From: Thermoleophilaceae bacterium
Lineage (GTDB): Bacteria > Actinomycetota > Thermoleophilia > Solirubrobacterales > Thermoleophilaceae
NCBI GenBank assembly: GCA_019683805.1
Contig: JADGHQ010000006.1
Location: 1-64,000, forward strand
DNA: 64,000 bases
Direction of reading: 5' to 3'
The notes under the pieces were generated by a model. That model had not been told where the DNA came from. It saw only the letters and a list, made by a program, of their open reading frames with translations, and did not search any database. Shown here piece after piece: positions 1-64,000 of this stretch. Within the stretch, counting starts at the first letter, position 1. Each line of letters begins with the position of its first letter. Both the position numbers and the translations under genes were made by a program.

Positions 1-1
1 C

Positions 2-106
2 GGCACCGGCACGAGCGGATCCGGCACCGGCACGAGCGGTAGCCCAACCGGTACCAGCGGTAGCCCAACCGGTACCAGCGGTAGCGGGACCGGCACGAGC
101 GGTTCC
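2..106 (+). repeat. five tandem 21-bp repeats encoding GTGTSGS/PTGTSGS
   Basis: Five consecutive 21-base units encode GTGTSGS, GTGTSGS, PTGTSGS, PTGTSGS and GTGTSGS. Units three and four (44-64 and 65-85) are identical at the DNA level, so recent slippage or duplication is likely. The array may extend left of the window. It encodes a disordered linker ahead of the catalytic or lectin domain. Confidence 0.9.
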
Positions 107-865
107 GTCGCCACCTCTCCCCCGACCTCGACCCCGGGCACCGTCGTCTGGTCGTCCGGCTTCGAGTCCGGTGACTTCAGCGAGTGGTCCTGGTGGGGCC
201 AGGGCGACTCGTCCTGGGGCCACATCTCGGTGATCGACCCGACCACCCAGGGCGTCCCCTACCGGACGGGCAAGCGCGTCGCCCGGTTCGAGACGACGCC
301 GGACGACATCGCGCACCAGCGCTGGCACGCCAAGCTGTTCAAGGCCTTCACGGACGGCAAGGGGCATCCGCCCGCCGACGTGAGCGGCGTGTACCGCGTC
401 TGGTACTACCTGCCCACCACCTACCGCGTGCCGAACGGCACCTCGGTGAACGCCCTCCAGTTCAAGGACGACTACCGCAAGTCGGACGGGTCGAAGCAGT
501 CCGACCCGCTCTGGTGGATCAACTTCGGCAACGCCGGCTACTGGTCCTCCCGCGGCGGCCCGCGCGGCCTGCGCTCCGACTACCCGGTCGCCTACATCAA
601 CAACTGGGGCGGCACCCACTGGAACTCGGTGAAGTTCATGGCCGTGCCGCTCGGGCGCTGGGTCGAGTTCCGCGCCGAGGTGCACCAGAACGACCGCATC
701 GACTTCTACATCGACGGCAAGCTCCTCGACACGGCGCGCGCCAGCGAGTACCCGGTGAGGCCGTTCCACTCCTCGAGCATCGACTACACGTTCGGGATCG
801 GTAACTACTCCAGCGGCGCCAACGGCCCGCTGTACGCGGACGACGCCTCGTACTCCAAGCCCTAG
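2..865 (+). CDS. secreted polysaccharide-lyase-like protein (5' partial)
   Basis: The reading frame is open from the left edge, so the N-terminus and any signal peptide are missing. The visible part starts with five Gly/Thr/Ser heptads (a flexible linker), then a roughly 230-residue beta-rich domain rich in Trp and Tyr, with a GFESGDFSEW beginning and a YTFGIGNYS-like end. This layout fits concanavalin-like jelly-roll lyases of the heparin lyase I type (Polysacc_lyase family). I infer an extracellular enzyme or lectin acting on the polymer made by the neighbouring cluster, perhaps for trimming or release. The catalytic residues cannot be placed with certainty, and a non-catalytic carbohydrate-binding role is also possible. 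It converges with the glycosyltransferase that ends 20 bases further on. Confidence 0.6.
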   Translation, partial: GTGTSGSGTGTSGSPTGTSGSPTGTSGSGTGTSGSVATSPPTSTPGTVVWSSGFESGDFSEWSWWGQGDSSWGHISVIDPTTQGVPYRTGKRVARFETTPDDIAHQRWHAKLFKAFTDGKGHPPADVSGVYRVWYYLPTTYRVPNGTSVNALQFKDDYRKSDGSKQSDPLWWINFGNAGYWSSRGGPRGLRSDYPVAYINNWGGTHWNSVKFMAVPLGRWVEFRAEVHQNDRIDFYIDGKLLDTARASEYPVRPFHSSSIDYTFGIGNYSSGANGPLYADDASYSKP

Positions 866-884
866 CCAGGGCTCCGAGGCCTCG

Positions 885-2066
885 TCACAGGAGCGGCGCG
901 AGCGGGCGCTCCGCGCGGTCGGCGAAGCCGAGCGCGCGGAGCAACCGCTCCGCCGTCGCTCTCCAGCTCCAGATCTCGGCCTGTTCGGCGGCCAGCGCGC
1001 CCAGGCGCTGCGCGGTGGCGGGATCGGCCAGCTCGAGCATCGCTCGGGTGAGCTCCTCGCGATCGGCCGGATCGACCACCCGGCCGCCCGGCCCGATCAC
1101 CTCCCCCGCGCCCCCGATCCGCGTGCCGATGCTGGGAATGCCGGCGGCCGCCGCCTCGGCGTAGACGAACCCCAGCGGCTCGCGCCAGGAGGGCATCACG
1201 AGGCAGGTCGCGCTCGCGAAGATCGCGTCGAGCCGGCTGCGCTCCTCGGGCACGTCGAGCCGCAGCACGCCGTGGCCGGTCACGCCGTCCGCGCTCAGCT
1301 CGGGGTGCGCCCCGACCATGTCGAGCGTCGCCTCCGGCAGCCTCCTGCGCACCTCCGCGAACGCGGCGAGCACCGCCTCGCCGTTCTTGCGCTCCCAGTC
1401 GAGCCCGACCCAGAGGAAGCGCGGCCGCGTCCAGTCCCGCTCCGGACGCGCGGGCGAGCGGTTGCGGCCCGCGCCGATCACGTGCACCTTCTCCTCCGGC
1501 ACGCCGTAGTCGGCGAGCGCCGACTCGGCGGCCCAGCGGCTCATGAAGCAGCATGCGTGGGCGCGCTCGTACGCCCGCCGCTGCCGCTCGACCCAGGTCT
1601 CCAGGGCGCGCCGCGGGAGCGCCTGCCACTCCGGGTAGAGCTCCATCGCCTGCTTCACGGTCATGTCGTCATAGGTCGCCCCTCGCGGCCCAGGCGGCAG
1701 CGAAAAGCTCGTGCCGAGCGCGACGATGGCGTCGAGCCTCGGCAGGCGGCGGGCCCGCAGGCGCAGCGAGAGCGTGCGCATGCCCGCGAGCAGCGGGCCC
1801 GACACGACGTCGGCGCGCTGCTCCTGCACGAGCCGCCGGGGCGAGCGGAGGTCGCGGGGGCGCACGCGGGGCAGGGCGCGCGCCGCGGCGAGCGCACGGA
1901 TCGCGTTCCGCTCGAGCGCAGCGGGCGGCGCGGCGTGCAGCGCCTCGACGGTCACGCCGAGGCCCCTCAGCGCCTGCGCGAGGCCGAAGGTGGTGCCCGA
2001 CCAGGTGGCCGCGCTGCTCGGCTCGCGCGAGTCCGCGACCGCGATCGTCAGCTCGTCGAGGCTCAT
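885..2066 (-). CDS. GT4 family glycosyltransferase
   Basis: A 393-residue GT-B fold transferase that probably adds a sugar to the lipid-linked exopolysaccharide repeat at the inner membrane face. The C-terminal half carries the GT4 nucleotide-sugar signature, PSWREPLGFVYAEA near residues 291-305, with the paired Glu residues, preceded by FLWVGLDWERKNGE. I chose the ATG at 2066 because it overlaps the stop of the upstream deacetylase as ATGA and begins a standard GT4 N-terminus; the open frame continues upstream but only as a shadow of the deacetylase. It is the last gene of the operon 6147 to 885. The donor and acceptor sugars cannot be read from the sequence. Confidence 0.88.
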   Translation of the reverse strand: MSLDELTIAVADSREPSSAATWSGTTFGLAQALRGLGVTVEALHAAPPAALERNAIRALAAARALPRVRPRDLRSPRRLVQEQRADVVSGPLLAGMRTLSLRLRARRLPRLDAIVALGTSFSLPPGPRGATYDDMTVKQAMELYPEWQALPRRALETWVERQRRAYERAHACCFMSRWAAESALADYGVPEEKVHVIGAGRNRSPARPERDWTRPRFLWVGLDWERKNGEAVLAAFAEVRRRLPEATLDMVGAHPELSADGVTGHGVLRLDVPEERSRLDAIFASATCLVMPSWREPLGFVYAEAAAAGIPSIGTRIGGAGEVIGPGGRVVDPADREELTRAMLELADPATAQRLGALAAEQAEIWSWRATAERLLRALGFADRAERPLAPLL

Positions 2067-2887
2067 CGCCGGCCGCCGCGAGCGCGCACCGTCCTGACGA
2101 GGTCGCGTACCGGGGACAGCAGCAGACGGCGGTACGCGGGCGTGAGCCGCAGGCGCAGCCGCCGGGGCGTGTCGCGGTCGTCCACGGCCACGCGCGGGAT
2201 CGAGAGCGTCGTGGTCGTGAGCTGCGCCCCCCGCGGCATCGTGAACCCGAACCTGTATCCGGCGTCTGCCGCCGCGCGCACCACGCGCGCGTCCCAGTCC
2301 CCGAACGGGTAGGCGATCGTGTCGCAGCGGCCGAGGCGCTCGACGATCGCGCGCCGCGAGGCGAGCAGCTCCTCGCGCAGCTCCTCGTCGCCGAGCTCGG
2401 TGAGGCGCGCGTGCGTGAGCGTGTGGCTGCCGATCTCGACACCGGCCTCCGCCATGCGCTCCACCTGGCTCCAGGTCAGCGAGCGCATGACCTCGGGGTG
2501 GCGGCGCGCGCTCTCGGCGACCTCCTTCCACGCAAGCGGCGCGCCCGTGTCGAGGTGCCGCGGGAGGACGAAGACGAAGGCTTTGAAGCCGTGCTCGCGC
2601 AGGAGCGGCAGCGCGGCGTCGTGGTTATCGGCGAAGCCGTCGTCGAAGGTGAGGAAGACCTTGGGCCGCAGCGGGCGGACGCCGGCCGCGAGCGCGGCGA
2701 GGTCGTCGCGGTCCCCCGACTCCCAGCCCAGGCTCGAGAGCGTCGCGAGCTGCCGGTCGAAGAGCTCGGGCGGCACCGTCAGGTAGGGCGGCCCCACGCG
2801 CCCGATCGAGTGCCAGCAGAGCATGGCTGCCGCCCCTGAGCGGTTCTCGAGCGGGCCCCGCAGCGGCGCGAGCGCCACGGTGCTCAT
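2063..2887 (-). CDS. polysaccharide deacetylase (NodB/CE4 family)
   Basis: A 274-residue CE4-type deacetylase that would remove N- or O-acetyl groups from exopolysaccharide. It shows motif 1 TFDDG at residues 80-84 (catalytic base and metal Asp) and motif 2 SHTLTH at 154-159 (the two metal-binding His), followed by AYPFGDWD (motif 3). No signal peptide or membrane segment is visible, so it probably acts on intermediates in the cytoplasm or is exported by an unrecognised route. Both ends overlap neighbours by four bases (ATGA), which indicates translational coupling to the glycosyltransferases on either side. A second, divergent paralogue lies at 16623-17399. Confidence 0.88.
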   Translation of the reverse strand: MSTVALAPLRGPLENRSGAAAMLCWHSIGRVGPPYLTVPPELFDRQLATLSSLGWESGDRDDLAALAAGVRPLRPKVFLTFDDGFADNHDAALPLLREHGFKAFVFVLPRHLDTGAPLAWKEVAESARRHPEVMRSLTWSQVERMAEAGVEIGSHTLTHARLTELGDEELREELLASRRAIVERLGRCDTIAYPFGDWDARVVRAAADAGYRFGFTMPRGAQLTTTTLSIPRVAVDDRDTPRRLRLRLTPAYRRLLLSPVRDLVRTVRARGGRR

Positions 2888-3960
2888 TCCGCGCCCCCCA
2901 GCCTGCGGTAGAGGGCGTCGAGGCGATCGGCGACGTCGTGGTCGCTCAGGCGCTCGGCGCGCTGCCGGGCGCCCTCGCCGAGCCGCCGGCGGAGCTCGGG
3001 GTCCGAGGCTAGACGCGCGACGGCGGCGGCGAGCGCCGCGGGGTCGCCCGGCTCGACGAGCAGGCCGTCCACGCCGTCGCTCACGACCTCCGGCACGCCG
3101 CCGGCCCGCGTGGCCACGACCGCCTTGCCGAGCGCCATGGCCTCGAGCAGCGCCATCGGCAGCCCCTCCGAGAGCGAGGGGAGCACGAACACGTCGCAGC
3201 GGGCCAGCTCGTCGTCCCTGCGCTCGGGCGGCAGCCAGCCCACCCAGCGCGCGCCCGGCGCCGCGAGCCCCTGCGGCGGCGCGCCGGGGCCGGCGAGCAC
3301 GACGCGCGCCTCGGGGAGGGCGGCGGCGATCCGCGGGAGCGCCTCGACCAGCACCCGCCCTCCCTTCACCGGGTTCGCGAAGCCGCCGAGGTAGAGCAGC
3401 CGCAGCTCACCGTCCGAGCCGTTGCGTGCCGCCCCGGCGGCGAGCGCACGCGGGCGCGGCGCCGCGTTCGGCACGACCTCCACGTCCCGCCGGCCGTAAT
3501 GGAGCCTGAGCGCGGCCGCGCTCGCCTCCGACACCGCCAGCACCGCGTCGGCGCGCCGAAGCATGCGCGCGGCGAGCCGCCGCCGCAGCGGCCCGATCCT
3601 GCCCCAGAACGACTCGAGCTCGGCCGCGCCGCTGTGGACGTGGACCACGACCAGGCGGCGCAGCAGCTTCGCCTCCTCGACCACCACGGCCTTGCGCAGC
3701 ATGCTCCCGCGCACCGTGGCGTGGACGTGCACGACACGGCCGCCCGACCGAAGCGACCAGACCGCGAGCCGGAGCAGGGACACGGCGAAGACGGCGAGCC
3801 GCTCGAGCGGCCGCGGCGAGCGGTAGGTCGGGATCACGTCGAGTCGCCAGCGCTCGGCGAGCGGCGAGCCGAGCAGGGCGCGCGTGACCGCGGCCATGCC
3901 GCCCGGCCCCGCCGGGTCGGGCCCGAGGTGCGCGACCGGCGGGCGGCGCTCGGCGCTCAT
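2884..3960 (-). CDS. GT4 family glycosyltransferase
   Basis: A 358-residue glycosyltransferase for the exopolysaccharide repeat unit. It has an N-terminal acceptor half starting PPVAHLGPDPAGPGGM (the usual glycine-rich GT4 start), the RLLYLGGF linker, and the EGLPMALLEAMALG donor signature around residues 264-278. The ATG at 3960 was chosen because it overlaps the upstream FemAB-like gene's TGA by four bases; the longer in-frame extension is an Arg/Ala-rich shadow of that gene. Its stop overlaps the deacetylase start as ATGA. Sugar specificity is unknown. Confidence 0.9.
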   Translation of the reverse strand: MSAERRPPVAHLGPDPAGPGGMAAVTRALLGSPLAERWRLDVIPTYRSPRPLERLAVFAVSLLRLAVWSLRSGGRVVHVHATVRGSMLRKAVVVEEAKLLRRLVVVHVHSGAAELESFWGRIGPLRRRLAARMLRRADAVLAVSEASAAALRLHYGRRDVEVVPNAAPRPRALAAGAARNGSDGELRLLYLGGFANPVKGGRVLVEALPRIAAALPEARVVLAGPGAPPQGLAAPGARWVGWLPPERRDDELARCDVFVLPSLSEGLPMALLEAMALGKAVVATRAGGVPEVVSDGVDGLLVEPGDPAALAAAVARLASDPELRRRLGEGARQRAERLSDHDVADRLDALYRRLGGAE

Positions 3961-5147
3961 GCGCGCGCCCGCCTCCCGAGCGCCCGCAGCGTCGTGCGCG
4001 CCTGCGGCGGCAGCCGGCGCGCGCCGATCGAGACGAGGCGCGCGGCCGCGATCACGGCGCGCTCCGCAAGGCCCGGCCGCGCCACGACGAGCGAGCGCCG
4101 GATGCGCCGGCCGGTCGCGTAGCGGTCCTTGTAGGGCTCGTCCCCCCACATCAAGTCGTAGATCTCGCAGCCCTCCGCGGCCGCCCGCTCAATCGTATGC
4201 GCGAGCAGCACGGTGCCGACGGCGAGCTTCGACCAGGCGGGGTCGAACCCCGAAAGCGCGTAGCAGTAGCGCCGCCCCACCCGCCAGCCGTACCAGGCGC
4301 CCGCAGGGCGCCCCTCGAGCTCCATCGTCCACAGGCGCAGCCAGCCGCGCGCGAGCGCGGCGCGGGCGAAGGCGCGGTAGGCGGCGCAGGCGATCGTGTC
4401 GAGCGTCGGCGCGCGGTCGCGCGCGAGCGCGCGGGCGCGCTGGAGCGCGAAGAACGAGTCGAGATCCGCGTCGAGCTCCTCCGGCCGCTGCGTCAGCCGG
4501 AAGCGGAGCCCGTGCTCGCGCTCGAGCCGCCGCCGGCGGCGACGGAGCTGACTACGGAAGTTCCGGCTGCGCGAGGCGAGCCAGCCCTCGTACCCGTCGG
4601 CGAGCTCGACGAACGGCAGCACGTCCGGCTCGCGCAGGGGCTGCACGAGCGGACGCGCTCCTGGCCACGCGTCGGAGAGCGCGGCGACGAAGGGGCTGTC
4701 GGGGTCGAAGCGGTGGAGCGTGAGGATGCGGCGACCGAGCAGCCCGGCTAGCTCGGGGGCGACCGCGGCGCCCATGGCGGGCTCGTCGCCGCGCCGACAG
4801 GCCGGGTCGAACCAGTCGCCGCGGCGCGCGCCCGGGAAGCGGGCGAGGCGCAGGGGACCGCGGCTCGAGAGCACGAGCGGCAGCACGCCCGCCACCTCGA
4901 CGCCCCGGCGCCAGACGAGCGTGAGCGGCTCCTGCCCCTGCGCGGCGCCGAGCCACGCCTGCTGCCACTCCGGCGAGGCGAACAGGTTCTCGCGCTCCAC
5001 GGCGAGCTCGCGCCACGCGTCGATCACGTCGCTGGGAGGCCGCCCGCGCAGGACGTCGACGGTGTCGGCCGTCGCCGGCGCGCGGCCTGCGGCGAGCGCC
5101 GTGTCCGGCACGGAGTTGCCGCGTGTCGAAGGCACGTGCTCGCGCAT
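3957..5147 (-). CDS. FemAB-like GNAT acyltransferase (BioF2/CelD type), copy 1
   Basis: A 396-residue protein with the double-GNAT layout of the Acetyltransf_6/FemAB-like family found in exopolysaccharide loci. Recognisable blocks are NLFASPEWQQAW near residue 53, the basic SQLRRRRRRLEREHG stretch, then GWLRLWTMELEGRPAGAWYG and IYDLMWGDEPYKDRY, where the acceptor site normally sits. It probably acylates a sugar of the polymer or its lipid-linked precursor. It is clearly a paralogue of the protein at 13285-14412, sharing the AWRELA...PEWxxAWL start and the IYDL.GDE.K.R..TGRR end. A -10 box (TAAGCT) about 47 bases upstream overlaps the stop codon of the previous gene, so it may also have its own promoter. 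Confidence 0.82.
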   Translation of the reverse strand: MREHVPSTRGNSVPDTALAAGRAPATADTVDVLRGRPPSDVIDAWRELAVERENLFASPEWQQAWLGAAQGQEPLTLVWRRGVEVAGVLPLVLSSRGPLRLARFPGARRGDWFDPACRRGDEPAMGAAVAPELAGLLGRRILTLHRFDPDSPFVAALSDAWPGARPLVQPLREPDVLPFVELADGYEGWLASRSRNFRSQLRRRRRRLEREHGLRFRLTQRPEELDADLDSFFALQRARALARDRAPTLDTIACAAYRAFARAALARGWLRLWTMELEGRPAGAWYGWRVGRRYCYALSGFDPAWSKLAVGTVLLAHTIERAAAEGCEIYDLMWGDEPYKDRYATGRRIRRSLVVARPGLAERAVIAAARLVSIGARRLPPQARTTLRALGRRARA

Positions 5148-5193
5148 CCTGGAACGCCGCGGCGGGGAGAGCGACCGCGGCCGGCGAACGGCG

Positions 5194-5199
5194 AGCTTA
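5194..5199 (-). promoter_or_regulatory. -10 box TAAGCT overlapping a stop codon
   Basis: The reverse strand reads TAAGCT; its TAA is the stop codon of the GT2 gene at 5197. It would start a transcript with about 40 bases of leader before the FemAB-like gene. No good -35 is visible. Confidence 0.45.
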
Positions 5200-6147
5200 T
5201 CCGGGCGACTGGACGCTCCCGGCTTCCCGCTCCCGCCGCAGCTCCATCCGGTCGCGCAGCCAGAGCGCCGCTCCGAGCGGCAGCGCCGCCGCGCGTATCC
5301 ACGCCGGCCGCGTGCCGCGCAGCTCCCGCAGCGGGCTCGCCCCCGCGTGCAGCGCGTAACGCACGACGTTCGCCGAGCTGCGCGCCCGCAGGCGCAGCGG
5401 CATCGGGCGATCGAACGACGCGATGTCCCGGAAGTAGGCGAGGAGCCCCGGAGCCGCGTCGATCCAAGCCCGCCGGGAGCGGTTCGACATGCCGTCGGGC
5501 TGGTAGTCCACGTACGCCCAGACCTCGTTCACGAAGCGCGACGAGTACCGCTGCGAGATCCGGTTCCAGGCGAAGGCGTCCGGCACGTAGCGGCCGGCGT
5601 CCTCCGGGTAGGGGTGCTCCCGCAGCACGTCCGTCCGGTACATCCCGATCGTGTCCCCTCCGATCCCCTCGACGAAGCCCAGGTCGAAGGTCGTCGAGTC
5701 GTACGTCTCCGCCGGGAAGCGATCGCCGGCGAGCGTCTCGTCGGGCAGGACCCGCAGGCCCTCCACGTTCGCGAACGAGCCCCGCCGCCCGGCCGGTATC
5801 TCGTTCCAGCGGAAGAGCATGCGCTCGAGCGCGTGCGGCTTGTACCAGTCGTCAGAGTCGATGATCGCGCAGAAGCGCCCCCGCGCCTCGCGCACGCCCC
5901 GGTTGATCGCGACGTGCTTGCCGCTGTTCTCCTGCACGAGGACCCGCAGCGGGAAACCGGCGTCGCGCGCGAGCCGCTCGAGCAGCTCGCGCGTGCCGTC
6001 GGTCGAGCCGTCGTCGATCACGATCCACTCGAAGCCGCGGAAGGTCTGCGCGCGGAGGCTCTCGTACAGCCGCGGCAGCAGCTCCGCGCGCTGGTAGGTC
6101 GCCGTGAGCACGGTGATCTCGGGCCTCGTCGCCGCCGCGTCGCGCAC
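5197..6147 (-). CDS. GT2 family glycosyltransferase
   Basis: A 316-residue GT-A glycosyltransferase. ITVLTATYQRAELLPRLYESL, IVIDDGSTDGT (DDGSTD at residues 45-50) and the metal-binding DSDDW at 97-101 define the GT2 fold; the distal part reads GDTIGMYRTDVLREH. I chose the GTG at 6147 because it lies 7 bases after a TACATT -10 box and directly precedes the first beta strand, whereas longer starts run through the divergent gene. It heads the minus-strand operon GT2 - FemAB - GT4 - deacetylase - GT4. It probably acts at the cytoplasmic face in polymer assembly. Confidence 0.9.
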   Translation of the reverse strand: MRDAAATRPEITVLTATYQRAELLPRLYESLRAQTFRGFEWIVIDDGSTDGTRELLERLARDAGFPLRVLVQENSGKHVAINRGVREARGRFCAIIDSDDWYKPHALERMLFRWNEIPAGRRGSFANVEGLRVLPDETLAGDRFPAETYDSTTFDLGFVEGIGGDTIGMYRTDVLREHPYPEDAGRYVPDAFAWNRISQRYSSRFVNEVWAYVDYQPDGMSNRSRRAWIDAAPGLLAYFRDIASFDRPMPLRLRARSSANVVRYALHAGASPLRELRGTRPAWIRAAALPLGAALWLRDRMELRREREAGSVQSPG

Positions 6148-6153
6148 CGCGGG

Positions 6154-6160
6154 TAATGTA
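6154..6160. promoter_or_regulatory. symmetric bidirectional -10 element TAATGTA
   Basis: The seven bases TAATGTA give TAATGT on the plus strand and TACATT on the minus strand. They sit 11 bases before the plus-strand GTG at 6171 and 7 bases before the minus-strand GTG at 6147. Only 23 bases separate the two start codons, so both transcripts must start essentially here and both should be leaderless or nearly so. Confidence 0.7.
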
Positions 6161-6170
6161 GCCGGCCACC

Positions 6171-7136
6171 GTGACCGCCCCGGACGAGACGAGCGCTCCC
6201 GTCGCAATCGCAGTGGTCTCGTACAACACGCGCGAGCTGCTGGGGGCGGCGCTCGCGTCGATGCGGTCCGATGTCGACGCGGGCCGCGCCGAGGTCTGGG
6301 TGGTCGACAACGGCTCGAGCGACGGCTCGGCAGAGATGGTGGAGCGCGAGTTCCCCTGGGCGCGCCTGGTCGCCGCGGGGGAGAACCTCGGCTTCGGGCG
6401 CGCGGTGAACCGCGCCGCCGCGCTCTCCCGCAGCGCCTGGGTGGCACCCGCCAACGCGGACATCGAGCTGCGGCCGGGCGCGCTCGAGGCGCTGCTCGCC
6501 GCGGGAAGCGCCGATCCCCGGGTGGGCGCCGTGGCGCCCCGGATCGAGCTCCCGGACGGCTCCACCCAGCGGTCGATCCAGCGCTTTCCCGGGCCCGGCG
6601 AGGCGCTGCTCTACAACGCTGCCCTCTCCGGGCTCGCGGGCAGGGGCATGAGGGAGCGGCTGTTCATGGCGGGGCACTACGACCCCGCCCGCCGCTACGA
6701 CGTCGACTGGGCGACCGGCGCGTTCCTCATCGTGCGCCGCGAGGCGTGGGAGCAGATCGGCGGCTTCGACGAGCAGCAGTGGATGTACGCCGAGGACATC
6801 GACCTCTGCTGGCGGCTTGCGCGCGCCGGCTGGCTCATCCGCTACGAGCCCACCGCGCTGATACGCCACGAGCTGAGCGCCTCGACGAGCCGGACCTTCG
6901 GCGAGGAGGTCGACACCCGCTCGGTCGCGGCGACCTACGCCTGGATGCGGCGCCGGCGCGGGCCGACGGCCGCGGCGGCCACCGCGGCGGTCCACGTCGG
7001 CGGCGCCGCGGCGCGCCTGGTGGCCGCCACCCTGCTGCGGCCGCTGGCGCCCGCGCGCATGGACGCGCAGCGCGCGGCGGCGCGCGGCGTCCTGCGCGTG
7101 CAGTGGAACGGCTTCAGGCGCTCACGAGCGCGCTGA
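6171..7136 (+). CDS. GT2 family glycosyltransferase (rhamnosyltransferase-like)
   Basis: A 321-residue GT2 enzyme. VAIAVVSYNTRELL, VWVVDNGSSDGSAEM (VDNGSSDGS at 45-53), ENLGFGRAVN and the NADIEL donor/metal motif at 95-100 are typical of the WcaE/RfbF-like rhamnosyltransferase branch. WMYAEDIDLCWRLARAGW near residue 204 is the conserved acceptor-side motif (the ED catalytic pair). The GTG start at 6171 follows the shared -10 element. Its last 15 bases overlap the end of the convergent flippase gene. Confidence 0.9.
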   Translation: MTAPDETSAPVAIAVVSYNTRELLGAALASMRSDVDAGRAEVWVVDNGSSDGSAEMVEREFPWARLVAAGENLGFGRAVNRAAALSRSAWVAPANADIELRPGALEALLAAGSADPRVGAVAPRIELPDGSTQRSIQRFPGPGEALLYNAALSGLAGRGMRERLFMAGHYDPARRYDVDWATGAFLIVRREAWEQIGGFDEQQWMYAEDIDLCWRLARAGWLIRYEPTALIRHELSASTSRTFGEEVDTRSVAATYAWMRRRRGPTAAAATAAVHVGGAAARLVAATLLRPLAPARMDAQRAAARGVLRVQWNGFRRSRAR

Positions 7137-8639
7137 CTGCGCGGCGACGCCCGCCCGGCGCGGCCGCAGCCACGGGAACCTGAGCTTGCCGGGCAGGCAG
7201 TCGATGCGCGTCGCGAGGATCCAGTAGGCGAGCGCGTAGTAGGCGGTCATCGCCGCGGTCACGGCGATCGCCTGGGGCCTGCCGTCCGGCGCGCCCGCGA
7301 CGAGCGAGAAGAGCGCGAGCGGCACCCCGAGCGCGAGCGAGAGGGCGGCGGGGCCGGCGACGGCGGCCCGGTAGTCGCGCCAGCCCAGCCCGAAGCGGCG
7401 CTGGAAGCGCGCGACGAACAGCAGGCTGCCGCCGCTGATCGCCGCGAACGTCCCGCCGATCACGCCCCACAGCCCGAGCAGGGGCGCGAGCGCGAGCGTG
7501 AAGACGAGGTTCAGCGCCGCGGTGATCACCGAGTTGAGCGCCACCACCCCGGGCTCGCCTGCGCCCATCGCGAGGGTCATCGGCACCGCGGTCGACATGT
7601 TCACGAAATACGCGAGCGTCAGGAAGGTGACGATCTCGTCGCCGTTCCCCGGCACGTCCCCGAGCCACGCCACGAGCAGGAAGGGGGAGCCCGCCGCCGC
7701 GAGGATGAACAGCGGGAAAGCGACTCCGGTCGAGAGCCGCGTGTAGCGCCGGTACATCTCGCCGACGACGCTCCTCCCCCGCTCGACGATCGCCGCCGTC
7801 GCGGTGGGGATCATCGCCGACACCGACATCACCCCCAGCGAGCGCACCGCCCCGACCACGCGCGCGCCGATCTCGTACGCGCCCGCCGCCCGCACGTCGA
7901 CGAGCAGGGCGATGACGACCTTGTCGGTCTCGAAGTTCACGAGGTCGGCGATCCAGACGAGCTGGTTCTTGAGGCCGAAGGAGAGGATCTCCTTCGCGCG
8001 CCGCAACGACGGCAGCGCGAGGTACGGCGCCCGCGCGAGGCGCGTCAGGACCACGACCGCCATGAAGATGCTCACGAACGAGGCGGCCGCGTTGGCCACC
8101 GCGTAGTGGACGAGGCTCGTGCTGGTGGCGAGCGCCGCGATGCTGAAGCCGAAGTTGACCAGCGACGCGAGCGACGCGGTGATGTTCGGCGGCACCATCC
8201 GGCGGATGCCGATCGCGTAGGCGTTGAGCGACGAGCTGTAGCCGTTGAACGTGTAGATCGCGACGGACGAGAGCAGCACGATCCGCATGTCGCCCGTCGA
8301 GAGGCCCGCGTGCAGCTCGTCGGCGAGCGTCGGCGCGAGCGCCGCCGCCACCGCCGCGCTCGCCAGCCCGACGACGGTCACGGCCACGAGCCCGAGCCCC
8401 ACGCACTCGCGCATCGCGCGCTCGTCGCCGCTCGCGTCGTAGAAGGCGACGAAGCGGGCGAGCGACCGCCCCACGCCCAGGTCGAGCAGGCCGGCGTAGG
8501 TGGCGAGCGCCCCCGTGACCGCCCAGACCCCGAAATTCGAGAGCCCGAGCCGGCTCAGCATCACCGGCGCGAGCAGGAAGCTGCACACGTAGCCGACCAC
8601 CATCGAGGTCGTCTGCGCGAGTGTGTTCTTGAAGAGCAC
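7122..8639 (-). CDS. Wzx-like polysaccharide flippase (MATE/MVF superfamily)
   Basis: A roughly 505-residue polytopic membrane protein with about 12-14 hydrophobic segments. It begins with an amphipathic KNTLAQTTSMVVGYVCSFLL segment and continues GLSNFGVWAVTGALATYAGLLDLGVG, the hallmark of the polysaccharide_synt/Wzx family. It should flip the undecaprenyl-linked repeat unit across the cytoplasmic membrane for Wzy-type polymerisation. The start is uncertain: the frame is open to 8795, but the extra N-terminus is Arg-rich and unlike the family, so I favour GTG at 8639, with a TATCTT -10 box at 8731-8736 giving a leader of about 85 bases. Confidence 0.85.
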   Translation of the reverse strand: MLFKNTLAQTTSMVVGYVCSFLLAPVMLSRLGLSNFGVWAVTGALATYAGLLDLGVGRSLARFVAFYDASGDERAMRECVGLGLVAVTVVGLASAAVAAALAPTLADELHAGLSTGDMRIVLLSSVAIYTFNGYSSSLNAYAIGIRRMVPPNITASLASLVNFGFSIAALATSTSLVHYAVANAAASFVSIFMAVVVLTRLARAPYLALPSLRRAKEILSFGLKNQLVWIADLVNFETDKVVIALLVDVRAAGAYEIGARVVGAVRSLGVMSVSAMIPTATAAIVERGRSVVGEMYRRYTRLSTGVAFPLFILAAAGSPFLLVAWLGDVPGNGDEIVTFLTLAYFVNMSTAVPMTLAMGAGEPGVVALNSVITAALNLVFTLALAPLLGLWGVIGGTFAAISGGSLLFVARFQRRFGLGWRDYRAAVAGPAALSLALGVPLALFSLVAGAPDGRPQAIAVTAAMTAYYALAYWILATRIDCLPGKLRFPWLRPRRAGVAAQSARS

Positions 8640-8796
8640 GGTGTTCCGCGGCCGTCCGTGAGGCGCTGGCGCCGCGCGGCTGCTGCGTGAGCGGCGGGAG
8701 CCCCGGTGCGCGCGGAGCCCGGTCCGGCTGAAGATAGCGCCGCGGAGCCGGCCTGTCGGAGGCAGGACCGCGCCCGAGCCAGGGCGGTGGCCCAAA

Positions 8797-8802
8797 TATC
8801 CT
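8797..8802 (+). promoter_or_regulatory. -10 box TATCCT (leaderless start at 8809)
   Basis: TATCCT ends six bases before the GTG start of the GT4 gene at 8809, so the +1 base should be the first base of the start codon. No Shine-Dalgarno sequence lies in between. Confidence 0.6.
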
Positions 8803-8808
8803 TCGTCT

Positions 8809-10026
8809 GTGACGGACGAGCGACGCCCACCCCGCGTCCTGCTGCTGATCTACGCGCTGCACGACGCCGGCGGCGCCGAGCTGCAGCTCAAGCACCTGGC
8901 GATCGGCCTCGCGCGCCGCGGCTACGAGGTCACGCTCGCGTGCATGGACCGGCTCTACGCGGACCCCGCGCCGTTCGAGGAGGCCGGGGTGCGGCCGATC
9001 TCGCTCGAGCGCGGGGGCCGGCTCGAGCGCATGCTGGCGATCCCGCTGCTCGTCCGCCTCGCGCGCGAAGCGGACCTCGTCCACTGCACGATGTGGGACG
9101 CGAGCCTCTGGGGCAGGCTGGCGGGGATCGTGGCGCGCCGCCCCGTGATCGTCGCGGACCATGCCACCGACCGCAGCGTGCAGACCGCCCGCGACGGGTC
9201 CAGCCGCCGCCACGCGATCGCCCTGCACTACCGGCTGCTCGACCGCTTCACCTACGCGACCGTCGCGTGCGCGAGCACGCAGCTCGAGCTGCTCGAGAGC
9301 GAGGGCGTGCGTCGCGAGCGGATCGCGTTCATCCGCAACGGCGTGCCGGTCGCGGCGCTGCGGGCGCAGGCGGAGGCATCCTCGCTGCGCCGCTCGGACA
9401 TCGGCCTGCCCGACGACGCCCTCGTGGTGATGCAGGTCGGCGTGTTCCGCCCGGAGAAGAACCAGCTCGCCACGCTCGAGGTCGTGCGCCGCCTGCGCGA
9501 GGAGCTGGGCGACGTGCACGCGGTGTTCGTGGGCACGGGGAAGCTGCAGGGGGAGGTCGAGCGGCGGGCGCGCGAGCTCGGCGCGGACTGGGCGCACTTC
9601 CTCGGGCTGAGGTCGGACGTCGCCCCCCTGCTCTCGCTCGCCGACCTCGCCGTGCTGCCGTCGCTCTCGGACGCCATGCCGATGACGCTGCTCGAGGCGA
9701 TGGCCCTCGGCGTCCCCGTCGTGGGCACCGACGTGGGCGACATGGGACGGGTGCTGCGCGAGACCGGGGCGGGGCTCGTCGTGCCGCCCGCCGACGAGGC
9801 GGCGCTCGCGGCTGCGTGCCGCGCTGTGCTCTCGGACGAGCCGCTGCGGCGGCGGCTCGCGGAGGCGGCGGGCGCCGCCCGTCCGACGCTCGACTCCGCC
9901 GCGATGGTCGACCGCTACTCCGCGCTCATCGACGGGGCGCTCGCCGGCATCCCGGCCGCGCGCGTCATCGGCGGGTGGCGCGCCCCGGAAGCCGCCGCGC
10001 CGGAGAAGGCCGGCACGGCGGCCTGA
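8809..10026 (+). CDS. GT4 family glycosyltransferase
   Basis: A 405-residue retaining glycosyltransferase with LLIYALHDAGGAELQLKHLA at the N-terminus (the GT4 GGAE motif), VMQVGVFRPEKNQLATLE between the domains, and the SDAMPMTLLEAMALG donor motif at roughly residues 285-300. The start codon at 8809 is fixed by the -10 box six bases upstream. It lies between two minus-strand genes (flippase and polymerase) and is probably a single-gene transcript. It most likely adds one sugar to the repeat unit; specificity is unknown. Confidence 0.9.
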   Translation: MTDERRPPRVLLLIYALHDAGGAELQLKHLAIGLARRGYEVTLACMDRLYADPAPFEEAGVRPISLERGGRLERMLAIPLLVRLAREADLVHCTMWDASLWGRLAGIVARRPVIVADHATDRSVQTARDGSSRRHAIALHYRLLDRFTYATVACASTQLELLESEGVRRERIAFIRNGVPVAALRAQAEASSLRRSDIGLPDDALVVMQVGVFRPEKNQLATLEVVRRLREELGDVHAVFVGTGKLQGEVERRARELGADWAHFLGLRSDVAPLLSLADLAVLPSLSDAMPMTLLEAMALGVPVVGTDVGDMGRVLRETGAGLVVPPADEAALAAACRAVLSDEPLRRRLAEAAGAARPTLDSAAMVDRYSALIDGALAGIPAARVIGGWRAPEAAAPEKAGTAA

Positions 10027-10058
10027 CGGTCCCCGGTCGCCGCGGGCGAGCCCGGACG

Positions 10059-11507
10059 CTACGCGGGCGCGCGCCGCGACGCCACGGCCGCCGCCGCGAG
10101 CAGCGCGATCGGCACGATCATGTCCTCGGCCGTGAAGTAGAGCGCGACGAAGGCGCTGAGCATGATCGTCGCAAGCCCCGCGCCGCAGGCGCGAACCCAC
10201 GGCGGGGAGCCGCCCGCGAAGGCGGCGCGCAGCGAGAGCCCCAGGAAGAGCAGGAACGCCGCCAGCGTCGGGATGCCGCCGATCAGCAGCAGGTAGAGGT
10301 ACTGGTTGTGGAGGAACAGCTGCGGCGTGCGGACGAAGCTGCGGGGCCCGACCTGCTCGACCACGAGCACGCCGTAGGACGCCCCCGGCCCGATCCCGGT
10401 CACGAGGTGCGCCATCGCGGTCCTCCAGGCGCGGCTCGTCTCGGTCTCGCGATCCCTGATCGAGCTCTCGCGGGACACCTCCCCCGGCGTCAGCAGCGTC
10501 TTGCCGCGCGCGACGATCGGCGAGATCTTAGAGCCGCCGCCGGCTCCCGCCCCCACGAGGGCGAGCACCAGGACCGCGCTCGCGGCGATCGCGAGCGACT
10601 TCGTCAGCCGCCCGCGCAGCCACACCCCGCCGGTGACGAGCATCAGGACCAGGCCGAAGAGGAGCCCCAGCCACATGTTCCGGTTGAAGCTCAGCAGGAT
10701 CGCGAGCAGCATCCCGACGAGCGCGAGGCCGTAGCGCAGCCCCGCTCCGGGCGGCGCCTCGAGCCGCCGCACGACGGCGTACCAGAACAGCGCGTAGCAG
10801 AGCGAGAGCCCCGGCAGCCGCACGCGGTCGAGCAGGCCGAGCCCTTCCTCGGCGCGGATGAACTGCTTGCCCGGGTCCTGCAGGAACCCGCCGAAGCCGC
10901 TGAGCGAGACGATCGCCGAGACGACGCCGGTGAGCGCGGCGAACGCCACCGCCAGGCCGAGCACCCGGCGCAGCTCGGCCGGCTCGGGGAAGAGCCTCAC
11001 CACGACGTAGAAGAGCGTGAGCAGCCCGAACTCGCGCGACCAGTCGAACGCGGTGCTGAGGTCGGTCCGACCCGCGGCCACGGCCAGGTACACCGACAGC
11101 GTCACCAGCGCGAGGAACGCCGCGAGGGCGCCGCCGGCCGCGCCGCCCCACGTGGCCCGCCGCGGTCGCGCGATCGCGACGACGAGCAGCGCGCCGAGCG
11201 CCAGTTCGTGCGGCCGCAGCCCCACCGGGCCCGCCGCGAACGACCACTTGCTCGCGTAGAAGAGCGTGTCGGTGAACACGAGCAGCAGGGCTGCGGCGGC
11301 GAGCCGGAAGCGGAAGACGAGCGAGAGCCCGGCCGCCGCGAGCAGCGGAACGAGCAGCCTCTGGAAGCGCGGCTGGACGACGCCCGCCGCGACCACGAAG
11401 TCGATGAGCAGCAGCGCCCCGCCGACCAGCGCGGCGGTCGGCAGGCGGCCGAGCCGGGCGCCGACGCTAGGCGCGGAGCGCAGGCGAGTTGCGGTAGTAG
11501 TAGCCAC
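10059..11507 (-). CDS. O-antigen ligase/Wzy-like polymerase
   Basis: A protein of up to 482 residues with about 12 transmembrane segments and a large extracytoplasmic loop (roughly residues 330-395, containing SRESSIRDRETETSRAW and LFLHNQYLYLL). HNQYL is the conserved Wzy_C/O-antigen ligase motif. It should polymerise or ligate the repeat unit outside the membrane. The GTG start at 11507 overlaps the end of the Wzz-kinase gene by 41 bases, which is long but leaves the first hydrophobic segment intact; no better start codon is obvious. It is probably co-transcribed with the kinase gene. Confidence 0.85.
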   Translation of the reverse strand: MATTTATRLRSAPSVGARLGRLPTAALVGGALLLIDFVVAAGVVQPRFQRLLVPLLAAAGLSLVFRFRLAAAALLLVFTDTLFYASKWSFAAGPVGLRPHELALGALLVVAIARPRRATWGGAAGGALAAFLALVTLSVYLAVAAGRTDLSTAFDWSREFGLLTLFYVVVRLFPEPAELRRVLGLAVAFAALTGVVSAIVSLSGFGGFLQDPGKQFIRAEEGLGLLDRVRLPGLSLCYALFWYAVVRRLEAPPGAGLRYGLALVGMLLAILLSFNRNMWLGLLFGLVLMLVTGGVWLRGRLTKSLAIAASAVLVLALVGAGAGGGSKISPIVARGKTLLTPGEVSRESSIRDRETETSRAWRTAMAHLVTGIGPGASYGVLVVEQVGPRSFVRTPQLFLHNQYLYLLLIGGIPTLAAFLLFLGLSLRAAFAGGSPPWVRACGAGLATIMLSAFVALYFTAEDMIVPIALLAAAAVASRRAPA

Positions 11508-13113
11508 CGCGCTCGACCGGGGCGAGATTCGCGACCACGCCGAGCGCGTAGCCGCCGAGCAGGTTGAGCTGCTTGCGGAAGTCGACCGCCGCGTCGCGCC
11601 GCGTCTGCCCGAGGCCGCTGACGATCACGATCCCCGAGACCTGGGGCACGAGCGATACCGCGTCGCTGACGACCGAGATCGGCGGGCTGTCGAAGATCAC
11701 GAGCTCGAAGCGGTCCTCGAGCTCCTCGATCACGGTGCGCATCCGGTCGCTGTCGAGCAGCTCGGAGGGGTTGGGTGGCACCGGGCCGCTGGGCAGCACC
11801 GAGAGGCGGCGGGAGCCCGCCATCCGATCGGGGCCGAGCGGAACCTCGACCAGCGCGTCGTCGATGTCGCGGTGCCCAGCGAGCACCGACGAGAGCCCCC
11901 GGGGCTCGTCGCCGCCGAGATCGCTCGAGAGGTCGCCCTTGTGCAGGTCGGTCTCGACGAGCACGACGTTGTCGCCCATCTCGGCCATGGCGAGCGCGAG
12001 GCCGCGGGCGACCGTCGACTTCCCGTCGCCCGGCGTGGGGCTCGCGATCAGGATCGAGCTCAGCGGACGATCGACGTTGAAGTAGCGGAGGTTCGCGCGC
12101 AACGCGCGGAACGCCTCGGAGTCGGCGCCTCGCAGGGGGGCGCCCGTCCCGTCGAGCAGGGCGCGCCTCCCCAGCCCGGCGAGCGCGCCGGTGCGCGGCA
12201 CGCGGGCGAGCACGGGCAGCCCGTACACCTGCTCGAGCTGGTCGACCGTCTTGATGCGCCGGTCGACTCGCTCGAACAGCGCCGCCAGCCCGAAGCCGAG
12301 CACGCCGCCGAGGACGACCCCGAGCAGGACGTTCCGCTTGGTGTGGGGGCCGGACGGCGAGGTGGGCCGACTCGCGCGCTGGACCAGCTCGGCCTCGCCC
12401 GTCTGCAGCGCCTGCGCGAGCCTGAGATTGTCGAGCCGGTTGCGCAGCGCGCGCTCCTGGACGCCGCCCAGCTGGTTGGGCGCGAGCCGCGCGAGGCTGC
12501 GCTCGACGAGCTGGATCGCCTCCTGCAGCTGCGCGCGCTCGGCGTTGCGGCGGAAGTCGATGTACGCCTCGCCGTAGGCGTTCGCCATGCTCGCGGAGAG
12601 CGTCGGCGACCGCGTGGTGGCGGCGATCTCGACGATGTTGGAGTCGCCGCTCGCCGAGACCTCGACGCTGTCCCGCACCTCGCCCGCGGTGATGCCGCGG
12701 CCCAGCCTCCGGGCGGTCAGCTCGGCGACCGTGCCGAGCGACACCAGCGCGTCGTTGGTGGCCGCCTCGCGCGTCGGGTCGACGAAGCCGCTGTCGGCCG
12801 CGGAGGTGCCGAGCAGCGCCGTCGGGGGCGGGCGGAAGAGCAGGTTCGCCTTCGCGGTGTACTCCTTGGGCTGGCGCGCGGAGACGATCCCGACGATCAG
12901 CGGCACGAGCACGAGCGCCTGGAGGAAGACGAGCTTGCGGTTGCGCAGGATGCGCACGATCTGCTCGAGCACGCCTTCCTGGGCCGGCTGGGCGGGGGGC
13001 GCCGAGATCGGCTCGTACGGCGAGGGGTCGAGGGGCTCGCTCTGGCGTGGAATCGGCGTTCGCGTCCCTCTGACACGGCCGCGCCCGGCCGGGCGCTGGG
13101 GAGATGTAGACAT
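11467..13113 (-). CDS. Wzz chain-length determinant fused to BY-kinase (CpsD/CapB-like)
   Basis: A 548-residue fusion. The Wzz part has transmembrane segments near residues 62-79 and 261-279 flanking an extracellular coiled region. The cytoplasmic tyrosine autokinase has Walker A SPTPGDGKST (358-367), Walker A' VLVETDLHKG (384-393) and Walker B VIFDSPP (472-478). It ends in a short GGYYYRN tyrosine cluster, the autophosphorylation site. It controls chain length with the polymerase next door, and its phosphatase partner is probably the PHP protein at 17434. I prefer ATG 13113 over the GTG at 13140: the -10 box TAACCT ends only three bases before that GTG, so transcription should start after it. 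Confidence 0.9.
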   Translation of the reverse strand: MSTSPQRPAGRGRVRGTRTPIPRQSEPLDPSPYEPISAPPAQPAQEGVLEQIVRILRNRKLVFLQALVLVPLIVGIVSARQPKEYTAKANLLFRPPPTALLGTSAADSGFVDPTREAATNDALVSLGTVAELTARRLGRGITAGEVRDSVEVSASGDSNIVEIAATTRSPTLSASMANAYGEAYIDFRRNAERAQLQEAIQLVERSLARLAPNQLGGVQERALRNRLDNLRLAQALQTGEAELVQRASRPTSPSGPHTKRNVLLGVVLGGVLGFGLAALFERVDRRIKTVDQLEQVYGLPVLARVPRTGALAGLGRRALLDGTGAPLRGADSEAFRALRANLRYFNVDRPLSSILIASPTPGDGKSTVARGLALAMAEMGDNVVLVETDLHKGDLSSDLGGDEPRGLSSVLAGHRDIDDALVEVPLGPDRMAGSRRLSVLPSGPVPPNPSELLDSDRMRTVIEELEDRFELVIFDSPPISVVSDAVSLVPQVSGIVIVSGLGQTRRDAAVDFRKQLNLLGGYALGVVANLAPVERGGYYYRNSPALRA

Positions 13114-13143
13114 GGATGAGCTGGTTCCGCGTGCGGTCACCGC

Positions 13144-13149
13144 AGGTTA
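13144..13149 (-). promoter_or_regulatory. -10 box TAACCT for the Wzz-kinase gene
   Basis: On the minus strand TAACCT is followed about seven bases later by the expected start site near 13137. That leaves a leader of about 24 bases before ATG 13113 and rules out the GTG at 13140. Confidence 0.5.
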
Positions 13150-13284
13150 CTCGCTGAATCGCATTGGTGAAGGCGGTGGCCGCTCGGCGGCTCTCCCAGG
13201 AGCGCGACGTGCCCGCCCCATGCCTGTGTGGTCGTCCGCCGGAGCGGATCTTCGAGGGCTGCACGGCTTCGTGCGGAGGAGCGT

Positions 13285-14412
13285 TCAGCGCCGGCCGCGC
13301 AGCCGCCCGGCCGCGCGCCTCAGCGGCTCGCGCGCCCGGGGCGGGAGCGCACGCAGGCGCCGGCGCGCCCACGCGTAGCTCGCCACGGCGAGGTGCGCGG
13401 GGCGCCCGCGGCGCACGACCGTCCAGCTCTCGGCGTGGCGGCGCCCGGTCTCGAGGCGCTGCTTCCAGCCCTCGTCGCCCCGCAGCAGGTCGTAGATCGC
13501 GGCGCCCTCGTCGCACGCCTCCTGCACGCTGCGCAGGACCATGACCGTGCCGAGGCGCGCGTCGCGGTACTCGGGGTCGAAGCCCCCGAGGTAGGAGAAC
13601 CAGCGCCCGCCCACGAGCCAGCCGTAGAGCGCGGCTGCGCGGCGGCCGTCGAGGTCGAGCAGCAGCAGCCGCAGCCACCCCCGCTCGAGCGTGCGCCGCG
13701 CGAGCTCGAGGTGGAAGCGGCGCACGTGCTCGGGCAGAGCCTGGGAGCCGCCCTTCTCGTCCCAGCGGGCCAGGTGCAGGCGGAAGAAGTCGTGCATGTC
13801 GGCGGGAACCTCGCCCGCCGACGCCGTCAGCCGCCAGCTCGCCCGGTGGCGCTGCTCGAGCCGGCGCGGGTGGCGGCGCAGCTCGGCCCGCGTGCGCGAG
13901 CCGCGGCTGGCGAGCCAACCCTCGTAACCCTCGGGGCCGAGCTCGATGAACGGCAGCACGGCGGGGCGGTCGTCCCGCAGCGCTCGGCCGGCCGGGAGCG
14001 ACCCGGCCAGCGCCTCGACGAAGCCGCTGCCCCGCTCCAGGCGGTCGAGCCGGACGAGCTGCCAGCGGCGACCGAGCGAGGCGAGCGCCGGACCGCACGC
14101 CCGCGCGAAGTCGAGCTCGTCCTCCTCCGCGCACGCCGGCCCGAACCAGTCGCCAACGAGCGAGCCCGCGAAGCGCAGCACGCCGATCCCGCGCCGGCGG
14201 GAGAGCGCGAGCGGCAGGACGGCCTTCACGGCGTCCGCGGCGTCGCGGCCGACGAGCACAACCGGCGACTCGTCGGGATGCGTGGCGAGCCAGGCGCCGT
14301 GCCACTCCGGGGTGACGAAGACGTTCGCGCGCCGCTCGGCGAGCTCCCGCCACGCCGCCACGACCTCAGGCGACGGCGTCTCGACGACCTCCACTGTCGC
14401 GATCCGGCTCAC
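13285..14412 (-). CDS. FemAB-like GNAT acyltransferase, copy 2
   Basis: A 375-residue member of the same FemAB-like family as the protein at 3957-5147, with AWRELAERRANVFVTPEWHGAW near the start, GYEGWLASRG, a GWLRLLLLDLDGRRAAALYGW strand pair, and AIYDLLRGDEGWKQRLETGRR near the end. The GTG start overlaps the TGA of the upstream glycosyltransferase as GTGA, so it is the third gene of the operon FemAB - GT4 - FemAB (16567 to 13285). It probably modifies a sugar residue with an acyl or aminoacyl group. The donor is unknown. Confidence 0.82.
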   Translation of the reverse strand: MSRIATVEVVETPSPEVVAAWRELAERRANVFVTPEWHGAWLATHPDESPVVLVGRDAADAVKAVLPLALSRRRGIGVLRFAGSLVGDWFGPACAEEDELDFARACGPALASLGRRWQLVRLDRLERGSGFVEALAGSLPAGRALRDDRPAVLPFIELGPEGYEGWLASRGSRTRAELRRHPRRLEQRHRASWRLTASAGEVPADMHDFFRLHLARWDEKGGSQALPEHVRRFHLELARRTLERGWLRLLLLDLDGRRAAALYGWLVGGRWFSYLGGFDPEYRDARLGTVMVLRSVQEACDEGAAIYDLLRGDEGWKQRLETGRRHAESWTVVRRGRPAHLAVASYAWARRRLRALPPRAREPLRRAAGRLRGRR

Positions 14413-15491
14413 CTGCGCAGATGCTCCCGATAGGCGGAGAGCGTCAGGCGCGCGACGTTCCGCCAGCTCGCCTCCCCGGCCGCGCGCGCGGTCTTGGCCG
14501 ACATCTCCCCGGCGAGGCGCGGGTCGCCCAGGACCTCCGCGAGCGCGGCCGCGAGCGCGGTCGGGTCCTCGGGCGCCACGAGCCGGCCGCCGCCCGGCGT
14601 CACGAGCTCGGGGAGCCCGCCCACGCGCGTCGCGACGATCGGCCTGGCGAAGCGCCGCGCGAGCGAGCCGACGCCGCTCTGACTCGCGGCCCGGTAGGGC
14701 AGCGCGACGCAGGTGGCGTCCCCGAACAGACGCGGCAGCTCCGCGTCGGGCACGTGCCCGCGCTCGACGGTCACGCGCGCGTCCTCGAGCACCGGGTGGT
14801 CGGGGAGCGGCCCGGCGCCGGCCACGACGAGCCGCGCCTGAGGGACGCGCTCCCACACCGCCGGCATGGCCTCGAGCAGGACGTCGAGCCCCTTGTGGGG
14901 GTGGAGGATCCCGAAGAAGAGCACCGTGGGCCGCTCGGGGAGCGGACGCTGCTCCACCTCCTCGACGCCATGCGGCACGACCACCACCGGCGCGCGCGGC
15001 GCCCACACGTCCAGCAGCTGGTCCCGCGCGGACTCGGCGTGCACGAACACGACGCCCGCTCCAAGGACCAGCAGTCGCTGGACCTGCTCCTTCAGCGGCC
15101 GCCGCCTGGTGCCGGGGTGGGTGACGGGGTCGTGGACGGTCAGCGCGTAGCGGCGGGGCCGCGCGCCCGCCGCCCAGACGAGCCGCCAGTCGTTGGGCAC
15201 GGAGTCCTGCAGGTGCACGAAATCAGGGCGCCAGTCCCGCAGCGAGCGCGCGATGCGGGCCATCGGGACGAGCGCGCCGGCGTCGCGGACCCTGCCCGGC
15301 AGCTCGATCCGGCGGGCGCCGTGGGCGTGCCGCTCCACGTAGTCGCGCCGGGCCGCTTCGTCGCCGCCGAACTCCTCGGCGTGGGCGCGCGAGAGCAGTG
15401 TCACCTCCGCGCCCTCCTCGTGCAGGCCGCCCGCGAGGCCCGCGCAGTAGCGCAGGAACCAGTCGCACGCGAGGACCACGCGCTCGCTCAT
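14409..15491 (-). CDS. GT4 family glycosyltransferase
   Basis: A 360-residue GT-B glycosyltransferase: VVLACDWFLRYCAGLAGGLHEEGAEVTLLSR at the N-terminus, VLFFGILHPHKGLDVLLEA at the domain junction, and ATCVALPYRAASQSGVGSLA in place of the usual E-x7-E region, as in several GT4 subfamilies. The ATG at 15491 overlaps the TGA of the upstream FemAB-like gene by four bases and its own stop overlaps the next FemAB start. Sandwiching a sugar transferase between two FemAB-like genes suggests the three act on the same sugar residue. Confidence 0.87.
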   Translation of the reverse strand: MSERVVLACDWFLRYCAGLAGGLHEEGAEVTLLSRAHAEEFGGDEAARRDYVERHAHGARRIELPGRVRDAGALVPMARIARSLRDWRPDFVHLQDSVPNDWRLVWAAGARPRRYALTVHDPVTHPGTRRRPLKEQVQRLLVLGAGVVFVHAESARDQLLDVWAPRAPVVVVPHGVEEVEQRPLPERPTVLFFGILHPHKGLDVLLEAMPAVWERVPQARLVVAGAGPLPDHPVLEDARVTVERGHVPDAELPRLFGDATCVALPYRAASQSGVGSLARRFARPIVATRVGGLPELVTPGGGRLVAPEDPTALAAALAEVLGDPRLAGEMSAKTARAAGEASWRNVARLTLSAYREHLRR

Positions 15492-16567
15492 GACGGCGCG
15501 CGCCGCGCGAGCCGGGCCCGGACGCCGTCGCGCGCGCGCTTGAGCACAGGCCGCAGGCCGGCGCGGTAGGCGAACCCCGGCAGCCCCGCGAGGCCGCGGT
15601 AGGCGCGCAGGGCGACGCGCGGACGGGTCGTGTCGGCCCAGCGCAGCTTGTAGGCGTCGGGGCCGCCCAGGAAGTCGTAGAACGAGAGGCCCTCGGCGAT
15701 CGAGGCCTCGAGAACCTTCGCCCGCAGCACGAGCCCAGGCGACAGGCGGCCGTAGTTCTCCAGGAAGCCGGTCTTGATCAGGAACCCGCCGCCCGCGAAC
15801 GCGCAGCCGTAGTCGACCGCGATCGCGCTTCCGTCCAGCTCGAGCAGGTAGAGGCGCAGCCAGCCGCGCCGCGCGGCGACGAGCGCGAACTCGCGGTAGA
15901 GCGCCGCGGTCACGGGGGTCGAGGCGATCGCCGTCCCGCTGCGCGCCTTCCAGCCCGAGCCCTCCACCTCGAACACGCGCTCGAGCTCGGCGTCCAGCTC
16001 GTCGCCGCCGCGCACCTCGCGGAATCCCAGCTCGCCCTCGCGCTCGAGTCCACGCGTTCGCCGGCCCACCTGCTGGCGCAGGTCGCGGCTGACCGAGGCG
16101 AGCAGCTCGTCGTATGTGTCGGGCAGCTCCCGATAGGGGCTGAGCGGTCCCGGGGCCGGCACGCTCCGGAAACCGGTCCGCCGCAGGGTCGCGCGGGTCA
16201 CCTCGAGGCTCGTACCGTGGGAGGGAAGGTGCGACAGCACGATCGTGCCCGGCGCGAGGCGCGCCACCTCGCGCCAGAGCTCTTCGCGCGCGGCGTCGTC
16301 GTCGGCGACGGCGTCCCAATCGCCCGAGTGGGGGTTCGCGGTCGCGACGAGCCTGCGGCCCGCGCGACGCAGGAAGACCCCGGCGCGCAGCCGGCCGCCG
16401 TCCTCGAGCAGGACCCGGACCAGCTCGCCCGAGCCGAACGCCCGCCACCAGGCGCTCAGCCATTCCCAGGTGAGGAAAGGGCTCCCGCCGACCTCCGCCA
16501 GCCGGTCCCACTCCTCGATCAGGCGAGCGTCCGGCTCCTCGTCCGGCGCAAGCATGCGGACTCCCAT
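15488..16567 (-). CDS. FemAB-like GNAT acyltransferase, copy 3
   Basis: A 359-residue FemAB-like protein of a different subgroup from copies 1 and 2. It has SPFLTWEWLSAWW, NPHSGDWDAV, a basic RDLRQQVGRRTRGLERE segment, the SGWKARSGTAIAS donor-site block, and FYDFLGGPDAYKLRW, which is shared almost word for word with the protein at 31026-32159. It heads the FemAB - GT4 - FemAB operon. A TAGCCT -10 box ends 10 bases before the ATG, so the mRNA has almost no leader. The acyl donor and target sugar are unknown. Confidence 0.82.
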   Translation of the reverse strand: MGVRMLAPDEEPDARLIEEWDRLAEVGGSPFLTWEWLSAWWRAFGSGELVRVLLEDGGRLRAGVFLRRAGRRLVATANPHSGDWDAVADDDAAREELWREVARLAPGTIVLSHLPSHGTSLEVTRATLRRTGFRSVPAPGPLSPYRELPDTYDELLASVSRDLRQQVGRRTRGLEREGELGFREVRGGDELDAELERVFEVEGSGWKARSGTAIASTPVTAALYREFALVAARRGWLRLYLLELDGSAIAVDYGCAFAGGGFLIKTGFLENYGRLSPGLVLRAKVLEASIAEGLSFYDFLGGPDAYKLRWADTTRPRVALRAYRGLAGLPGFAYRAGLRPVLKRARDGVRARLARRAPS

Positions 16568-16577
16568 GGCCTCGGCA

Positions 16578-16583
16578 GGCTAG
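16578..16583 (-). promoter_or_regulatory. -10 box TAGCCT, near-leaderless start
   Basis: The minus strand reads TAGCCT ending 10 bases before ATG 16567. The expected start site leaves a leader of about 3-4 bases and no room for a Shine-Dalgarno sequence. Confidence 0.5.
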
Positions 16584-16622
16584 ATGATCGACTCCCCCGT
16601 CTCCGCGCCCGCGGGGCCGCCG

Positions 16623-17399
16623 TCAGCCGCGGCGCGCGCGACGCAGGCGGGCGGCCGCCCCGGCGGCCAGGTGTGCGGGCGCCAGCCCGCGCACGCTGCG
16701 CGCGCGGCGGGCGATCCGCAGCTGCAGCTCGCCCGCCCCCTCGCCGTGGTACACGCCCACGCGCGGCCAGCGCAGCGGCAGCGGCTCCGCGGCCCGCCGC
16801 GGCACGGTGCAGGCGAACGCGTACCCCGCGTCGCGGGCCGCCGCGACCACCCGCTCGTCGTGATCGCCGTAGGGGTAGGCGAGCGAGAGGCAGCGCTCGC
16901 GCATCTCCTCCTCGCAGCGTTCCCGCGACCCGGCGAGCTCGCGCGCGAGCTGCTCGTCGGAGACGGCGGTGAGCCGCGGATGGGAGCACGTGTGCGCGCC
17001 GATCTCCCAGCCCTCGTCGCGCAGGCCCCGCAGCTCGTCCCAGGACAGGCAGAGGAGCTCCGCCTCGTGCGGCCCGCCGATCCACGTGTCGTAGCCGTCC
17101 CACGCCATCGGGCGCCCGCTCCCCGGGTAGTCGGTCGGGACGAACACGCTCGCCGGGATGCCGAGCCTGGCGAGCACCGGATACGCGAGCTCGAGGACGG
17201 AGCGGTGCGCGTCGTCGAAGGTCACCGCGAGGGTGAGCTCGTGGCGCGGCGAGGTGAGTGCGTCGCGGAGGGTGGCCCCGCGCCAGCCGGCCCGGACGAG
17301 CGACTCGAGCTGAGCCTCGAAGTGCTCGGGCTTGACGGAGGTGGCCGCCGGCCACGCCTCGCTGACCGCGTGGTAGCAGAGGACGAGGACCCTGGGCAT
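16623..17399 (-). CDS. polysaccharide deacetylase (NodB/CE4 family), second copy
   Basis: A 258-residue CE4-type protein: VLVLCYHAVSEAW at the N-terminus, motif 1 as TFDDAH (the usual Gly after DD is Ala), motif 2 as AHTCSHPRL (both metal His present), and SLAYPYGDHDERV. The metal ligands look intact, so it is probably active despite the altered motif 1. It has no signal peptide. It starts from a bidirectional promoter shared with the PHP phosphatase gene and runs toward the FemAB operon, ending 56 bases before that operon starts, so read-through is possible. Confidence 0.85.
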   Translation of the reverse strand: MPRVLVLCYHAVSEAWPAATSVKPEHFEAQLESLVRAGWRGATLRDALTSPRHELTLAVTFDDAHRSVLELAYPVLARLGIPASVFVPTDYPGSGRPMAWDGYDTWIGGPHEAELLCLSWDELRGLRDEGWEIGAHTCSHPRLTAVSDEQLARELAGSRERCEEEMRERCLSLAYPYGDHDERVVAAARDAGYAFACTVPRRAAEPLPLRWPRVGVYHGEGAGELQLRIARRARSVRGLAPAHLAAGAAARLRRARRG

Positions 17400-17412
17400 G
17401 TGCGAGGCCCGC

Positions 17413-17422
17413 AGAGTACAGT
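17413..17422. promoter_or_regulatory. overlapping back-to-back -10 elements (AGAGTACAGT)
   Basis: TACAGT on the plus strand (17417-17422) and TACTCT on the minus strand (17418-17413) share two base pairs. They precede the plus-strand GTG 17434 by 11 bases and the minus-strand ATG 17399 by 13 bases, leaving only a few leader bases each way. Confidence 0.6.
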
Positions 17423-17433
17423 CTCGGACGCCC

Positions 17434-18240
17434 GTGATCGATCTCCACGTCCACGCGCTCCCGGGGATCGACGACGGTCCCGCGGACCTCGCGGGCGCCG
17501 TGGAGCTGCTCCGCGCCGCCGCCGAGCAGGGCACCACGACCGTCGCCGCCACGCCGCACCTCCGCGAGGACTTCCCGCTCGTCCACGCCGACGAGCTCGA
17601 GAGCCGCTGCCGGCAGCTCCGCGCCGCGCTCCCGCCCGAGCTCCGCATCGAGCTCGTACAGGGCGGGGAGGTCGACATCCTCTGGGCGCGGGAGGCGAGC
17701 GACGAGGAGCTGCGGCTCGTCTCCTACGGCGCGCGCGGGGCCTACCTGCTGATCGAGACGCCGCACGTCGCCCTTCCGAACGCGTTCGAGGCGCTGCTGG
17801 CCGAGGTCGCCGGGCGCGGCTACCGGATCCTGCTCGCCCACCCCGAGTGGAACCCGACGTTCCAGGCGGATCCCGAGCGCCTCCGCCGGCTCGTCGCGCG
17901 CGGCGTGCTCGTGCAGGTGACCGCGCTCTCGCTCACGCTCTCAGACCGCGGCGCGCGGGCGCGCCGGCTCGCCGAGGCCCTGCTGCGCGAGGGCGCGGCG
18001 CACGTGATCGCCTCGGACGCGCACTCGGGCGGGCGCTTCCGCCCGCCGGCGCTCGCCGCGGGCGTCGAGGCCGCGCGCAGGATCGCGCCGCTGCGGGCTC
18101 GCTGGATGGTCACCGACGCCCCCGCCGCGATCCTCGCCGGCGAGCCGCTCCCCCAGCCCCCCGGCGAGCGCCGGCGCGGCCTGCTCTCGCGGCTCGGGCT
18201 CGGCGCGGGCAGGCGCGACAGCCGCTCGACGGCGCCGTAG
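17434..18240 (+). CDS. CpsB/YwqE-type PHP tyrosine phosphatase
   Basis: A 268-residue PHP-domain phosphatase that normally dephosphorylates the BY-kinase of the same capsule locus. The metal ligands are visible: DLHVHALPGIDDG at the start, ATPHLRED, GGEVDILW, LLAHPEWNP and ASDAHSGGR. It probably counteracts the Wzz-kinase fusion at 11467-13113, although the two genes are 4 kb apart and on opposite strands. The GTG at 17434 was chosen because the -10 box TACAGT lies just upstream and the PHP motif begins at once. The basic C-terminal 35 residues are variable. Confidence 0.9.
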   Translation: MIDLHVHALPGIDDGPADLAGAVELLRAAAEQGTTTVAATPHLREDFPLVHADELESRCRQLRAALPPELRIELVQGGEVDILWAREASDEELRLVSYGARGAYLLIETPHVALPNAFEALLAEVAGRGYRILLAHPEWNPTFQADPERLRRLVARGVLVQVTALSLTLSDRGARARRLAEALLREGAAHVIASDAHSGGRFRPPALAAGVEAARRIAPLRARWMVTDAPAAILAGEPLPQPPGERRRGLLSRLGLGAGRRDSRSTAP

Positions 18241-18243
18241 GGG

Positions 18244-18259
18244 CGGGACCGGGGTCCCG
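18244..18259. terminator. GC-rich hairpin between convergent genes
   Basis: CGGGACC-GG-GGTCCCG is a perfect 7-bp stem with a two-base centre, placed just after the PHP phosphatase stop and before the stop of the convergent coiled-coil gene. No T-tract follows, so it may act only as a weak or Rho-assisted terminator. Confidence 0.35.
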
Positions 18260-18265
18260 ACCGGC

Positions 18266-18907
18266 CTAGCGGCGGCCGGCGTCGCTCTCGAGCACCTCGT
18301 CCACGAGCGGCGCGGCGTCGCGGATCCCGAGCTCGCGGCTGAGGTGGGCCGCGATCTCGTCCCGCCGACCGCCCGCCACCGCCATCTGCAGGGCGACGAG
18401 CCGAGCCGCGTCGAGCTGCTCGCGATCGAGGTCGCGCACGGAGACGGCGGGCTCCCCGCGGCGCGGGCCCTCGCCGGGCGGCGGCCCGGCCGGCACGCGC
18501 GCGGCGTCCGCCGGCTCGCGCCCGGAGCCGGCCGAGGAGGACTCGCGCGCGACCCGGTGCGCAGTCTCGCCGAGGGCCTGCACGAGCGCCTGCAGCTGCG
18601 AGCGCACCGCGTCCGCCTGCTCGAGCCGGTCGAGGATCGATTCGGCGCGCTCGATCAGGAGGTCGCTCAGCTCCGCGATCCGGCGCTTGCGCTCGAGCAC
18701 CAGCGCGTCCGCGCGCCGGCGCGCCTCTTCGAGGTACTCCTGCGCCTCCCGCTCGGCCTCGCGCCGACGCAGCTCCGCGTCCTGCTCCGCCTCGCGCCGG
18801 ATCGCCGCCGCCATGCTCTCGGCGGCCGCCACGATCGACCGCACGCGCTCGCCGAGCTCGACCGAGATGCGGTCTTCAGGTAGCCCTGTGCTTCCGTGCG
18901 CGCTCAA
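18266..18907 (-). CDS. DivIVA-like coiled-coil protein
   Basis: A 213-residue protein dominated by a charged coiled coil (roughly residues 25-110: RREAEQDAELRRREAEREAQEYLEEARRRAD and on), a proline-rich linker, and a conserved C-terminal DLDREQLDAARLVALQMAVAGGRRDEIAAHLSRELG segment. It resembles the DivIVA-related cytoskeletal proteins of actinobacteria, but the N-terminal DivIVA membrane motif is not obvious. The TTG start at 18907 is inferred from the -10 box TAGCGT eight bases upstream; the preceding Val codon is GTA and cannot initiate. Role unknown; septum or pole scaffolding is a guess. Confidence 0.65.
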   Translation of the reverse strand: MSAHGSTGLPEDRISVELGERVRSIVAAAESMAAAIRREAEQDAELRRREAEREAQEYLEEARRRADALVLERKRRIAELSDLLIERAESILDRLEQADAVRSQLQALVQALGETAHRVARESSSAGSGREPADAARVPAGPPPGEGPRRGEPAVSVRDLDREQLDAARLVALQMAVAGGRRDEIAAHLSRELGIRDAAPLVDEVLESDAGRR

Positions 18908-18915
18908 CTCGGGAC

Positions 18916-18921
18916 ACGCTA
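18916..18921 (-). promoter_or_regulatory. -10 box TAGCGT, leaderless TTG start
   Basis: TAGCGT on the minus strand ends eight bases before the TTG at 18907, supporting a leaderless transcript for the coiled-coil protein. Confidence 0.5.
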
Positions 18922-19014
18922 CCAGCGAGCACGGCGGCCGGGAAGGCGCCGAAGCCGCCGAAATGCCGGCGCCTGCGCCCCGGCCGCCGGGTCCGCGTCG
19001 GCTGGGCCTCTCGA

Positions 19015-19548
19015 CTAGGCGCCGGCGCCCCCGCCCGGGTTCTTCCGGGGCACCAGCACGGCGCGCTTGAAGGTCGCGACGAGCACGCCGTCCTGGTTGT
19101 AGACGTCGGTCCTGACCTTCACGACGCCGCGATCGGGCTTCGAGCTCGACGGGCGCACCTCGAGCACCTCGCTCTCGGCGAACAGGGTGTCGCCGTGGAA
19201 GACCGGGGCGGGGTGCGAGAGCTCCTCGGTGGCCAGGTTCGCGATCGCCTTGCCCGAGACGTCGGCGACGGACATCCCCAGCGCGAGCGAGTAGACGAGC
19301 GGGCCCACGACCACGTTGCGCCCCTGCTGCGACTTCGACGCGTAGACGTCGTTGATGTGCAGCGGGTGGTGGTTCATCGTGATGAGGCAGAAGAGGTGGT
19401 CGTCGGCCTCGGTCACCGTCTTGGCCGGCCAGTGCTTGTACACCGCCCCCACCTCGAACTCCTCGAGGTAGCGCCCGTACGGGCGCGCTCCGGAAGCTTC
19501 CCTCGTCGCCTGGTCGGTGGCGATCTCCTTGGTGCCGGTCTGGGTCAT
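19015..19548 (-). CDS. MaoC-like hydratase (mesaconyl/itaconyl-CoA hydratase type)
   Basis: A 177-residue hotdog-fold hydratase. RYLEEFEVGAVYKHWPAKTVTEADDHLF and NHHPLHIND match the MaoC hydratase signature of enzymes acting on branched dicarboxyl-CoA esters, such as beta-methylmalyl-CoA/mesaconyl-CoA. It is about half the length of Rhodobacter-type Mch, so it should work as a dimer of single hotdog domains. It lies divergent from a malyl/citramalyl-CoA lyase operon, with a palindromic operator in between, so the two transcripts are probably co-regulated. An AGAGGGAT Shine-Dalgarno-like sequence precedes the ATG. The exact substrate is inferred only from this context. Confidence 0.78.
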   Translation of the reverse strand: MTQTGTKEIATDQATREASGARPYGRYLEEFEVGAVYKHWPAKTVTEADDHLFCLITMNHHPLHINDVYASKSQQGRNVVVGPLVYSLALGMSVADVSGKAIANLATEELSHPAPVFHGDTLFAESEVLEVRPSSSKPDRGVVKVRTDVYNQDGVLVATFKRAVLVPRKNPGGGAGA

Positions 19549-19618
19549 CGGATCCCTCTGGTCGCTTGCATCGAGTCATGGTCGCGCGCGAGGCGCAGCA
19601 CGTCGCGCGGCGGGTTGG

Positions 19619-19634
19619 TTGACTCGTCAGTCAA
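19619..19634. promoter_or_regulatory. palindromic operator TTGACT-CGTC-AGTCAA
   Basis: An inverted repeat with perfect 6-bp arms lies between the MaoC gene and the lyase operon. A TAGGAT -10 box on the minus strand (19650-19645) would start MaoC transcription just ahead of the palindrome, which would then cover about +4 to +19. The core TGACTCG-N2-AGTCA is found again at the acyl-CoA dehydrogenase promoter (29524-29537). The form suits a TetR-family repressor; no such gene is in the window. Confidence 0.65.
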
Positions 19635-19730
19635 CGGACGTGAAATCCTAATGGGCGGTACATTTCGCCGCCCCCGGCAGCCCTGGCGCGGACCCTGCAG
19701 GCGCAGGCGCCGCGACCCGGAGAAGCAACC

Positions 19731-19736
19731 AGGAGG
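19731..19736 (+). promoter_or_regulatory. Shine-Dalgarno AGGAGG deciding a TTG start
   Basis: A full AGGAGG lies five bases before TTG 19742. It fixes the start of the lyase gene and shows this operon has a conventional leader, unlike many neighbours. Confidence 0.75.
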
Positions 19737-19741
19737 CTCGA

Positions 19742-20791
19742 TTGCGCAATCCCCGCGACTTCGCCAAGCCGCTCGCCGTCGGCGCTCCCGACCCGTTGCT
19801 CGAGATCCCCGTGAAGCCCTCGCGGATGATCCACTTCTTCGACGCGAGCAACGAGAAGATGGTCGCCAAGGTGCCGGAGATGGCCCGGCAGGCCGACATC
19901 CTGCTCGGCAACCTCGAGGACGCCGTGCCGGCGGACCGCAAGGAGGCGGCCCGCGAGGGCCTCGTCAAGGTGGGCAGGGAGGCCGACCTGGGAGGCACTC
20001 CCCTCTGGACCCGGGTGAACAGCCTCGACTCGCCCTGGGTGCTCGACGATCTGATCACGCTCGTCGGCGAGATCGGCGACAGGCTCGAGGTGATCATGGT
20101 CCCGAAGGTCGAGGGGCCGTGGGACATCCACTACGTTGACCGGCTGCTCGCCCAGCTCGAGGCGAAGGCAGGGCTCGAGCGGCCGATCCTCGTGCACGCG
20201 ATCCTCGAGACCGCGCAGGGCGTGGCCAACGTCGAGGAGATCGCCGCGGCCAGCCCGCGCATGCAGGGCATGAGCTTCGGGCCGGCCGACCTGGCCGCGT
20301 CGCGGCGCATGAAGACGACGCGCGTGGGCGGCGGCCACCCCGGCTACCGCGTGATCGAGGACCCGAGCCCCGAGGGCCCCGACGCCCCGCGCCAGAGCTA
20401 CCAGCAGGACCTCTGGCACTACTCGATCGGGCGCATGGTCGACGCCTGCGCCGCCAACGGCATCCTCCCCTTCTACGGCCCGTTCGGCGACATCGCGGAC
20501 ACCGTCGGCTGCGAGGCCCAGTTCCGCGCGGCGTTCCTGATGGGCTGCGTCGGCGCTTGGTCGCTCCACCCCCGCCAGATCGAGGTCGCCAAGCGCGTCT
20601 TCAGCCCGGAGCCCGAGGAGGTGCGCTGGGCGATGAAGGTGATCGAGGCGATCCCGGACGGCCGCGGCGTCCACATGATCGACGGCAAGATGCAGGACGA
20701 CGCGACCTGGAAGCAGTGCAAGGTCATGGTCAACCTCGCCGAGATGCTGGCCGAGAAGGACCCCGAGCTGAAGGAGGCCTACGGGCTGTGA
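19742..20791 (+). CDS. mcl: malyl-CoA / beta-methylmalyl-CoA / citramalyl-CoA lyase (CitE-like)
   Basis: A 349-residue HpcH/HpaI-CitE family lyase, the same length as the trifunctional Mcl of Chloroflexus. It shows [16 protein letters not shown] (metal-site Glu/Asp), [28 protein letters not shown] (catalytic region), [27 protein letters not shown] and the long C-terminal [15 protein letters not shown] tail typical of the malyl-CoA lyase subgroup. It cleaves 3-hydroxydicarboxyl-CoA esters to acetyl- or propionyl-CoA plus glyoxylate, or to acetyl-CoA plus pyruvate. Its stop overlaps the ligase beta-subunit start as GTGA, so substrate activation and cleavage are translationally coupled. The exact C4 or C5 substrate is not fixed by sequence. 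Confidence 0.88.
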
Positions 20792-22065
20792 GGCTCTTCG
20801 AGTACGAGTCCCGCCAGATCCTCGAGCGCGAGGGCATCCCGGTGACGAAGGCGGGGGTCGCCCGCACGCCCGAGGAGGCCGAGCGGATCGCGCGCGAGAT
20901 CGCCGGGCCGGTGGTGCTGAAGTCCCAGGTGCTGACCGGGGGGCGCATGAAGGCCGGCGGCGTCAAGTTCGCCGACACCCCCGAGGAGGCGCGCGCCCAC
21001 GCCGAGCACATCCTCGGCCTCGAGATCAACGGCCACATGCCGCGCGGCGTGCTGGTGGGGCACAAGGCGCCGATCGCCAAGGAGCTCTACGCCGGCGTGA
21101 TCTACGACGGCACGCGCAAGCTGCCGACGTTCGTGTTCAGCGACATGGGCGGCATCGACATCGAGGAGGTCGCGGAGACCCACCCCGACCACATCGGGCG
21201 CGGCCACTTCTCGACGATCCTGCCGCAGATGGACTTCCGCGCGAAGGACGTGATCGCGTCGGTCGGCATCACGGGCGGCGACCTCAACAAGCTGACGCCG
21301 ATCCTCTCGAAGCTCGCGCGGCTGTTCGTCAAGTACGACATGACGCTCGCCGAGATCAACCCGCTGGCGCAGCTCGAGGACGGCAGCTTCGTGGCGGTCG
21401 ACGCGCACATGGACATGGAGAACGAGGCGCGCGGGCGCCACAAGGCGCTGCTCGCCGAGCTCGGCGTGGGCGACGAGGAGACGCGCGAGGCGCGCGAGCC
21501 GACGCCGTTCGAGATCGAGGGCGAGCGGATCGACTCGGTCGACCACCGCGGCGTCGCCGGCAACGTGACCGAGTTCGACGGCAACCTCGGGCTCGTGATC
21601 GGCGCGGGCGGCGGCTCGCTGACGCTCTTCGACGCGGTCCGCAAGTACGGCGGCAGGCCCGCGAACTACTGCGAGATCGGCGGCAACCCGAGCGTCTCGA
21701 AGGCATGCAACCTCACCAAGCTCGTGCTCCAGAAGCCGGGCGTCGACAAGATCGCGGTGATGATGTCGATCGTGTCGAACACGCGCGTCGACATCGTGGC
21801 GCGCGGCGTGATCAAGGCGTGTACGGAGCTCGGCTACGACCCGGCCGAGAAGATCGCGATCTTCCGCATCCCGGGCGCGTGGGAGGACGAGGGCTTCAAG
21901 ATCCTCGAGCGCTACGGCGTCGAGTACTGCGACCGCAGCGTGTCGATGCACGAGGCGGCGCGGCGCGCCGTGGAGAAGATCGGCGGCCAGGCGGCCGCGC
22001 AGACCCCGGCGGCCGGCGCGGAGGAGGGCACCTCCGGCGCGGCGACGGAGGTGACGCAACCATGA
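20788..22065 (+). CDS. succinate/malate-CoA ligase beta subunit (SucC/MtkA-like)
   Basis: A 425-residue ATP-grasp subunit: [21 protein letters not shown] at the start, [18 protein letters not shown] (nucleotide-binding Lys/Arg region), [13 protein letters not shown] (metal site), and [32 protein letters not shown] in the CoA-ligase domain. It ends in an Ala/Gly/Thr-rich tail of about 25 residues. With the alpha subunit it forms an acyl-CoA via a phosphohistidine. The adjacent malyl-CoA lyase points to malate thiokinase or a C5-dicarboxylate CoA ligase rather than the TCA enzyme, but the subfamily cannot be proved by eye. Translation starts at GTG inside the lyase stop and ends inside the alpha-subunit start (ATGA). 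Confidence 0.85.
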
Positions 22066-22979
22066 GCATCCTCATCGACGAGAGCACGACCTTCATCGTC
22101 CAGGGCATCACGGGCCGCGAGGCCGTGAACCTGACGAGGGAGTGCCTCGACTACGGCTCGAAGATCGTCGGCGGCGTGACGCCCGGCCGCCGCGGCCGCG
22201 AGGTCCACGGCGTCCCCGTGTACGACTCGGTGGCGCAGCTCGTCGGCGAGCTCGGCTTCGTGCCGGACGGCTCGGTCGTGACGGTGCCGCCCGCGTTCGC
22301 CAAGGACGCGGTGTTCGAGGCGATCGAGGCCGGCATCAAGCTGATCGTCGTCGTGACCGAGCGCATCCCGCGCTACGACGTCGCGCAGATGGTCGAGCTC
22401 GCCGGCCTGCGCGGCGCGCGCATCATCGGCCCGAACTGCCTCGGGATCATCCGCCCGGGCGTCGCCAAGATGGGCGGCATCGGCGGGCCCGCGAAGGACG
22501 CGCAGAAGGCCTACAAGCCCGGCTGCGTCGGGGTGATGTCGCGCTCGGGCGGCATGACGACGGAGATCTCCTCGACCCTCTCGGCCGCCGGCCTCGGCGT
22601 GTCGACCGCGATCTCGATCGGCGGCGACGCGATCATCGGCTCGACCTACGCGGAGCTGATGCCGCTCTTCGAGGCGGACGCGCAGACCGAGGCGATCGTG
22701 ATCTACACCGAGCCGGGCGGGCGCATGGAGGCGCAGCTCGCCGAGTGGGTCAAGCAGAACGACTCGCGGCTGCCGATCGTCGCCTTCATGGCGGGCCGCT
22801 TCATGGACGAGATGCCCGGCATGAGCTTCGGCCACGCCGGCACGATCGTGGAGGGCAAGGCCGACACCGCCGCCGAGAAGATCGCGCGGCTCCAGGAGGC
22901 CGGGATCACGGTGGCGGAGGAGATCGCGGAGATCCCCGACCTCGTGAGGCAGAAGATCGCTAGCAAGGCGGTGGCGTGA
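22062..22979 (+). CDS. succinate/malate-CoA ligase alpha subunit (SucD/MtkB-like)
   Basis: A 305-residue CoA-binding and phosphohistidine subunit. FIVQGITGREAVNLTRECLDYG (CoA-binding Rossmann start), GGVTPGRRG, IGPNCLGIIRPG, MSRSGGMTTEISSTL and the active-site SFGHAGTIVEG with His at residue 258 are all intact. It works with the overlapping beta subunit. The presence of both subunits next to a CitE-type lyase favours activation of malate or a methyl-substituted dicarboxylate that is then cleaved. The stop overlaps the start region of the ferredoxin-like gene. Confidence 0.87.
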   Translation: MSILIDESTTFIVQGITGREAVNLTRECLDYGSKIVGGVTPGRRGREVHGVPVYDSVAQLVGELGFVPDGSVVTVPPAFAKDAVFEAIEAGIKLIVVVTERIPRYDVAQMVELAGLRGARIIGPNCLGIIRPGVAKMGGIGGPAKDAQKAYKPGCVGVMSRSGGMTTEISSTLSAAGLGVSTAISIGGDAIIGSTYAELMPLFEADAQTEAIVIYTEPGGRMEAQLAEWVKQNDSRLPIVAFMAGRFMDEMPGMSFGHAGTIVEGKADTAAEKIARLQEAGITVAEEIAEIPDLVRQKIASKAVA

Positions 22980-23224
22980 TGGCGGACGGGATGTTCATCC
23001 AGGTCGAGGTCGACGAGTCGGTCCGCGGCGACGCGGAGCTGGCGCAGAAGCTCGCGGACGCCTGCCCGGTCGACATCTTCGAGAACGCCGGCGGGCGGGT
23101 CGAGATCGTCCCCGCGAACCTCGACGAGTGCGTGCTCTGCGAGCTCTGCATCCACGCCGCGCCGCCGGGCGCCGTCAGGGTGAGGAAGCTCTACAGCGGC
23201 GAAGTCCTGCAGTCAGCGGATTGA
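22976..23224 (+). CDS. FixX/ETF-QO-tail-like 4Fe-4S ferredoxin
   Basis: An 82-residue protein with the cysteine order CP...CxxCxxC: Cys30 in ACPVDIFE, then Cys52, 55 and 58 in DECVLCELCIHAAPPGAV. This single-cluster order is that of FixX and the C-terminal domain of ETF:quinone oxidoreductase, not that of ordinary 2[4Fe-4S] ferredoxins. I infer an electron carrier for an acyl-CoA dehydrogenase/ETF system. It is translationally coupled on both sides (GTG 22976 or ATG 22979 at the upstream stop; its stop shares bases with the TTG of the next gene). An ETF is not seen in the window. Confidence 0.72.
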   Translation: MMADGMFIQVEVDESVRGDAELAQKLADACPVDIFENAGGRVEIVPANLDECVLCELCIHAAPPGAVRVRKLYSGEVLQSAD

Positions 23225-23634
23225 GCCCGGAACTCACGCCCGAGGCGATCGCCGAGTTCCAGCCGGACACGTTCCCCGGCGACCTCGGCATCGAGCCGCT
23301 CGAGGTGAGCGCGCGGGGCGCGCGCGGCCGCATCGTCGCCGACCGCCGGCACCTCCACCCCGGGGGCTACGTGCACGGCGGGGTGTGGGTGTCGCTCGCC
23401 GACACCGTCGCGGCCTGGGCGACGCTGAGCAACCTCGAGCCCGACCAGGGCTTCACCACCATCGAGCTGAAGATCAACGTGTTCGCGGCGGGACGCGAGG
23501 GCGACGAGCTCGTGGCCGCCGCCGAGCCGCTCCACATCGGGAAGCGCACGCAGGCGTGGGAGGTCCGCGTGACGAACGGCGATCGCCTCGCCGCCCTGTT
23601 CGTCTGCACCCAGATGGTGCTGCAGGAGGGGTAG
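23221..23634 (+). CDS. PaaI-like hotdog thioesterase
   Basis: A 137-residue hotdog-fold thioesterase. HLHPGGYVHGGVWVSLADTVAAWAT is the PaaI/YbgC-type HGGVxxxLxD signature with the catalytic Asp, followed by TTIELKINVFAAGREGDELVAAAEPLHIGKRTQAWEV. It may hydrolyse stalled CoA esters formed by the operon. The TTG start overlaps the TGA of the ferredoxin gene (TTGA), making this the fifth translationally coupled gene. No terminator is evident in the 118 bases that follow. Confidence 0.85.
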   Translation: MSPELTPEAIAEFQPDTFPGDLGIEPLEVSARGARGRIVADRRHLHPGGYVHGGVWVSLADTVAAWATLSNLEPDQGFTTIELKINVFAAGREGDELVAAAEPLHIGKRTQAWEVRVTNGDRLAALFVCTQMVLQEG

Positions 23635-23738
23635 GCCCGAGCGTGCGGGCGGCCGCGGCCGGAGGCGCGGCTCCCATCGGTGGTTTCCCGCAGGCCGCCC
23701 GCGGACCACGACGGATGGCCGCCGGCCGCGCACGCGGC

Positions 23739-23744
23739 TAACCT
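23739..23744 (+). promoter_or_regulatory. -10 box TAACCT, leaderless start
   Basis: TAACCT ends eight bases before ATG 23753 of the response regulator; no Shine-Dalgarno sequence lies between. Confidence 0.55.
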
Positions 23745-23752
23745 GCCCTCAC

Positions 23753-24412
23753 ATGGCGACGCACGAAGGCAACGCCGGCGGCGCCGTGAAGGTCGTCATC
23801 GCCGACGACCACGCGGTCGTCCGCAACGGGCTCAGGCTGCTGCTCGACAACGAGGACGGCCTCGAGGTCGTCGCCGAGGCCGGCGACGTCGAGTCCGCGC
23901 TCCATTACGTGCGCGCCCACCGGCCCGACGTGCTGGTGCTCGACCTCAACATGCCGGGCGGCCCGACCGTCCCGATGATCCCGCGCTTCCGTGAGGAGTC
24001 GCCGGACACGCGCGTCGTCGTGCTCACGATGCAGACCGACGCCGCGTTCGCGCGCGACGCCCTCCAGGCCGGCGCCTCCGGCTACGTGCTCAAGGAGGCG
24101 GCGTCCCAGGAGCTCGTCGAGGCTGTGCGGCTCGCCGCCTCCGGCGGCACCTACCTGAACCCGCAGCTCGGCGCGCGCCTCGCCGCCGCGCCGCCCGAGC
24201 CGAGCGGGCCGCCGGACGACCTCACCGAGCGCGAGCTCGAGGTGCTCCGGCTGATCGCGCTCGGGCACACGAACGCGGAGATCGCCCAGCAGCTCTACCT
24301 GTCGGTGCGGACCGTCGAGTCGCACCGGGCGCACATCCAGCAGAAGCTGCGCCGCTCGACGCGCGCCGAGCTGGTCCGCTACGCGCTCGACCACAAGCTG
24401 CTCGAGGTCTAA
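23753..24412 (+). CDS. NarL/LuxR-family response regulator
   Basis: A 219-residue regulator with a receiver domain (acidic pair IADDHA, phospho-acceptor Asp64 in VLVLDLNMPGG, Lys in YVLKEAA) and a C-terminal LuxR helix-turn-helix: LTERELEVLRLIALGHTNAEIAQQLYLSVRTVESH. It is probably paired with the GAF histidine kinase that converges on it, because their stop codons interlock (CTAA at 24409-24412). Its target genes are unknown. The start follows a -10 box directly, so it should be leaderless. Confidence 0.92.
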   Translation: MATHEGNAGGAVKVVIADDHAVVRNGLRLLLDNEDGLEVVAEAGDVESALHYVRAHRPDVLVLDLNMPGGPTVPMIPRFREESPDTRVVVLTMQTDAAFARDALQAGASGYVLKEAASQELVEAVRLAASGGTYLNPQLGARLAAAPPEPSGPPDDLTERELEVLRLIALGHTNAEIAQQLYLSVRTVESHRAHIQQKLRRSTRAELVRYALDHKLLEV

Positions 24413-26097
24413 GCCGGCTCCGGGACCGGGATCAGCGCGTGCACGCGCGTGCCGGTCGGGCTCGAACGCACCTCGAGCGTCCCCCCGACGATGCTCACGC
24501 GCTCGCGCATGCCCACGAGCCCGAAGCCCTGCTGAGCGGTGTGCGGAGCGAAGCCGTGACCGTCGTCCTCGACGATCACCTCGAGCCTGCCGTCGCGCCG
24601 GCCGATCGAGATGTGCACGTTCTCCGCGCGAGCGTGCTTGGCGACGTTCGTGAGCGCCTCCTGCACCACCCGGTAGACCGTGGTCTCGAGGTCGCCGTCG
24701 AGCCGCTCGTCCGGGCCGAGCTCGACGTGCTTCTCGATCGCCAGGCCGTTCACCGCCGCGACCCGCTCGGTGAGGTTGTCGAGCGCCGGCACGATCCCGT
24801 ACTCGTCGAGCGCGGCCGGCCGCAGCTCCGTGATGAGCGTGCGCAGGCTCTGGATCTCCTGCGCGATCTGCTCGGCGGCCTGCTCGAGCGCGGCCGCCAT
24901 GGCGGCCGGGTCGCCGGCCTTGCGCGCCGAGGAGACCAGGATCTGCAGCGCCGCGAGCGCCTGCAGCGTCTCGTCGTGCAGCTCGCGCGCCCAGCGGCGG
25001 CGCTCCTGCTCGGCCGCCGCGATGCTGTCGCGCAGCCGCGCCTCCTCGACGGAGCGCGCGGTCGCCACCGCGGTCGCCGCGCTGGCCGCGAAGGAGACGA
25101 GCAGCGACTCGTCGTCCGAGTCGAACACCGGGCCGTCGCCGAGGCGGTCGAACGCCGCGAGCACGCCGACCGCGCGCCCGCGGAACGTCATCGGCACGAT
25201 CAGCGCGAAGCGCGGCTGGCGCACGCCCAGCCGCTCGGGCGGCACCCGCAGCCGCGCAGGGTCGCGTATCAGCCGCGGCCGGCCGCTCCTCAGCACCTCG
25301 CCGGAGGTCGAGCCCGCGAGCGGGAGGCGGGCGCCGCGGCCCCCTTCCGCGACCTCGCCCGCAGCCGCGGAGGCCACGAGCTCGTCGTCCTCCAGCAGCA
25401 TGATCACGAGCGTCCTGGCGTCGAGCAGCGCACGGCCGCGCTTCACGATCAGCTCGAGCACCCGCTCGAGCGAGGTCTCGCCGCCGAGGGCGCGCGCGAT
25501 CGCCGTCGTCGCCTCGAGCCGCAGCACCGTCCGCTCGAGCTCGGCCCGCCGGCTCTCCACGTGCTCGTAGAGGCGGGCGTTCCCGATCGCGACCGAGGCC
25601 CACTCGGCGAGCACGGTCGCCACCTGCTCGTCGGCCTCGTCGAACTCGCCGCCCTCCTTCTCGGCGAGGTAGAGGTTGCCCCAGGCCTCTCCCCGCATGA
25701 GGATCGGCACGCCGAGGAACGTGCGCATGCGCGGATGGTGCGGCGGGAAGCCGTACGACGCCGGGTGCCCGGAGACGTCGGCGAGGCGCAGGGGGCGGCG
25801 ATCGTCGATCAGCACGCCGAGGACCCCCCGCCCCTGCGGCGGATCGCCGATCAGGCGGTGCAGCTCGGGGTCGATCCCCGCGGCGCGGAACTCCGCGAGC
25901 CCGCGGCGGCGCTCGTCGAGCACGCCGATCGCCGCGTAGCGGGCGCCAGTGAGCTCGCGCGCCACCTCCAGCAGCTCGTCGAGCAGCGACTCGAGATCGA
26001 GGTGCTCGACGAGCGCGCGCCCCGCGTCGAGCAGGCCGCGGAGTCGCTTCTCGTCGAGTCTCTGCCCGCTCGCGCCACCGGTCATGGCGAAAGCCAT
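24409..26097 (-). CDS. double-GAF sensor histidine kinase (HisKA_3 type)
   Basis: A 562-residue cytoplasmic sensor with GAF domains at about residues 35-180 and 205-350, a dimerisation/phosphoacceptor helix with ARELHDETLQAL (His374), and a HATPase with the N-box VVQEALTNVAKHA, EDDGHGF and GFGLVGMRERV. This is the DevS/LiaS-like class that pairs with NarL regulators, and the NarL gene directly converges with it. The GAF domains have no obvious haem or flavin ligand that I can assign. It begins 23 bases after a CBS-domain gene, which may add a nucleotide-sensing input. Confidence 0.9.
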   Translation of the reverse strand: MAFAMTGGASGQRLDEKRLRGLLDAGRALVEHLDLESLLDELLEVARELTGARYAAIGVLDERRRGLAEFRAAGIDPELHRLIGDPPQGRGVLGVLIDDRRPLRLADVSGHPASYGFPPHHPRMRTFLGVPILMRGEAWGNLYLAEKEGGEFDEADEQVATVLAEWASVAIGNARLYEHVESRRAELERTVLRLEATTAIARALGGETSLERVLELIVKRGRALLDARTLVIMLLEDDELVASAAAGEVAEGGRGARLPLAGSTSGEVLRSGRPRLIRDPARLRVPPERLGVRQPRFALIVPMTFRGRAVGVLAAFDRLGDGPVFDSDDESLLVSFAASAATAVATARSVEEARLRDSIAAAEQERRRWARELHDETLQALAALQILVSSARKAGDPAAMAAALEQAAEQIAQEIQSLRTLITELRPAALDEYGIVPALDNLTERVAAVNGLAIEKHVELGPDERLDGDLETTVYRVVQEALTNVAKHARAENVHISIGRRDGRLEVIVEDDGHGFAPHTAQQGFGLVGMRERVSIVGGTLEVRSSPTGTRVHALIPVPEPA

Positions 26098-26120
26098 TCA
26101 AGCAGCGGCGCGAAGCGGAG

Positions 26121-26603
26121 TCAGAGCTCGGCGCCCGCCACGGCGCGCACGAGGTCGAGCGAGGAGATCGCCCCCACCGGCCGCCCGGACCCCGGGTCGA
26201 CGACCAGCAGGCTGTCGACCCGCTCTGCGCTCATGAGGCGCGCCGCCTCTGCGAGGGGCGCGTCCGGCCCGATCGTCGCGACCCCGGTGGTGCCGAGGTC
26301 GCTCGCCACGGCGCTGCGGCCCTCCGCGGCGGCGCCCGCGACGTCGACGTCCGACACGACCGTCCAAGGCCCGCGGGGGCCCGACTCGTCGCGAACCACG
26401 AGGCAGCGCACCCCGTGGGACGCCATCATCTGCGCCAGCACGCGCAGCGGCGTGTCGGGAGGGCACGTGATCAGCCCCCGGCGCATCGCGTCGGCCACCA
26501 CGCCTTCGTGGAAGGGCGGCGGCGGCGGCCTGAACAGGCGGCTCTGGACGCTTCCTCCCTCGTGGACGGCCACGAGGCTCTCCTCCCTGCGTTCGTCCGG
26601 CAT
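26121..26603 (-). CDS. CBS-pair domain protein
   Basis: About 160 residues with two CBS motifs: VADAMRRGLITCPPDTPLRVLAQMMASHGVRCLVV...DVDVAG and VATIGPDAPLAEAARLMSAERVDSLLVVD...ISSLDLVRAV. CBS pairs bind adenosyl ligands such as AMP, ATP or SAM. The N-terminal 40 residues are disordered with a PPPPPF stretch. It lies upstream of the histidine kinase on the same strand and is probably co-transcribed, so it may tune that sensor. The start is uncertain: ATG 26603 is preferred, but a GTG at 26648 would add 15 residues. Confidence 0.8.
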   Translation of the reverse strand: MPDERREESLVAVHEGGSVQSRLFRPPPPPFHEGVVADAMRRGLITCPPDTPLRVLAQMMASHGVRCLVVRDESGPRGPWTVVSDVDVAGAAAEGRSAVASDLGTTGVATIGPDAPLAEAARLMSAERVDSLLVVDPGSGRPVGAISSLDLVRAVAGAEL

Positions 26604-26688
26604 GCGCCGAGCATCGGCGATGCGGCCGTCCGCGCACAGCGGAAGCACTACGCGAGCCGATCCGTAGCAAGCGCGGATCGAGCGCGCG

Positions 26689-27831
26689 TCAACCCGAGCC
26701 CGAGCCCGAGCCGTCGAGTCGCTCGAGGTAGGGGCCGAGCTCGCGCGCCACGACCTTCTCGCCGGCCGGCCAGGGCGGCTGCTCGTGCACCTCGGACTGG
26801 AACCCGGCAGGCCCCACGAGCCTCGCTGTCAGGTAGAGCGGCCGCCCGCCGGTGAGCAGCACGCCATCGATGCGCGGCGCGAAGGGCTCGAGCTCCGTCT
26901 CGACGCCGGCGAGGCGCGCGATCGCGGCGGCGGCGGCGTCCGCCTGCTGCGCGCCGATCCCGCCCTGCTTGACGGGCATGTCGGTGATGTCGCCGGCGGC
27001 GAACACGCGCCCGTCGGTGCCCGGCACGGCCGCGGTGTTGTCGACCGGGACGAATCCTCGCCCGCCCTTCGCCTCGAGCCCGGGGATGTCCGGACCGGAC
27101 ATGCGCGGCAGCGCGACGATGCGCTCCGGGTGGAGCGTGACGCCGTGAGGGAGCACGAGCAGCTCGCGCTTGGCGGGCACCGATGCGCGCGCGGAGACGA
27201 GCACCTCGATCCGCGCCTCTGCCAGGAGGCGGCTGACCGCCTCCGAGGCGCGCGAGCCGAACACCGCGAGCGGCGCCGGCTCCGGCGTGACGAAGTGGAG
27301 CGCGAGGTCGTCGACGCCCATGCTGTCGGCGCGGGCGCGCGCCATCAGGGCGAGCTCGTAGAGCGGCAGGGGCCAGAACGGGCCGTCGGGGATCACGAAC
27401 GCGACGCTGCGCGTGTAGCCGCGCTCGATGTCCTCCACGAGCCCGTGGAAAGGGGTCTCGCCGCCCTCGCCGGTGAAGAGCTGCGCGTGCTCGAACGGGG
27501 CCTCGAGCCGGGCGCCGACCGCGAGCAGGAGCGCGTCGTAGGGCTGCTCGCCGCCCTCCTGCGTGCGGACCACGCGCCGGGGGAGGTCGACCGCGGCGAG
27601 CGAGTCCCTCACCCAGCGCGCGCCGGCGTCGCGCGCGATGCGCTCGAACGGGTAGCGGCGCGCGTCGCCCGCCGCGAACGGCTCCCGCACCGCCAGCGGC
27701 CGGTACACGAGCTCGGCGCGCGGGGACACGACAGTCACCTCGAGCGCGTCCCCGGCCAGCCGCCGCAGCCGCAGCAGGGCCTCGCAGGCCGCTATGCCGC
27801 CGCCGCAGACCACCACCTGGAACTCGCTCAC
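26689..27831 (-). CDS. FAD-dependent pyridine nucleotide-disulphide-type oxidoreductase (SQR/NDH-2-like)
   Basis: A 380-residue flavoprotein with an N-terminal Rossmann motif VVVCGGGIAACEALLRL, LVYRPLAVREPF, DALLLAVGAR, and a second FAD motif GRVFAAGDITDMPVKQGG near residue 280. The overall shape is of sulfide:quinone reductase or type II NADH dehydrogenase relatives, but redox-active cysteines of SQR are not seen, so the substrate is open. It ends in a Gly-Ser repeat tail encoded by GGGCTC repeats. The GTG start has a strong GGAGGTGA Shine-Dalgarno and a TACACT -10 box about 35 bases upstream. Confidence 0.8.
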   Translation of the reverse strand: MSEFQVVVCGGGIAACEALLRLRRLAGDALEVTVVSPRAELVYRPLAVREPFAAGDARRYPFERIARDAGARWVRDSLAAVDLPRRVVRTQEGGEQPYDALLLAVGARLEAPFEHAQLFTGEGGETPFHGLVEDIERGYTRSVAFVIPDGPFWPLPLYELALMARARADSMGVDDLALHFVTPEPAPLAVFGSRASEAVSRLLAEARIEVLVSARASVPAKRELLVLPHGVTLHPERIVALPRMSGPDIPGLEAKGGRGFVPVDNTAAVPGTDGRVFAAGDITDMPVKQGGIGAQQADAAAAAIARLAGVETELEPFAPRIDGVLLTGGRPLYLTARLVGPAGFQSEVHEQPPWPAGEKVVARELGPYLERLDGSGSGSG

Positions 27832-27865
27832 ACGATCACCTCCGCCGGGGCCGCGTCTGGCCGCC

Positions 27866-27871
27866 AGTGTA
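27866..27871 (-). promoter_or_regulatory. -10 box TACACT with conventional leader
   Basis: TACACT on the minus strand would give a leader of about 28 bases that carries GGAGGTGA before GTG 27831. Confidence 0.4.
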
Positions 27872-27912
27872 GGGGCCGCGGCGCGGGTGGCCGCCTCCCG
27901 ACGACTCGGCGG

Positions 27913-28269
27913 CTAGGCGCGTGTGCGCGCGAGCTGCCGCTGGAGCACGTTGCCGAGCAGCTTGATCACCGCGTTGTCGCCGCTGATCCGCACCTGGCCG
28001 CGCTCGTAGGCATCGACCCACTGGCGCAGCGTGGCGTCCTCGGCCAAGCGGTTGAAGTCGCGGCGGTCGATCGAGATGTCGATGCGGGCGTCGCCCGCCG
28101 GGTCCTTCGTGATCTTCGGCCCCGGCACCTCGACGCGCCAGATCGGCGCGTCGCCGCGCGCGCGCAGCTCGAGCCGCGCGACCAGCTTGAGCCGCTGCAG
28201 CGCCGGCGCCTCCTGCACGAAGCGCGCGATCGCCTGGGCGATCTGTGTGCGTGTGTCCCCGGAGGACAA
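27913..28269 (-). CDS. SCP2-like small protein
   Basis: A 118-residue protein resembling SCP2 sterol-carrier folds: IWRVEVPGPKITKDPAGDARIDISIDRRDFNRLAED...GQVRISGDNAVIKLLGNVLQRQL, where the final amphipathic helix follows the GxVxIxGD strand. Such proteins bind lipids or acyl chains. The TTG start is inferred from a TAGGAT -10 box eight bases upstream. It sits directly downstream of the acyl-CoA dehydrogenase gene (23 bases), which fits a lipid-handling role, but it seems to have its own promoter. Confidence 0.7.
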   Translation of the reverse strand: MSSGDTRTQIAQAIARFVQEAPALQRLKLVARLELRARGDAPIWRVEVPGPKITKDPAGDARIDISIDRRDFNRLAEDATLRQWVDAYERGQVRISGDNAVIKLLGNVLQRQLARTRA

Positions 28270-28277
28270 CGCCCCCG

Positions 28278-28283
28278 ATCCTA
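28278..28283 (-). promoter_or_regulatory. -10 box TAGGAT, leaderless TTG start
   Basis: TAGGAT on the minus strand ends eight bases before TTG 28269, with no Shine-Dalgarno in between. Confidence 0.5.
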
Positions 28284-28291
28284 GTCCCCCG

Positions 28292-29500
28292 CTAGATCTT
28301 GTGCCGCTTGAGCAGCGTGCGGCCGATGACCATGCGCTGGATCTCGGAGGTGCCCTCGCCGATCAGCAGCAGCGGCGCGTCGCGGTAGAGCCGCTCGATC
28401 TCGTACTCCTTCGAGTAGCCGTAGCCGCCGTGGATGCGGAACGCCTCCTCGACGACCTCCTTGCCGGTCTCCGAGGCGAACAGCTTGGCCATGCCGGCCT
28501 CGAGGTCGGAGCGCTCGCCGGCGTCCTTCATGCGCGCTGCCTTGCGCGTGAGCAGCCGCGCCGCCTCGACCTTCGTCGCCATGTCGGCGAGCTTGAACTG
28601 GATCGCCTGGTGCTCGGCGATCGGCTTGCCGAAGGTCCTGCGCTCCTGCGAGTACTTGAGAGCGAGCTCGAGCGCGCGCTGGGCGATGCCGACGCCGCGC
28701 GCCGCGACATTCACGCGGCCGACCTCGAGCGCGTCCATCATCTGGCCGAAGCCCTTGTTGAGGCCCGCCTCCTCGCCGCCGAGCACGTTCTCGGCGGGAC
28801 AGCGGTAGTCCTCGAACACGAGCTCCGTGGACTCCACGCCCTTGTAGCCCATCTTCTTGATCTTGGGCGGGATCGTGAGGCCCTTGTAGGGGCCCTCGTT
28901 GACCTCCTTGCCGGGCTCCTTCTCGCAGATGAAGCAGGTCATGCCCTTGTAGGCCGGCTGCGCGTCGGGGTCGGACTTGGCGAGCAGGAACACGAGGCCC
29001 GAGCGCAGGCCGTTCGTAACCCACATCTTCTGGCCGTTGATGACCCAGTCGTCCCCGTCCTTGCGGGCGCGCGTCGAGATCGCCTGGACGTCCGAGCCGA
29101 GCCCGGGCTCCGACAGCGAGAAGGCGGCGCGGATCTCGCCCGTGGCCATCCGCGGGAGGTACTTCTGCCTCTGCTCGTCGGTGCCGAACTTCATCAGCAG
29201 GTAGGAGCCGATGAAGTGCGTGTTGACGATGCCGGAGATCGAGATCCAGCCGCGCGAGAGCTCCTCGACGATCATCGCGTAGGTGGTGAGGTCGAGCCCC
29301 ATCCCGCCGTACTCCTCGGGGATCGTCACGCCGAACAGGCCGAGCTCCTTCATCTGCTCGACCACCGCCTCGGGGAACTTGTCCTCCGCGTCGTGCTCCT
29401 CGGCGATCGGGATCACCTGCTCGTCGACGAACTGGCGCACCATCTCGGTGATCGCGCGCTGCTCGTCGGTCTGGTCGGAATAGGGCGTGGCGACTGCCAT
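28292..29500 (-). CDS. acyl-CoA dehydrogenase
   Basis: A 402-residue FAD enzyme of the acyl-CoA dehydrogenase family: AAFSLSEPGLGSDVQAISTRA (first signature), WVINGQKMWVTNG, QERRTFGKPIAEHQAIQFKLADM and IHGGYGYSKEYEIERLYRDAPLLLIGEGTSEIQR, where the catalytic Glu is expected near EIERLYRDA or in the GEGTSE region. It oxidises an acyl-CoA and passes electrons to ETF. The substrate may be a short branched or dicarboxyl-CoA, because its promoter carries the same operator as the malyl/citramalyl-CoA lyase locus 10 kb away. An AGGAG sequence seven bases before the ATG fixes the start. Confidence 0.92.
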   Translation of the reverse strand: MAVATPYSDQTDEQRAITEMVRQFVDEQVIPIAEEHDAEDKFPEAVVEQMKELGLFGVTIPEEYGGMGLDLTTYAMIVEELSRGWISISGIVNTHFIGSYLLMKFGTDEQRQKYLPRMATGEIRAAFSLSEPGLGSDVQAISTRARKDGDDWVINGQKMWVTNGLRSGLVFLLAKSDPDAQPAYKGMTCFICEKEPGKEVNEGPYKGLTIPPKIKKMGYKGVESTELVFEDYRCPAENVLGGEEAGLNKGFGQMMDALEVGRVNVAARGVGIAQRALELALKYSQERRTFGKPIAEHQAIQFKLADMATKVEAARLLTRKAARMKDAGERSDLEAGMAKLFASETGKEVVEEAFRIHGGYGYSKEYEIERLYRDAPLLLIGEGTSEIQRMVIGRTLLKRHKI

Positions 29501-29523
29501 TCGATCTCCTGCTCGACTTGCGT

Positions 29524-29542
29524 TGACTCGCGAGTCAGTCTA
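29524..29542 (-). promoter_or_regulatory. -10 box TAGACT with adjoining operator TGACTCGCGAGTCA
   Basis: On the minus strand a TAGACT -10 box (29542-29537) runs directly into the perfect 14-bp palindrome TGACTCGCGAGTCA (29524-29537), so a bound protein would cover the transcription start of the acyl-CoA dehydrogenase gene. The same core occurs at 19620-19633. Confidence 0.65.
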
Positions 29543-29616
29543 CCTGCGGCGAGGAGCGCGCCGACTGCCGGAATGCGCCTCCGTGGACATTGCGCGCGCC
29601 CTCGCCGCGCGCGACG

Positions 29617-31029
29617 ATGTGCGGGGTGACTCCGCTTCACACCCCTTGGGGATACTGGCTCGAGGAGGCCGGGCCCGTGCCGGCGGAGCCGCCGCTCGGC
29701 GGGGACCTGCGCGCGGACTTCGTGGTCGTGGGCGGCGGCTACACCGGCATGTGGACCGCCTGGTGGCTGACCGAGCAGGCGCCGGGCGCGAGCGTGGCGC
29801 TGCTCGAGGCAGAGCGCTGCGGGCACGGCCCCAGCGGGCGCAACGGGGGCTTCGCCACCTCGCTCTGGGACGAGCTCGCCGCGCTGCGCGAGCGCTTCGG
29901 CGCCGACGCCGCGCTGGCGGTCGCGCGCGCCTCGAGCGAGGCGGTGGACGCGATCGGCGCCTGGTGCGAGGGCCAGGGCGTGGACGCCTGGTACCGGCCC
30001 GCGCCGCACCTCGTCGTCTCGGCGGCGCCAGCGCAGGACGGCGCCTGGGACGAGGCGGTGCGCGCCTGCGCCGAGCTCGGCGAGCCCGACCGCTTCCGGG
30101 AGCTCAGCGCGGCGGAGGTGCGCGCCCGCTGCGACTCGCCGGTGTTCCGCGGCGGCGCGATCATGACCTCGGGGGCGACAGTGCAGCCGGCCCGGCTCGG
30201 GCTCGGGCTGCGGGCGAAGCTGATCGAGCGCGGCGTGCGGATCTTCGAGCGGACACCGGTGCGGCGGCTCGGCCCCGCGCCCGGGGGCGGGGTCGTCGCC
30301 GAGACGGACGGAGGCCGCATGCGCGCAGGCGCGGGCGTGATGGCGATCGGCGGCTCCGCCGTACTGGCGAGGCCCCTGCGGCGGCGGCTCACGGTCGCCT
30401 CGAGCCACATCGTCCTCACCGAGCCGGTGCCGGACGTACTCGAGAGCCTGGGCTGGACGGGCGGCGAGCCGATCGTCGACGCTCGCACGTTCCTGCACTA
30501 CTTCCGCACCACGCCCGACGGGCGCATCGCGTTCGGCTGGGCGGGCGGGCGGCTCGCCTACGGGGCGCGGCTGCGCGGGCGGATCGAGCTCGACCGGCGC
30601 GCCGTCGAGCAGGCGGCTCGCGACCTCGTGCGCACGTTCCCGCAGCTGCGCGGCCGCCGGATCACGCACGCCTGGGGCGGCCCGATCGACGTCTCCCCCA
30701 CCCACCTGCCGGCGATCGGCACGCTGCCCGGCGCGCAGGTGCACTACGCGGTGGGCTTCACCGGGAACGGCGTCGCGCCGTCGCACCTGGCCGGGCGCGT
30801 GCTCGCGTCACTCGCGCTCGACCGCCGCGACGAGCACACGCGCCTCGCCCTGGTCGAGCCCGATCCGGTGCGGGTGCCGCCCGAGCCGCTGCGCTGGGTG
30901 GGCGGCGAGCTCATCAGGGCCGCCACCCTGCGCAAGGAGGCCGCGGAGGAGCGCGGCGAGCGCCCGTCGCGGCTCGCCGCGCTGGTGGCCGGCGTGCCGC
31001 GCATGATCGGCGTCCACATCGGCCGCTAG
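29617..31029 (+). CDS. FAD-dependent amino-acid/amine oxidase (DAO family)
   Basis: A roughly 470-residue DAO-family flavoprotein: DFVVVGGGYTGMWTAWWLTEQAPGASVALLEAERCGHGPSGRNGGF is the FAD-binding start typical of gamma-glutamylputrescine oxidase-like (PuuB/OrdL) enzymes, and YAVGFTGNGVAPSHLAGRVLA the C-terminal FAD motif. It likely oxidises a secondary amine or D-amino acid, producing peroxide. The start is ATG 29617 or GTG 29626; the frame opens slightly earlier, but that part has no family similarity. Its TAG stop shares the CTAG at 31026-31029 with the stop of the convergent FemAB-like gene. Confidence 0.85.
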   Translation: MCGVTPLHTPWGYWLEEAGPVPAEPPLGGDLRADFVVVGGGYTGMWTAWWLTEQAPGASVALLEAERCGHGPSGRNGGFATSLWDELAALRERFGADAALAVARASSEAVDAIGAWCEGQGVDAWYRPAPHLVVSAAPAQDGAWDEAVRACAELGEPDRFRELSAAEVRARCDSPVFRGGAIMTSGATVQPARLGLGLRAKLIERGVRIFERTPVRRLGPAPGGGVVAETDGGRMRAGAGVMAIGGSAVLARPLRRRLTVASSHIVLTEPVPDVLESLGWTGGEPIVDARTFLHYFRTTPDGRIAFGWAGGRLAYGARLRGRIELDRRAVEQAARDLVRTFPQLRGRRITHAWGGPIDVSPTHLPAIGTLPGAQVHYAVGFTGNGVAPSHLAGRVLASLALDRRDEHTRLALVEPDPVRVPPEPLRWVGGELIRAATLRKEAAEERGERPSRLAALVAGVPRMIGVHIGR

Positions 31030-32159
31030 CGGCGCCGGTCCTCCCGCGCCGCGTCGCGGACGCGCTTGAGCGCGGGCCGCACGCTCGCGCGCCAGACATA
31101 GCGCGGCAGCGCGCCCCGGCCGCGCCAGGCGTGCACGCTCATGCGCCCCCGCGGCACGGCGCCCCAGCGGAGCTTGTAGGGGTCGGCCGTGCCGAGGAAG
31201 TCGAGCTCGCGCACCCCGTCGGCGATCGCGCTGCGGAGGATCTCTGCCTGGAGGACGACGCCCGGGGAGAAGCGCGCGAGCTCCTCGGCGAACGCGGTCT
31301 TCATCGCGGTGCCGCGACCCGCGATCACGACGTCCATGCTCCCCGCCACGAGCCGCCCGTCGAGCTCGAGTCGGTGCAGCCGCAGCCAGCCGCGCCGCGC
31401 CGCCGCGCGGGCGAAGCGCCTGTACATTCGCGCGAGCCGCTCGTCGCGGGCGATCGCCGTCCCCTTGCGCCCCTTCCACCCGGACGCCTCGAGCGCGAGG
31501 AACTCGGAGAGCGGGCCGTCGACGTCGCCCGAGCGGACGACGCGGAACTCGAGCCTGCCGAGCTTCTCGAGCTTGCGCCGCTTCGCATTGATCTCGCGGC
31601 GGAACTTGCCGCTCACGCCGGAGATGAGCTCGTCGTAGCTCGAGGGCAGCTCGAGGTGGGGGCTCGCGAACGGCTGCTCGACGGTGACGTGGTAGCCCGC
31701 GGTTGCGAGCGCGCCGGCGGCGTCCGCGGCGTCCGCGCGGTCGCCGCGCAGGAAGTCGAAGCGCACCCCGCGCGCGCCGGTCGCGGCGAGCCCTGCCCAC
31801 AGCCGCTCGCGGATCGCGTCCTGGGCGGCGAGCACGCCCCACTCGCCGGAGTGGGCGTTGGTGAGCGACTGGAGCCGGCCGCGCCTCAGCGCGCAGAAGG
31901 CGGCGCCGCGCAGCTCTCCGTGATCCCCGCGCGCCACCAGGCACAGCGGCTCCGCGTCGCCGAGCGCATCCCAGCAGGCGGCGAGCCACGGCGTGGTGAG
32001 GAACGGGCTCGCCCCTGCCTCGATGGCCAGGTCATCCCACCCCCCGGGCGCGTCGCGCTCGAAGTCGCGCACGTCGATGCTCGAGACCAGGATCCGGCGC
32101 GCCGGAGCCTGCTCGACGCGCGCCGGAATCTCGATGTGGTGCCTATCCTGAAGGGCCAT
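31026..32159 (-). CDS. FemAB-like GNAT acyltransferase, copy 4
   Basis: A 377-residue FemAB-like protein closely related to copy 3 (15488-16567). Shared blocks are SPFLTTPWLAACW, NAHSGEWGV, SGWKGRKGTAIA, RRGWLRLHRLELDG, FSPGVVLQAEIL and LDFLGTADPYKLRWG. It is some 15 kb from the main polysaccharide cluster and next to unrelated genes, so it is probably an outlying member of the same modification pathway. No -10 box is evident just upstream. The donor (acyl-CoA or aminoacyl-tRNA) cannot be told from sequence. Confidence 0.82.
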   Translation of the reverse strand: MALQDRHHIEIPARVEQAPARRILVSSIDVRDFERDAPGGWDDLAIEAGASPFLTTPWLAACWDALGDAEPLCLVARGDHGELRGAAFCALRRGRLQSLTNAHSGEWGVLAAQDAIRERLWAGLAATGARGVRFDFLRGDRADAADAAGALATAGYHVTVEQPFASPHLELPSSYDELISGVSGKFRREINAKRRKLEKLGRLEFRVVRSGDVDGPLSEFLALEASGWKGRKGTAIARDERLARMYRRFARAAARRGWLRLHRLELDGRLVAGSMDVVIAGRGTAMKTAFAEELARFSPGVVLQAEILRSAIADGVRELDFLGTADPYKLRWGAVPRGRMSVHAWRGRGALPRYVWRASVRPALKRVRDAAREDRRR

Positions 32160-32370
32160 CCAGCACTGAGATCGGCCAAGAAGCCGATGGCATTGAGCGA
32201 TTGCGCGGCGAGAAGCGCCGACCGAACGTCGCGGCGCCTCCCCGAGGGCCGGAACCTACCAGCGCGAGGTGATGACCTTCCTGCGCGCGTAGAACGAGGC
32301 GTCGGCCGAGCTCCGCGCCGGGCCGCGCCGCCGCCGCGGCGCCCGTCGAGCACGAGCCACGCGCGCTCCG
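32160..32370. other. intergenic stretch without recognised feature
   Basis: No gene, RNA or hairpin stands out in these 211 bases between the FemAB-like gene and the NlpC/P60 gene. A possible short minus-strand frame ending in FYARRKVITSRW was seen, but nothing supports it as coding. Confidence 0.4.
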
Positions 32371-32940
32371 CTACAGGCCCGCGGGGTGGCGCGCGCGGAA
32401 GCCCCGCGTGGGCCGCCTCACGTCCCAGCGCGGCCCGCTGCCCGGCTTCGCGCCGAGCCTGCGCGCGGTCGCAGTGCGGTAGCCGGTGTCGAACCGCAGC
32501 CCCGCGATCACCACGAACGCGTGGCCCCGGCTCGTGTAGACGGTGATCCACTTGCCGCGGCCGCGCTCTCCCCAGTGCATGAAGGCGCGCGAGTCGAGCG
32601 GCGAGTCGAGCAGCCCCGCGCCGTGGAGCGCGTAGCTGACGGCGCCCGAGCAGTCGTAGGCCGAGTCGTGGAAGCCGCGGCGGTGGCCGCCGCCGTACCG
32701 GTACGGCTTCGTGACGATCTCGTTGGCCGCGTCGATCGCCGCGACGACCTCTGGCGGCGCGTCGGCGGGCGGGATCGCGATGCCGTCGATCAGCTTCGCC
32801 TTGCCCGCCGGGCGGAACTGCGGGTCGGTCGGCGACACCCCGCCGTTGGCGGCTTGCGCGGAGGCGACGGCCGGCAGCATGAGCGCGAGCACGCACAGGG
32901 CTGCAACGACCGCAGGCGCTATGTGACGCGGCGTCGTCAA
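32371..32940 (-). CDS. secreted NlpC/P60-type peptidoglycan hydrolase
   Basis: A 189-residue exported protein: signal peptide at residues 1-30 (hydrophobic VVAALCVLALMLPAVASAQA), then a C-terminal NlpC/P60-like domain with the nucleophile Cys97 in YDCSGAVSYAL and His140 in RGHAFVVIAG. It should cleave cell-wall peptides. It is preceded by a c-di-AMP riboswitch, the classic control of wall hydrolases in actinobacteria. The TTG start at 32940 is supported by the position of the signal peptide and by a GAAAGAGA purine stretch just upstream, which is also the last strand of the riboswitch. Confidence 0.85.
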   Translation of the reverse strand: MTTPRHIAPAVVAALCVLALMLPAVASAQAANGGVSPTDPQFRPAGKAKLIDGIAIPPADAPPEVVAAIDAANEIVTKPYRYGGGHRRGFHDSAYDCSGAVSYALHGAGLLDSPLDSRAFMHWGERGRGKWITVYTSRGHAFVVIAGLRFDTGYRTATARRLGAKPGSGPRWDVRRPTRGFRARHPAGL

Positions 32941-33066
32941 GGTCTCTTTCGAACGCCTGCGGGGTTAGCTGACGGGCTCGCGCTGAAAGAGCTCGCGCGC
33001 CTCTCCTCAACGGAGAGATTCGCCCCAGAACTTGGTTCCCCCGCTCCGCTCTCGCGGATTCGGCGT
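32941..33066 (-). promoter_or_regulatory. c-di-AMP riboswitch (ydaO-yuaA type)
   Basis: On the minus strand the leader contains the ydaO core blocks in order: GGGGGAACC, GGGGCGAATC, then GCGCGAGCCCGTCAGCTAAC followed by CCCGCAGGC. A CTCTTTC segment (32985-32991) is complementary to GAAAGAG (32943-32949), which lies only a few bases before the TTG start of the NlpC/P60 gene. So the closing strand of the aptamer appears to be the ribosome binding site, which suggests control of translation: ligand-stabilised pairing would hide it. The family and its link to wall hydrolases are established; the mechanism here is inference. Confidence 0.88.
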
Positions 33067-33073
33067 GGCGGGC

Positions 33074-33079
33074 ACTTTA
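33074..33079 (-). promoter_or_regulatory. -10 box TAAAGT of the riboswitch leader
   Basis: TAAAGT on the minus strand would start RNA near 33067, exactly at the 5' side of the aptamer. Confidence 0.5.
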
Positions 33080-33139
33080 CACAATCCGCAGGCGGAACGT
33101 GATGTCTCACCCTCCTTCCGCGCGGCCCGCGCGGACGCA

Positions 33140-33145
33140 TACGAT
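33140..33145 (+). promoter_or_regulatory. -10 box TACGAT, near-leaderless start
   Basis: TACGAT ends nine bases before ATG 33155 of the acyl-CoA ligase gene and supports that start over the longer open frame. Confidence 0.5.
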
Positions 33146-33154
33146 TCCGGCCCC

Positions 33155-34594
33155 ATGAACTTCGCCGTCGACGTGGTCGGGACCTCCCCGCCGGGACGGA
33201 CCGCGCTGATCGCGCTCGCGCGCGACGGCGCCCGGCGCGAGATCCAGTTCGCGGAGGTCGACGAGCGCTCCGCCCGGCTGGCCGGCACGCTGCTCGAGCG
33301 CGGCGTGGGCCGGGGCGACGTCGTCATGACCCTGATCGGCAACCGGCCGGAGTGGGTGTACGCGATGGTCGCCTGCTTCCGCCTCGGCGCCGTCGCGCTC
33401 CCCTCGACCGAGCAGCTCCGCGCCAAGGACCTCCAGCAACGCCTCGAGCGCGCCGACGTTCGCGCGGTCGTGGTGGACGAGCGCAACCTCGAGACGCTCG
33501 AGCGCACCGGATTCGACGGGCCGGCGCTGGTCGTGCCGGACGAGTCGCTGTTCGATGCAGAGCGCGCGCCTGCGGCGGAGCTCTCGCCCACCGACCCGGC
33601 GCTGATCACGTTCACGTCGGGCACCTCCGGCGAGCCGAAGCCGATCCGCCACGGGCAGCGCTACCTCGCGGGCCAGCGCGTCCAGGCCGAGCACTGGTTC
33701 GGCGCGCGCGAGGGCGACGTCTGCTGGTGCACCGCGGCGAGCGGGTGGTCGAAGTCGGCGCGCAACTCGTTCATCGCCCCCTGGCTGATGGGCGCCACCG
33801 CGCTGCTGCACGACGCGCGCTTCGACCCCGAGGAGCGGCTCGCGGTGGCCGAGCGCGAGCGCGTGAACGTGCTCTGCATGGCGCCGACCGAGTACCGCGC
33901 GATCGCCAAGCGCACGGAGCTGCGCAGGCTGCCCCACCTCCGGCACGCGGTCGCGGCGGGCGAGCCGCTCAACCCCGAGATCGTGCGCGTCTGGGCCGAC
34001 GCGACGGGCGTCGAGATCCACGACGGCTACGGCCAGACCGAGACCGGCGCGTTGACCGCGATGCCGATCGGGCCACCCGTCCGACCGGGGTCGATGGGCA
34101 AGCCGCTGCCCGGCTTCAGGCTCTGGGTCGAGGACGGGGAGCTCGTGGTCGACCCGGCCTCGATCCCGACGTTCTTCCTCGACGGCGGCGAGGGTCCCTG
34201 GCGCACCGGCGACCGCGTGCGCCAGGACGAGGACGGCTACCTCTGGTTCGAGGGCCGCACGGACGACGTCATCATCTCGGCCGGCTACCGGATCGGGCCG
34301 TTCGAGGTGGAGTCGGCGCTGCTCTCGCACCCGGCGGTCGCCGAGGCGGCCGCGGTGGGCGCCGACGACGAGGAGCGCGGCCAGGTGGTGCGCGCGGTCG
34401 TCGTGCTCCGCGACGGCCACGAGCCGAGCGACGCGCTCGCGCGCGCGCTGCAGGAGCACGTGAAGGCGGAGACCGCGCCATACAAGTACCCGCGCATCGT
34501 CGAGTTCGCCCGCTCGCTGCCGAAGACCGCGAGCGGCAAGATCAAGCGCGCGGAGATCAGAGCGGCTGGAGTGGCGGCGAGGCACGCCGGGTAG
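33155..34594 (+). CDS. AMP-forming acyl-CoA synthetase (medium-chain/ACSM-like)
   Basis: A 479-residue ANL-superfamily ligase. [18 protein letters not shown] is the phosphate-binding A3 motif, DGYGQTETG the A5 motif, [25 protein letters not shown] the hinge region and [14 protein letters not shown] the A10 motif with the catalytic Lys. It activates a carboxylic acid to acyl-AMP and then acyl-Co[33 protein letters not shown] is characteristic of the medium-chain/ACSM-like branch. ATG 33155 is placed by the -10 box upstream. Its TAG stop forms the first three bases of the -10 box of the next gene. Confidence 0.9.
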
Positions 34595-34597
34595 GCT
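34592..34597 (+). promoter_or_regulatory. -10 box TAGGCT overlapping a stop codon
   Basis: TAGGCT begins with the TAG stop of the acyl-CoA synthetase and ends seven bases before ATG 34605, giving a leaderless transcript. Confidence 0.55.
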
Positions 34598-34604
34598 CGG
34601 GGCG

Positions 34605-36559
<1,955 letters not shown>

Positions 36560-36563
<4 letters not shown>

Positions 36564-38110
36564 CCCGCGCGGCCCGCCTCGACCCGCTCCTCCGCCTCCG
36601 CCGCCGCCGACTCCCGGAGCGCGAGCCGGTCGATCTTCCCGTTCGGCGTCTTCGGCAGCTCCGCGCAGACGATCACGCGGCGGGGGACCTTGTAGTCCTC
36701 GAGCCGCTCGGCGCAGTGCCGGCGCAGCGCGGCCTCGTCCACCTGCGCGCCGGGCTCGAGCGAGACGTAGGCGTGGACGGCCTGCCCGAGCAGGCGGTCC
36801 GGCACGCCCACCACCGCGGCCTCGCGGACGCCGGGCGCCTGGTGGAGCACCTCCTCGAGCTCGCGCGGCACGACCTTCTCGCCGCGCGACTTGATCAGGT
36901 CGTCGCGCCGGCCGACGAAGTAGAGGTAGCCCTCCTCGTCCTGCCGGAACAGGTCGCCCGTCGCGAGCACGCGCTCCCACGGCCAGCGCCCCGGCCGCAG
37001 CCGCTCGGCGGTCGCCTCCGGGGCGTTCCAGTAGCCCTGCATGACGTGGGCGCCGCGCACCATCAGCTCGCCCACCTCGCCGGGCGCCACGCGCCGCCCG
37101 CGCTCGTCCTCGATCCACACCTCGGTGCCCGGGATCGGCAGGCCCACGGAGGTGGGCCGGACGTCGAGCTGCTCGGGCGGCAGCCACGACACGCGCTTGC
37201 ACTCGGTGAGCCCGTACATCGAGTAGAGCCGCGCACGCGGGAAGGTGCGGCGGATCGCGTCGACCGCGGCCGTGGAGAGGGCGGCCCCGGTGTTCGTCAG
37301 GAAGCGCAGGTGCGGCAGCTCCCGCTCGGCGAGCCCGGTCATCGACGTGAGCACCCCGAACACGGTCGGCACGCCGGGGAGGCCCGTGATGCGCTCCTGC
37401 TCGAGCAGCGCAACCACGCGGCCGACGAGCGCGAACCCGCGCTCGAGCACGAGCGTGGCGCCGACGCGGACCGACATCAGGAGCTGGTACAGCCCGTAGT
37501 CGAAGGAGAGCGGGAGGACGCACAGCACCCGGTCGTCGGGGCCGAGCTCGAGGTACTCGATGATCGAGTCCGCCGCGAAGGTCATGTTGCGGTGGGTGAG
37601 CGTCACGCCCTTCGGGTCGCCGGTCGACCCCGACGTGTAGATCACGGCCGCGAGGTCGACCTCGAGCGGGGCCCTTCCCGCAGCGCCCCCCTCGCCCGCC
37701 AGGGCGTCGATCTCGCTCCGCTCGACCACGACGGGCGGGGCGGCGAGCCCATCGCGGGCGGCCGACACGACGCCGCGCAGCTCGTCGTCGCAGACGACCG
37801 CGGCGGCCCCCGAGTCGGCGAGCACGTAGGCGAGCTTCTGCGCCTTGATCGTCGGGTTGAGCGGCGAGATCGCCGCCCCCGCGCGCAGCGCGCCGTAGAG
37901 GCCGATCGCGAGCTCGGCGCTGTTGTGCATCACGAAGGCGACGCGGTCGCCCCGCCCGACGCCCCGCCGCCGCAGCTCGCCGGCGAGCGCGTCCGCGGCC
38001 CGGTCGAGCTCGCCGTAGCTGAGGCGCCGCTCGCCCGCCACGACCGCCTCGCGGGCGGGATCGCGCGCGGCCTGGGCGCGCAGGTCCTCCCCGATCGTCC
38101 GAGCGCTCAC
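36560..38110 (-). CDS. AMP-forming acyl-CoA ligase, exosortase-locus type
   Basis: A 516-residue ANL ligase: [20 protein letters not shown] (A3), [19 protein letters not shown] (A5), [32 protein letters not shown] (A8) and [14 protein letters not shown] (A10). Its length, its overlap with an acyl carrier protein gene (GTGA at 38107-38110) and the asparagine-synthase gene next in line match the 'exosortase A-associated' ligase set of polysaccharide loci. I infer that it loads an acyl or aminoacyl group onto the ACP for transfer to a sugar. It could also be a free-standing fatty acyl ligase. Confidence 0.87.
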
Positions 38111-38370
38111 GAGGCGCGCCTCGACTCCACGAAGCGCGTCATCGCGCGCAGCGAGCCGAAGTTCTCCTCTGTGATCTCGATGTCCTGCACCGCGATCCCG
38201 TAGCGGCTCTGGATCTCCTCGACGAGCTCGATGAACGCGAGCGAGTCGAGGATCCCGAGCCCGAGCAGGTCGTCGTCCTCCCCCAGCTCGACGTCGGGAT
38301 GGAGGTAGAGATAGTTCTCCTCGATGAAGGAGCGCAGCTCGCGCCCCACGTCCCCTGCGACATCCGTCAT
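38107..38370 (-). CDS. acyl carrier protein
   Basis: An 87-residue carrier: SFIEENYLYLHPDVELGEDDDLLGLGILDSLAFIELVEEIQSRYG, with the phosphopantetheine Ser43 in the GILDSLAF motif, ending in a MTRFVESR helix. Located between AsnB and an AMP-ligase and overlapping both genes by four bases, it is a specialised ACP rather than the fatty-acid one. It probably carries an acyl or amide-bearing group for modification of the exopolysaccharide, perhaps handed on to a FemAB-like transferase. Confidence 0.9.
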   Translation of the reverse strand: MTDVAGDVGRELRSFIEENYLYLHPDVELGEDDDLLGLGILDSLAFIELVEEIQSRYGIAVQDIEITEENFGSLRAMTRFVESRRAS

Positions 38371-40325
38371 GCGGCCTCCGTTCGGCTCTCGGTCTGAAGA
38401 TCGACGAGAACGCGCGGCTGCGCGGTCTCGGGCTCGTGCTCGCGCCGCCGGCACAGCGACCTGTGCCACAGCTCCGTCGAGAGGATGCCGATGACCGCCA
38501 TCCCCTCGCGCGCCCCGGTCGCGCGCCCCTCGCGCGCCCGCCGCGCCAGCCGCGCGACCCGATCGGCGGCGAAGATCCCCGTCTCCTCGAGCGACTCGGG
38601 CCGCAGCAGCTCCCCGACCCACTCCGGCGCGCCCTCTCCGAAGAAGGGCGCCACCTCGGGCGCGCGGTAGGGCTGCTTGGGCCGGCGCGCGACCGACTCC
38701 GGCAGCAGCCGCTCGCCGATCTCGCGCAGCGCGACCTTGTCGCGCAGCCCGTCGAGCTTCCTGCGCTCGGGCAGGCGCGCCGCGTGCTCGAAGACCCGGT
38801 GGTCGAGGAACGGGTAGCGGCCCTCGACGCCGTGCGCGAGCGAGACGCGGTCGCCCTGCGCGCAGAGCAGGAACGGCTCGAGCAGGGTCCTGAGCTCGAG
38901 CCACTCGGCGCGCTCGAGCCGGCTCCAGCGGGAGAAGCCCGCCGGCAGCCGTGAGCGCAGGCGCTCGAGCGGGTCGGCGCCGCTCAGCTCGGCCGCCACC
39001 TCCGGCCTGTAGAAGCTCCGCAGGATCCCGGTCGCCGCGGCGCGCGAGGCGTGCGAGCGCAGCGGGTCGCCGGGCTCGCCGGCCTCGAGGATGAAGCGCC
39101 ACCAGGCCGGCCCGCGGCGCCCCGCCGGCGCGAGGTGCGGATAGAGCCTGTCGGCCGCGGCGATCGCCGCCTCGCGGTCGGTCGCGTAGAGCTCGCGCAG
39201 CGCGACCTCCTTGTAGAGGTCGTAGCCCCAGAAGAGCTCGTCCGCGCCCTCCCCCGTCGCGACCACCTTCAGCCCCTGCTCGCGCACCTCGCGCGCGAGC
39301 AGGAAGAGCGGCACGCCCGCCGTGCGCACGACCGGCATCTCGGTGTGCCGCACGACGCTCTCGAAGGCGTCCGCGATCTGCCGCGGGCCGACCTCTATCG
39401 CGTGGTGGCGCGTGCCGAGCGCGCGCGCGACGCGCTCCTGGTGCGCGCGCTCGTCGTAGCGCGGGTCGCGGAAGGCGATCGAGAACGTGCGCAGCTCGGG
39501 GCCGACCTCGCGGCGCGCGAGCGCGGTGATGAGGCTCGAGTCGAGGCCGCCGGAGAGGTAGGTGCCGACCGGCACGTCCGCGCGCAGGCGCAGGCGCACG
39601 CTGTCTGCGAGCAGCTCCTCGAGGTCGCCCTCGGGCTCCCCGCGGAGGCCGAGCTCCGGCGACCACCACGTCGTCTCCTCCACGATCCGGCCGTCCTGCC
39701 AGGTGACGAGTCCTCCGGGCGGCACCTGCCGCACGCCCGCGAACGCGGTCCTCGGGGCCCACGGCCCCCACAGGGTGAAGATCTCGTCGAGGCCGTGCAG
39801 GTCGGGCGCGGGCTCGACGTAGCCCGAGGCGAACAGCGCCTTCGCCTCCGATCCGAACACGAGCGTGCCGTCCGGCAGCAGCGCGTAGTGGAGCGGGCGC
39901 ACCCCGAACCGGTCGCGCACGAGCGTCAGGCGGCGGACGTCCGGCCTCCACCACGCGAACGCGAACTGGCCGTTCAGCCGCTCGAGCGCGCGCACCCCGT
40001 CGAGCTCGAGCAGGCGCAGCACCACCTCGGTGTCGCTCACGGTCGCGAACGACGCGCCCCGCCGCCGCAGCTCCGCGCGCAGCTCGGGGTGGTTGTACAC
40101 CTCGCCGTTGTACGCGAGCGCCGACCGCGGCGCTGCGAGCGGCTGCCAGCCGCCCGCGATGTCGACGATCGCAAGCCGCGTGGCGACGATGCCGGCCCCG
40201 CGGTCACGCACCAGGCCCCAGCCGTCCGGCCCCCGGTGCCGCAGCGCGCGAGCCATCCGCCGGAGCGCGGCCTCATCCACCGGACGGCCCGGCGAGGACC
40301 GCACGACGCCCGCCACTCCGCACAT
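38367..40325 (-). CDS. asparagine synthase-like amidotransferase (AsnB family)
   Basis: A 652-residue glutamine-dependent amidotransferase: Cys2 (MCGVAGVV) is the N-terminal glutaminase nucleophile, with RHRGPDGWG and LAYNGEVYNH in the Ntn domain; the synthetase half has the PP-loop YLSGGLDSSLIT (SGGLDSS at 258-264) and GEGADELFWGYDLYK. It follows nadE by three bases and overlaps the ACP gene. In exosortase-type polysaccharide loci an AsnB-like protein of this length is thought to amidate a uronic acid or a carrier-bound acid; that role is inferred here. Ordinary asparagine synthesis cannot be excluded. Confidence 0.9.
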   Translation of the reverse strand: MCGVAGVVRSSPGRPVDEAALRRMARALRHRGPDGWGLVRDRGAGIVATRLAIVDIAGGWQPLAAPRSALAYNGEVYNHPELRAELRRRGASFATVSDTEVVLRLLELDGVRALERLNGQFAFAWWRPDVRRLTLVRDRFGVRPLHYALLPDGTLVFGSEAKALFASGYVEPAPDLHGLDEIFTLWGPWAPRTAFAGVRQVPPGGLVTWQDGRIVEETTWWSPELGLRGEPEGDLEELLADSVRLRLRADVPVGTYLSGGLDSSLITALARREVGPELRTFSIAFRDPRYDERAHQERVARALGTRHHAIEVGPRQIADAFESVVRHTEMPVVRTAGVPLFLLAREVREQGLKVVATGEGADELFWGYDLYKEVALRELYATDREAAIAAADRLYPHLAPAGRRGPAWWRFILEAGEPGDPLRSHASRAAATGILRSFYRPEVAAELSGADPLERLRSRLPAGFSRWSRLERAEWLELRTLLEPFLLCAQGDRVSLAHGVEGRYPFLDHRVFEHAARLPERRKLDGLRDKVALREIGERLLPESVARRPKQPYRAPEVAPFFGEGAPEWVGELLRPESLEETGIFAADRVARLARRAREGRATGAREGMAVIGILSTELWHRSLCRRREHEPETAQPRVLVDLQTESRTEAA

Positions 40326-40328
40326 CCC

Positions 40329-41315
40329 TCACGCCCCGGGGTCGAGGATCACGGGCGGCGCGTGCAGGTACTCGGTCGCCACGCGGCGGCGATCGATCTC
40401 GCCGTAGGCGATCTCGACGTCCTCCGCGCCGATCCCGGCGCTCGCGGCGAGCTCGGCCGCCGGAACGCCGCTGTCGCGCCCGTGGATCAGCAGGTCCATC
40501 CGCTCGGGCGGATGCCCGAAGTAGAACTCGTCCTGGCCCTGGGGGAGGCTGAAGGTCTCGGTGGTGGGGGCGCGCCCGGCGATCGCGTCGGGCAGGCCGA
40601 GCGCGCGCGCGAGCGCGTACACCTCGCTCTTGTAGAGGCGCGCGATCGGCTTGACGTCGGCGAGCCCGTCGCCGCCCTTGACGAAGAAGCCCTGGTCGTG
40701 CTCGAGCAGGTTGGCGGTTCCGACCACCGCGTAGCCGAGCCGGTCCGCCCACGTGTACTCGAGCAGCTTGCGGACGCGCTGCTTCATGTTCGTCGCCGAG
40801 ATCAGCGCGCGGTAGGCGTCGGGCGGCATCCGACGCCGCTCCTGCGTCCCGTCCGGGCGCTCGACGACGAGCGCGAAAAAGATCACGCCTCCGGTCGGCT
40901 CGGAGCGGACGAGCTTGTGGCGCCAGCCGGGCTCATACTCGGGAAACACCTCGCGGATCGCCTCGTCGCGCCGGCGGTAGCAGCCGAGCGCCGCGAGCAC
41001 GTCGGTGATCGGCTCCTCCACGGTCGGTGCGCCCAGCGCGCGGGCGAGCTCGAGCGCGAGCCGCGAGGACTCGTCGCCCGCGTCGCGCTCGGGCATCCGC
41101 AGGCAGAGCACGCGCTTCGGCCCGAGCGCCCGGGCGCACAGCGCCGCGACGACGCCCGAGTCGACGCCGCCCGAGACGGCGACCACCGCGCCGCGCCGCC
41201 CGAGACGCCGAACGGCGTCCGCGATGCCGCCGGCGAGGCGGTCGGCGACCCGGTCCGCGGCGAACGGACGCGGGGGCTTGCGCGTAGCGGCGCTCGCTGA
41301 GGCGGCGGGAGGCAC
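40329..41315 (-). CDS. ammonia-dependent NAD synthetase-like protein
   Basis: A 328-residue N-type ATP pyrophosphatase with the PP-loop VAVSGGVDSGVVAALCA (SGGVDSG at 48-54), ISATNMKQRVRKLLEYTWAD, VVGTANLLEHDQGFFVKGGDG and TTETFSLPQGQDEFYF. These are NadE hallmarks, and the protein lacks a glutaminase domain. As first gene of the nadE - asnB - ACP - ligase operon it may be a paralogue recruited to amide formation, or simply the cell's NAD synthetase. The GTG start lies six bases after a TACGCT -10 box. Confidence 0.85.
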   Translation of the reverse strand: MPPAASASAATRKPPRPFAADRVADRLAGGIADAVRRLGRRGAVVAVSGGVDSGVVAALCARALGPKRVLCLRMPERDAGDESSRLALELARALGAPTVEEPITDVLAALGCYRRRDEAIREVFPEYEPGWRHKLVRSEPTGGVIFFALVVERPDGTQERRRMPPDAYRALISATNMKQRVRKLLEYTWADRLGYAVVGTANLLEHDQGFFVKGGDGLADVKPIARLYKSEVYALARALGLPDAIAGRAPTTETFSLPQGQDEFYFGHPPERMDLLIHGRDSGVPAAELAASAGIGAEDVEIAYGEIDRRRVATEYLHAPPVILDPGA

Positions 41316-41321
41316 CGACCC

Positions 41322-41327
41322 AGCGTA
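41322..41327 (-). promoter_or_regulatory. -10 box TACGCT, leaderless start of nadE-like operon
   Basis: TACGCT on the minus strand ends exactly six bases before GTG 41315. No Shine-Dalgarno is present. Confidence 0.6.
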
Positions 41328-41371
41328 CGTGAGCGTCGGGATGCGTGCCAGCCGGCTGCGCGAAAGGTGGA

Positions 41372-41377
41372 TAGGGT
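41372..41377 (+). promoter_or_regulatory. -10 box TAGGGT, leaderless start
   Basis: TAGGGT ends seven bases before GTG 41385 of the GNAT-domain gene. Confidence 0.55.
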
Positions 41378-41384
41378 CGCGGGC

Positions 41385-42440
41385 GTGCCGACGATCCGAC
41401 CCGCCGAGCGCGCCGACCTGCCCGCGATCGCCTCGCTAATGGAGCGCCACCTGCTGCGCCGCCCGCTTCCGGGCGGCGACACGCAGCGCTTCCTCCGCGC
41501 GACGCTGTTCGACGGCCCCTGGGCCGACGAGGAGCTGCCGTCGCTCGTCGCGACGGACGGCGAGGGGCGCGTCGTCGGCTTCATCGCCTCGCAGCCGCGC
41601 AGCTTCTCGATCGACGGCCGCGCGGCGCGCGCCGTCTGCTGCTCGCATCTCGTGGTCGAGCCCGAGAGCCGCTCGAGCGGCGCCGGGATCGCGCTCGTGC
41701 GCGGGCTGCTCTCCGGCCCGCAGGAGCTGACTTGGTCGGACTCGGGCGTCGAGGTGGTCGTGCGCCTGTTCCGCCTGCTGGGCGGCCACCCGGACCACTC
41801 GCGGGCGTGCGACTGGATGCTCGTGCTGCGGCCCGGGCGCTGGCTTCGACGAATCGTCTCGCAGGCGATGCGCGGGCGCCGACTGCGGCGCGACCTCGTG
41901 CCCGTGGGCGCCCTCCCGGCCCAGGCCGCGGGCCGCTGGCGGCGCGAGCGGGCGCCGGCGGAGGTGACGAGCGAGGAGGCCGGCGCCGCCGAGCTCGTCG
42001 CGCACCTGCCGGAGGTCACGCGCGGGGTGCGCCTGCGCCCGGACTACTCGGAGGCCCGGCTCGAGGCGCAGCTCGCGCTCGTGCGCAGCGCGGGCAGGCC
42101 GGTGGTGTCGCGGCTCGTGCGGGTCGGCGACAAGGTGGCCGGCTGGTACGTGTACGAGCTCGCGACCGACCGGGCCAGTCGCGTGCTGCAGGTCGCGACG
42201 CGCGAGAACGGTGCCGACGCGGTGCTCGAGAGCCTCGTGAGAGACGCCGCCGAGAGGGGCGCCCCGGCGCTCGCCGGCCGCCTCGAGCCCGGCCTCGAGC
42301 TCGCGCTGCAGCGCCGGTTCGCCACGCTCGGGATCGTGAGGCGCCCGATCGTGCACTCGCGCGACCCCGAGGTGCGGGCCGCGATCGCGTCGGGCTCGGC
42401 GCTGCTCACCCGCCTCGACGGCGAGTGGTGGGTGCTGTGA
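41385..42440 (+). CDS. GNAT-domain protein of unknown specificity
   Basis: About 351 residues. The N-terminal 120 residues look like a GNAT acetyltransferase (TIRPAERADLPAIASLMERHLL, VGFIASQPRSFSIDG, CSHLVVEPESRSSGAGIALVRGLL, the last being an atypical acetyl-CoA loop). The remainder, with RVGDKVAGWYVYELATDRASRVLQVATRENGADAVLESL, looks like a second, degenerate GNAT fold. It is divergent from the nadE - asnB - ACP - ligase operon with 69 bases between, so a link to sugar acylation is plausible. It is not of the FemAB-like type of the other four. Confidence 0.75.
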   Translation: MPTIRPAERADLPAIASLMERHLLRRPLPGGDTQRFLRATLFDGPWADEELPSLVATDGEGRVVGFIASQPRSFSIDGRAARAVCCSHLVVEPESRSSGAGIALVRGLLSGPQELTWSDSGVEVVVRLFRLLGGHPDHSRACDWMLVLRPGRWLRRIVSQAMRGRRLRRDLVPVGALPAQAAGRWRRERAPAEVTSEEAGAAELVAHLPEVTRGVRLRPDYSEARLEAQLALVRSAGRPVVSRLVRVGDKVAGWYVYELATDRASRVLQVATRENGADAVLESLVRDAAERGAPALAGRLEPGLELALQRRFATLGIVRRPIVHSRDPEVRAAIASGSALLTRLDGEWWVL

Positions 42441-42510
42441 GCCGCGGCCGGCGCAGGAGCCCGGGCGGACCCGCGCGGGGCGCCAAGCGGAGCGGGCGCG
42501 GGGCGGCGGG

Positions 42511-43860
42511 CTAGAGGATCGGCAGGTACCTGTCGAGCTCCCACTGGGAGACCTGGATCCTGTACTCCTCCCATTCCTTGCGCTTGATCTCGACGTAGCG
42601 GTTGAACATGTGCTCGCCGAGAGTCCGCAGCACGAGCTCGGACTGGGCGGTGAGCTCGATCGCCTCGCCGAGCGTCTCGGGGAGCTGCTCGATCCCGAGC
42701 CGCTTCCGCTCGTCCGGCGAGAGGTGGTACAGGTTCTTCTCCATCGGCTCGGGCAGCTCGTAGCCCTTCTCGATCCCCTCGAGCCCCGCCATCAGCAGCA
42801 CGGCGAACGTGAGGTAGGGGTTGCAGGCCGGATCGGGGCAGCGCAGCTCCATCCGCGTGGCCTGCTCCTTGCCGGGGTGGTAGAGCGGAACGCGCACAAG
42901 AGCCGAGCGGTTGCGGCGCGACCACGCACAGTAGACGGGCGCCTCGAACCCGGGCACCAGGCGCTTGTAGGAGTTCACCCACTGAGCGAAGATCGACGAG
43001 ATCTCGCGCGCGTGCTTGAGCTGGCCGGCGATGAAGGCCTTGCCCACGTCGGACAGGAAGTACTGGTCGTTGGCGTCGTAGAAGGCGTTGCGGCCGTTCT
43101 TGAAGAGCGACTGGTGGGTGTGCATCCCCGAGCCGTTCTTGCCGAACAGCGGCTTCGGCATGAACGTCGCGTGCCAGCCGTACTTCATGGCGTACTCCTT
43201 CACGACGATCCGGTAGGTCATGCAGTCGTCCGCCATCTTCATCGCGGGCGCGTAGCGCATGTCGATCTCGTGCTGCGACGGCCCGACCTCGTGGTGCGTG
43301 TACTCCACGTGGATGCCGAGCTGCTCGAGCGCGAGCACCGTCTCGCGCCGCACGTCCGAGCCGGCGTCGAGCGCGGTGAGGTCGAAGTAGCCGCCCTCGT
43401 CGAGGATCTCGGGCTTGCCGCCGTCGGGCTTGGCGCTGCGGAAGTAGAAGAACTCCAGCTCGGGCCCGACGTTGAAGGTGTCGAAGCCCATCGCCTCGGC
43501 GCGCTGGAGCGCGCGACGCAGGACGTGCCGCGGGTCACCCTCGTAGGGCTCGCGGCTGGGCGTGACGATGTCGCAGAACATCCGCGCCACGCCCTTGTCC
43601 GCGGGCCGCCAGGGCAGGGTCGCGAACGTGGTCGGGTCGGGCATCGCGATCATGTCCGACTCCTCGATCGCGTTGAAGCCGGTGATCGAGGAGCCGTCGA
43701 ACCCCATGCCTCCCTCGAAGGCGTCGTCGAGCTCCTCCTTGTTGATCGAGAAGCTCTTGAGCTGTCCGAGGATGTCGGTGAACCAGAGACGGATGAAGCG
43801 AATGTCGTGGTCCTCGACCATCGCCTTCACGTCCGCGGCGGTCTTCGGCTGATCGGCCAT
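42511..43860 (-). CDS. glnA: type I glutamine synthetase
   Basis: A 449-residue GSI enzyme: FTDILGQLKSFSI at the N-terminus, the latch GFDGSSITGFNAIEESDM, the metal and ATP sites FNVGPELEFFYF and HHEVGPSQHEIDM, FMPKPLFGKNGSGMHTHQSL, and the C-terminal ELRCPDPACNPYL. Its length and NLYHLSPDERKRLGIEQLPETLGEAIE near the C-terminus suggest the GSI-alpha type; the Tyr in NLYHLSP sits where adenylylation occurs in GSI-beta, so modification cannot be excluded. It makes glutamine for GltB/GltD encoded 6-12 kb away. A GGAAGGAG Shine-Dalgarno precedes the ATG. Confidence 0.95.
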   Translation of the reverse strand: MADQPKTAADVKAMVEDHDIRFIRLWFTDILGQLKSFSINKEELDDAFEGGMGFDGSSITGFNAIEESDMIAMPDPTTFATLPWRPADKGVARMFCDIVTPSREPYEGDPRHVLRRALQRAEAMGFDTFNVGPELEFFYFRSAKPDGGKPEILDEGGYFDLTALDAGSDVRRETVLALEQLGIHVEYTHHEVGPSQHEIDMRYAPAMKMADDCMTYRIVVKEYAMKYGWHATFMPKPLFGKNGSGMHTHQSLFKNGRNAFYDANDQYFLSDVGKAFIAGQLKHAREISSIFAQWVNSYKRLVPGFEAPVYCAWSRRNRSALVRVPLYHPGKEQATRMELRCPDPACNPYLTFAVLLMAGLEGIEKGYELPEPMEKNLYHLSPDERKRLGIEQLPETLGEAIELTAQSELVLRTLGEHMFNRYVEIKRKEWEEYRIQVSQWELDRYLPIL

Positions 43861-43902
43861 GGGACTCCTTCCGGATCGTCTTCGGTCACCCGCGCGCGCC
43901 GT

Positions 43903-43908
43903 AGGCTA
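43903..43908 (-). promoter_or_regulatory. -10 box TAGCCT of glnA
   Basis: TAGCCT on the minus strand gives a leader of about 35 bases carrying GGAAGGAG before ATG 43860. No -35 could be assigned. Confidence 0.45.
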
Positions 43909-43946
43909 ATCGGCGCACGCGACGGCACGCGACCCGGTCGGACCGG

Positions 43947-44312
43947 CTAGCCAAGCCAAGAGCGGGCCCAGGCCTTCAGGGCACGCACAGCGGGCTCGAG
44001 CGCCCGCCCCTTCTCGGTGAGCGCATACTCCACCCGCACCGGCGCGCCGTCGAGCACCCGGCGCTCGACGATCCCCTCGCCCTCGAGCTCCTTGAGGCGC
44101 TCCGACAGCAGGCGGTCGGAGAGGTCGGGCACCAGCCCGCGGATCTCCGAGAAGCGCAGCGGGCCGTCCATCAGCACGAGCAGGATCGCTCCCGTCCAGC
44201 GCTTGCCCACCAACTCGACGGCGCGGTGGTAGAGGGAGCAGCACTCCGTCCGGCCTGACGGAGCCCGCTGGACCTGCGCTGCGCGCTCGGACGCTGCCGC
44301 GGAGGCGGCCAT
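43947..44312 (-). CDS. HxlR-family transcriptional regulator
   Basis: A 121-residue winged-helix regulator: CCSLYHRAVELVGKRWTGAILLVLMDGPLRFSEIRGLVPDLSDRLLSERLKELEGEGIVERRV is the HxlR core, with its conserved N-terminal cysteine region (ECC) as a possible redox sensor. The ATG follows the -10 box TACGCT by six bases (leaderless). It lies 26 bases downstream of an AhpD-like gene whose promoter contains a palindrome of the kind HxlR proteins bind, so it probably controls that gene. Confidence 0.9.
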   Translation of the reverse strand: MAASAAASERAAQVQRAPSGRTECCSLYHRAVELVGKRWTGAILLVLMDGPLRFSEIRGLVPDLSDRLLSERLKELEGEGIVERRVLDGAPVRVEYALTEKGRALEPAVRALKAWARSWLG

Positions 44313-44318
44313 GGAGGA

Positions 44319-44324
44319 AGCGTA
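44319..44324 (-). promoter_or_regulatory. -10 box TACGCT, leaderless start of HxlR gene
   Basis: TACGCT on the minus strand ends six bases before ATG 44312, with no Shine-Dalgarno between. Confidence 0.6.
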
Positions 44325-44338
44325 CCGGCTCGGCCCCG

Positions 44339-44905
44339 CTACGCGGCCTGCACGAGCCGGCTCTCCTCGGCCGAGCCGTCGCGCGGCACGTCCGCGGCGC
44401 GCGTCACGAGGTTCCCGAAAGTCGCGAGCGCCACGTGGGCCACGGCCTCGAGGATCTCCTCGTCGGTCCAGCCGGCCTCGCGCGCCTCCTCGATCAGGTG
44501 CAGCGGCGGCGGGGCGTCGACGGTCTCCACGAGCGACTGCACGAAGCGCAGCAGCGCGGCCTCGCGCGGGTCGCGGGACTGGAACCGGCGGGCGAGGGCG
44601 ATCTCGTCGATCCCGAGGCCGGCCTCGCGCGCGGTGCGCGCGAGCAGGCTCATCGCGTACTCGCTGCGCTGGTGCTCGGCGACACCGATCGCGATGCGCT
44701 GCTGGGTCGCCCAGGGCAGGGACCCGTGCCGCAGCTCCGACCGGAAGCGCGCGTAGGCCCTGAGGGCCGCCGGAGCGCCGGCGAGCACGCCGAGGAAGTT
44801 GGAGAGCTGGCCGCCCGTCGAGAGCGCGCCCTTGAGGACTGGAAGGCTCCGCTCGGGCGCCGTCATCTCGTCGTGGATCTGGAACCTGCTCTCCTTGGTC
44901 TTCAT
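44339..44905 (-). CDS. carboxymuconolactone decarboxylase/AhpD-like protein lacking the CxxC site
   Basis: A 188-residue all-helical protein of the CMD/AhpD superfamily: SLPWATQQRIAIGVAEHQRSEYAMSLLARTAREAGLGIDEI aligns with the usual alkylhydroperoxidase block, but the CxxCxxxH site reads SEYAMSLL, so both Cys and the His are replaced. Peroxidase chemistry of the AhpD kind is therefore unlikely; it may be a lactone-decarboxylase-like, binding or sensing protein. ATG 44905 was chosen because the longer frame crosses the promoter and operator. It lies upstream of an HxlR regulator on the same strand. Confidence 0.78.
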   Translation of the reverse strand: MKTKESRFQIHDEMTAPERSLPVLKGALSTGGQLSNFLGVLAGAPAALRAYARFRSELRHGSLPWATQQRIAIGVAEHQRSEYAMSLLARTAREAGLGIDEIALARRFQSRDPREAALLRFVQSLVETVDAPPPLHLIEEAREAGWTDEEILEAVAHVALATFGNLVTRAADVPRDGSAEESRLVQAA

Positions 44906-44930
44906 CGCCCGCTTCACCTTCTGCGCGTTC

Positions 44931-44949
44931 CTTACGTGCGGTAAGTCTA
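44931..44949 (-). promoter_or_regulatory. operator CTTAC-N5-GTAAG overlapping -10 box TAGACT
   Basis: The inverted repeat CTTACGTGCGGTAAG (44931-44945) overlaps the end of the minus-strand -10 box TAGACT (44949-44944) and covers the expected start site. Repeats of this kind are bound by HxlR/YodB-family regulators, and an HxlR gene lies just downstream. Confidence 0.6.
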
Positions 44950-45081
44950 CCTTTGCGCACCCTCCACCGCGCGGATGCGGGTCCCCGACGCATGGCCCGC
45001 GCAAACCGCCGCCGCGGGCGCGCTCGAGCCGCCGGGGCGCCGGCTGGACGATTCGCGTCACCGCCCGCGGCGGGCGGCGGG

Positions 45082-45459
45082 CTAGCGGATCAGCGCGTGC
45101 GGCGCGTGAGGCTTGCCGGGAGGCGGCGTGTCGGCGTGCGCGGTCGCCGCGGCGAGCCCGGCCATGAACAGCCCGAGCGCGACCGCCCAGGCCGCGAAGC
45201 GGTCGGGGCGGGCTCCGATCCGCGGGCGCGCGGCGGGGCGCGGCCGCCGCCTCGGCGGCGTCGGCTGGCCGGCGATCCGCACGGTGCGACGCGGCTGCGC
45301 GGCCGCGCCCGGCCGGAGCTCGCGGACCTCCGCGGCGCCTGCGGGCGGGCCGCTCGCGCGGCGCGCGGGTCGGTCGGAGGAGCGGCGCGGCTCGCGCTCG
45401 AAGGCGTCCCAGGTCCAGGCGTGCTGGCCGGACGCTCTGCGTGCGTGGGCTTGGCTCAT
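45082..45459 (-). CDS. small single-span membrane protein under a c-di-AMP riboswitch
   Basis: A 125-residue protein I do not recognise. Residues 1-85 are polar, Arg/Pro-rich and apparently disordered (WTWDAFEREPRRSSDRPARR at the start of that part), then one hydrophobic segment RFAAWAVALGLFMAGLAAATAHA, then a short Pro/His tail. By the positive-inside rule the long basic part should be cytoplasmic. It directly follows a c-di-AMP riboswitch, so a role in wall or osmotic homeostasis is plausible. Low-complexity composition in such GC-rich DNA is a caution, but the riboswitch and the well-placed Shine-Dalgarno support it being real. Confidence 0.7.
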   Translation of the reverse strand: MSQAHARRASGQHAWTWDAFEREPRRSSDRPARRASGPPAGAAEVRELRPGAAAQPRRTVRIAGQPTPPRRRPRPAARPRIGARPDRFAAWAVALGLFMAGLAAATAHADTPPPGKPHAPHALIR

Positions 45460-45461
45460 CG

Positions 45462-45612
45462 GCTCTCTTTCGTCGGGCCTGCGGGGTTAGCTGACGGACT
45501 CGCGCCGAAAGAGCAGCGCTACGCCGGTTTGCCGGCGATTCGCCCCTGCGGCCTCAGGCCGCGACCGTTGGTTCCCCCGCGCCCCGGGACCACCGGGGCT
45601 TCGGCATTTGCA
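45462..45612 (-). promoter_or_regulatory. c-di-AMP riboswitch (ydaO-yuaA type), second copy
   Basis: The minus strand shows the same ordered core as the copy at 32941: CGGGGGAACC, GGGGCGAATC, GCGCGAGTCCGTCAGCTAAC and CCCGCAGGC. The insert hairpins are larger than in the first copy. CTCTTTC (45507-45513) can pair with GAAAGAG (45465-45471), which sits five bases before ATG 45459 and is the only Shine-Dalgarno candidate, so translational control is suggested again. Confidence 0.88.
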
Positions 45613-45616
45613 GGCG

Positions 45617-45622
45617 AATCTA
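45617..45622 (-). promoter_or_regulatory. -10 box TAGATT of the second riboswitch leader
   Basis: TAGATT on the minus strand starts RNA near 45610, at the 5' end of the aptamer. Confidence 0.5.
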
Positions 45623-45705
45623 TCAGGAGCAGGGGACGACGCGCCACCAGGCGGGAGGCCCTCGCACGCCCGCGCGGACGCTGCCGCCGGCACGGACGAG
45701 GAGCG

Positions 45706-46188
45706 CTACTTCCCGGCGACGCTTGCCACGTAGGCGGCCACCTTGCTCGCGTTGTCCCCCTCGAGCAGCCCGGGCGGCATGCGGCCCTGGCCGGTCCCGC
45801 CGATGCGGATCGCGTTCAGCACGCGCGCCCTGGTCACCGGCCCGATGCGGTCGAGGTCCGGCCCGGTGACGCCGCGGGCGTTCGCCGCCGCGAGCGTGTG
45901 GCAGGTGGCGCAGGTCTGCACGAAGAGCTGCTTGCCGCCCTTTAACCCGCCGACGTCCTCCGCGCGCGTGTGGGAGGTCGCCCCGAGCGACTGCTCGCGG
46001 GCCGCCACCACGACTGCCGGCACCGCGATGCCCACGCCGACGTACAGCACGAGCATCGTGAGCGTGAACGCACGTCGACCGCGGCTCAGGGACGCGCGGC
46101 GGGCGCGGCCCGGACCGCCCCGGAAGGCGACGAGCAGCACCGCGCCCCCGACGACCACCCAGGCGGCGACGAAGAGCACCACGTCCAT
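45706..46188 (-). CDS. membrane-anchored c-type cytochrome
   Basis: A 160-residue protein with two N-terminal membrane segments (about residues 3-22 and 43-63) and a C-terminal cytochrome c domain: VQTCATCHTL, with haem ligands Cys93, Cys96 and His97, and a distal Met in GQGRMPPGLL. It would pass electrons on the outer face of the membrane, for example between a quinol-oxidising complex and an oxidase, and depends on cytochrome c maturation proteins such as those at the right edge of the window. The ATG lies nine bases after a TACGAT -10 box. Confidence 0.9.
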   Translation of the reverse strand: MDVVLFVAAWVVVGGAVLLVAFRGGPGRARRASLSRGRRAFTLTMLVLYVGVGIAVPAVVVAAREQSLGATSHTRAEDVGGLKGGKQLFVQTCATCHTLAAANARGVTGPDLDRIGPVTRARVLNAIRIGGTGQGRMPPGLLEGDNASKVAAYVASVAGK

Positions 46189-46197
46189 GACCGAGGG

Positions 46198-46203
46198 ATC
46201 GTA
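46198..46203 (-). promoter_or_regulatory. -10 box TACGAT of the cytochrome c gene
   Basis: TACGAT on the minus strand ends nine bases before ATG 46188, giving an almost leaderless mRNA that starts inside the 3' flank of the sigma-factor gene. Confidence 0.5.
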
Positions 46204-46228
46204 GTGCAGCGCCCTGACGGCCGCCAGG

Positions 46229-47011
46229 TCAGACTTGCGGCGCGCCCCGGGTCAGCTCGTCGCGAACCCGATCGATCGACTGCCGGATGAGGCGCGACAC
46301 GTGCATCTGCGAGACGCCCACGCGCGCCGCTATCTCCGACTGCGTGAGCCCCTCGAAGAAGCGCAGGTGCAGGATCGCGCGCTCCCGCCGCGGCAGCACG
46401 CGCAGCCCCTGGCGCAGGAGCTGGCGGTCGTCGCTGCGCCCGTAGCCGCCGTCGTCGGCGCCGAGCGAGTCCATCGGCGAGTCCTCGTCGCCCGACCATT
46501 CGGACAGCGACGTCGCCGAGTAGGCGCGGGAGCACTCGAGCGCCTCGACCACGCGCTCGCGCCGGGAGTGCGTGGCCTCCGCGAGCTCGTCGACGCTGGG
46601 CGCGCGCCCGAGCTGCACGGTCAGCTCGTCGGTGACGCGCGCGAGGCGCACGTTCAGGTCCTGCACGTCGCGCGGCACGTGGATGGTCCAGCCCTTGTCG
46701 CGGAAGTGGCGCTTGATCTCGCCGAGGATGTTCGGCGCGGCGTAGGTCGCGAGGCCCACCCCGTACTGACCGTCGAAGCGGTCGATCGCCTTGATGAGGC
46801 CGACGCAGCCCACCTGCGTGAGGTCCTCGAGCGCCTCGCCGCGCCGCGCGTAGCGCTGCGCGAGCCTGCGGACGAGCGCCATGTGGCGCTCGATCAGCGC
46901 CTGGCGCGCGTCGACGTCGCCCCGCTCGTGGTAGCTGCGCAACAGCGCCGCGTCCGAAGCGCGGGCCGAGTACGCGCCCCTCCCGCCCGCGCCGGTCGCC
47001 CATCGCGTCAC
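46229..47011 (-). CDS. SigB/SigF-family stress sigma factor
   Basis: A 260-residue sigma-70 factor of group 3 (SigB/F/G): region 2 LVRRLAQRYARRGEALEDLTQVGCVGLIKAIDRFDGQYGVGLATYAAPNILGEIKRHFRDKGW, region 3 LARVTDELTVQLGRAPSVDELAEA, region 4 LPRRERAILHLRFFEGLTQSEIAARVGVSQMHVSRLI. Such factors drive general stress responses and are usually held by an anti-sigma factor (RsbW type); none is in the window, although a SpoIIE phosphatase is at 58699. The GTG start overlaps the TGA of the upstream zinc-ribbon gene, so the two are co-translated. Confidence 0.93.
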   Translation of the reverse strand: MTRWATGAGGRGAYSARASDAALLRSYHERGDVDARQALIERHMALVRRLAQRYARRGEALEDLTQVGCVGLIKAIDRFDGQYGVGLATYAAPNILGEIKRHFRDKGWTIHVPRDVQDLNVRLARVTDELTVQLGRAPSVDELAEATHSRRERVVEALECSRAYSATSLSEWSGDEDSPMDSLGADDGGYGRSDDRQLLRQGLRVLPRRERAILHLRFFEGLTQSEIAARVGVSQMHVSRLIRQSIDRVRDELTRGAPQV

Positions 47012-47436
47012 GGCGAGCCCGCCTCGCGCCGGGCGCGCTTCCAGCTCCCGAACGCGGCGAACACCTCGCTGAGGCGAGGTAGGCTCTCGTCCTCGGTGGC
47101 GCGCTGCTGATAGTCGACCATCAGCAGCCGCTCAGGGCGCGAGCCGACCGCCTGCGCCACCGCCCTGATCGCCTGGCGGACCGCCTCCTTGGAGGCGCCC
47201 GTCTCCTCGCCGCGCTTCGCCTGGTGCGCGAACACGCCCGCGGCGCTGCCGCGCGCGCCGGGGTTGGCGGCGGGCGTGCGCCGCGCGCGCCCCGCGCCGA
47301 TCAGCAGCCTGCAGTGCGGGCAGCGCGTCGGCGTCGCGGGCCAGGGGGCGCTCACCCTGTGCTCGACGAGCAGGAAGCAGTGCGGGCAGTAGGCGTCGAT
47401 CGTCTCGCTCGATGCCGTGCGGGCCTCCGTCGCCAT
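47008..47436 (-). CDS. zinc-ribbon protein with HNH-repeat-like C-terminus
   Basis: A 142-residue protein with an N-terminal zinc ribbon (CPHC at residues 17-20 and 39-42) and a C-terminal helical module, SKEAVRQAIRAVAQAVGSRPERLLMVDYQ...SLPRLSEVFAAFGSWKRARREAG, that resembles the homing-endonuclease-associated (HNH_repeat) DNA-binding repeat, where 'FGSW..A...AG' is diagnostic. I infer a small DNA-binding protein. It is translationally coupled to the SigB-family factor (GTGA at 47008-47011), so it may regulate that sigma factor or act with it. An AGGAGG Shine-Dalgarno precedes ATG 47436. Confidence 0.72.
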   Translation of the reverse strand: MATEARTASSETIDAYCPHCFLLVEHRVSAPWPATPTRCPHCRLLIGAGRARRTPAANPGARGSAAGVFAHQAKRGEETGASKEAVRQAIRAVAQAVGSRPERLLMVDYQQRATEDESLPRLSEVFAAFGSWKRARREAGSP

Positions 47437-47588
47437 TCGCCTCCTTCCGCGTGCGTCGGTCTGTTCCGCCCCAGGTTCACTGTTCGCCGTTATCCGGGGC
47501 CGGTAAACCCCGGGGCTCGCGCCGCGACGCCCCGCGTCCCCCGCTCGCGGGCGGGGCCTCGGGCAGAGGCCGGCGGCGCCGGGCCGCC
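47437..47588. other. intergenic region with GC hairpin
   Basis: CCGGGG (47496-47501) and CCCCGG, separated by a short loop holding GGTAAA, can pair just beyond the primary sigma gene and might act as a weak terminator; no T-tract follows. No convincing promoter box for the zinc-ribbon operon could be picked out here. Confidence 0.3.
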
Positions 47589-48626
47589 TCAGGCGGCGAG
47601 CGCCTGGAGCTCGCGCTCCTCGGCCAGGCGCCGGAGCGCGCGGCGCTCCAGCTTGCGGACGCCCTCGGCGGACAGCCCCGTCAGCTTGGCCACCTCCCGG
47701 AGGGTGAGCGGCTCGTTGCCGCCGATCCCGAAGCGGAGCTCGATCACGCGCCGCGCGTTCTCGTCGAGCCGCGCAAGCGCCCGCCGGATCGACTGCTCCT
47801 CGAGCTCGACCGCCACCTCCTCGAGCGGCTCCGGCCCGTCGAACGGCAGCAGCGAGCCGAGCTCGGCGTCGCCGTCCGAGCCGACGGGCGTCTCGAGGCT
47901 CACGGGGACGCGCTCGGCCGAGCGCAGCTCCTCGAGCTGGTGCACGTCCATCCCGAGGCGGTCGGCGAGCTCCTGCGCCGTCGGCTCGCGCCCGAGTTCG
48001 CTGGCGAGCTTGCGCTCGGCGGCGCGCACCTTGGTGAGCTCCTGGCCGATGTGAACCGGGATGCGGATCGTGCGCGAGTGGTGCTGGAGACCGCGCTGCA
48101 TCGCCTGGCGGATCCACCACGTCGCGTACGTCGAGAACTTGAAGCCGCGCCGGTAGTCGAACTTCTCGACCGCTCGGATCAGACCCAGGATGCCCTCCTG
48201 GATCAGGTCGAGGAACGGCAGCCCGAGCCCGCGGTAGCGCTTCGCGTTCGCCACGACGAGGCGGAGGTTCGACTCGATCATGCGGTCCTTCGCCGCCTGG
48301 TCGCCGCGCTCGATGCGCTTCGCGAGCTCGACCTCCTCCTCGGCGGTGAGCAGCGGGCGCTGGGAGATGTCGCGCAGGAAGAGCTGGAGCGAGTCGCTCG
48401 TGGCGTCCGCCACCTCGTCGGGGCGGTAGCGGCCGAGCAGCTCCGGGTCCCTGCCGCCGTCGTCGGCGACCTCGATGCCGCGCCGCTCGGCCTCGGCGAA
48501 GACGGCCTCCTGGTCCACGCCGAGGTCGTCGACCAGCGCCGCGATCTCGGAGAGCTCGATCGAGCCTTCCTCCTCGCCTCGGCGGTAGAGCGCCTCGAGG
48601 GCTTCCCTGGTCTGCGCGTCGCTCAT
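47589..48626 (-). CDS. primary-type sigma-70 factor (SigA/HrdB-like)
   Basis: A 345-residue sigma factor with region 1.2 [32 protein letters not shown], region 2 [62 protein letters not shown], region 3 [14 protein letters not shown] and region 4 [26 protein letters not shown]. Region 2.4/4.2 sequences are those of housekeeping-type factors, consistent with the TANNNT boxes throughout the window. It lacks the long acidic N-terminus of many actinobacterial SigA proteins, so it could be a group 2 paralogue. Confidence 0.93.
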
Positions 48627-48641
48627 GGCTGGTGGGTCCTC

Positions 48642-48647
48642 AGGATA
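48642..48647 (-). promoter_or_regulatory. -10 box TATCCT of the sigma-70 gene
   Basis: TATCCT on the minus strand would start RNA about 9 bases before ATG 48626. Upstream -35 candidates are weak. Confidence 0.4.
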
Positions 48648-48713
48648 CGACTCGGTCCACGCGGCGAAGCCGCTCTCGGCGGCGATGTTCGAGCCATGGG
48701 TGCGATTTCCCTG

Positions 48714-49523
48714 CTAATCCCACGCAACGTGAGCCGACCCCGCGTAAACATTCAGTGAGCAGTCTCTCACGAATCCGCACAAGACCATCCTACGCTCCCG
48801 CGCAAGCTCGACCGCGAGGCTCGACGGCGGGCCGACCGCCACAAGCCCGGCGAGCCCAGCGAGCGCGGCCTTCTGGACGAGCTCGAACGACGCGCGGCCG
48901 CTGACCTGGGCGAACAGGCCGTCGAGCGGGAAGCGCCCCGCGCGCAGCAGCGCGCCGACCGCCTTGTCCATCGCGTTGTGACGCCCCACGTCCTCCCGCA
49001 GCACGACCAGCTCGCCGCCGCGCGTGAAGAGCGCCGTGGCGTGGAGCCCGCCGGTGCGCTCGAAGGCGCGCTGCTCCCGCCGCGCGCGGCCGGGCGCCGC
49101 GAGCACGACCGCGGCAGCGATCGGCGGGCCCTCGGGCGGCGGGCGGTCGACGGCCTGGCGCACGAACTCGAGCGCCCCCTTCCCGCAGATCCCGCACGAG
49201 CTCGTGAGGTGGAAGCGCCGCTCCTCCGAGGGGTCGCGCCGCAGGCCATGCGCGGTGCGGACCTCCACGACGTTCGCCGCGAGATCGGGGGTCGGCCCGA
49301 CCGAGGCGAGGTCGTCGGGGCTGCCGATCAGCCCCTCGCCCGCGAGGAAGCCCGCGGCGAGGTCCTCGTCGTCGCCGGGCGTCCGCATGGTGACGGCGAG
49401 CGGCTCGCCGTCGACGCGGATCTCGAGCGGCTCCTCCACCGCCACCTCGTCGCGGTCGCTGTATCGCTGCGCGCCGCGCAGTCGCTCCATCTCGACGCGC
49501 GCGACCCGCGGGTCGTACCCCAT
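48714..49523 (-). CDS. fdhD: formate dehydrogenase accessory sulfurtransferase FdhD
   Basis: A 269-residue FdhD: VEEPLEIRVDGEPLAVTMRTPGDDEDLAAGFLAGEGLI near the start, the active SSCGICGK loop (Cys110 and Cys113), GLHATALF, LREDVGRHNAMDKAVGALL and GRASFELVQKA. It transfers sulfur to the molybdenum/bis-MGD cofactor of formate dehydrogenase. No formate dehydrogenase gene is in the window. The ATG at 49523 was chosen as the first that fits the family; a GTG nine bases upstream is an alternative. Confidence 0.93.
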   Translation of the reverse strand: MGYDPRVARVEMERLRGAQRYSDRDEVAVEEPLEIRVDGEPLAVTMRTPGDDEDLAAGFLAGEGLIGSPDDLASVGPTPDLAANVVEVRTAHGLRRDPSEERRFHLTSSCGICGKGALEFVRQAVDRPPPEGPPIAAAVVLAAPGRARREQRAFERTGGLHATALFTRGGELVVLREDVGRHNAMDKAVGALLRAGRFPLDGLFAQVSGRASFELVQKAALAGLAGLVAVGPPSSLAVELARERRMVLCGFVRDCSLNVYAGSAHVAWD

Positions 49524-49615
49524 GACGGCCACAACCCCATAGTTCCCGGTGGGCGCCCGTTCGCACACCCGCGCGGCCGGGGCGAACGCCTGGCGCGCGC
49601 GTCGCGGCCGCCGTC

Positions 49616-51064
49616 CTAGCCGAGCGCGAGCGACTCGACCTGGTCCAGCCTGCCGTCGAGTCCAGCCAGGTAGCGGTGCACCGAGCGCGCGGCCTTGCGG
49701 CCCTCGCTGATCGCCCACACCACGAGCGACTGCCCGCGGCGCGCGTCGCCCGCGGCGAACACGCCGGGAACGGAGGTCGCGTAGTCGTCCTCGCTCGCGG
49801 CGACGTTGCCGCGCCCGTCGAGGTCCACGCCGAGCTGCTCGAGCAGGCCCTCGCGCTGGGGGTGCAGGAAGCCCATCGCGAGCAGGACGAGGTCGGCGTC
49901 GAGGGTGAACTCGGTGCCCTCGCGCTTCTCGAACGCGGGCGGCGGGCCGACCTCGTGCCCGCGCAGCCGCGCCACGCGGCCTCCCTCGCCCTCGAAGGCC
50001 GTCGTCATGACGCTGAAGCGCCGCTCGCCGCCCTCCTCGTGCGCGGGCGAGGTGCGCAGGATCAGCGGCCAGCGCGGCCACGGCGTGATGTCCTCGGGGC
50101 GCTCGAGCGGCGGCTGGGGCAGCAGCTCGAACTGCGTCACGCTCGCCGCGCCCTCGCGGTGCGCGTTGCCGAGGCAGTCGGCGCCGGTGTCGCCGCCGCC
50201 GATGATGATCACGTGCTTGCCGGCCGCGGTGATCGGCTTCTCGGGCGCGGGGTCGCCCGCCACGAAGCGGTTGCGCTGCTCGAGGTACTCCATCGCGAAG
50301 TGGATGCCGTCGAGCTCGCGGCCGGGCACGGGCAGGTCGCGCGGGATCGTGGAGCCCGTGGCGATCACGACCGCGTCGAAGCGCTCGCGCAGCTCAGCGG
50401 GTTCGATGTCGCGGCCCACCTCGACGCCCGTCACCCACTGCACGCCCTCGGCGGCGAGCAGGTCGACGCGGCGCTGGACCACGCTCTTCTCGAGCTTGAA
50501 GTCGGGGATCCCGTAGCGCAGCAGCCCGCCGATGCGGTCGGCGCGCTCGTAGACGGTGACCTCGTGGCCGCGCTTGTTCAGCTCGGCGGCGGCAGCCATG
50601 CCGGCGGGCCCCGAGCCGATGACGGCGACCTTGCGGCCGCTCCGCGACGCGGGCGGCTGCGGCTTGACCCAGCCCTCCGCGAAGGCCCGCTCGATGATCG
50701 CCGCCTCGATCTGCTTGATCGTGACCGGGTCGTCGTTGATGTCGAGCACGCACGCCGCCTCGCACGGCGCGGGGCAGACGCGCCCGGTGAAGTCGGGGAA
50801 GTTGTTCGTCGCGTGGAGGGCGACGATCGCGTCCTGCCAGCGGTCGCGGTAGACGAGGTCGTTCCAGTCGGGGATCAGGTTGCCGAGCGGGCAGCCGTTG
50901 TGGCAGAACGGCACGCCGCACTCCATGCAGCGCGCGCCTTGCTGGCGTAGCTGCGCCGTGGGCAGCGAGAGCTGGTACTCGCGGTAGTCGCGCACGCGCT
51001 CGTCAACCGGGCGCTTCGGCCCGTTCTTGCGCTCGATCCTCAGGAAGCCGCCGAGCTCGCCCAT
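49616..51064 (-). CDS. gltD: glutamate synthase small subunit
   Basis: A 482-residue GltD: N-terminal cysteine clusters [18 protein letters not shown] and [13 protein letters not shown] for two 4Fe-4S centres, FAD motif [22 protein letters not shown] motif [20 protein letters not shown], and the closing [26 protein letters not shown]. It feeds electrons from NADPH to GltB. ATG 51064 was chosen as the family-typical MGELGGF(L) start; the upstream in-frame extension lies inside gltB. It begins four bases after the gltB stop. Confidence 0.96.
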
Positions 51065-51068
51065 CGCG

Positions 51069-55661
<4,593 letters not shown>

Positions 55662-55714
55662 AGGTCGTGGTAGGGAGCGGCCTTCGGCCGTAAGCGGCCG
55701 GGAGAGAACGCAAG

Positions 55715-55720
55715 ATTCTA
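55715..55720 (-). promoter_or_regulatory. -10 box TAGAAT of gltBD
   Basis: TAGAAT on the minus strand gives a leader of about 47 bases before ATG 55661. The leader contains a GC hairpin (CGGCCG and CGGCCG around 55684-55700) close to the start codon. Confidence 0.5.
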
Positions 55721-55788
55721 GCGGGGCAGCGAACGGATGCGCCCCCATGCGTCGCTCCCGAACGGCGTCCGTTGGCGAGGCCGATAGG

Positions 55789-55812
55789 AAACCCCCGCGT
55801 GCGCGGGGGTTT
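55789..55812 (-). terminator. rnpB terminator hairpin
   Basis: An 11-bp perfect stem, AAACCCCCGCG with CGCGGGGGTTT, around a two-base centre directly follows the RNase P RNA on the minus strand; it ends in TTT then CCT. It is the strongest hairpin in the window. Confidence 0.75.
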
Positions 55813-55815
55813 CCC

Positions 55816-56177
55816 GTAGCTGGCCTGTAAGCCGGATTCTGTCGTGAGCAGCCATCCATCTCGCCCTCGCGGGCGGGGCTTTCGCCCTGCGGCCGACCTG
55901 GGACTCGGCGGGCAGCGTCGTCGTCCCTGCTTGGCCTTGCACCGGGTGGGGTTTGCCCAGCCGACGTGTCACCACGCCGCTGGTGCGCTCTTACCGCACC
56001 ATTTCACCCTTGCCGGCGGCGGACCTCACGTGAGGGCCCGCCGCTTAGGCGGTGTGTTTCTGTGGCACTTTCCCGCGGGTTTCCCCGGGTCGCTTCCGCG
56101 ACCACCCTGCCCTGCGGTGTCCGGACTTTCCTCGAGAGCCGGTTTTCTCTCCGACCCCCGCGGCTGCTCGGCCAGCA
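55816..56177 (-). ncRNA. rnpB: RNase P RNA
   Basis: The minus strand carries the conserved class A RNase P RNA blocks in order: GAGGAAAGTCCGGACACC (CR I), AGAAACACACCGCC, GGTAAGAGCGCACC, GGTGCAAGGCCAAGCAGGG, and near the 3' end GACAGAATCCGGCTTACAGG (CR V). Length is about 360 bases. It cleaves the 5' leader of tRNA precursors, such as the tRNA-Leu encoded 1 kb away. Both ends are estimates: the 5' end from a good promoter, the 3' end from the terminator hairpin. Confidence 0.95.
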
Positions 56178-56183
56178 GCACCA

Positions 56184-56212
56184 ATGGTAGGCGCGGCGAG
56201 CGCCTCGACCAA
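56184..56212 (-). promoter_or_regulatory. rnpB promoter: TTGGTC-N17-TACCAT
   Basis: On the minus strand a -35 TTGGTC (56212-56207) and a -10 TACCAT (56189-56184) are separated by exactly 17 bases, placing the start near 56177 at the 5' end of the RNase P RNA. Confidence 0.75.
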
Positions 56213-56251
56213 CCCCCTGCGAGCGTCGGCTCGCGGCCGTACCGCGCCGCG

Positions 56252-56473
56252 CTAGGAGACCGTGGTCCCGCAGCTTCCGCAGCGGCCGACCTCGCCGAGG
56301 AGCTCGAGCCGACCGCCGCAGAGCGGGCACTCCGCCGTCCCGGCGGCGCGCAGGCCCTCCCACACCCTCGACATCCGCTCGTCGAGGGTCAGCCTGCGGC
56401 CGCCGGCACAGGCGCCTTCAGCGTCGTCCGCGAAGAGCGGCTCCGTCCGAAGTTCCCCTGGCGCAAGCAGCAT
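56252..56473 (-). CDS. small zinc-ribbon protein
   Basis: A 73-residue protein with a C-terminal CPLCGG...RCGSCG zinc ribbon (Cys49, 52, 65, 68) and an N-terminal helix-rich part (LDERMSRVWEGLRAAG). It starts 15 bases after the lexA stop on the same strand and is probably co-transcribed with lexA, which would put it in the SOS regulon. I know no function for it. Confidence 0.65.
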   Translation of the reverse strand: MLLAPGELRTEPLFADDAEGACAGGRRLTLDERMSRVWEGLRAAGTAECPLCGGRLELLGEVGRCGSCGTTVS

Positions 56474-56488
56474 GGTCGCCGTCCACCC

Positions 56489-57100
56489 TCACGCGATCCG
56501 CCTGAAGACGCCCACGACCCGCCCGATCACCTGCGCGTCGCGCGACCGGATCGGCTCGTAGGCGTCGTTCTCCGGCTGCAGCCGGATGTGGTCCGCTTCC
56601 CGGAAGTAGCGCTTCACAGTCGCCTCCTCTCCCACCAGCGCGACGACGATCTCGCCGTCGTTCGCCGTCTGCTGCTGGCGGACGACTACGTAGTCCCCCT
56701 CGAGGATCCCGGCGTCCTTCATCGAGTCGCCCGAGACGCGCAGCAGGTAGTCCGCCTCGTCGCCGCCGAGCGCGTCCGGAACCTCGACGTGGTCCTCGAT
56801 GTTCTCTTCCGCCAGGATCGGCGCGCCGGCGGCGACGCGCCCCACCAGCGGCAGCCCGCGACCGCCGGCGACCGCGTCCTTCGCCTTCGCGAGCAGCTCG
56901 AGCGCGCGCGGCTTCGTCGGATCGCGCCGGATCAGCCCGAGCTTCTCCAGGTTCGACAGATGCGCGTGCACCGTGGACGAGGACGTGAGCCCGATCGCCC
57001 TGCCGATGTCCCGCACGGTTGGCGGATATCCGTGCTTTGCTGAATACCGCTTGATGAAGTCGAAGATCTCCTGCTGGCGCTTGGTCAGCTTCAGGTCCAT
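56489..57100 (-). CDS. lexA: SOS repressor LexA
   Basis: A 203-residue LexA. The N-terminal winged helix reads LTKRQQEIFDFIKRYSAKHGYPPTVRDIGRAIGLTSSSTVHAHLSNLEKLG; the S24 autoprotease has the Ala91-Gly92 cleavage site in RVAAGAPIL, nucleophile Ser126 in VSGDSMKDAG and base Lys163 in EATVKRYF. It represses DNA-damage genes until RecA filaments trigger self-cleavage. A perfect SOS box overlaps its own start site, so it is autoregulated. Confidence 0.97.
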   Translation of the reverse strand: MDLKLTKRQQEIFDFIKRYSAKHGYPPTVRDIGRAIGLTSSSTVHAHLSNLEKLGLIRRDPTKPRALELLAKAKDAVAGGRGLPLVGRVAAGAPILAEENIEDHVEVPDALGGDEADYLLRVSGDSMKDAGILEGDYVVVRQQQTANDGEIVVALVGEEATVKRYFREADHIRLQPENDAYEPIRSRDAQVIGRVVGVFRRIA

Positions 57101-57146
57101 CGTCTCTCCGTGGTCGGGACGGCCCTGCCCTTGCGAGCGGGGGAAG

Positions 57147-57167
57147 CGAACATGTGTTCGTAGGCTA
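57147..57167 (-). promoter_or_regulatory. lexA promoter with SOS box CGAACATGTGTTCG
   Basis: CGAACATGTGTTCG (57147-57160) is a perfect Cheo-type LexA box (CGAAC-N4-GTTCG). A minus-strand -10 box TAGCCT (57167-57162) lies directly next to it, so bound LexA would cover the start site near 57155. Confidence 0.92.
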
Positions 57168-57199
57168 GCGGTCCCCGCGGACGACTTCCACTCGAGGGG

Positions 57200-57227
57200 T
57201 TGTCAAGCGCGCCGATGGCTCTATACT
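57200..57227 (+). promoter_or_regulatory. tRNA-Leu promoter: TTGTCA-N16-TATACT
   Basis: A -35 TTGTCA (57200-57205) and a -10 TATACT (57222-57227) with a 16-base spacer precede the tRNA by 11 bases. It is the best sigma-70 promoter in the window. Confidence 0.75.
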
Positions 57228-57238
57228 CGCCACCGCTT

Positions 57239-57324
<86 letters not shown>

Positions 57325-57356
57325 CTGGGGCGGCTCATGAGCCTGCCGCGCGAGAT

Positions 57357-57374
57357 GCCCCGCGATCGCGGGGC
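57357..57374 (+). terminator. tRNA-Leu terminator hairpin
   Basis: GCCCCGCGATCGCGGGGC is a perfect inverted repeat followed by TCTTCT, 33 bases after the tRNA. Confidence 0.7.
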
Positions 57375-57439
57375 TCTTCTACGGCCGGGCGGCGGAGCCG
57401 GCCCGCCGGGCGGGCCCACCGCGAGGCGGGGCTCCCGCT

Positions 57440-57883
57440 TCACCCCCCCCTAGCGGCGCAGAGCGCCACGAGGTTCGCGGCCGACACCACACCCTCCGGC
57501 TCCGCGTCCGCGCCTGGGCAGACGAGCAGGTGCGTGACGCCCGTCTCCGACAGCGCCGAGGCGGCCTCCTGAGCGGTCGCGCTCGGCGGGATCCGCTTGA
57601 CCGACTCGGTGATCGCCTCGCGCGCCGCCACCAGGCGGTGGTCCTCCGACAGCCACGCCAGCAGCCCGCGCGCCGTGACCCACCCGAGCGGGCGCCCGTG
57701 CTGCGCGCCCAGCACGAGCACCGCGTTGACGGCGTGCGAGGCCATCGCCGCGAAGGTCACGCCGAGCGAGGCGTTCTCGGAGACAACCACCACCCCGGGC
57801 GTCATCAGCTCGCGCACAGGGGTGTCGAGGAGCGACTCGGCGAGCGGCGGGAAGAGGTCGGGCGGCATCTGTGGCCTGGGCAT
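57440..57883 (-). CDS. CBS-pair domain protein
   Basis: About 147 residues with two CBS motifs: VRELMTPGVVVVSENASLGVTFAAMASHAVNAVLVLG...GWVTARGLLAW and IPPSATAQEAASALSETGVTHLLVCPG...GVVSAANLVAL. It probably binds an adenosine nucleotide. No partner domain is fused and no obvious partner gene adjoins; it stands alone between the tRNA and a divergent secreted protein. ATG 57883 is preferred, but TTG 57901 would add six residues. Confidence 0.8.
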   Translation of the reverse strand: MPRPQMPPDLFPPLAESLLDTPVRELMTPGVVVVSENASLGVTFAAMASHAVNAVLVLGAQHGRPLGWVTARGLLAWLSEDHRLVAAREAITESVKRIPPSATAQEAASALSETGVTHLLVCPGADAEPEGVVSAANLVALCAARGG

Positions 57884-58122
57884 GGACAGAGCCTGATCCA
57901 AGCGCGGCCGAGCGGCATCCGGGGCCGGCCGCTGAGCGCGTCGGTAGCACCTACCCGATCCGGCGCGGCCCGAACGCGGACGACGGCCGCTCGGATACGG
58001 GTCCAGACGCGCGCGCCGCGCCTAATGGGTCGCGCCCCGGCAGCCGATCCGGGATCGGTCTGTACCCACACCTGAGACGACCGCTTCCCGCCTCCAGAGG
58101 GCGAAGCAGAGGAAAAGCCAGG
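57884..58122. other. leader region of the calcium-repeat protein
   Basis: No TANNNT box at a convincing distance was found on either strand. A stem GCTTC/GAAGC with an inner CGCC/GGCG (about 58083-58107) sits just before the AGGAAA ribosome binding site of the next gene. Confidence 0.3.
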
Positions 58123-58683
58123 ATGACGAAGACGAGGATCGTCGCGGGCGCGCTGAGCGTGGTCGCCGCGCTCGCGCTCCCCGCCGCTGCGAGCGCCAAG
58201 CCGCACCCCGCCCGCGACCGCGGCGACCGCAACCACGACTCGCTCCCCGACCGCTGGGAGAAGCGCCACGGCCTTTCGCTGCGCGTCAAGCAGGCGCGGC
58301 GCGACCCGGACCGCGACGGTCTCGACAACGCGCACGAGTACGCGCGCAAGACCGATCCGAGGCGCCCTGACACCGACCGCGACGGCATCAAGGACGGCGC
58401 CGAGGTGAAGCAGGGCCTCGACCCGCGCAGGGCCGACACCGACCGCGACGGGATCGACGACGGGGACGAGGCGAAGCAGGGCCTCGACCCGCGCAACCCG
58501 GACACCGACGACGACGGGGTCCGAGACGGCGATGACGACGATCCCGCGGTCGCCGACGACGAAGCGGGCGACGACGACCTCGCCGACGACGGCGCCGACG
58601 ACCCCGCCGACGACGACAGCGGCGACGACTGGAGCTACGACTCGGGCGACGACCCGGGCGACGACTCGTCCGACGACGAGTAG
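58123..58683 (+). CDS. secreted thrombospondin-type-3-repeat calcium-binding protein
   Basis: A 186-residue exported protein: signal peptide at residues 1-25 (IVAGALSVVAALALPAAASAK), then tandem DxDxDGxxDxxE loops (DPDRDGLDNAHE, DTDRDGIKDGAE, DTDRDGIDDGDE, DTDDDGVRDGDD), the calcium-binding type 3 repeats, separated by KQGLDPR linkers. The last 55 residues are nearly all Asp, Gly, Ala and Ser. It probably binds calcium at the cell surface and may link to polysaccharide. ATG 58123 is supported by an AGGAAA Shine-Dalgarno and the signal peptide. Confidence 0.85.
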   Translation: MTKTRIVAGALSVVAALALPAAASAKPHPARDRGDRNHDSLPDRWEKRHGLSLRVKQARRDPDRDGLDNAHEYARKTDPRRPDTDRDGIKDGAEVKQGLDPRRADTDRDGIDDGDEAKQGLDPRNPDTDDDGVRDGDDDDPAVADDEAGDDDLADDGADDPADDDSGDDWSYDSGDDPGDDSSDDE

Positions 58684-58698
58684 CCCCGGCGCGGGATC

Positions 58699-59772
58699 TC
58701 AGGTCACCCTCAAGGCGACCATGCACAGATCGTCAGGCAGGCGGCCGCCCGAGAACTCCTCGGCGGCCGCCCGCAGGGTGTCCACCACGCGCTCGGGCGG
58801 CTCCCCGCGCAGGTCCCCGAGCAGCGCCCGGATGCGGTCGGTGCCGAACAGCTCGCCGCCCGGGCGCCGCGCCTCGCTCAGCCCGTCGGTGTAGACCACG
58901 AGGCCTCTGCCGGGCTCCACGGGCTGCGCACGCCCCTCGCACTCGATATCCCACCCCATCCCGAGGGGGAACGCCGGCCGCATGCAGTTGAGCTGCGTCC
59001 CGCAGTCGAGCCACAGCGGCGGAGGGTGACCGGCGAGCGCCCAGCGCAGCGTCCGGTCGCCGGGCGAGAAGACCATGCACGCTGCGGTCACGAGCTCCTC
59101 GCCGACCTGCACGCGCTCGAGCAGCGCGGTGTTGGCGAGCTCGAGCAGACGGCACGGGTCGTCGACGTAGGGCGCCGCGGTCGCGAGCGTCGCCCGGACG
59201 AACGCCGCGCGCTTGGCGGCCTCGAGCCCGTGCCCGGCGACGTCCCCGACCACGATCAGCGTGGCATCGCGGGGCGCCGGCGCGACGAGGTAGAAGTCGC
59301 CCGAGCCGCCCGAGCGCGCCGGCACGTAGCAGCTCGCCAGTCTCAGCGCCGGCCGCCGCGGGGCCTCTGACGGCGCGAGCGCGGTCTGCACCTCGCGCAG
59401 CTCCTCGAGCTCGCGCTCCTGGGCCTCGACGCGCACGGCTAGCCTGGCGCGCTCCTCGAAGAGCCAGCCGACCACGTAACCCACCGCCGCGAGTACCACG
59501 AGGCGGACCAGGGAGCCGCCGACGATCGAGAGCGAGTCGCCCGTGTCGCGGATCGCGCGCGCGGCCGCGTAGAGGCCGGCCGAGGCGAGCGCCGCCCCCG
59601 CGCCTCCCCAGGGGCCGAGCCACCATGCTGCGACGAGGACCGCGACGACGAACAGCAGGCCGGGCTCGCTGACGCCCGCCACGCGCAGCGCGAAGACCAG
59701 GGCGAGCAGCAGGCCGACGACGGCGGCCCGCGTACCGGCAGTGCGTGGAGCGAGCCGCGCGAAAGGGTGCAT
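58699..59772 (-). CDS. membrane SpoIIE/RsbU-type PP2C phosphatase
   Basis: A 357-residue protein with four to five N-terminal membrane segments (residues 15-105), a coiled linker (RLAVRVEAQERELEELREVQTALAP) and a SpoIIE phosphatase domain: SGGSGDFYLVAPAPRDATLIVVGDVAGHGLEAAKRAAFVRA (metal Asp in GDxxGHG), GHPPPLWL, LVVYTDGLSEARRPGGELFG and DDLCMVALR. Such enzymes dephosphorylate anti-anti-sigma factors. Here it may feed the SigB-family factor at 46229, but no RsbV or RsbW homologue is in the window. Confidence 0.9.
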   Translation of the reverse strand: MHPFARLAPRTAGTRAAVVGLLLALVFALRVAGVSEPGLLFVVAVLVAAWWLGPWGGAGAALASAGLYAAARAIRDTGDSLSIVGGSLVRLVVLAAVGYVVGWLFEERARLAVRVEAQERELEELREVQTALAPSEAPRRPALRLASCYVPARSGGSGDFYLVAPAPRDATLIVVGDVAGHGLEAAKRAAFVRATLATAAPYVDDPCRLLELANTALLERVQVGEELVTAACMVFSPGDRTLRWALAGHPPPLWLDCGTQLNCMRPAFPLGMGWDIECEGRAQPVEPGRGLVVYTDGLSEARRPGGELFGTDRIRALLGDLRGEPPERVVDTLRAAAEEFSGGRLPDDLCMVALRVT

Positions 59773-59805
59773 GCGAGTCCGGTCCCGCGACGGGAGCCTG
59801 AGGCG

Positions 59806-59811
59806 ATCCTA
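59806..59811 (-). promoter_or_regulatory. -10 box TAGGAT of the phosphatase gene
   Basis: TAGGAT on the minus strand gives a leader of about 27 bases before the start codon at 59772. Confidence 0.4.
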
Positions 59812-59860
59812 ACCCCGACCGCGGCACGGGCGCCACAGGCGCCCAGCGGGTGCGGCGCGA

Positions 59861-59866
59861 TAGCCT
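59861..59866 (+). promoter_or_regulatory. -10 box TAGCCT, near-leaderless tldD
   Basis: TAGCCT ends nine bases before ATG 59876, with no Shine-Dalgarno sequence between. Confidence 0.5.
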
Positions 59867-59875
59867 GCCGCGCCG

Positions 59876-61315
59876 ATGAAGGAGCTCTTGTCGGAGCTGA
59901 TGGACGCCGCCGCGGGCCGCGTCGACTACGCCGACGCGCGGCACGTCGGCTCGGCCCACGAGGCGATCTCCGTGCGCAACGGCCGGCTGCACGAGCTGCA
60001 TCGCGAGCAGCAGGAGGGCTTCGGGGTGCGCGTGCGCATCCGCGGCGCCTGGGGCTTCGCGGCCGCGCGCGGCAGCGACCGCGCCGCGGCCGAGGACGCG
60101 CTCGCGCGGGCGATCGCGCTGGCGGAGGCGCAGCCCGCGCCCCCGGCGGCGGCCCCGCTCGCGCCCGAGGAGCCGGCGCGCGGCAGCTACGCCGCGAGAT
60201 GCGCGCGCGACCCGTTCGAGGTGCCGCTCGAGGACAAGCTGTCGCTCCTGCTCGCAGCCGACGAGGCGCTACGCGGGGACCCGCGCCTCGCCGTGACGAG
60301 CGCCCACTTCCTCGCCTTCCGCGAGCTGCGCTCGTTCGCCTCGACCGAGGGCGGCTGCTGCGACCAGACGATCGTCGAGTGCGGCGGCGGAATCGTCGCC
60401 ACGGCCGTCGAGGGGAGCGAGTCGCAGGTCCGCTCCTACCCCGCGTCGTTCCGCGGCGACGTCGCCCAGCGCGGCTACGAGCACTTCGAGGAGCTCGCCC
60501 TCGTCGCGCACGCGCCGCGCGTCGCGGAGGAGGCGGTCGCGCTGCTCAGCGCGCCAGCCTGCCCGTCGCAGCGCACGACGCTGATCCTCGACGGCGAGCA
60601 GGTCGCGCTGCAGCTCCACGAGTCGGTCGGCCACGCGGTCGAGCTCGACCGGGTGCTCGGCATGGAGGCGTCGTACGCCGGGACGAGCTGGGTGCGGGTG
60701 GAGGACCTCGGCAGGCTCCGCTACGGCTCGGAGCTCATGAACGTGACGGCCGACGCCACCTCCCCCACCGGCCTCGGCACGTACGCCTGGGACGACGAGG
60801 GCGTCGCCGCGCACCGCGTGCCGATCGTGCGCGCAGGGGTGCTCCAGGGCTTCCTCTCCTCGCGCGAGACGGCGGGCGAGATCGGCCTCGAGCGCTCCGG
60901 CGGCGCCGCGCGCGCCGAGGGCTTCGCGCGCCAGCCGATCGTGCGCATGACGAACGTGAACCTCGAGCCCGGCGACGCCGGCTCGCTCGAGGACCTGATC
61001 GCGTCCACCGAGCGCGGCATCTACATGGAGACGAACCGCTCGTGGTCGATCGACCAGCGGCGGCTGCAGTTCCAGTTCGGCACCGAGATCGCCTGGGAGA
61101 TCGTCGACGGCGAGCGCAGGCGGATGCTGCGCAACCCGAGCTACGCGGGGGTCACGCCCGAGTTCTGGGGCAGCCTCGATGCGGTCTGCTCGGAGTCGGA
61201 GTGGCGGCTCTGGGGCGTGCTGAACTGCGGCAAGGGCGAGCCCGGGCAGTCGATGCACGTCTCGCACGGGACCGCGCCGGCGCGCTTCCGCGACGTGCAG
61301 GTGGGGATCGCGTGA
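59876..61315 (+). CDS. tldD: TldD-type metallopeptidase subunit
   Basis: A 479-residue TldD: the zinc motif LQLHESVGHAVELDR (HESVGH at 248-253), followed by LMNVTADATSPTGLGTYAWDDEGVAAHRVPIVRAG and a C-terminal MLRNPSYAGVTPEFWGSLDAVCSE block with the third metal ligand region. TldD/TldE heterodimers degrade unfolded peptides and, in some genomes, process modified peptides such as microcins. The stop overlaps the tldE start as GTGA. No precursor peptide gene was recognised nearby. Confidence 0.95.
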   Translation: MKELLSELMDAAAGRVDYADARHVGSAHEAISVRNGRLHELHREQQEGFGVRVRIRGAWGFAAARGSDRAAAEDALARAIALAEAQPAPPAAAPLAPEEPARGSYAARCARDPFEVPLEDKLSLLLAADEALRGDPRLAVTSAHFLAFRELRSFASTEGGCCDQTIVECGGGIVATAVEGSESQVRSYPASFRGDVAQRGYEHFEELALVAHAPRVAEEAVALLSAPACPSQRTTLILDGEQVALQLHESVGHAVELDRVLGMEASYAGTSWVRVEDLGRLRYGSELMNVTADATSPTGLGTYAWDDEGVAAHRVPIVRAGVLQGFLSSRETAGEIGLERSGGAARAEGFARQPIVRMTNVNLEPGDAGSLEDLIASTERGIYMETNRSWSIDQRRLQFQFGTEIAWEIVDGERRRMLRNPSYAGVTPEFWGSLDAVCSESEWRLWGVLNCGKGEPGQSMHVSHGTAPARFRDVQVGIA

Positions 61316-62679
61316 GCGAGAGCCCGCTGCAGCTCGCCGAGCGCGCGCTCAAGGCGATGTCGCCGGGCGACGGCGCGCAGGCGACCGTGATCGCGGAGCG
61401 CTCGCTGCTCCTGAGGTTCGCGCGCTCCCGCCCGACGCAGTCGACGGCGATCGACGACGTGACCGTGGAGCTCACCGCGCTGCGCGACGGGCACCTTGGC
61501 AGCGCGAGCACGAACCGCACCGACCCCGAGTCGCTGGCCGAGTGCGCGCGCGCCGCCGAGGCGGCGGCCGAGGCCACCGCCCGCGTCCGCGGGACGGGCG
61601 AGTACCCGGGCTTCCCCGCGCCCGCGCCGGCGCGCCCCCACGACGGCTTCGACCTGCGCACCGCCGCGCTCGACCCCGGCGTGGGCGGCGCGGCGCTCAG
61701 GGCCGCGTTCGACGCGGCCGCCGGGCACGGCGTCGAGGCCCACGGCGTCTGGAGCGCGGGCGACGTGACGACCGCGATCGCCTCCACCGCCGGCGTGCGC
61801 GCGAGCGACCGCGTGACCGACGCGTACATGAAGGTCGTCTGCATCGCCCCCGGCGGGCGCAGCGGCTACGCGTCGGCGGCGGGCGCCGGGATCGACGCCG
61901 TCGACCCGCGCGCCGTGGCGCTCAGGGCCGCCGCCAAGGCCGCGGTCGAAGGGGAGCCGGTGCGCCTCCCGCCCGGGGAGTACCCGGTCGTGCTCGAGGC
62001 GCCGGCCACGGCCGAGCTCGTGTCGTGGCTCGGTCACCTGGCGTTCAACGGGCTCGCGTACGCCGAGGAGCAGAGCGCCCTCAACGGCCGGCTCGGCACC
62101 CGTGTCGCGGCGCCGTGCATCAACCTCTCGGACTCGCCGCGCTACGGCTCGACGCTGCCGCGCTCCTACGACTTCGAGGGGGTGCCCAAGGCGCCGCTGC
62201 CGCTGATCCAGGACGGCGTGGCGCACCGGATCGTCCACGACACCCGCAGCGCCGCGCTGCTCGGCGACGGCGCCCGCTCGACGGGGCACGCGCTCGCGCC
62301 GGGCGGTAGCCCGCACGGGCCCGCGCCCACGAACCTCGTGCTGGTCGGCGGCGGGGCCGCGGACGAGGCCGAGCTCTGCAGCCCGATCGAGCGCGGCGTC
62401 TACGTGACCCGCTTCTGGTACACGAACGCGCTGCGCCCGAAGGAGACGTTGATCACGGGCGTGACGCGCGACGGCACGTTCCTGATCGAGGACGGGCGCG
62501 TGACGCGCCCGCTCGCCGACCTGCGCTTCACCGACAGCGTGCTCGGCGTGCTCGAGCGCGCGCAGGCGCTCACCGCGCGAACCGTCCTCTGGAGCGAGGG
62601 CGAGTTCTACGGCCGCCGCTTCGCGCACGGGGTGGTGGCGCCGGCGCTGCGCGCGGCGTCGCTGCGCTTCACTGCCTGA
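61312..62679 (+). CDS. TldE/PmbA-type metallopeptidase subunit
   Basis: A 455-residue partner of TldD without the HExxH motif: SLLLRFARSRPTQSTAIDDVTVELTALRDGHLGSASTN at the N-terminus, VVLEAPATAELVSWLGHLAFNGLAYAEEQSALNGRLG in the middle and PTNLVLVGGGAADEAELCSPIERGVYVTRFWYTNALRPKETLITGVTRDGTFLIEDG at the end, all typical of PmbA/TldE. It completes the heterodimer's active chamber. The GTG start is translationally coupled to tldD. Confidence 0.93.
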   Translation: MSESPLQLAERALKAMSPGDGAQATVIAERSLLLRFARSRPTQSTAIDDVTVELTALRDGHLGSASTNRTDPESLAECARAAEAAAEATARVRGTGEYPGFPAPAPARPHDGFDLRTAALDPGVGGAALRAAFDAAAGHGVEAHGVWSAGDVTTAIASTAGVRASDRVTDAYMKVVCIAPGGRSGYASAAGAGIDAVDPRAVALRAAAKAAVEGEPVRLPPGEYPVVLEAPATAELVSWLGHLAFNGLAYAEEQSALNGRLGTRVAAPCINLSDSPRYGSTLPRSYDFEGVPKAPLPLIQDGVAHRIVHDTRSAALLGDGARSTGHALAPGGSPHGPAPTNLVLVGGGAADEAELCSPIERGVYVTRFWYTNALRPKETLITGVTRDGTFLIEDGRVTRPLADLRFTDSVLGVLERAQALTARTVLWSEGEFYGRRFAHGVVAPALRAASLRFTA

Positions 62680-62680
62680 A

Positions 62681-62697
62681 GGCGGCGCCCGGCCGCC
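62681..62697. terminator. GC hairpin between convergent tldE and secG
   Basis: GGCGGC (62681-62686) pairs with GCCGCC (62692-62697) around a five-base loop, one base after the tldE stop. No T-tract follows, so termination is uncertain. Confidence 0.35.
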
Positions 62698-62710
62698 GCG
62701 GCGCGGCCGG

Positions 62711-62941
62711 TCAGTCGATCTTGAGCAGCACGATCACGTTCACGACGAACACGATCGCGAAGAAGATCGTCCAGCGGTCGAGGTTGCGCTCGACGAGCGA
62801 GCCGCCGCCGAAGGGGCCGGCGCCCGTGCCCACGCCGAAGGCGCCGGAGAGACCGGCGTCCTTGCCGGAGTGCATCAGGATCAGCATGATCAGGACGATC
62901 GCGACGAAGACCTGCAGCGCGCTGAGGATGCCGACGAGCAT
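62711..62941 (-). CDS. secG: preprotein translocase subunit SecG
   Basis: A 76-residue protein with two membrane segments (about residues 4-23 and 58-74) flanking the conserved MHSGKDAGLSGAFGVGTGAGPFGGGSLVERNLDRWT loop. It belongs to the SecYEG channel. The ATG lies six bases after a TAAGCT -10 box, so it should be leaderless. Confidence 0.95.
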   Translation of the reverse strand: MLVGILSALQVFVAIVLIMLILMHSGKDAGLSGAFGVGTGAGPFGGGSLVERNLDRWTIFFAIVFVVNVIVLLKID

Positions 62942-62947
62942 GCGGAG

Positions 62948-62953
62948 AGCTTA
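62948..62953 (-). promoter_or_regulatory. -10 box TAAGCT overlapping a stop codon
   Basis: TAAGCT on the minus strand begins with the TAA stop of the CcmI-like gene (62951-62953) and ends six bases before the secG ATG. Confidence 0.6.
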
Positions 62954-63298
62954 GCCGCCGGCGGCCCCGCGCTCGCCGCCGCCGCCCCGCGGGCCGCCTT
63001 CCGCCGGCCCTTGCCCGCCGTCCGGGCGCTCGTCGAGCGCGTCGAGCTCGCGCAGGATCTCGATCGCCTGCGCGCGCAGCTCGCGGTCGATGGCGCGGTG
63101 GTCGGCGGCGGAGAGCTTGCCCATGCGGAAGTCGAGGTCGGCGTCGCGGATCTCCCGGTACTTCGCCTCCTTCGCGGCCTCGAGCGCGGCGCGCCGCTCG
63201 TCCTCGCGGCGGTCGGGCTCCGCCCCGCGCCGGAGCGGCGCGGCGACGACGATCGCCACCACCAGGGCGAGCACGACGATTGCGAGCGCGACCTCCAA
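62951..63298 (-). CDS. CcmI-like small membrane protein
   Basis: A 115-residue protein with one N-terminal membrane segment (MEVALAIVVLALVVAIVVAAPL) and a charged helical part, EAAKEAKYREIRDADLDFRMGKLSAADHRAIDRELRAQAIEILRELDAL, that resembles the N-terminal region of CcmI/CycH, including its 'DxxxGKLSxxD' motif. It would assist haem attachment to apocytochrome c. It lacks the TPR domain of full CcmI. It starts at a TTG one base after the stop of the CcmF-like gene and ends in a Gly/Arg-rich tail. Confidence 0.7.
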   Translation of the reverse strand: MEVALAIVVLALVVAIVVAAPLRRGAEPDRREDERRAALEAAKEAKYREIRDADLDFRMGKLSAADHRAIDRELRAQAIEILRELDALDERPDGGQGPAEGGPRGGGGERGAAGG

Positions 63299-63299
63299 G

Positions 63300-64000
63300 C
63301 TACGCGCGCGAGAGGTCGCGGCCGAGCCGGGCCGCGTAGAGGCTCCTGACCCGCCGCCGGCGCGCGTCCGGGGAGGGCCAGCCGGCCGTGAGCGCGCCCG
63401 CGATCGCGATCAGCCCGCCGAGCCAGATCCACGACACCATCGGCGAGACGATCAGGCGGAAGGTCGCGGGCGGCGGGCTCTTCGCGTAGCTCTGGGCGAT
63501 CGCGGCGAGGATCACGCCCTGGACGTCCGGGCTCGCGTCCGCGAACCTGCGGTTCGCCACCCTGATCGGCCCCATCAGGTTCGAGGTGTCCGGCGTGACG
63601 GCCGCCCAGAAGTTGTGCGTGAGCCCCCACTTCGTCGCCACCTCGCTGTTCGCCTCGCCCTCGAAGAAGCGGCCGAAGGGGCCGCCCTGCGAGAAGTCCT
63701 GGGACGGGTAGTAGTTGCGCGAGGGGTGCTCGTAGAAGACCCGGTCGCCCTTCCTCACCCTCAGCAGCGCCCCCAGGGTGATCGGCGCGCCGGTGCCGGC
63801 GCGGTCGCTCGCCACGCCGGCCGTGGGCCGGACGTAGGTCACCTCGTACCCGCCGACGCGCGCGGTCTGGCCGGCCGCCAGGCGCACGTCCTCGTGCTTG
63901 GCGAAGGCCGAGGAGCCCGCCACCCCCACGAGCACGAGCGCGATGCCGGCGTGCACGATGTAGCCGCCGTAGCGGCGGCGGTTGCGCCCCACGAGGCGCA
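63300..64000 (-). CDS. CcmF-like cytochrome c maturation protein (5' part beyond the window)
   Basis: The C-terminal 233 or so residues of a CcmF-like protein. RRRYGGYIVHAGIALVLVGVAGSSAF is the conserved segment that precedes the haem-handling periplasmic loop; after a long loop (KHEDVRLAAGQTARVGGYEVTYVRP...VRKGDRVFYEHPSRNYYP) comes the last membrane span MVSWIWLGGLIAIAGALTAGW. The frame stays open to the right edge, so the gene begins outside. With the small gene at 62951 it forms a cytochrome c biogenesis operon, serving proteins such as the cytochrome at 45706. Confidence 0.88.
   Translation of the reverse strand, partial: RLVGRNRRRYGGYIVHAGIALVLVGVAGSSAFAKHEDVRLAAGQTARVGGYEVTYVRPTAGVASDRAGTGAPITLGALLRVRKGDRVFYEHPSRNYYPSQDFSQGGPFGRFFEGEANSEVATKWGLTHNFWAAVTPDTSNLMGPIRVANRRFADASPDVQGVILAAIAQSYAKSPPPATFRLIVSPMVSWIWLGGLIAIAGALTAGWPSPDARRRRVRSLYAARLGRDLSRA

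What the first reader, a model, noticed from the sequence alone, without database searches (positions are those of the whole stretch)
45082..45612. c-di-AMP riboswitch in front of an unrecognised one-span membrane protein
The leader contains all core blocks of the ydaO aptamer, but the gene it controls is not a known wall hydrolase or ion transporter: it encodes 125 residues, with a long basic disordered cytoplasmic part and a single membrane span. A riboswitch-controlled unknown gene is a strong functional lead: its product should act in cell-wall or osmotic/potassium homeostasis.
Basis: partly seen in the sequence, partly recalled or inferred. Interest (0 to 1): 0.65.

Follow-up and report, generated by a model that had tools for sequence, protein, structure and literature searches.

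The report
Riboswitch-controlled wall-enzyme anchor lacking its enzyme
A genuine c-di-AMP-sensing RNA switch sits in front of a small, previously unnamed membrane protein that turns out to be the same gene as a membrane-anchored cell-wall enzyme in related bacteria, but with the outer enzyme part missing and the membrane part strongly preserved.

Summary
The riboswitch is real: RF00379 scores 71.9 bits (cut-off 38) at 45462-45616(-), and the 125-aa ORF (45082-45459) starts 3 nt after it. The ORF belongs to a conserved, usually single-copy family with no Pfam or NCBIfam model, found in one order of Thermoleophilia. The riboswitch is kept directly upstream in 48 of 63 genomes with a match. The locus order is conserved: cytochrome c, riboswitch, gene X, (AhpD-like, HxlR), glnA. 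At this same locus, one genus and one further genome of a sister family carry X as the same tail and membrane span followed by PG_binding_1 and RlpA-like DPBB domains; in another family X is an RlpA-like protein with a short tail. The window gene is therefore the anchor-only form of a membrane-anchored, c-di-AMP-controlled wall protein. In close pairs of relatives the span has dN/dS near 0-0.07, so it is probably a specific interaction element, not a remnant. Switching is most likely translational: aptamer loop CUCUUUC pairs with the Shine-Dalgarno GAAAGAG, and the pairing covaries. All eight other riboswitch matches in this genome precede wall-associated genes. What the anchor binds is unknown. 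The riboswitch class and translational mode are known; the gene family and its anchor-only/full-length alternation appear new.

The parts
45462..45616 (-). c-di-AMP (ydaO/yuaA) riboswitch aptamer, RF00379
   Evidence: cmscan 71.9 bits, gathering cut-off 38, model 1-134
45507..45513 (-). aptamer hairpin loop CUCUUUC, 5' side of a pseudoknot with the Shine-Dalgarno sequence
   Evidence: read from sequence; covariation test over 113 riboswitches
45463..45471 (-). GAAAGAGAG: Shine-Dalgarno and 3' side of the pseudoknot
   Evidence: sequence
45082..45459 (-). ORF of 125 aa: basic disordered cytoplasmic tail plus single C-terminal membrane span; anchor-only form of a riboswitch-controlled wall protein
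   Evidence: ORF; family conservation; model; no Pfam/NCBIfam
45274..45291 (-). conserved cytoplasmic motif RRTVRI (residues 57-62), family consensus R-R/K-T-V/I-x-I
   Evidence: alignments, motif scan
45130..45201 (-). membrane span (residues 87-110), preceded by the invariant PDR (residues 85-87)
   Evidence: AlphaFold helix 87-110, pLDDT about 97 at its centre; invariant P, D, R, A, A, L; dN/dS near 0-0.07 in close pairs of relatives
45706..46188 (-). cytochrome c gene, conserved upstream neighbour
   Evidence: Pfam, synteny
44339..44905 (-). CMD/AhpD-like gene, frequent downstream neighbour
   Evidence: Pfam, synteny
42511..43860 (-). glnA glutamine synthetase, conserved downstream neighbour
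   Evidence: Pfam, synteny

Best explanation
A c-di-AMP OFF riboswitch controls translation of a tail-anchored protein. When c-di-AMP is bound, the aptamer loop CUCUUUC pairs with the Shine-Dalgarno GAAAGAG just before the start codon and blocks ribosomes (pairing supported by covariation; ligand dependence and OFF sense inferred from the class). The protein sits with its disordered basic tail in the cytoplasm and its C-terminus outside (inferred from charge distribution and from the composite relatives). It is the anchor-only counterpart of a riboswitch-controlled, membrane-anchored PG_binding_1 + RlpA-like (DPBB) wall protein found at the same locus in relatives (shown by synteny, riboswitch and homology). 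The catalytic part is absent, but the span and the RRTVxI cytoplasmic motif are preserved, so the protein most likely acts by binding a membrane partner of the wall-remodelling machinery (inferred). It would be made, together with the genome's other riboswitch-controlled wall genes, when c-di-AMP is low (inferred).
For: RF00379 71.9 bits, start codon 3 nt after the model end. Loop/SD pairing score over 113 riboswitches is 15.7 against 13.9 (sd 0.31) for swapped partners, 0 of 300 as high; covarying variants include CTCTTTTC/GAAAAGAG, TTCTTTC/GAAAGAA and CTCTTCT/AGAAGAG. Riboswitch directly upstream in 48 of 63 genomes (G141). Locus order conserved across four families. At the same locus X carries PG_binding_1 and DPBB_1 domains in genus g22 and G150 behind the same tail and span, and in family f3 behind a short tail. 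The profile built from short forms only finds the composites' spans at E=6e-7 to 3e-10 in g22 and 1e-8/8e-6 in f3. dN/dS of the segment from PDR onward is 0.00-0.07 in nine of twelve pairs, against about 0.13-0.68 in the tails of those pairs. The eight other RF00379 matches in this genome precede NlpC/P60-like, PGB+NlpC-like, transglycosylase-like, M23, CAP and RlpA-like genes. One diadenylate cyclase is present. A translational c-di-AMP riboswitch with a proposed SD pseudoknot is published for C. glutamicum nlpC (PMC9960051).
Against: No partner is identified and no wall-related activity of the short form is shown. The window protein's own constraint could only be measured against a distant relative (TM-side dN/dS 0.53 with L017, nearly saturated; that stretch includes the variable C-terminal tail). 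Some relatives keep the gene without the riboswitch (for example G018, G067, G027). Whether the outer domains were lost or were gained by fusion is unresolved. SD occlusion by ligand is inferred, not measured.
Confidence: 0.66

Rival explanations
1. The ORF is a decaying remnant of an RlpA-like gene that has lost its outer domains and has no function.
For: Homologous full-length forms exist at the same locus.
Against: dN/dS of the span near 0-0.07 in close pairs of short forms; open frames, start codon and SD kept across four families; no remnant of the outer domains downstream in short-form loci (tblastn E<=0.01 none).
Confidence: 0.07
2. The ORF is a secreted short peptide: residues 87-110 are a late signal peptide cut after AHA, releasing DTPPPGKPHAPHALIR.
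For: The span ends in a signal-peptidase-like AHA in the window copy.
Against: Most relatives stop within a few residues of the span and have no mature part; the tails that exist are variable and the span is the conserved part.
Confidence: 0.08
3. The small ORF is incidental and the riboswitch really controls the downstream operon, chiefly glnA (nitrogen assimilation).
For: glnA is the next gene in several genomes, as close as about 40-120 nt after the ORF (L151, L144, L155, L156).
Against: In family f3 the CMD gene lies on the opposite strand between X and glnA (L123, L130); in the window two genes intervene; the riboswitch ends at the ORF's own SD and start; the translational C. glutamicum switch affected only the first gene (PMC9960051).
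Confidence: 0.08
4. A potassium or osmotic transport regulator, as other ydaO-controlled genes in Firmicutes are transporters.
For: The riboswitch class controls K+ transporters in Bacillus (PMC6488665).
Against: No transporter neighbour in the conserved locus; full-length relatives carry wall domains; all other riboswitch matches in this genome precede wall-associated genes.
Confidence: 0.06

Closest known systems
ydaO/yuaA c-di-AMP riboswitch (RF00379), especially the translational nlpC riboswitch of Corynebacterium glutamicum
   Same: Full-length aptamer match, SD directly after the aptamer, loop complementary to the SD; upstream of an envelope gene.
   Different: Controls a protein without enzymatic domain; the loop/SD pairing is here supported by covariation over 113 riboswitches.
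RlpA-like DPBB_1 (PF03330) proteins with PG_binding_1 (PF01471)
   Same: Same genomic locus and riboswitch; the composite forms share the tail and/or membrane span.
   Different: The window protein ends after the span: neither the DPBB nor the peptidoglycan-binding domain is present.
CwsA-type small single-span cell-wall regulators of mycobacteria (from memory, a lead only)
   Same: Small protein with a cytoplasmic tail and one C-terminal span, linked to wall synthesis.
   Different: No sequence relation was tested or claimed; riboswitch control and RlpA link are not known for it.

Membership tests
c-di-AMP riboswitch (RF00379) | Covariance-model score above the curated cut-off over the whole model | tested here: met
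   71.9 bits against 38, positions 1-134
c-di-AMP riboswitch (RF00379) | Loop to 3'-tail pseudoknot | tested here: met
   CUCUUUC/GAAAGAG in the window; covariation across relatives. The crystallised construct quoted in PMC5393176 has the matching CUCCUUCG/CGAAGGAG
c-di-AMP riboswitch (RF00379) | Binding of c-di-AMP and OFF regulation | not testable with these tools
   A diadenylate cyclase is encoded; binding needs in-line probing
RlpA-like wall protein (DPBB_1) | DPBB domain | tested here: not met
   No Pfam hit in the window protein; it ends after the span
RlpA-like wall protein (DPBB_1) | Orthologous locus (riboswitch, span, neighbours) with DPBB-bearing relatives | tested here: met
New family: riboswitched tail-anchored protein of this order | RR/K-T-V/I-x-I motif plus PDRxAxWA span, one copy per genome, riboswitch upstream | tested here: met

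The most novel reading that the evidence does not exclude
A wall-enzyme anchor has become a free-standing, c-di-AMP-controlled regulator: its membrane span, and its RRTVxI cytoplasmic motif (T with a hydrophobic residue at +3, resembling a kinase/FHA site), bind partners and steer wall hydrolases or synthases. The same riboswitched locus alternates between enzyme-bearing and enzyme-free forms.
Probability: 0.4. Interest if true: 0.65.

Novelty: new variant of a known kind. Interest (0 to 1): 0.5.

Why it matters
c-di-AMP riboswitches in Actinobacteria are known from wall hydrolase genes. Here one controls a conserved protein with no enzyme domain, tied by locus, homology and fusion to an RlpA-like wall protein, which gives a concrete and testable entry point to how c-di-AMP coordinates wall remodelling. 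The strong constraint on a bare membrane span points to an unknown membrane partner. The loop/Shine-Dalgarno covariation also supports a translational mechanism so far proposed from one species.

Tried and rejected
Pfam and NCBIfam on the window protein and relatives: nothing significant; weak CbtB and DUF3999 hits at E about 0.1 were rejected as chance. Looking for remnants of the outer domains downstream of the short forms found none. Loci around glnA in the sister orders held no riboswitch, DPBB or span within 1.5 kb, so they do not polarise loss against gain. GlnA and DPBB trees leave open one early loss with two later regains against several losses. AlphaFold gave only a disordered tail and one helix, so no fold search was run. 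The glnA-operon idea was weighed and set aside.

Full report
The 125-aa ORF 45082-45459 starts 3 nt after the end of the model. The protein has no Pfam or NCBIfam match. AlphaFold on an alignment of 23 relatives gives a low-confidence tail and one helix at residues 87-110.

The genome makes c-di-AMP and uses this riboswitch class for the wall. One diadenylate cyclase is encoded. The genome holds nine RF00379 matches, six above the cut-off and three weaker. The other eight precede NlpC/P60-like, PG-binding plus NlpC/P60-like, PG-binding plus transglycosylase-like, M23, CAP and RlpA-like genes (the NlpC/P60 hits are below Pfam's cut-off). The gene studied here is the only one without a recognised wall domain.

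The ORF is a real, conserved gene. A search of 151 genomes of the order gave matches in 75. A profile from 25 cores gave 64 of 299 genomes of the class, 63 of them in the same order, nearly always one copy per genome. Named relatives are Thermoleophilaceae/Solirubrobacterales metagenome bins. The consensus is R-R-T-V/I-x-I-x-G, an arginine-rich linker, then R-P-D-R-x-A-x-W-A-x-x-L-G-x-F-L-V-x-x-A. Most members stop at or within a few residues of the span. In close pairs the segment from PDR onward has dN/dS of 0.00-0.07 in nine of twelve pairs, while the tails of those pairs show about 0.13-0.68. A merely hydrophobic anchor would not be held that tightly (inference).

The riboswitch belongs to the gene. 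It lies directly upstream, usually 0-15 nt before the start codon, in 48 of the 63 genomes of the order; two of the remaining fifteen loci are cut by a contig end (riboswitches confirmed with the covariance model for many of them, the rest by a sequence profile; G141 counted). With about nine riboswitches per genome a random gene would have well under a 1% chance. The surrounding order, cytochrome c, riboswitch, X, (CMD, HxlR), glnA, is conserved across four families.

The key result is what X is elsewhere. In genus g22 (G009, G093, G096, G110, G130, G141) and in G150, X has the same tail and span and continues into PG_binding_1 and RlpA-like DPBB domains. In family f3, X at the riboswitched locus before glnA is an RlpA-like protein with a short tail, with or without PG_binding_1 (positions; sequences). 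A profile built only from short forms recognises the spans of the composites (E=6e-7 to 3e-10 in g22, 1e-8 and 8e-6 in two f3 genomes). The window gene is therefore the anchor-only form of a membrane-anchored, riboswitch-controlled wall protein. Whether the outer part was lost, or was fused on twice, is unresolved (trees; sister orders lack the riboswitched gene near glnA). Either way the linkage to wall remodelling stands.

How it likely works. The aptamer hairpin loop CUCUUUC (45507-45513) is complementary to GAAAGAG in the Shine-Dalgarno sequence (45465-45471). Over 113 riboswitches of the order the pairing score is 15.7 against 13.9 with sd 0.31 for swapped partners, none of 300 shuffles as high, with clear compensatory variants. 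This pseudoknot position matches the crystallised aptamer sequence (PMC5393176). A translational c-di-AMP riboswitch with a similar proposed pairing has been reported for nlpC of C. glutamicum (PMC9960051), while Streptomyces rpfA is reported as transcriptional (PMC10117811). I infer that c-di-AMP stabilises the pairing and turns translation off. When c-di-AMP falls, the anchor protein and the wall hydrolases are made together. What the anchor binds is unknown. The invariant span, and the threonine motif T-V/I-x-I/L that is repeated two or three times in some relatives, are the best candidates for interaction sites; the resemblance to a kinase/FHA site is a hypothesis only.

Membership. It is a c-di-AMP riboswitch by sequence and structure; ligand binding was not tested. 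It is not an RlpA protein, since the DPBB domain is absent; it is the orthologous locus of one. No paper found in the held library describes riboswitches in Thermoleophilia or an RlpA gene under a c-di-AMP riboswitch; the library lacks most subscription papers.

Noticed in passing
32939-33075 (-), gene 32371-32940: A second, stronger c-di-AMP riboswitch (88.9 bits) in front of an NlpC/P60-like wall peptidase gene with a TTG start.
   Followed up: partly
L077-L082 (short-form proteins of genera g20 and g43): The RT[VI]x[IL] motif occurs two or three times in the disordered tail; T with a hydrophobic residue at +3 resembles kinase/FHA recognition sites.
   Followed up: partly
L011, L012, L020, L036, L090: Relatives that keep the gene (L012, L020, L036 and L090 at the same locus) but have no detectable riboswitch upstream.
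   Followed up: partly
L195 (G000:C29) and L008 (G000:C60): This genome carries two other RlpA-like genes behind weak, sub-cut-off c-di-AMP riboswitches, with a different N-terminal domain.
   Followed up: partly
L151, L144, L155, L156; window 42511-43860: glnA lies about 40-125 nt after the short gene in several genomes, so some co-expression of glutamine synthetase with a c-di-AMP-controlled gene is possible.
   Followed up: partly
55812-56179 (-); L022:230-611, L023:2645-3067: RNase P RNA (class A); rnpB also lies within about 1 kb of the riboswitched gene in L022 and L023.
   Followed up: no
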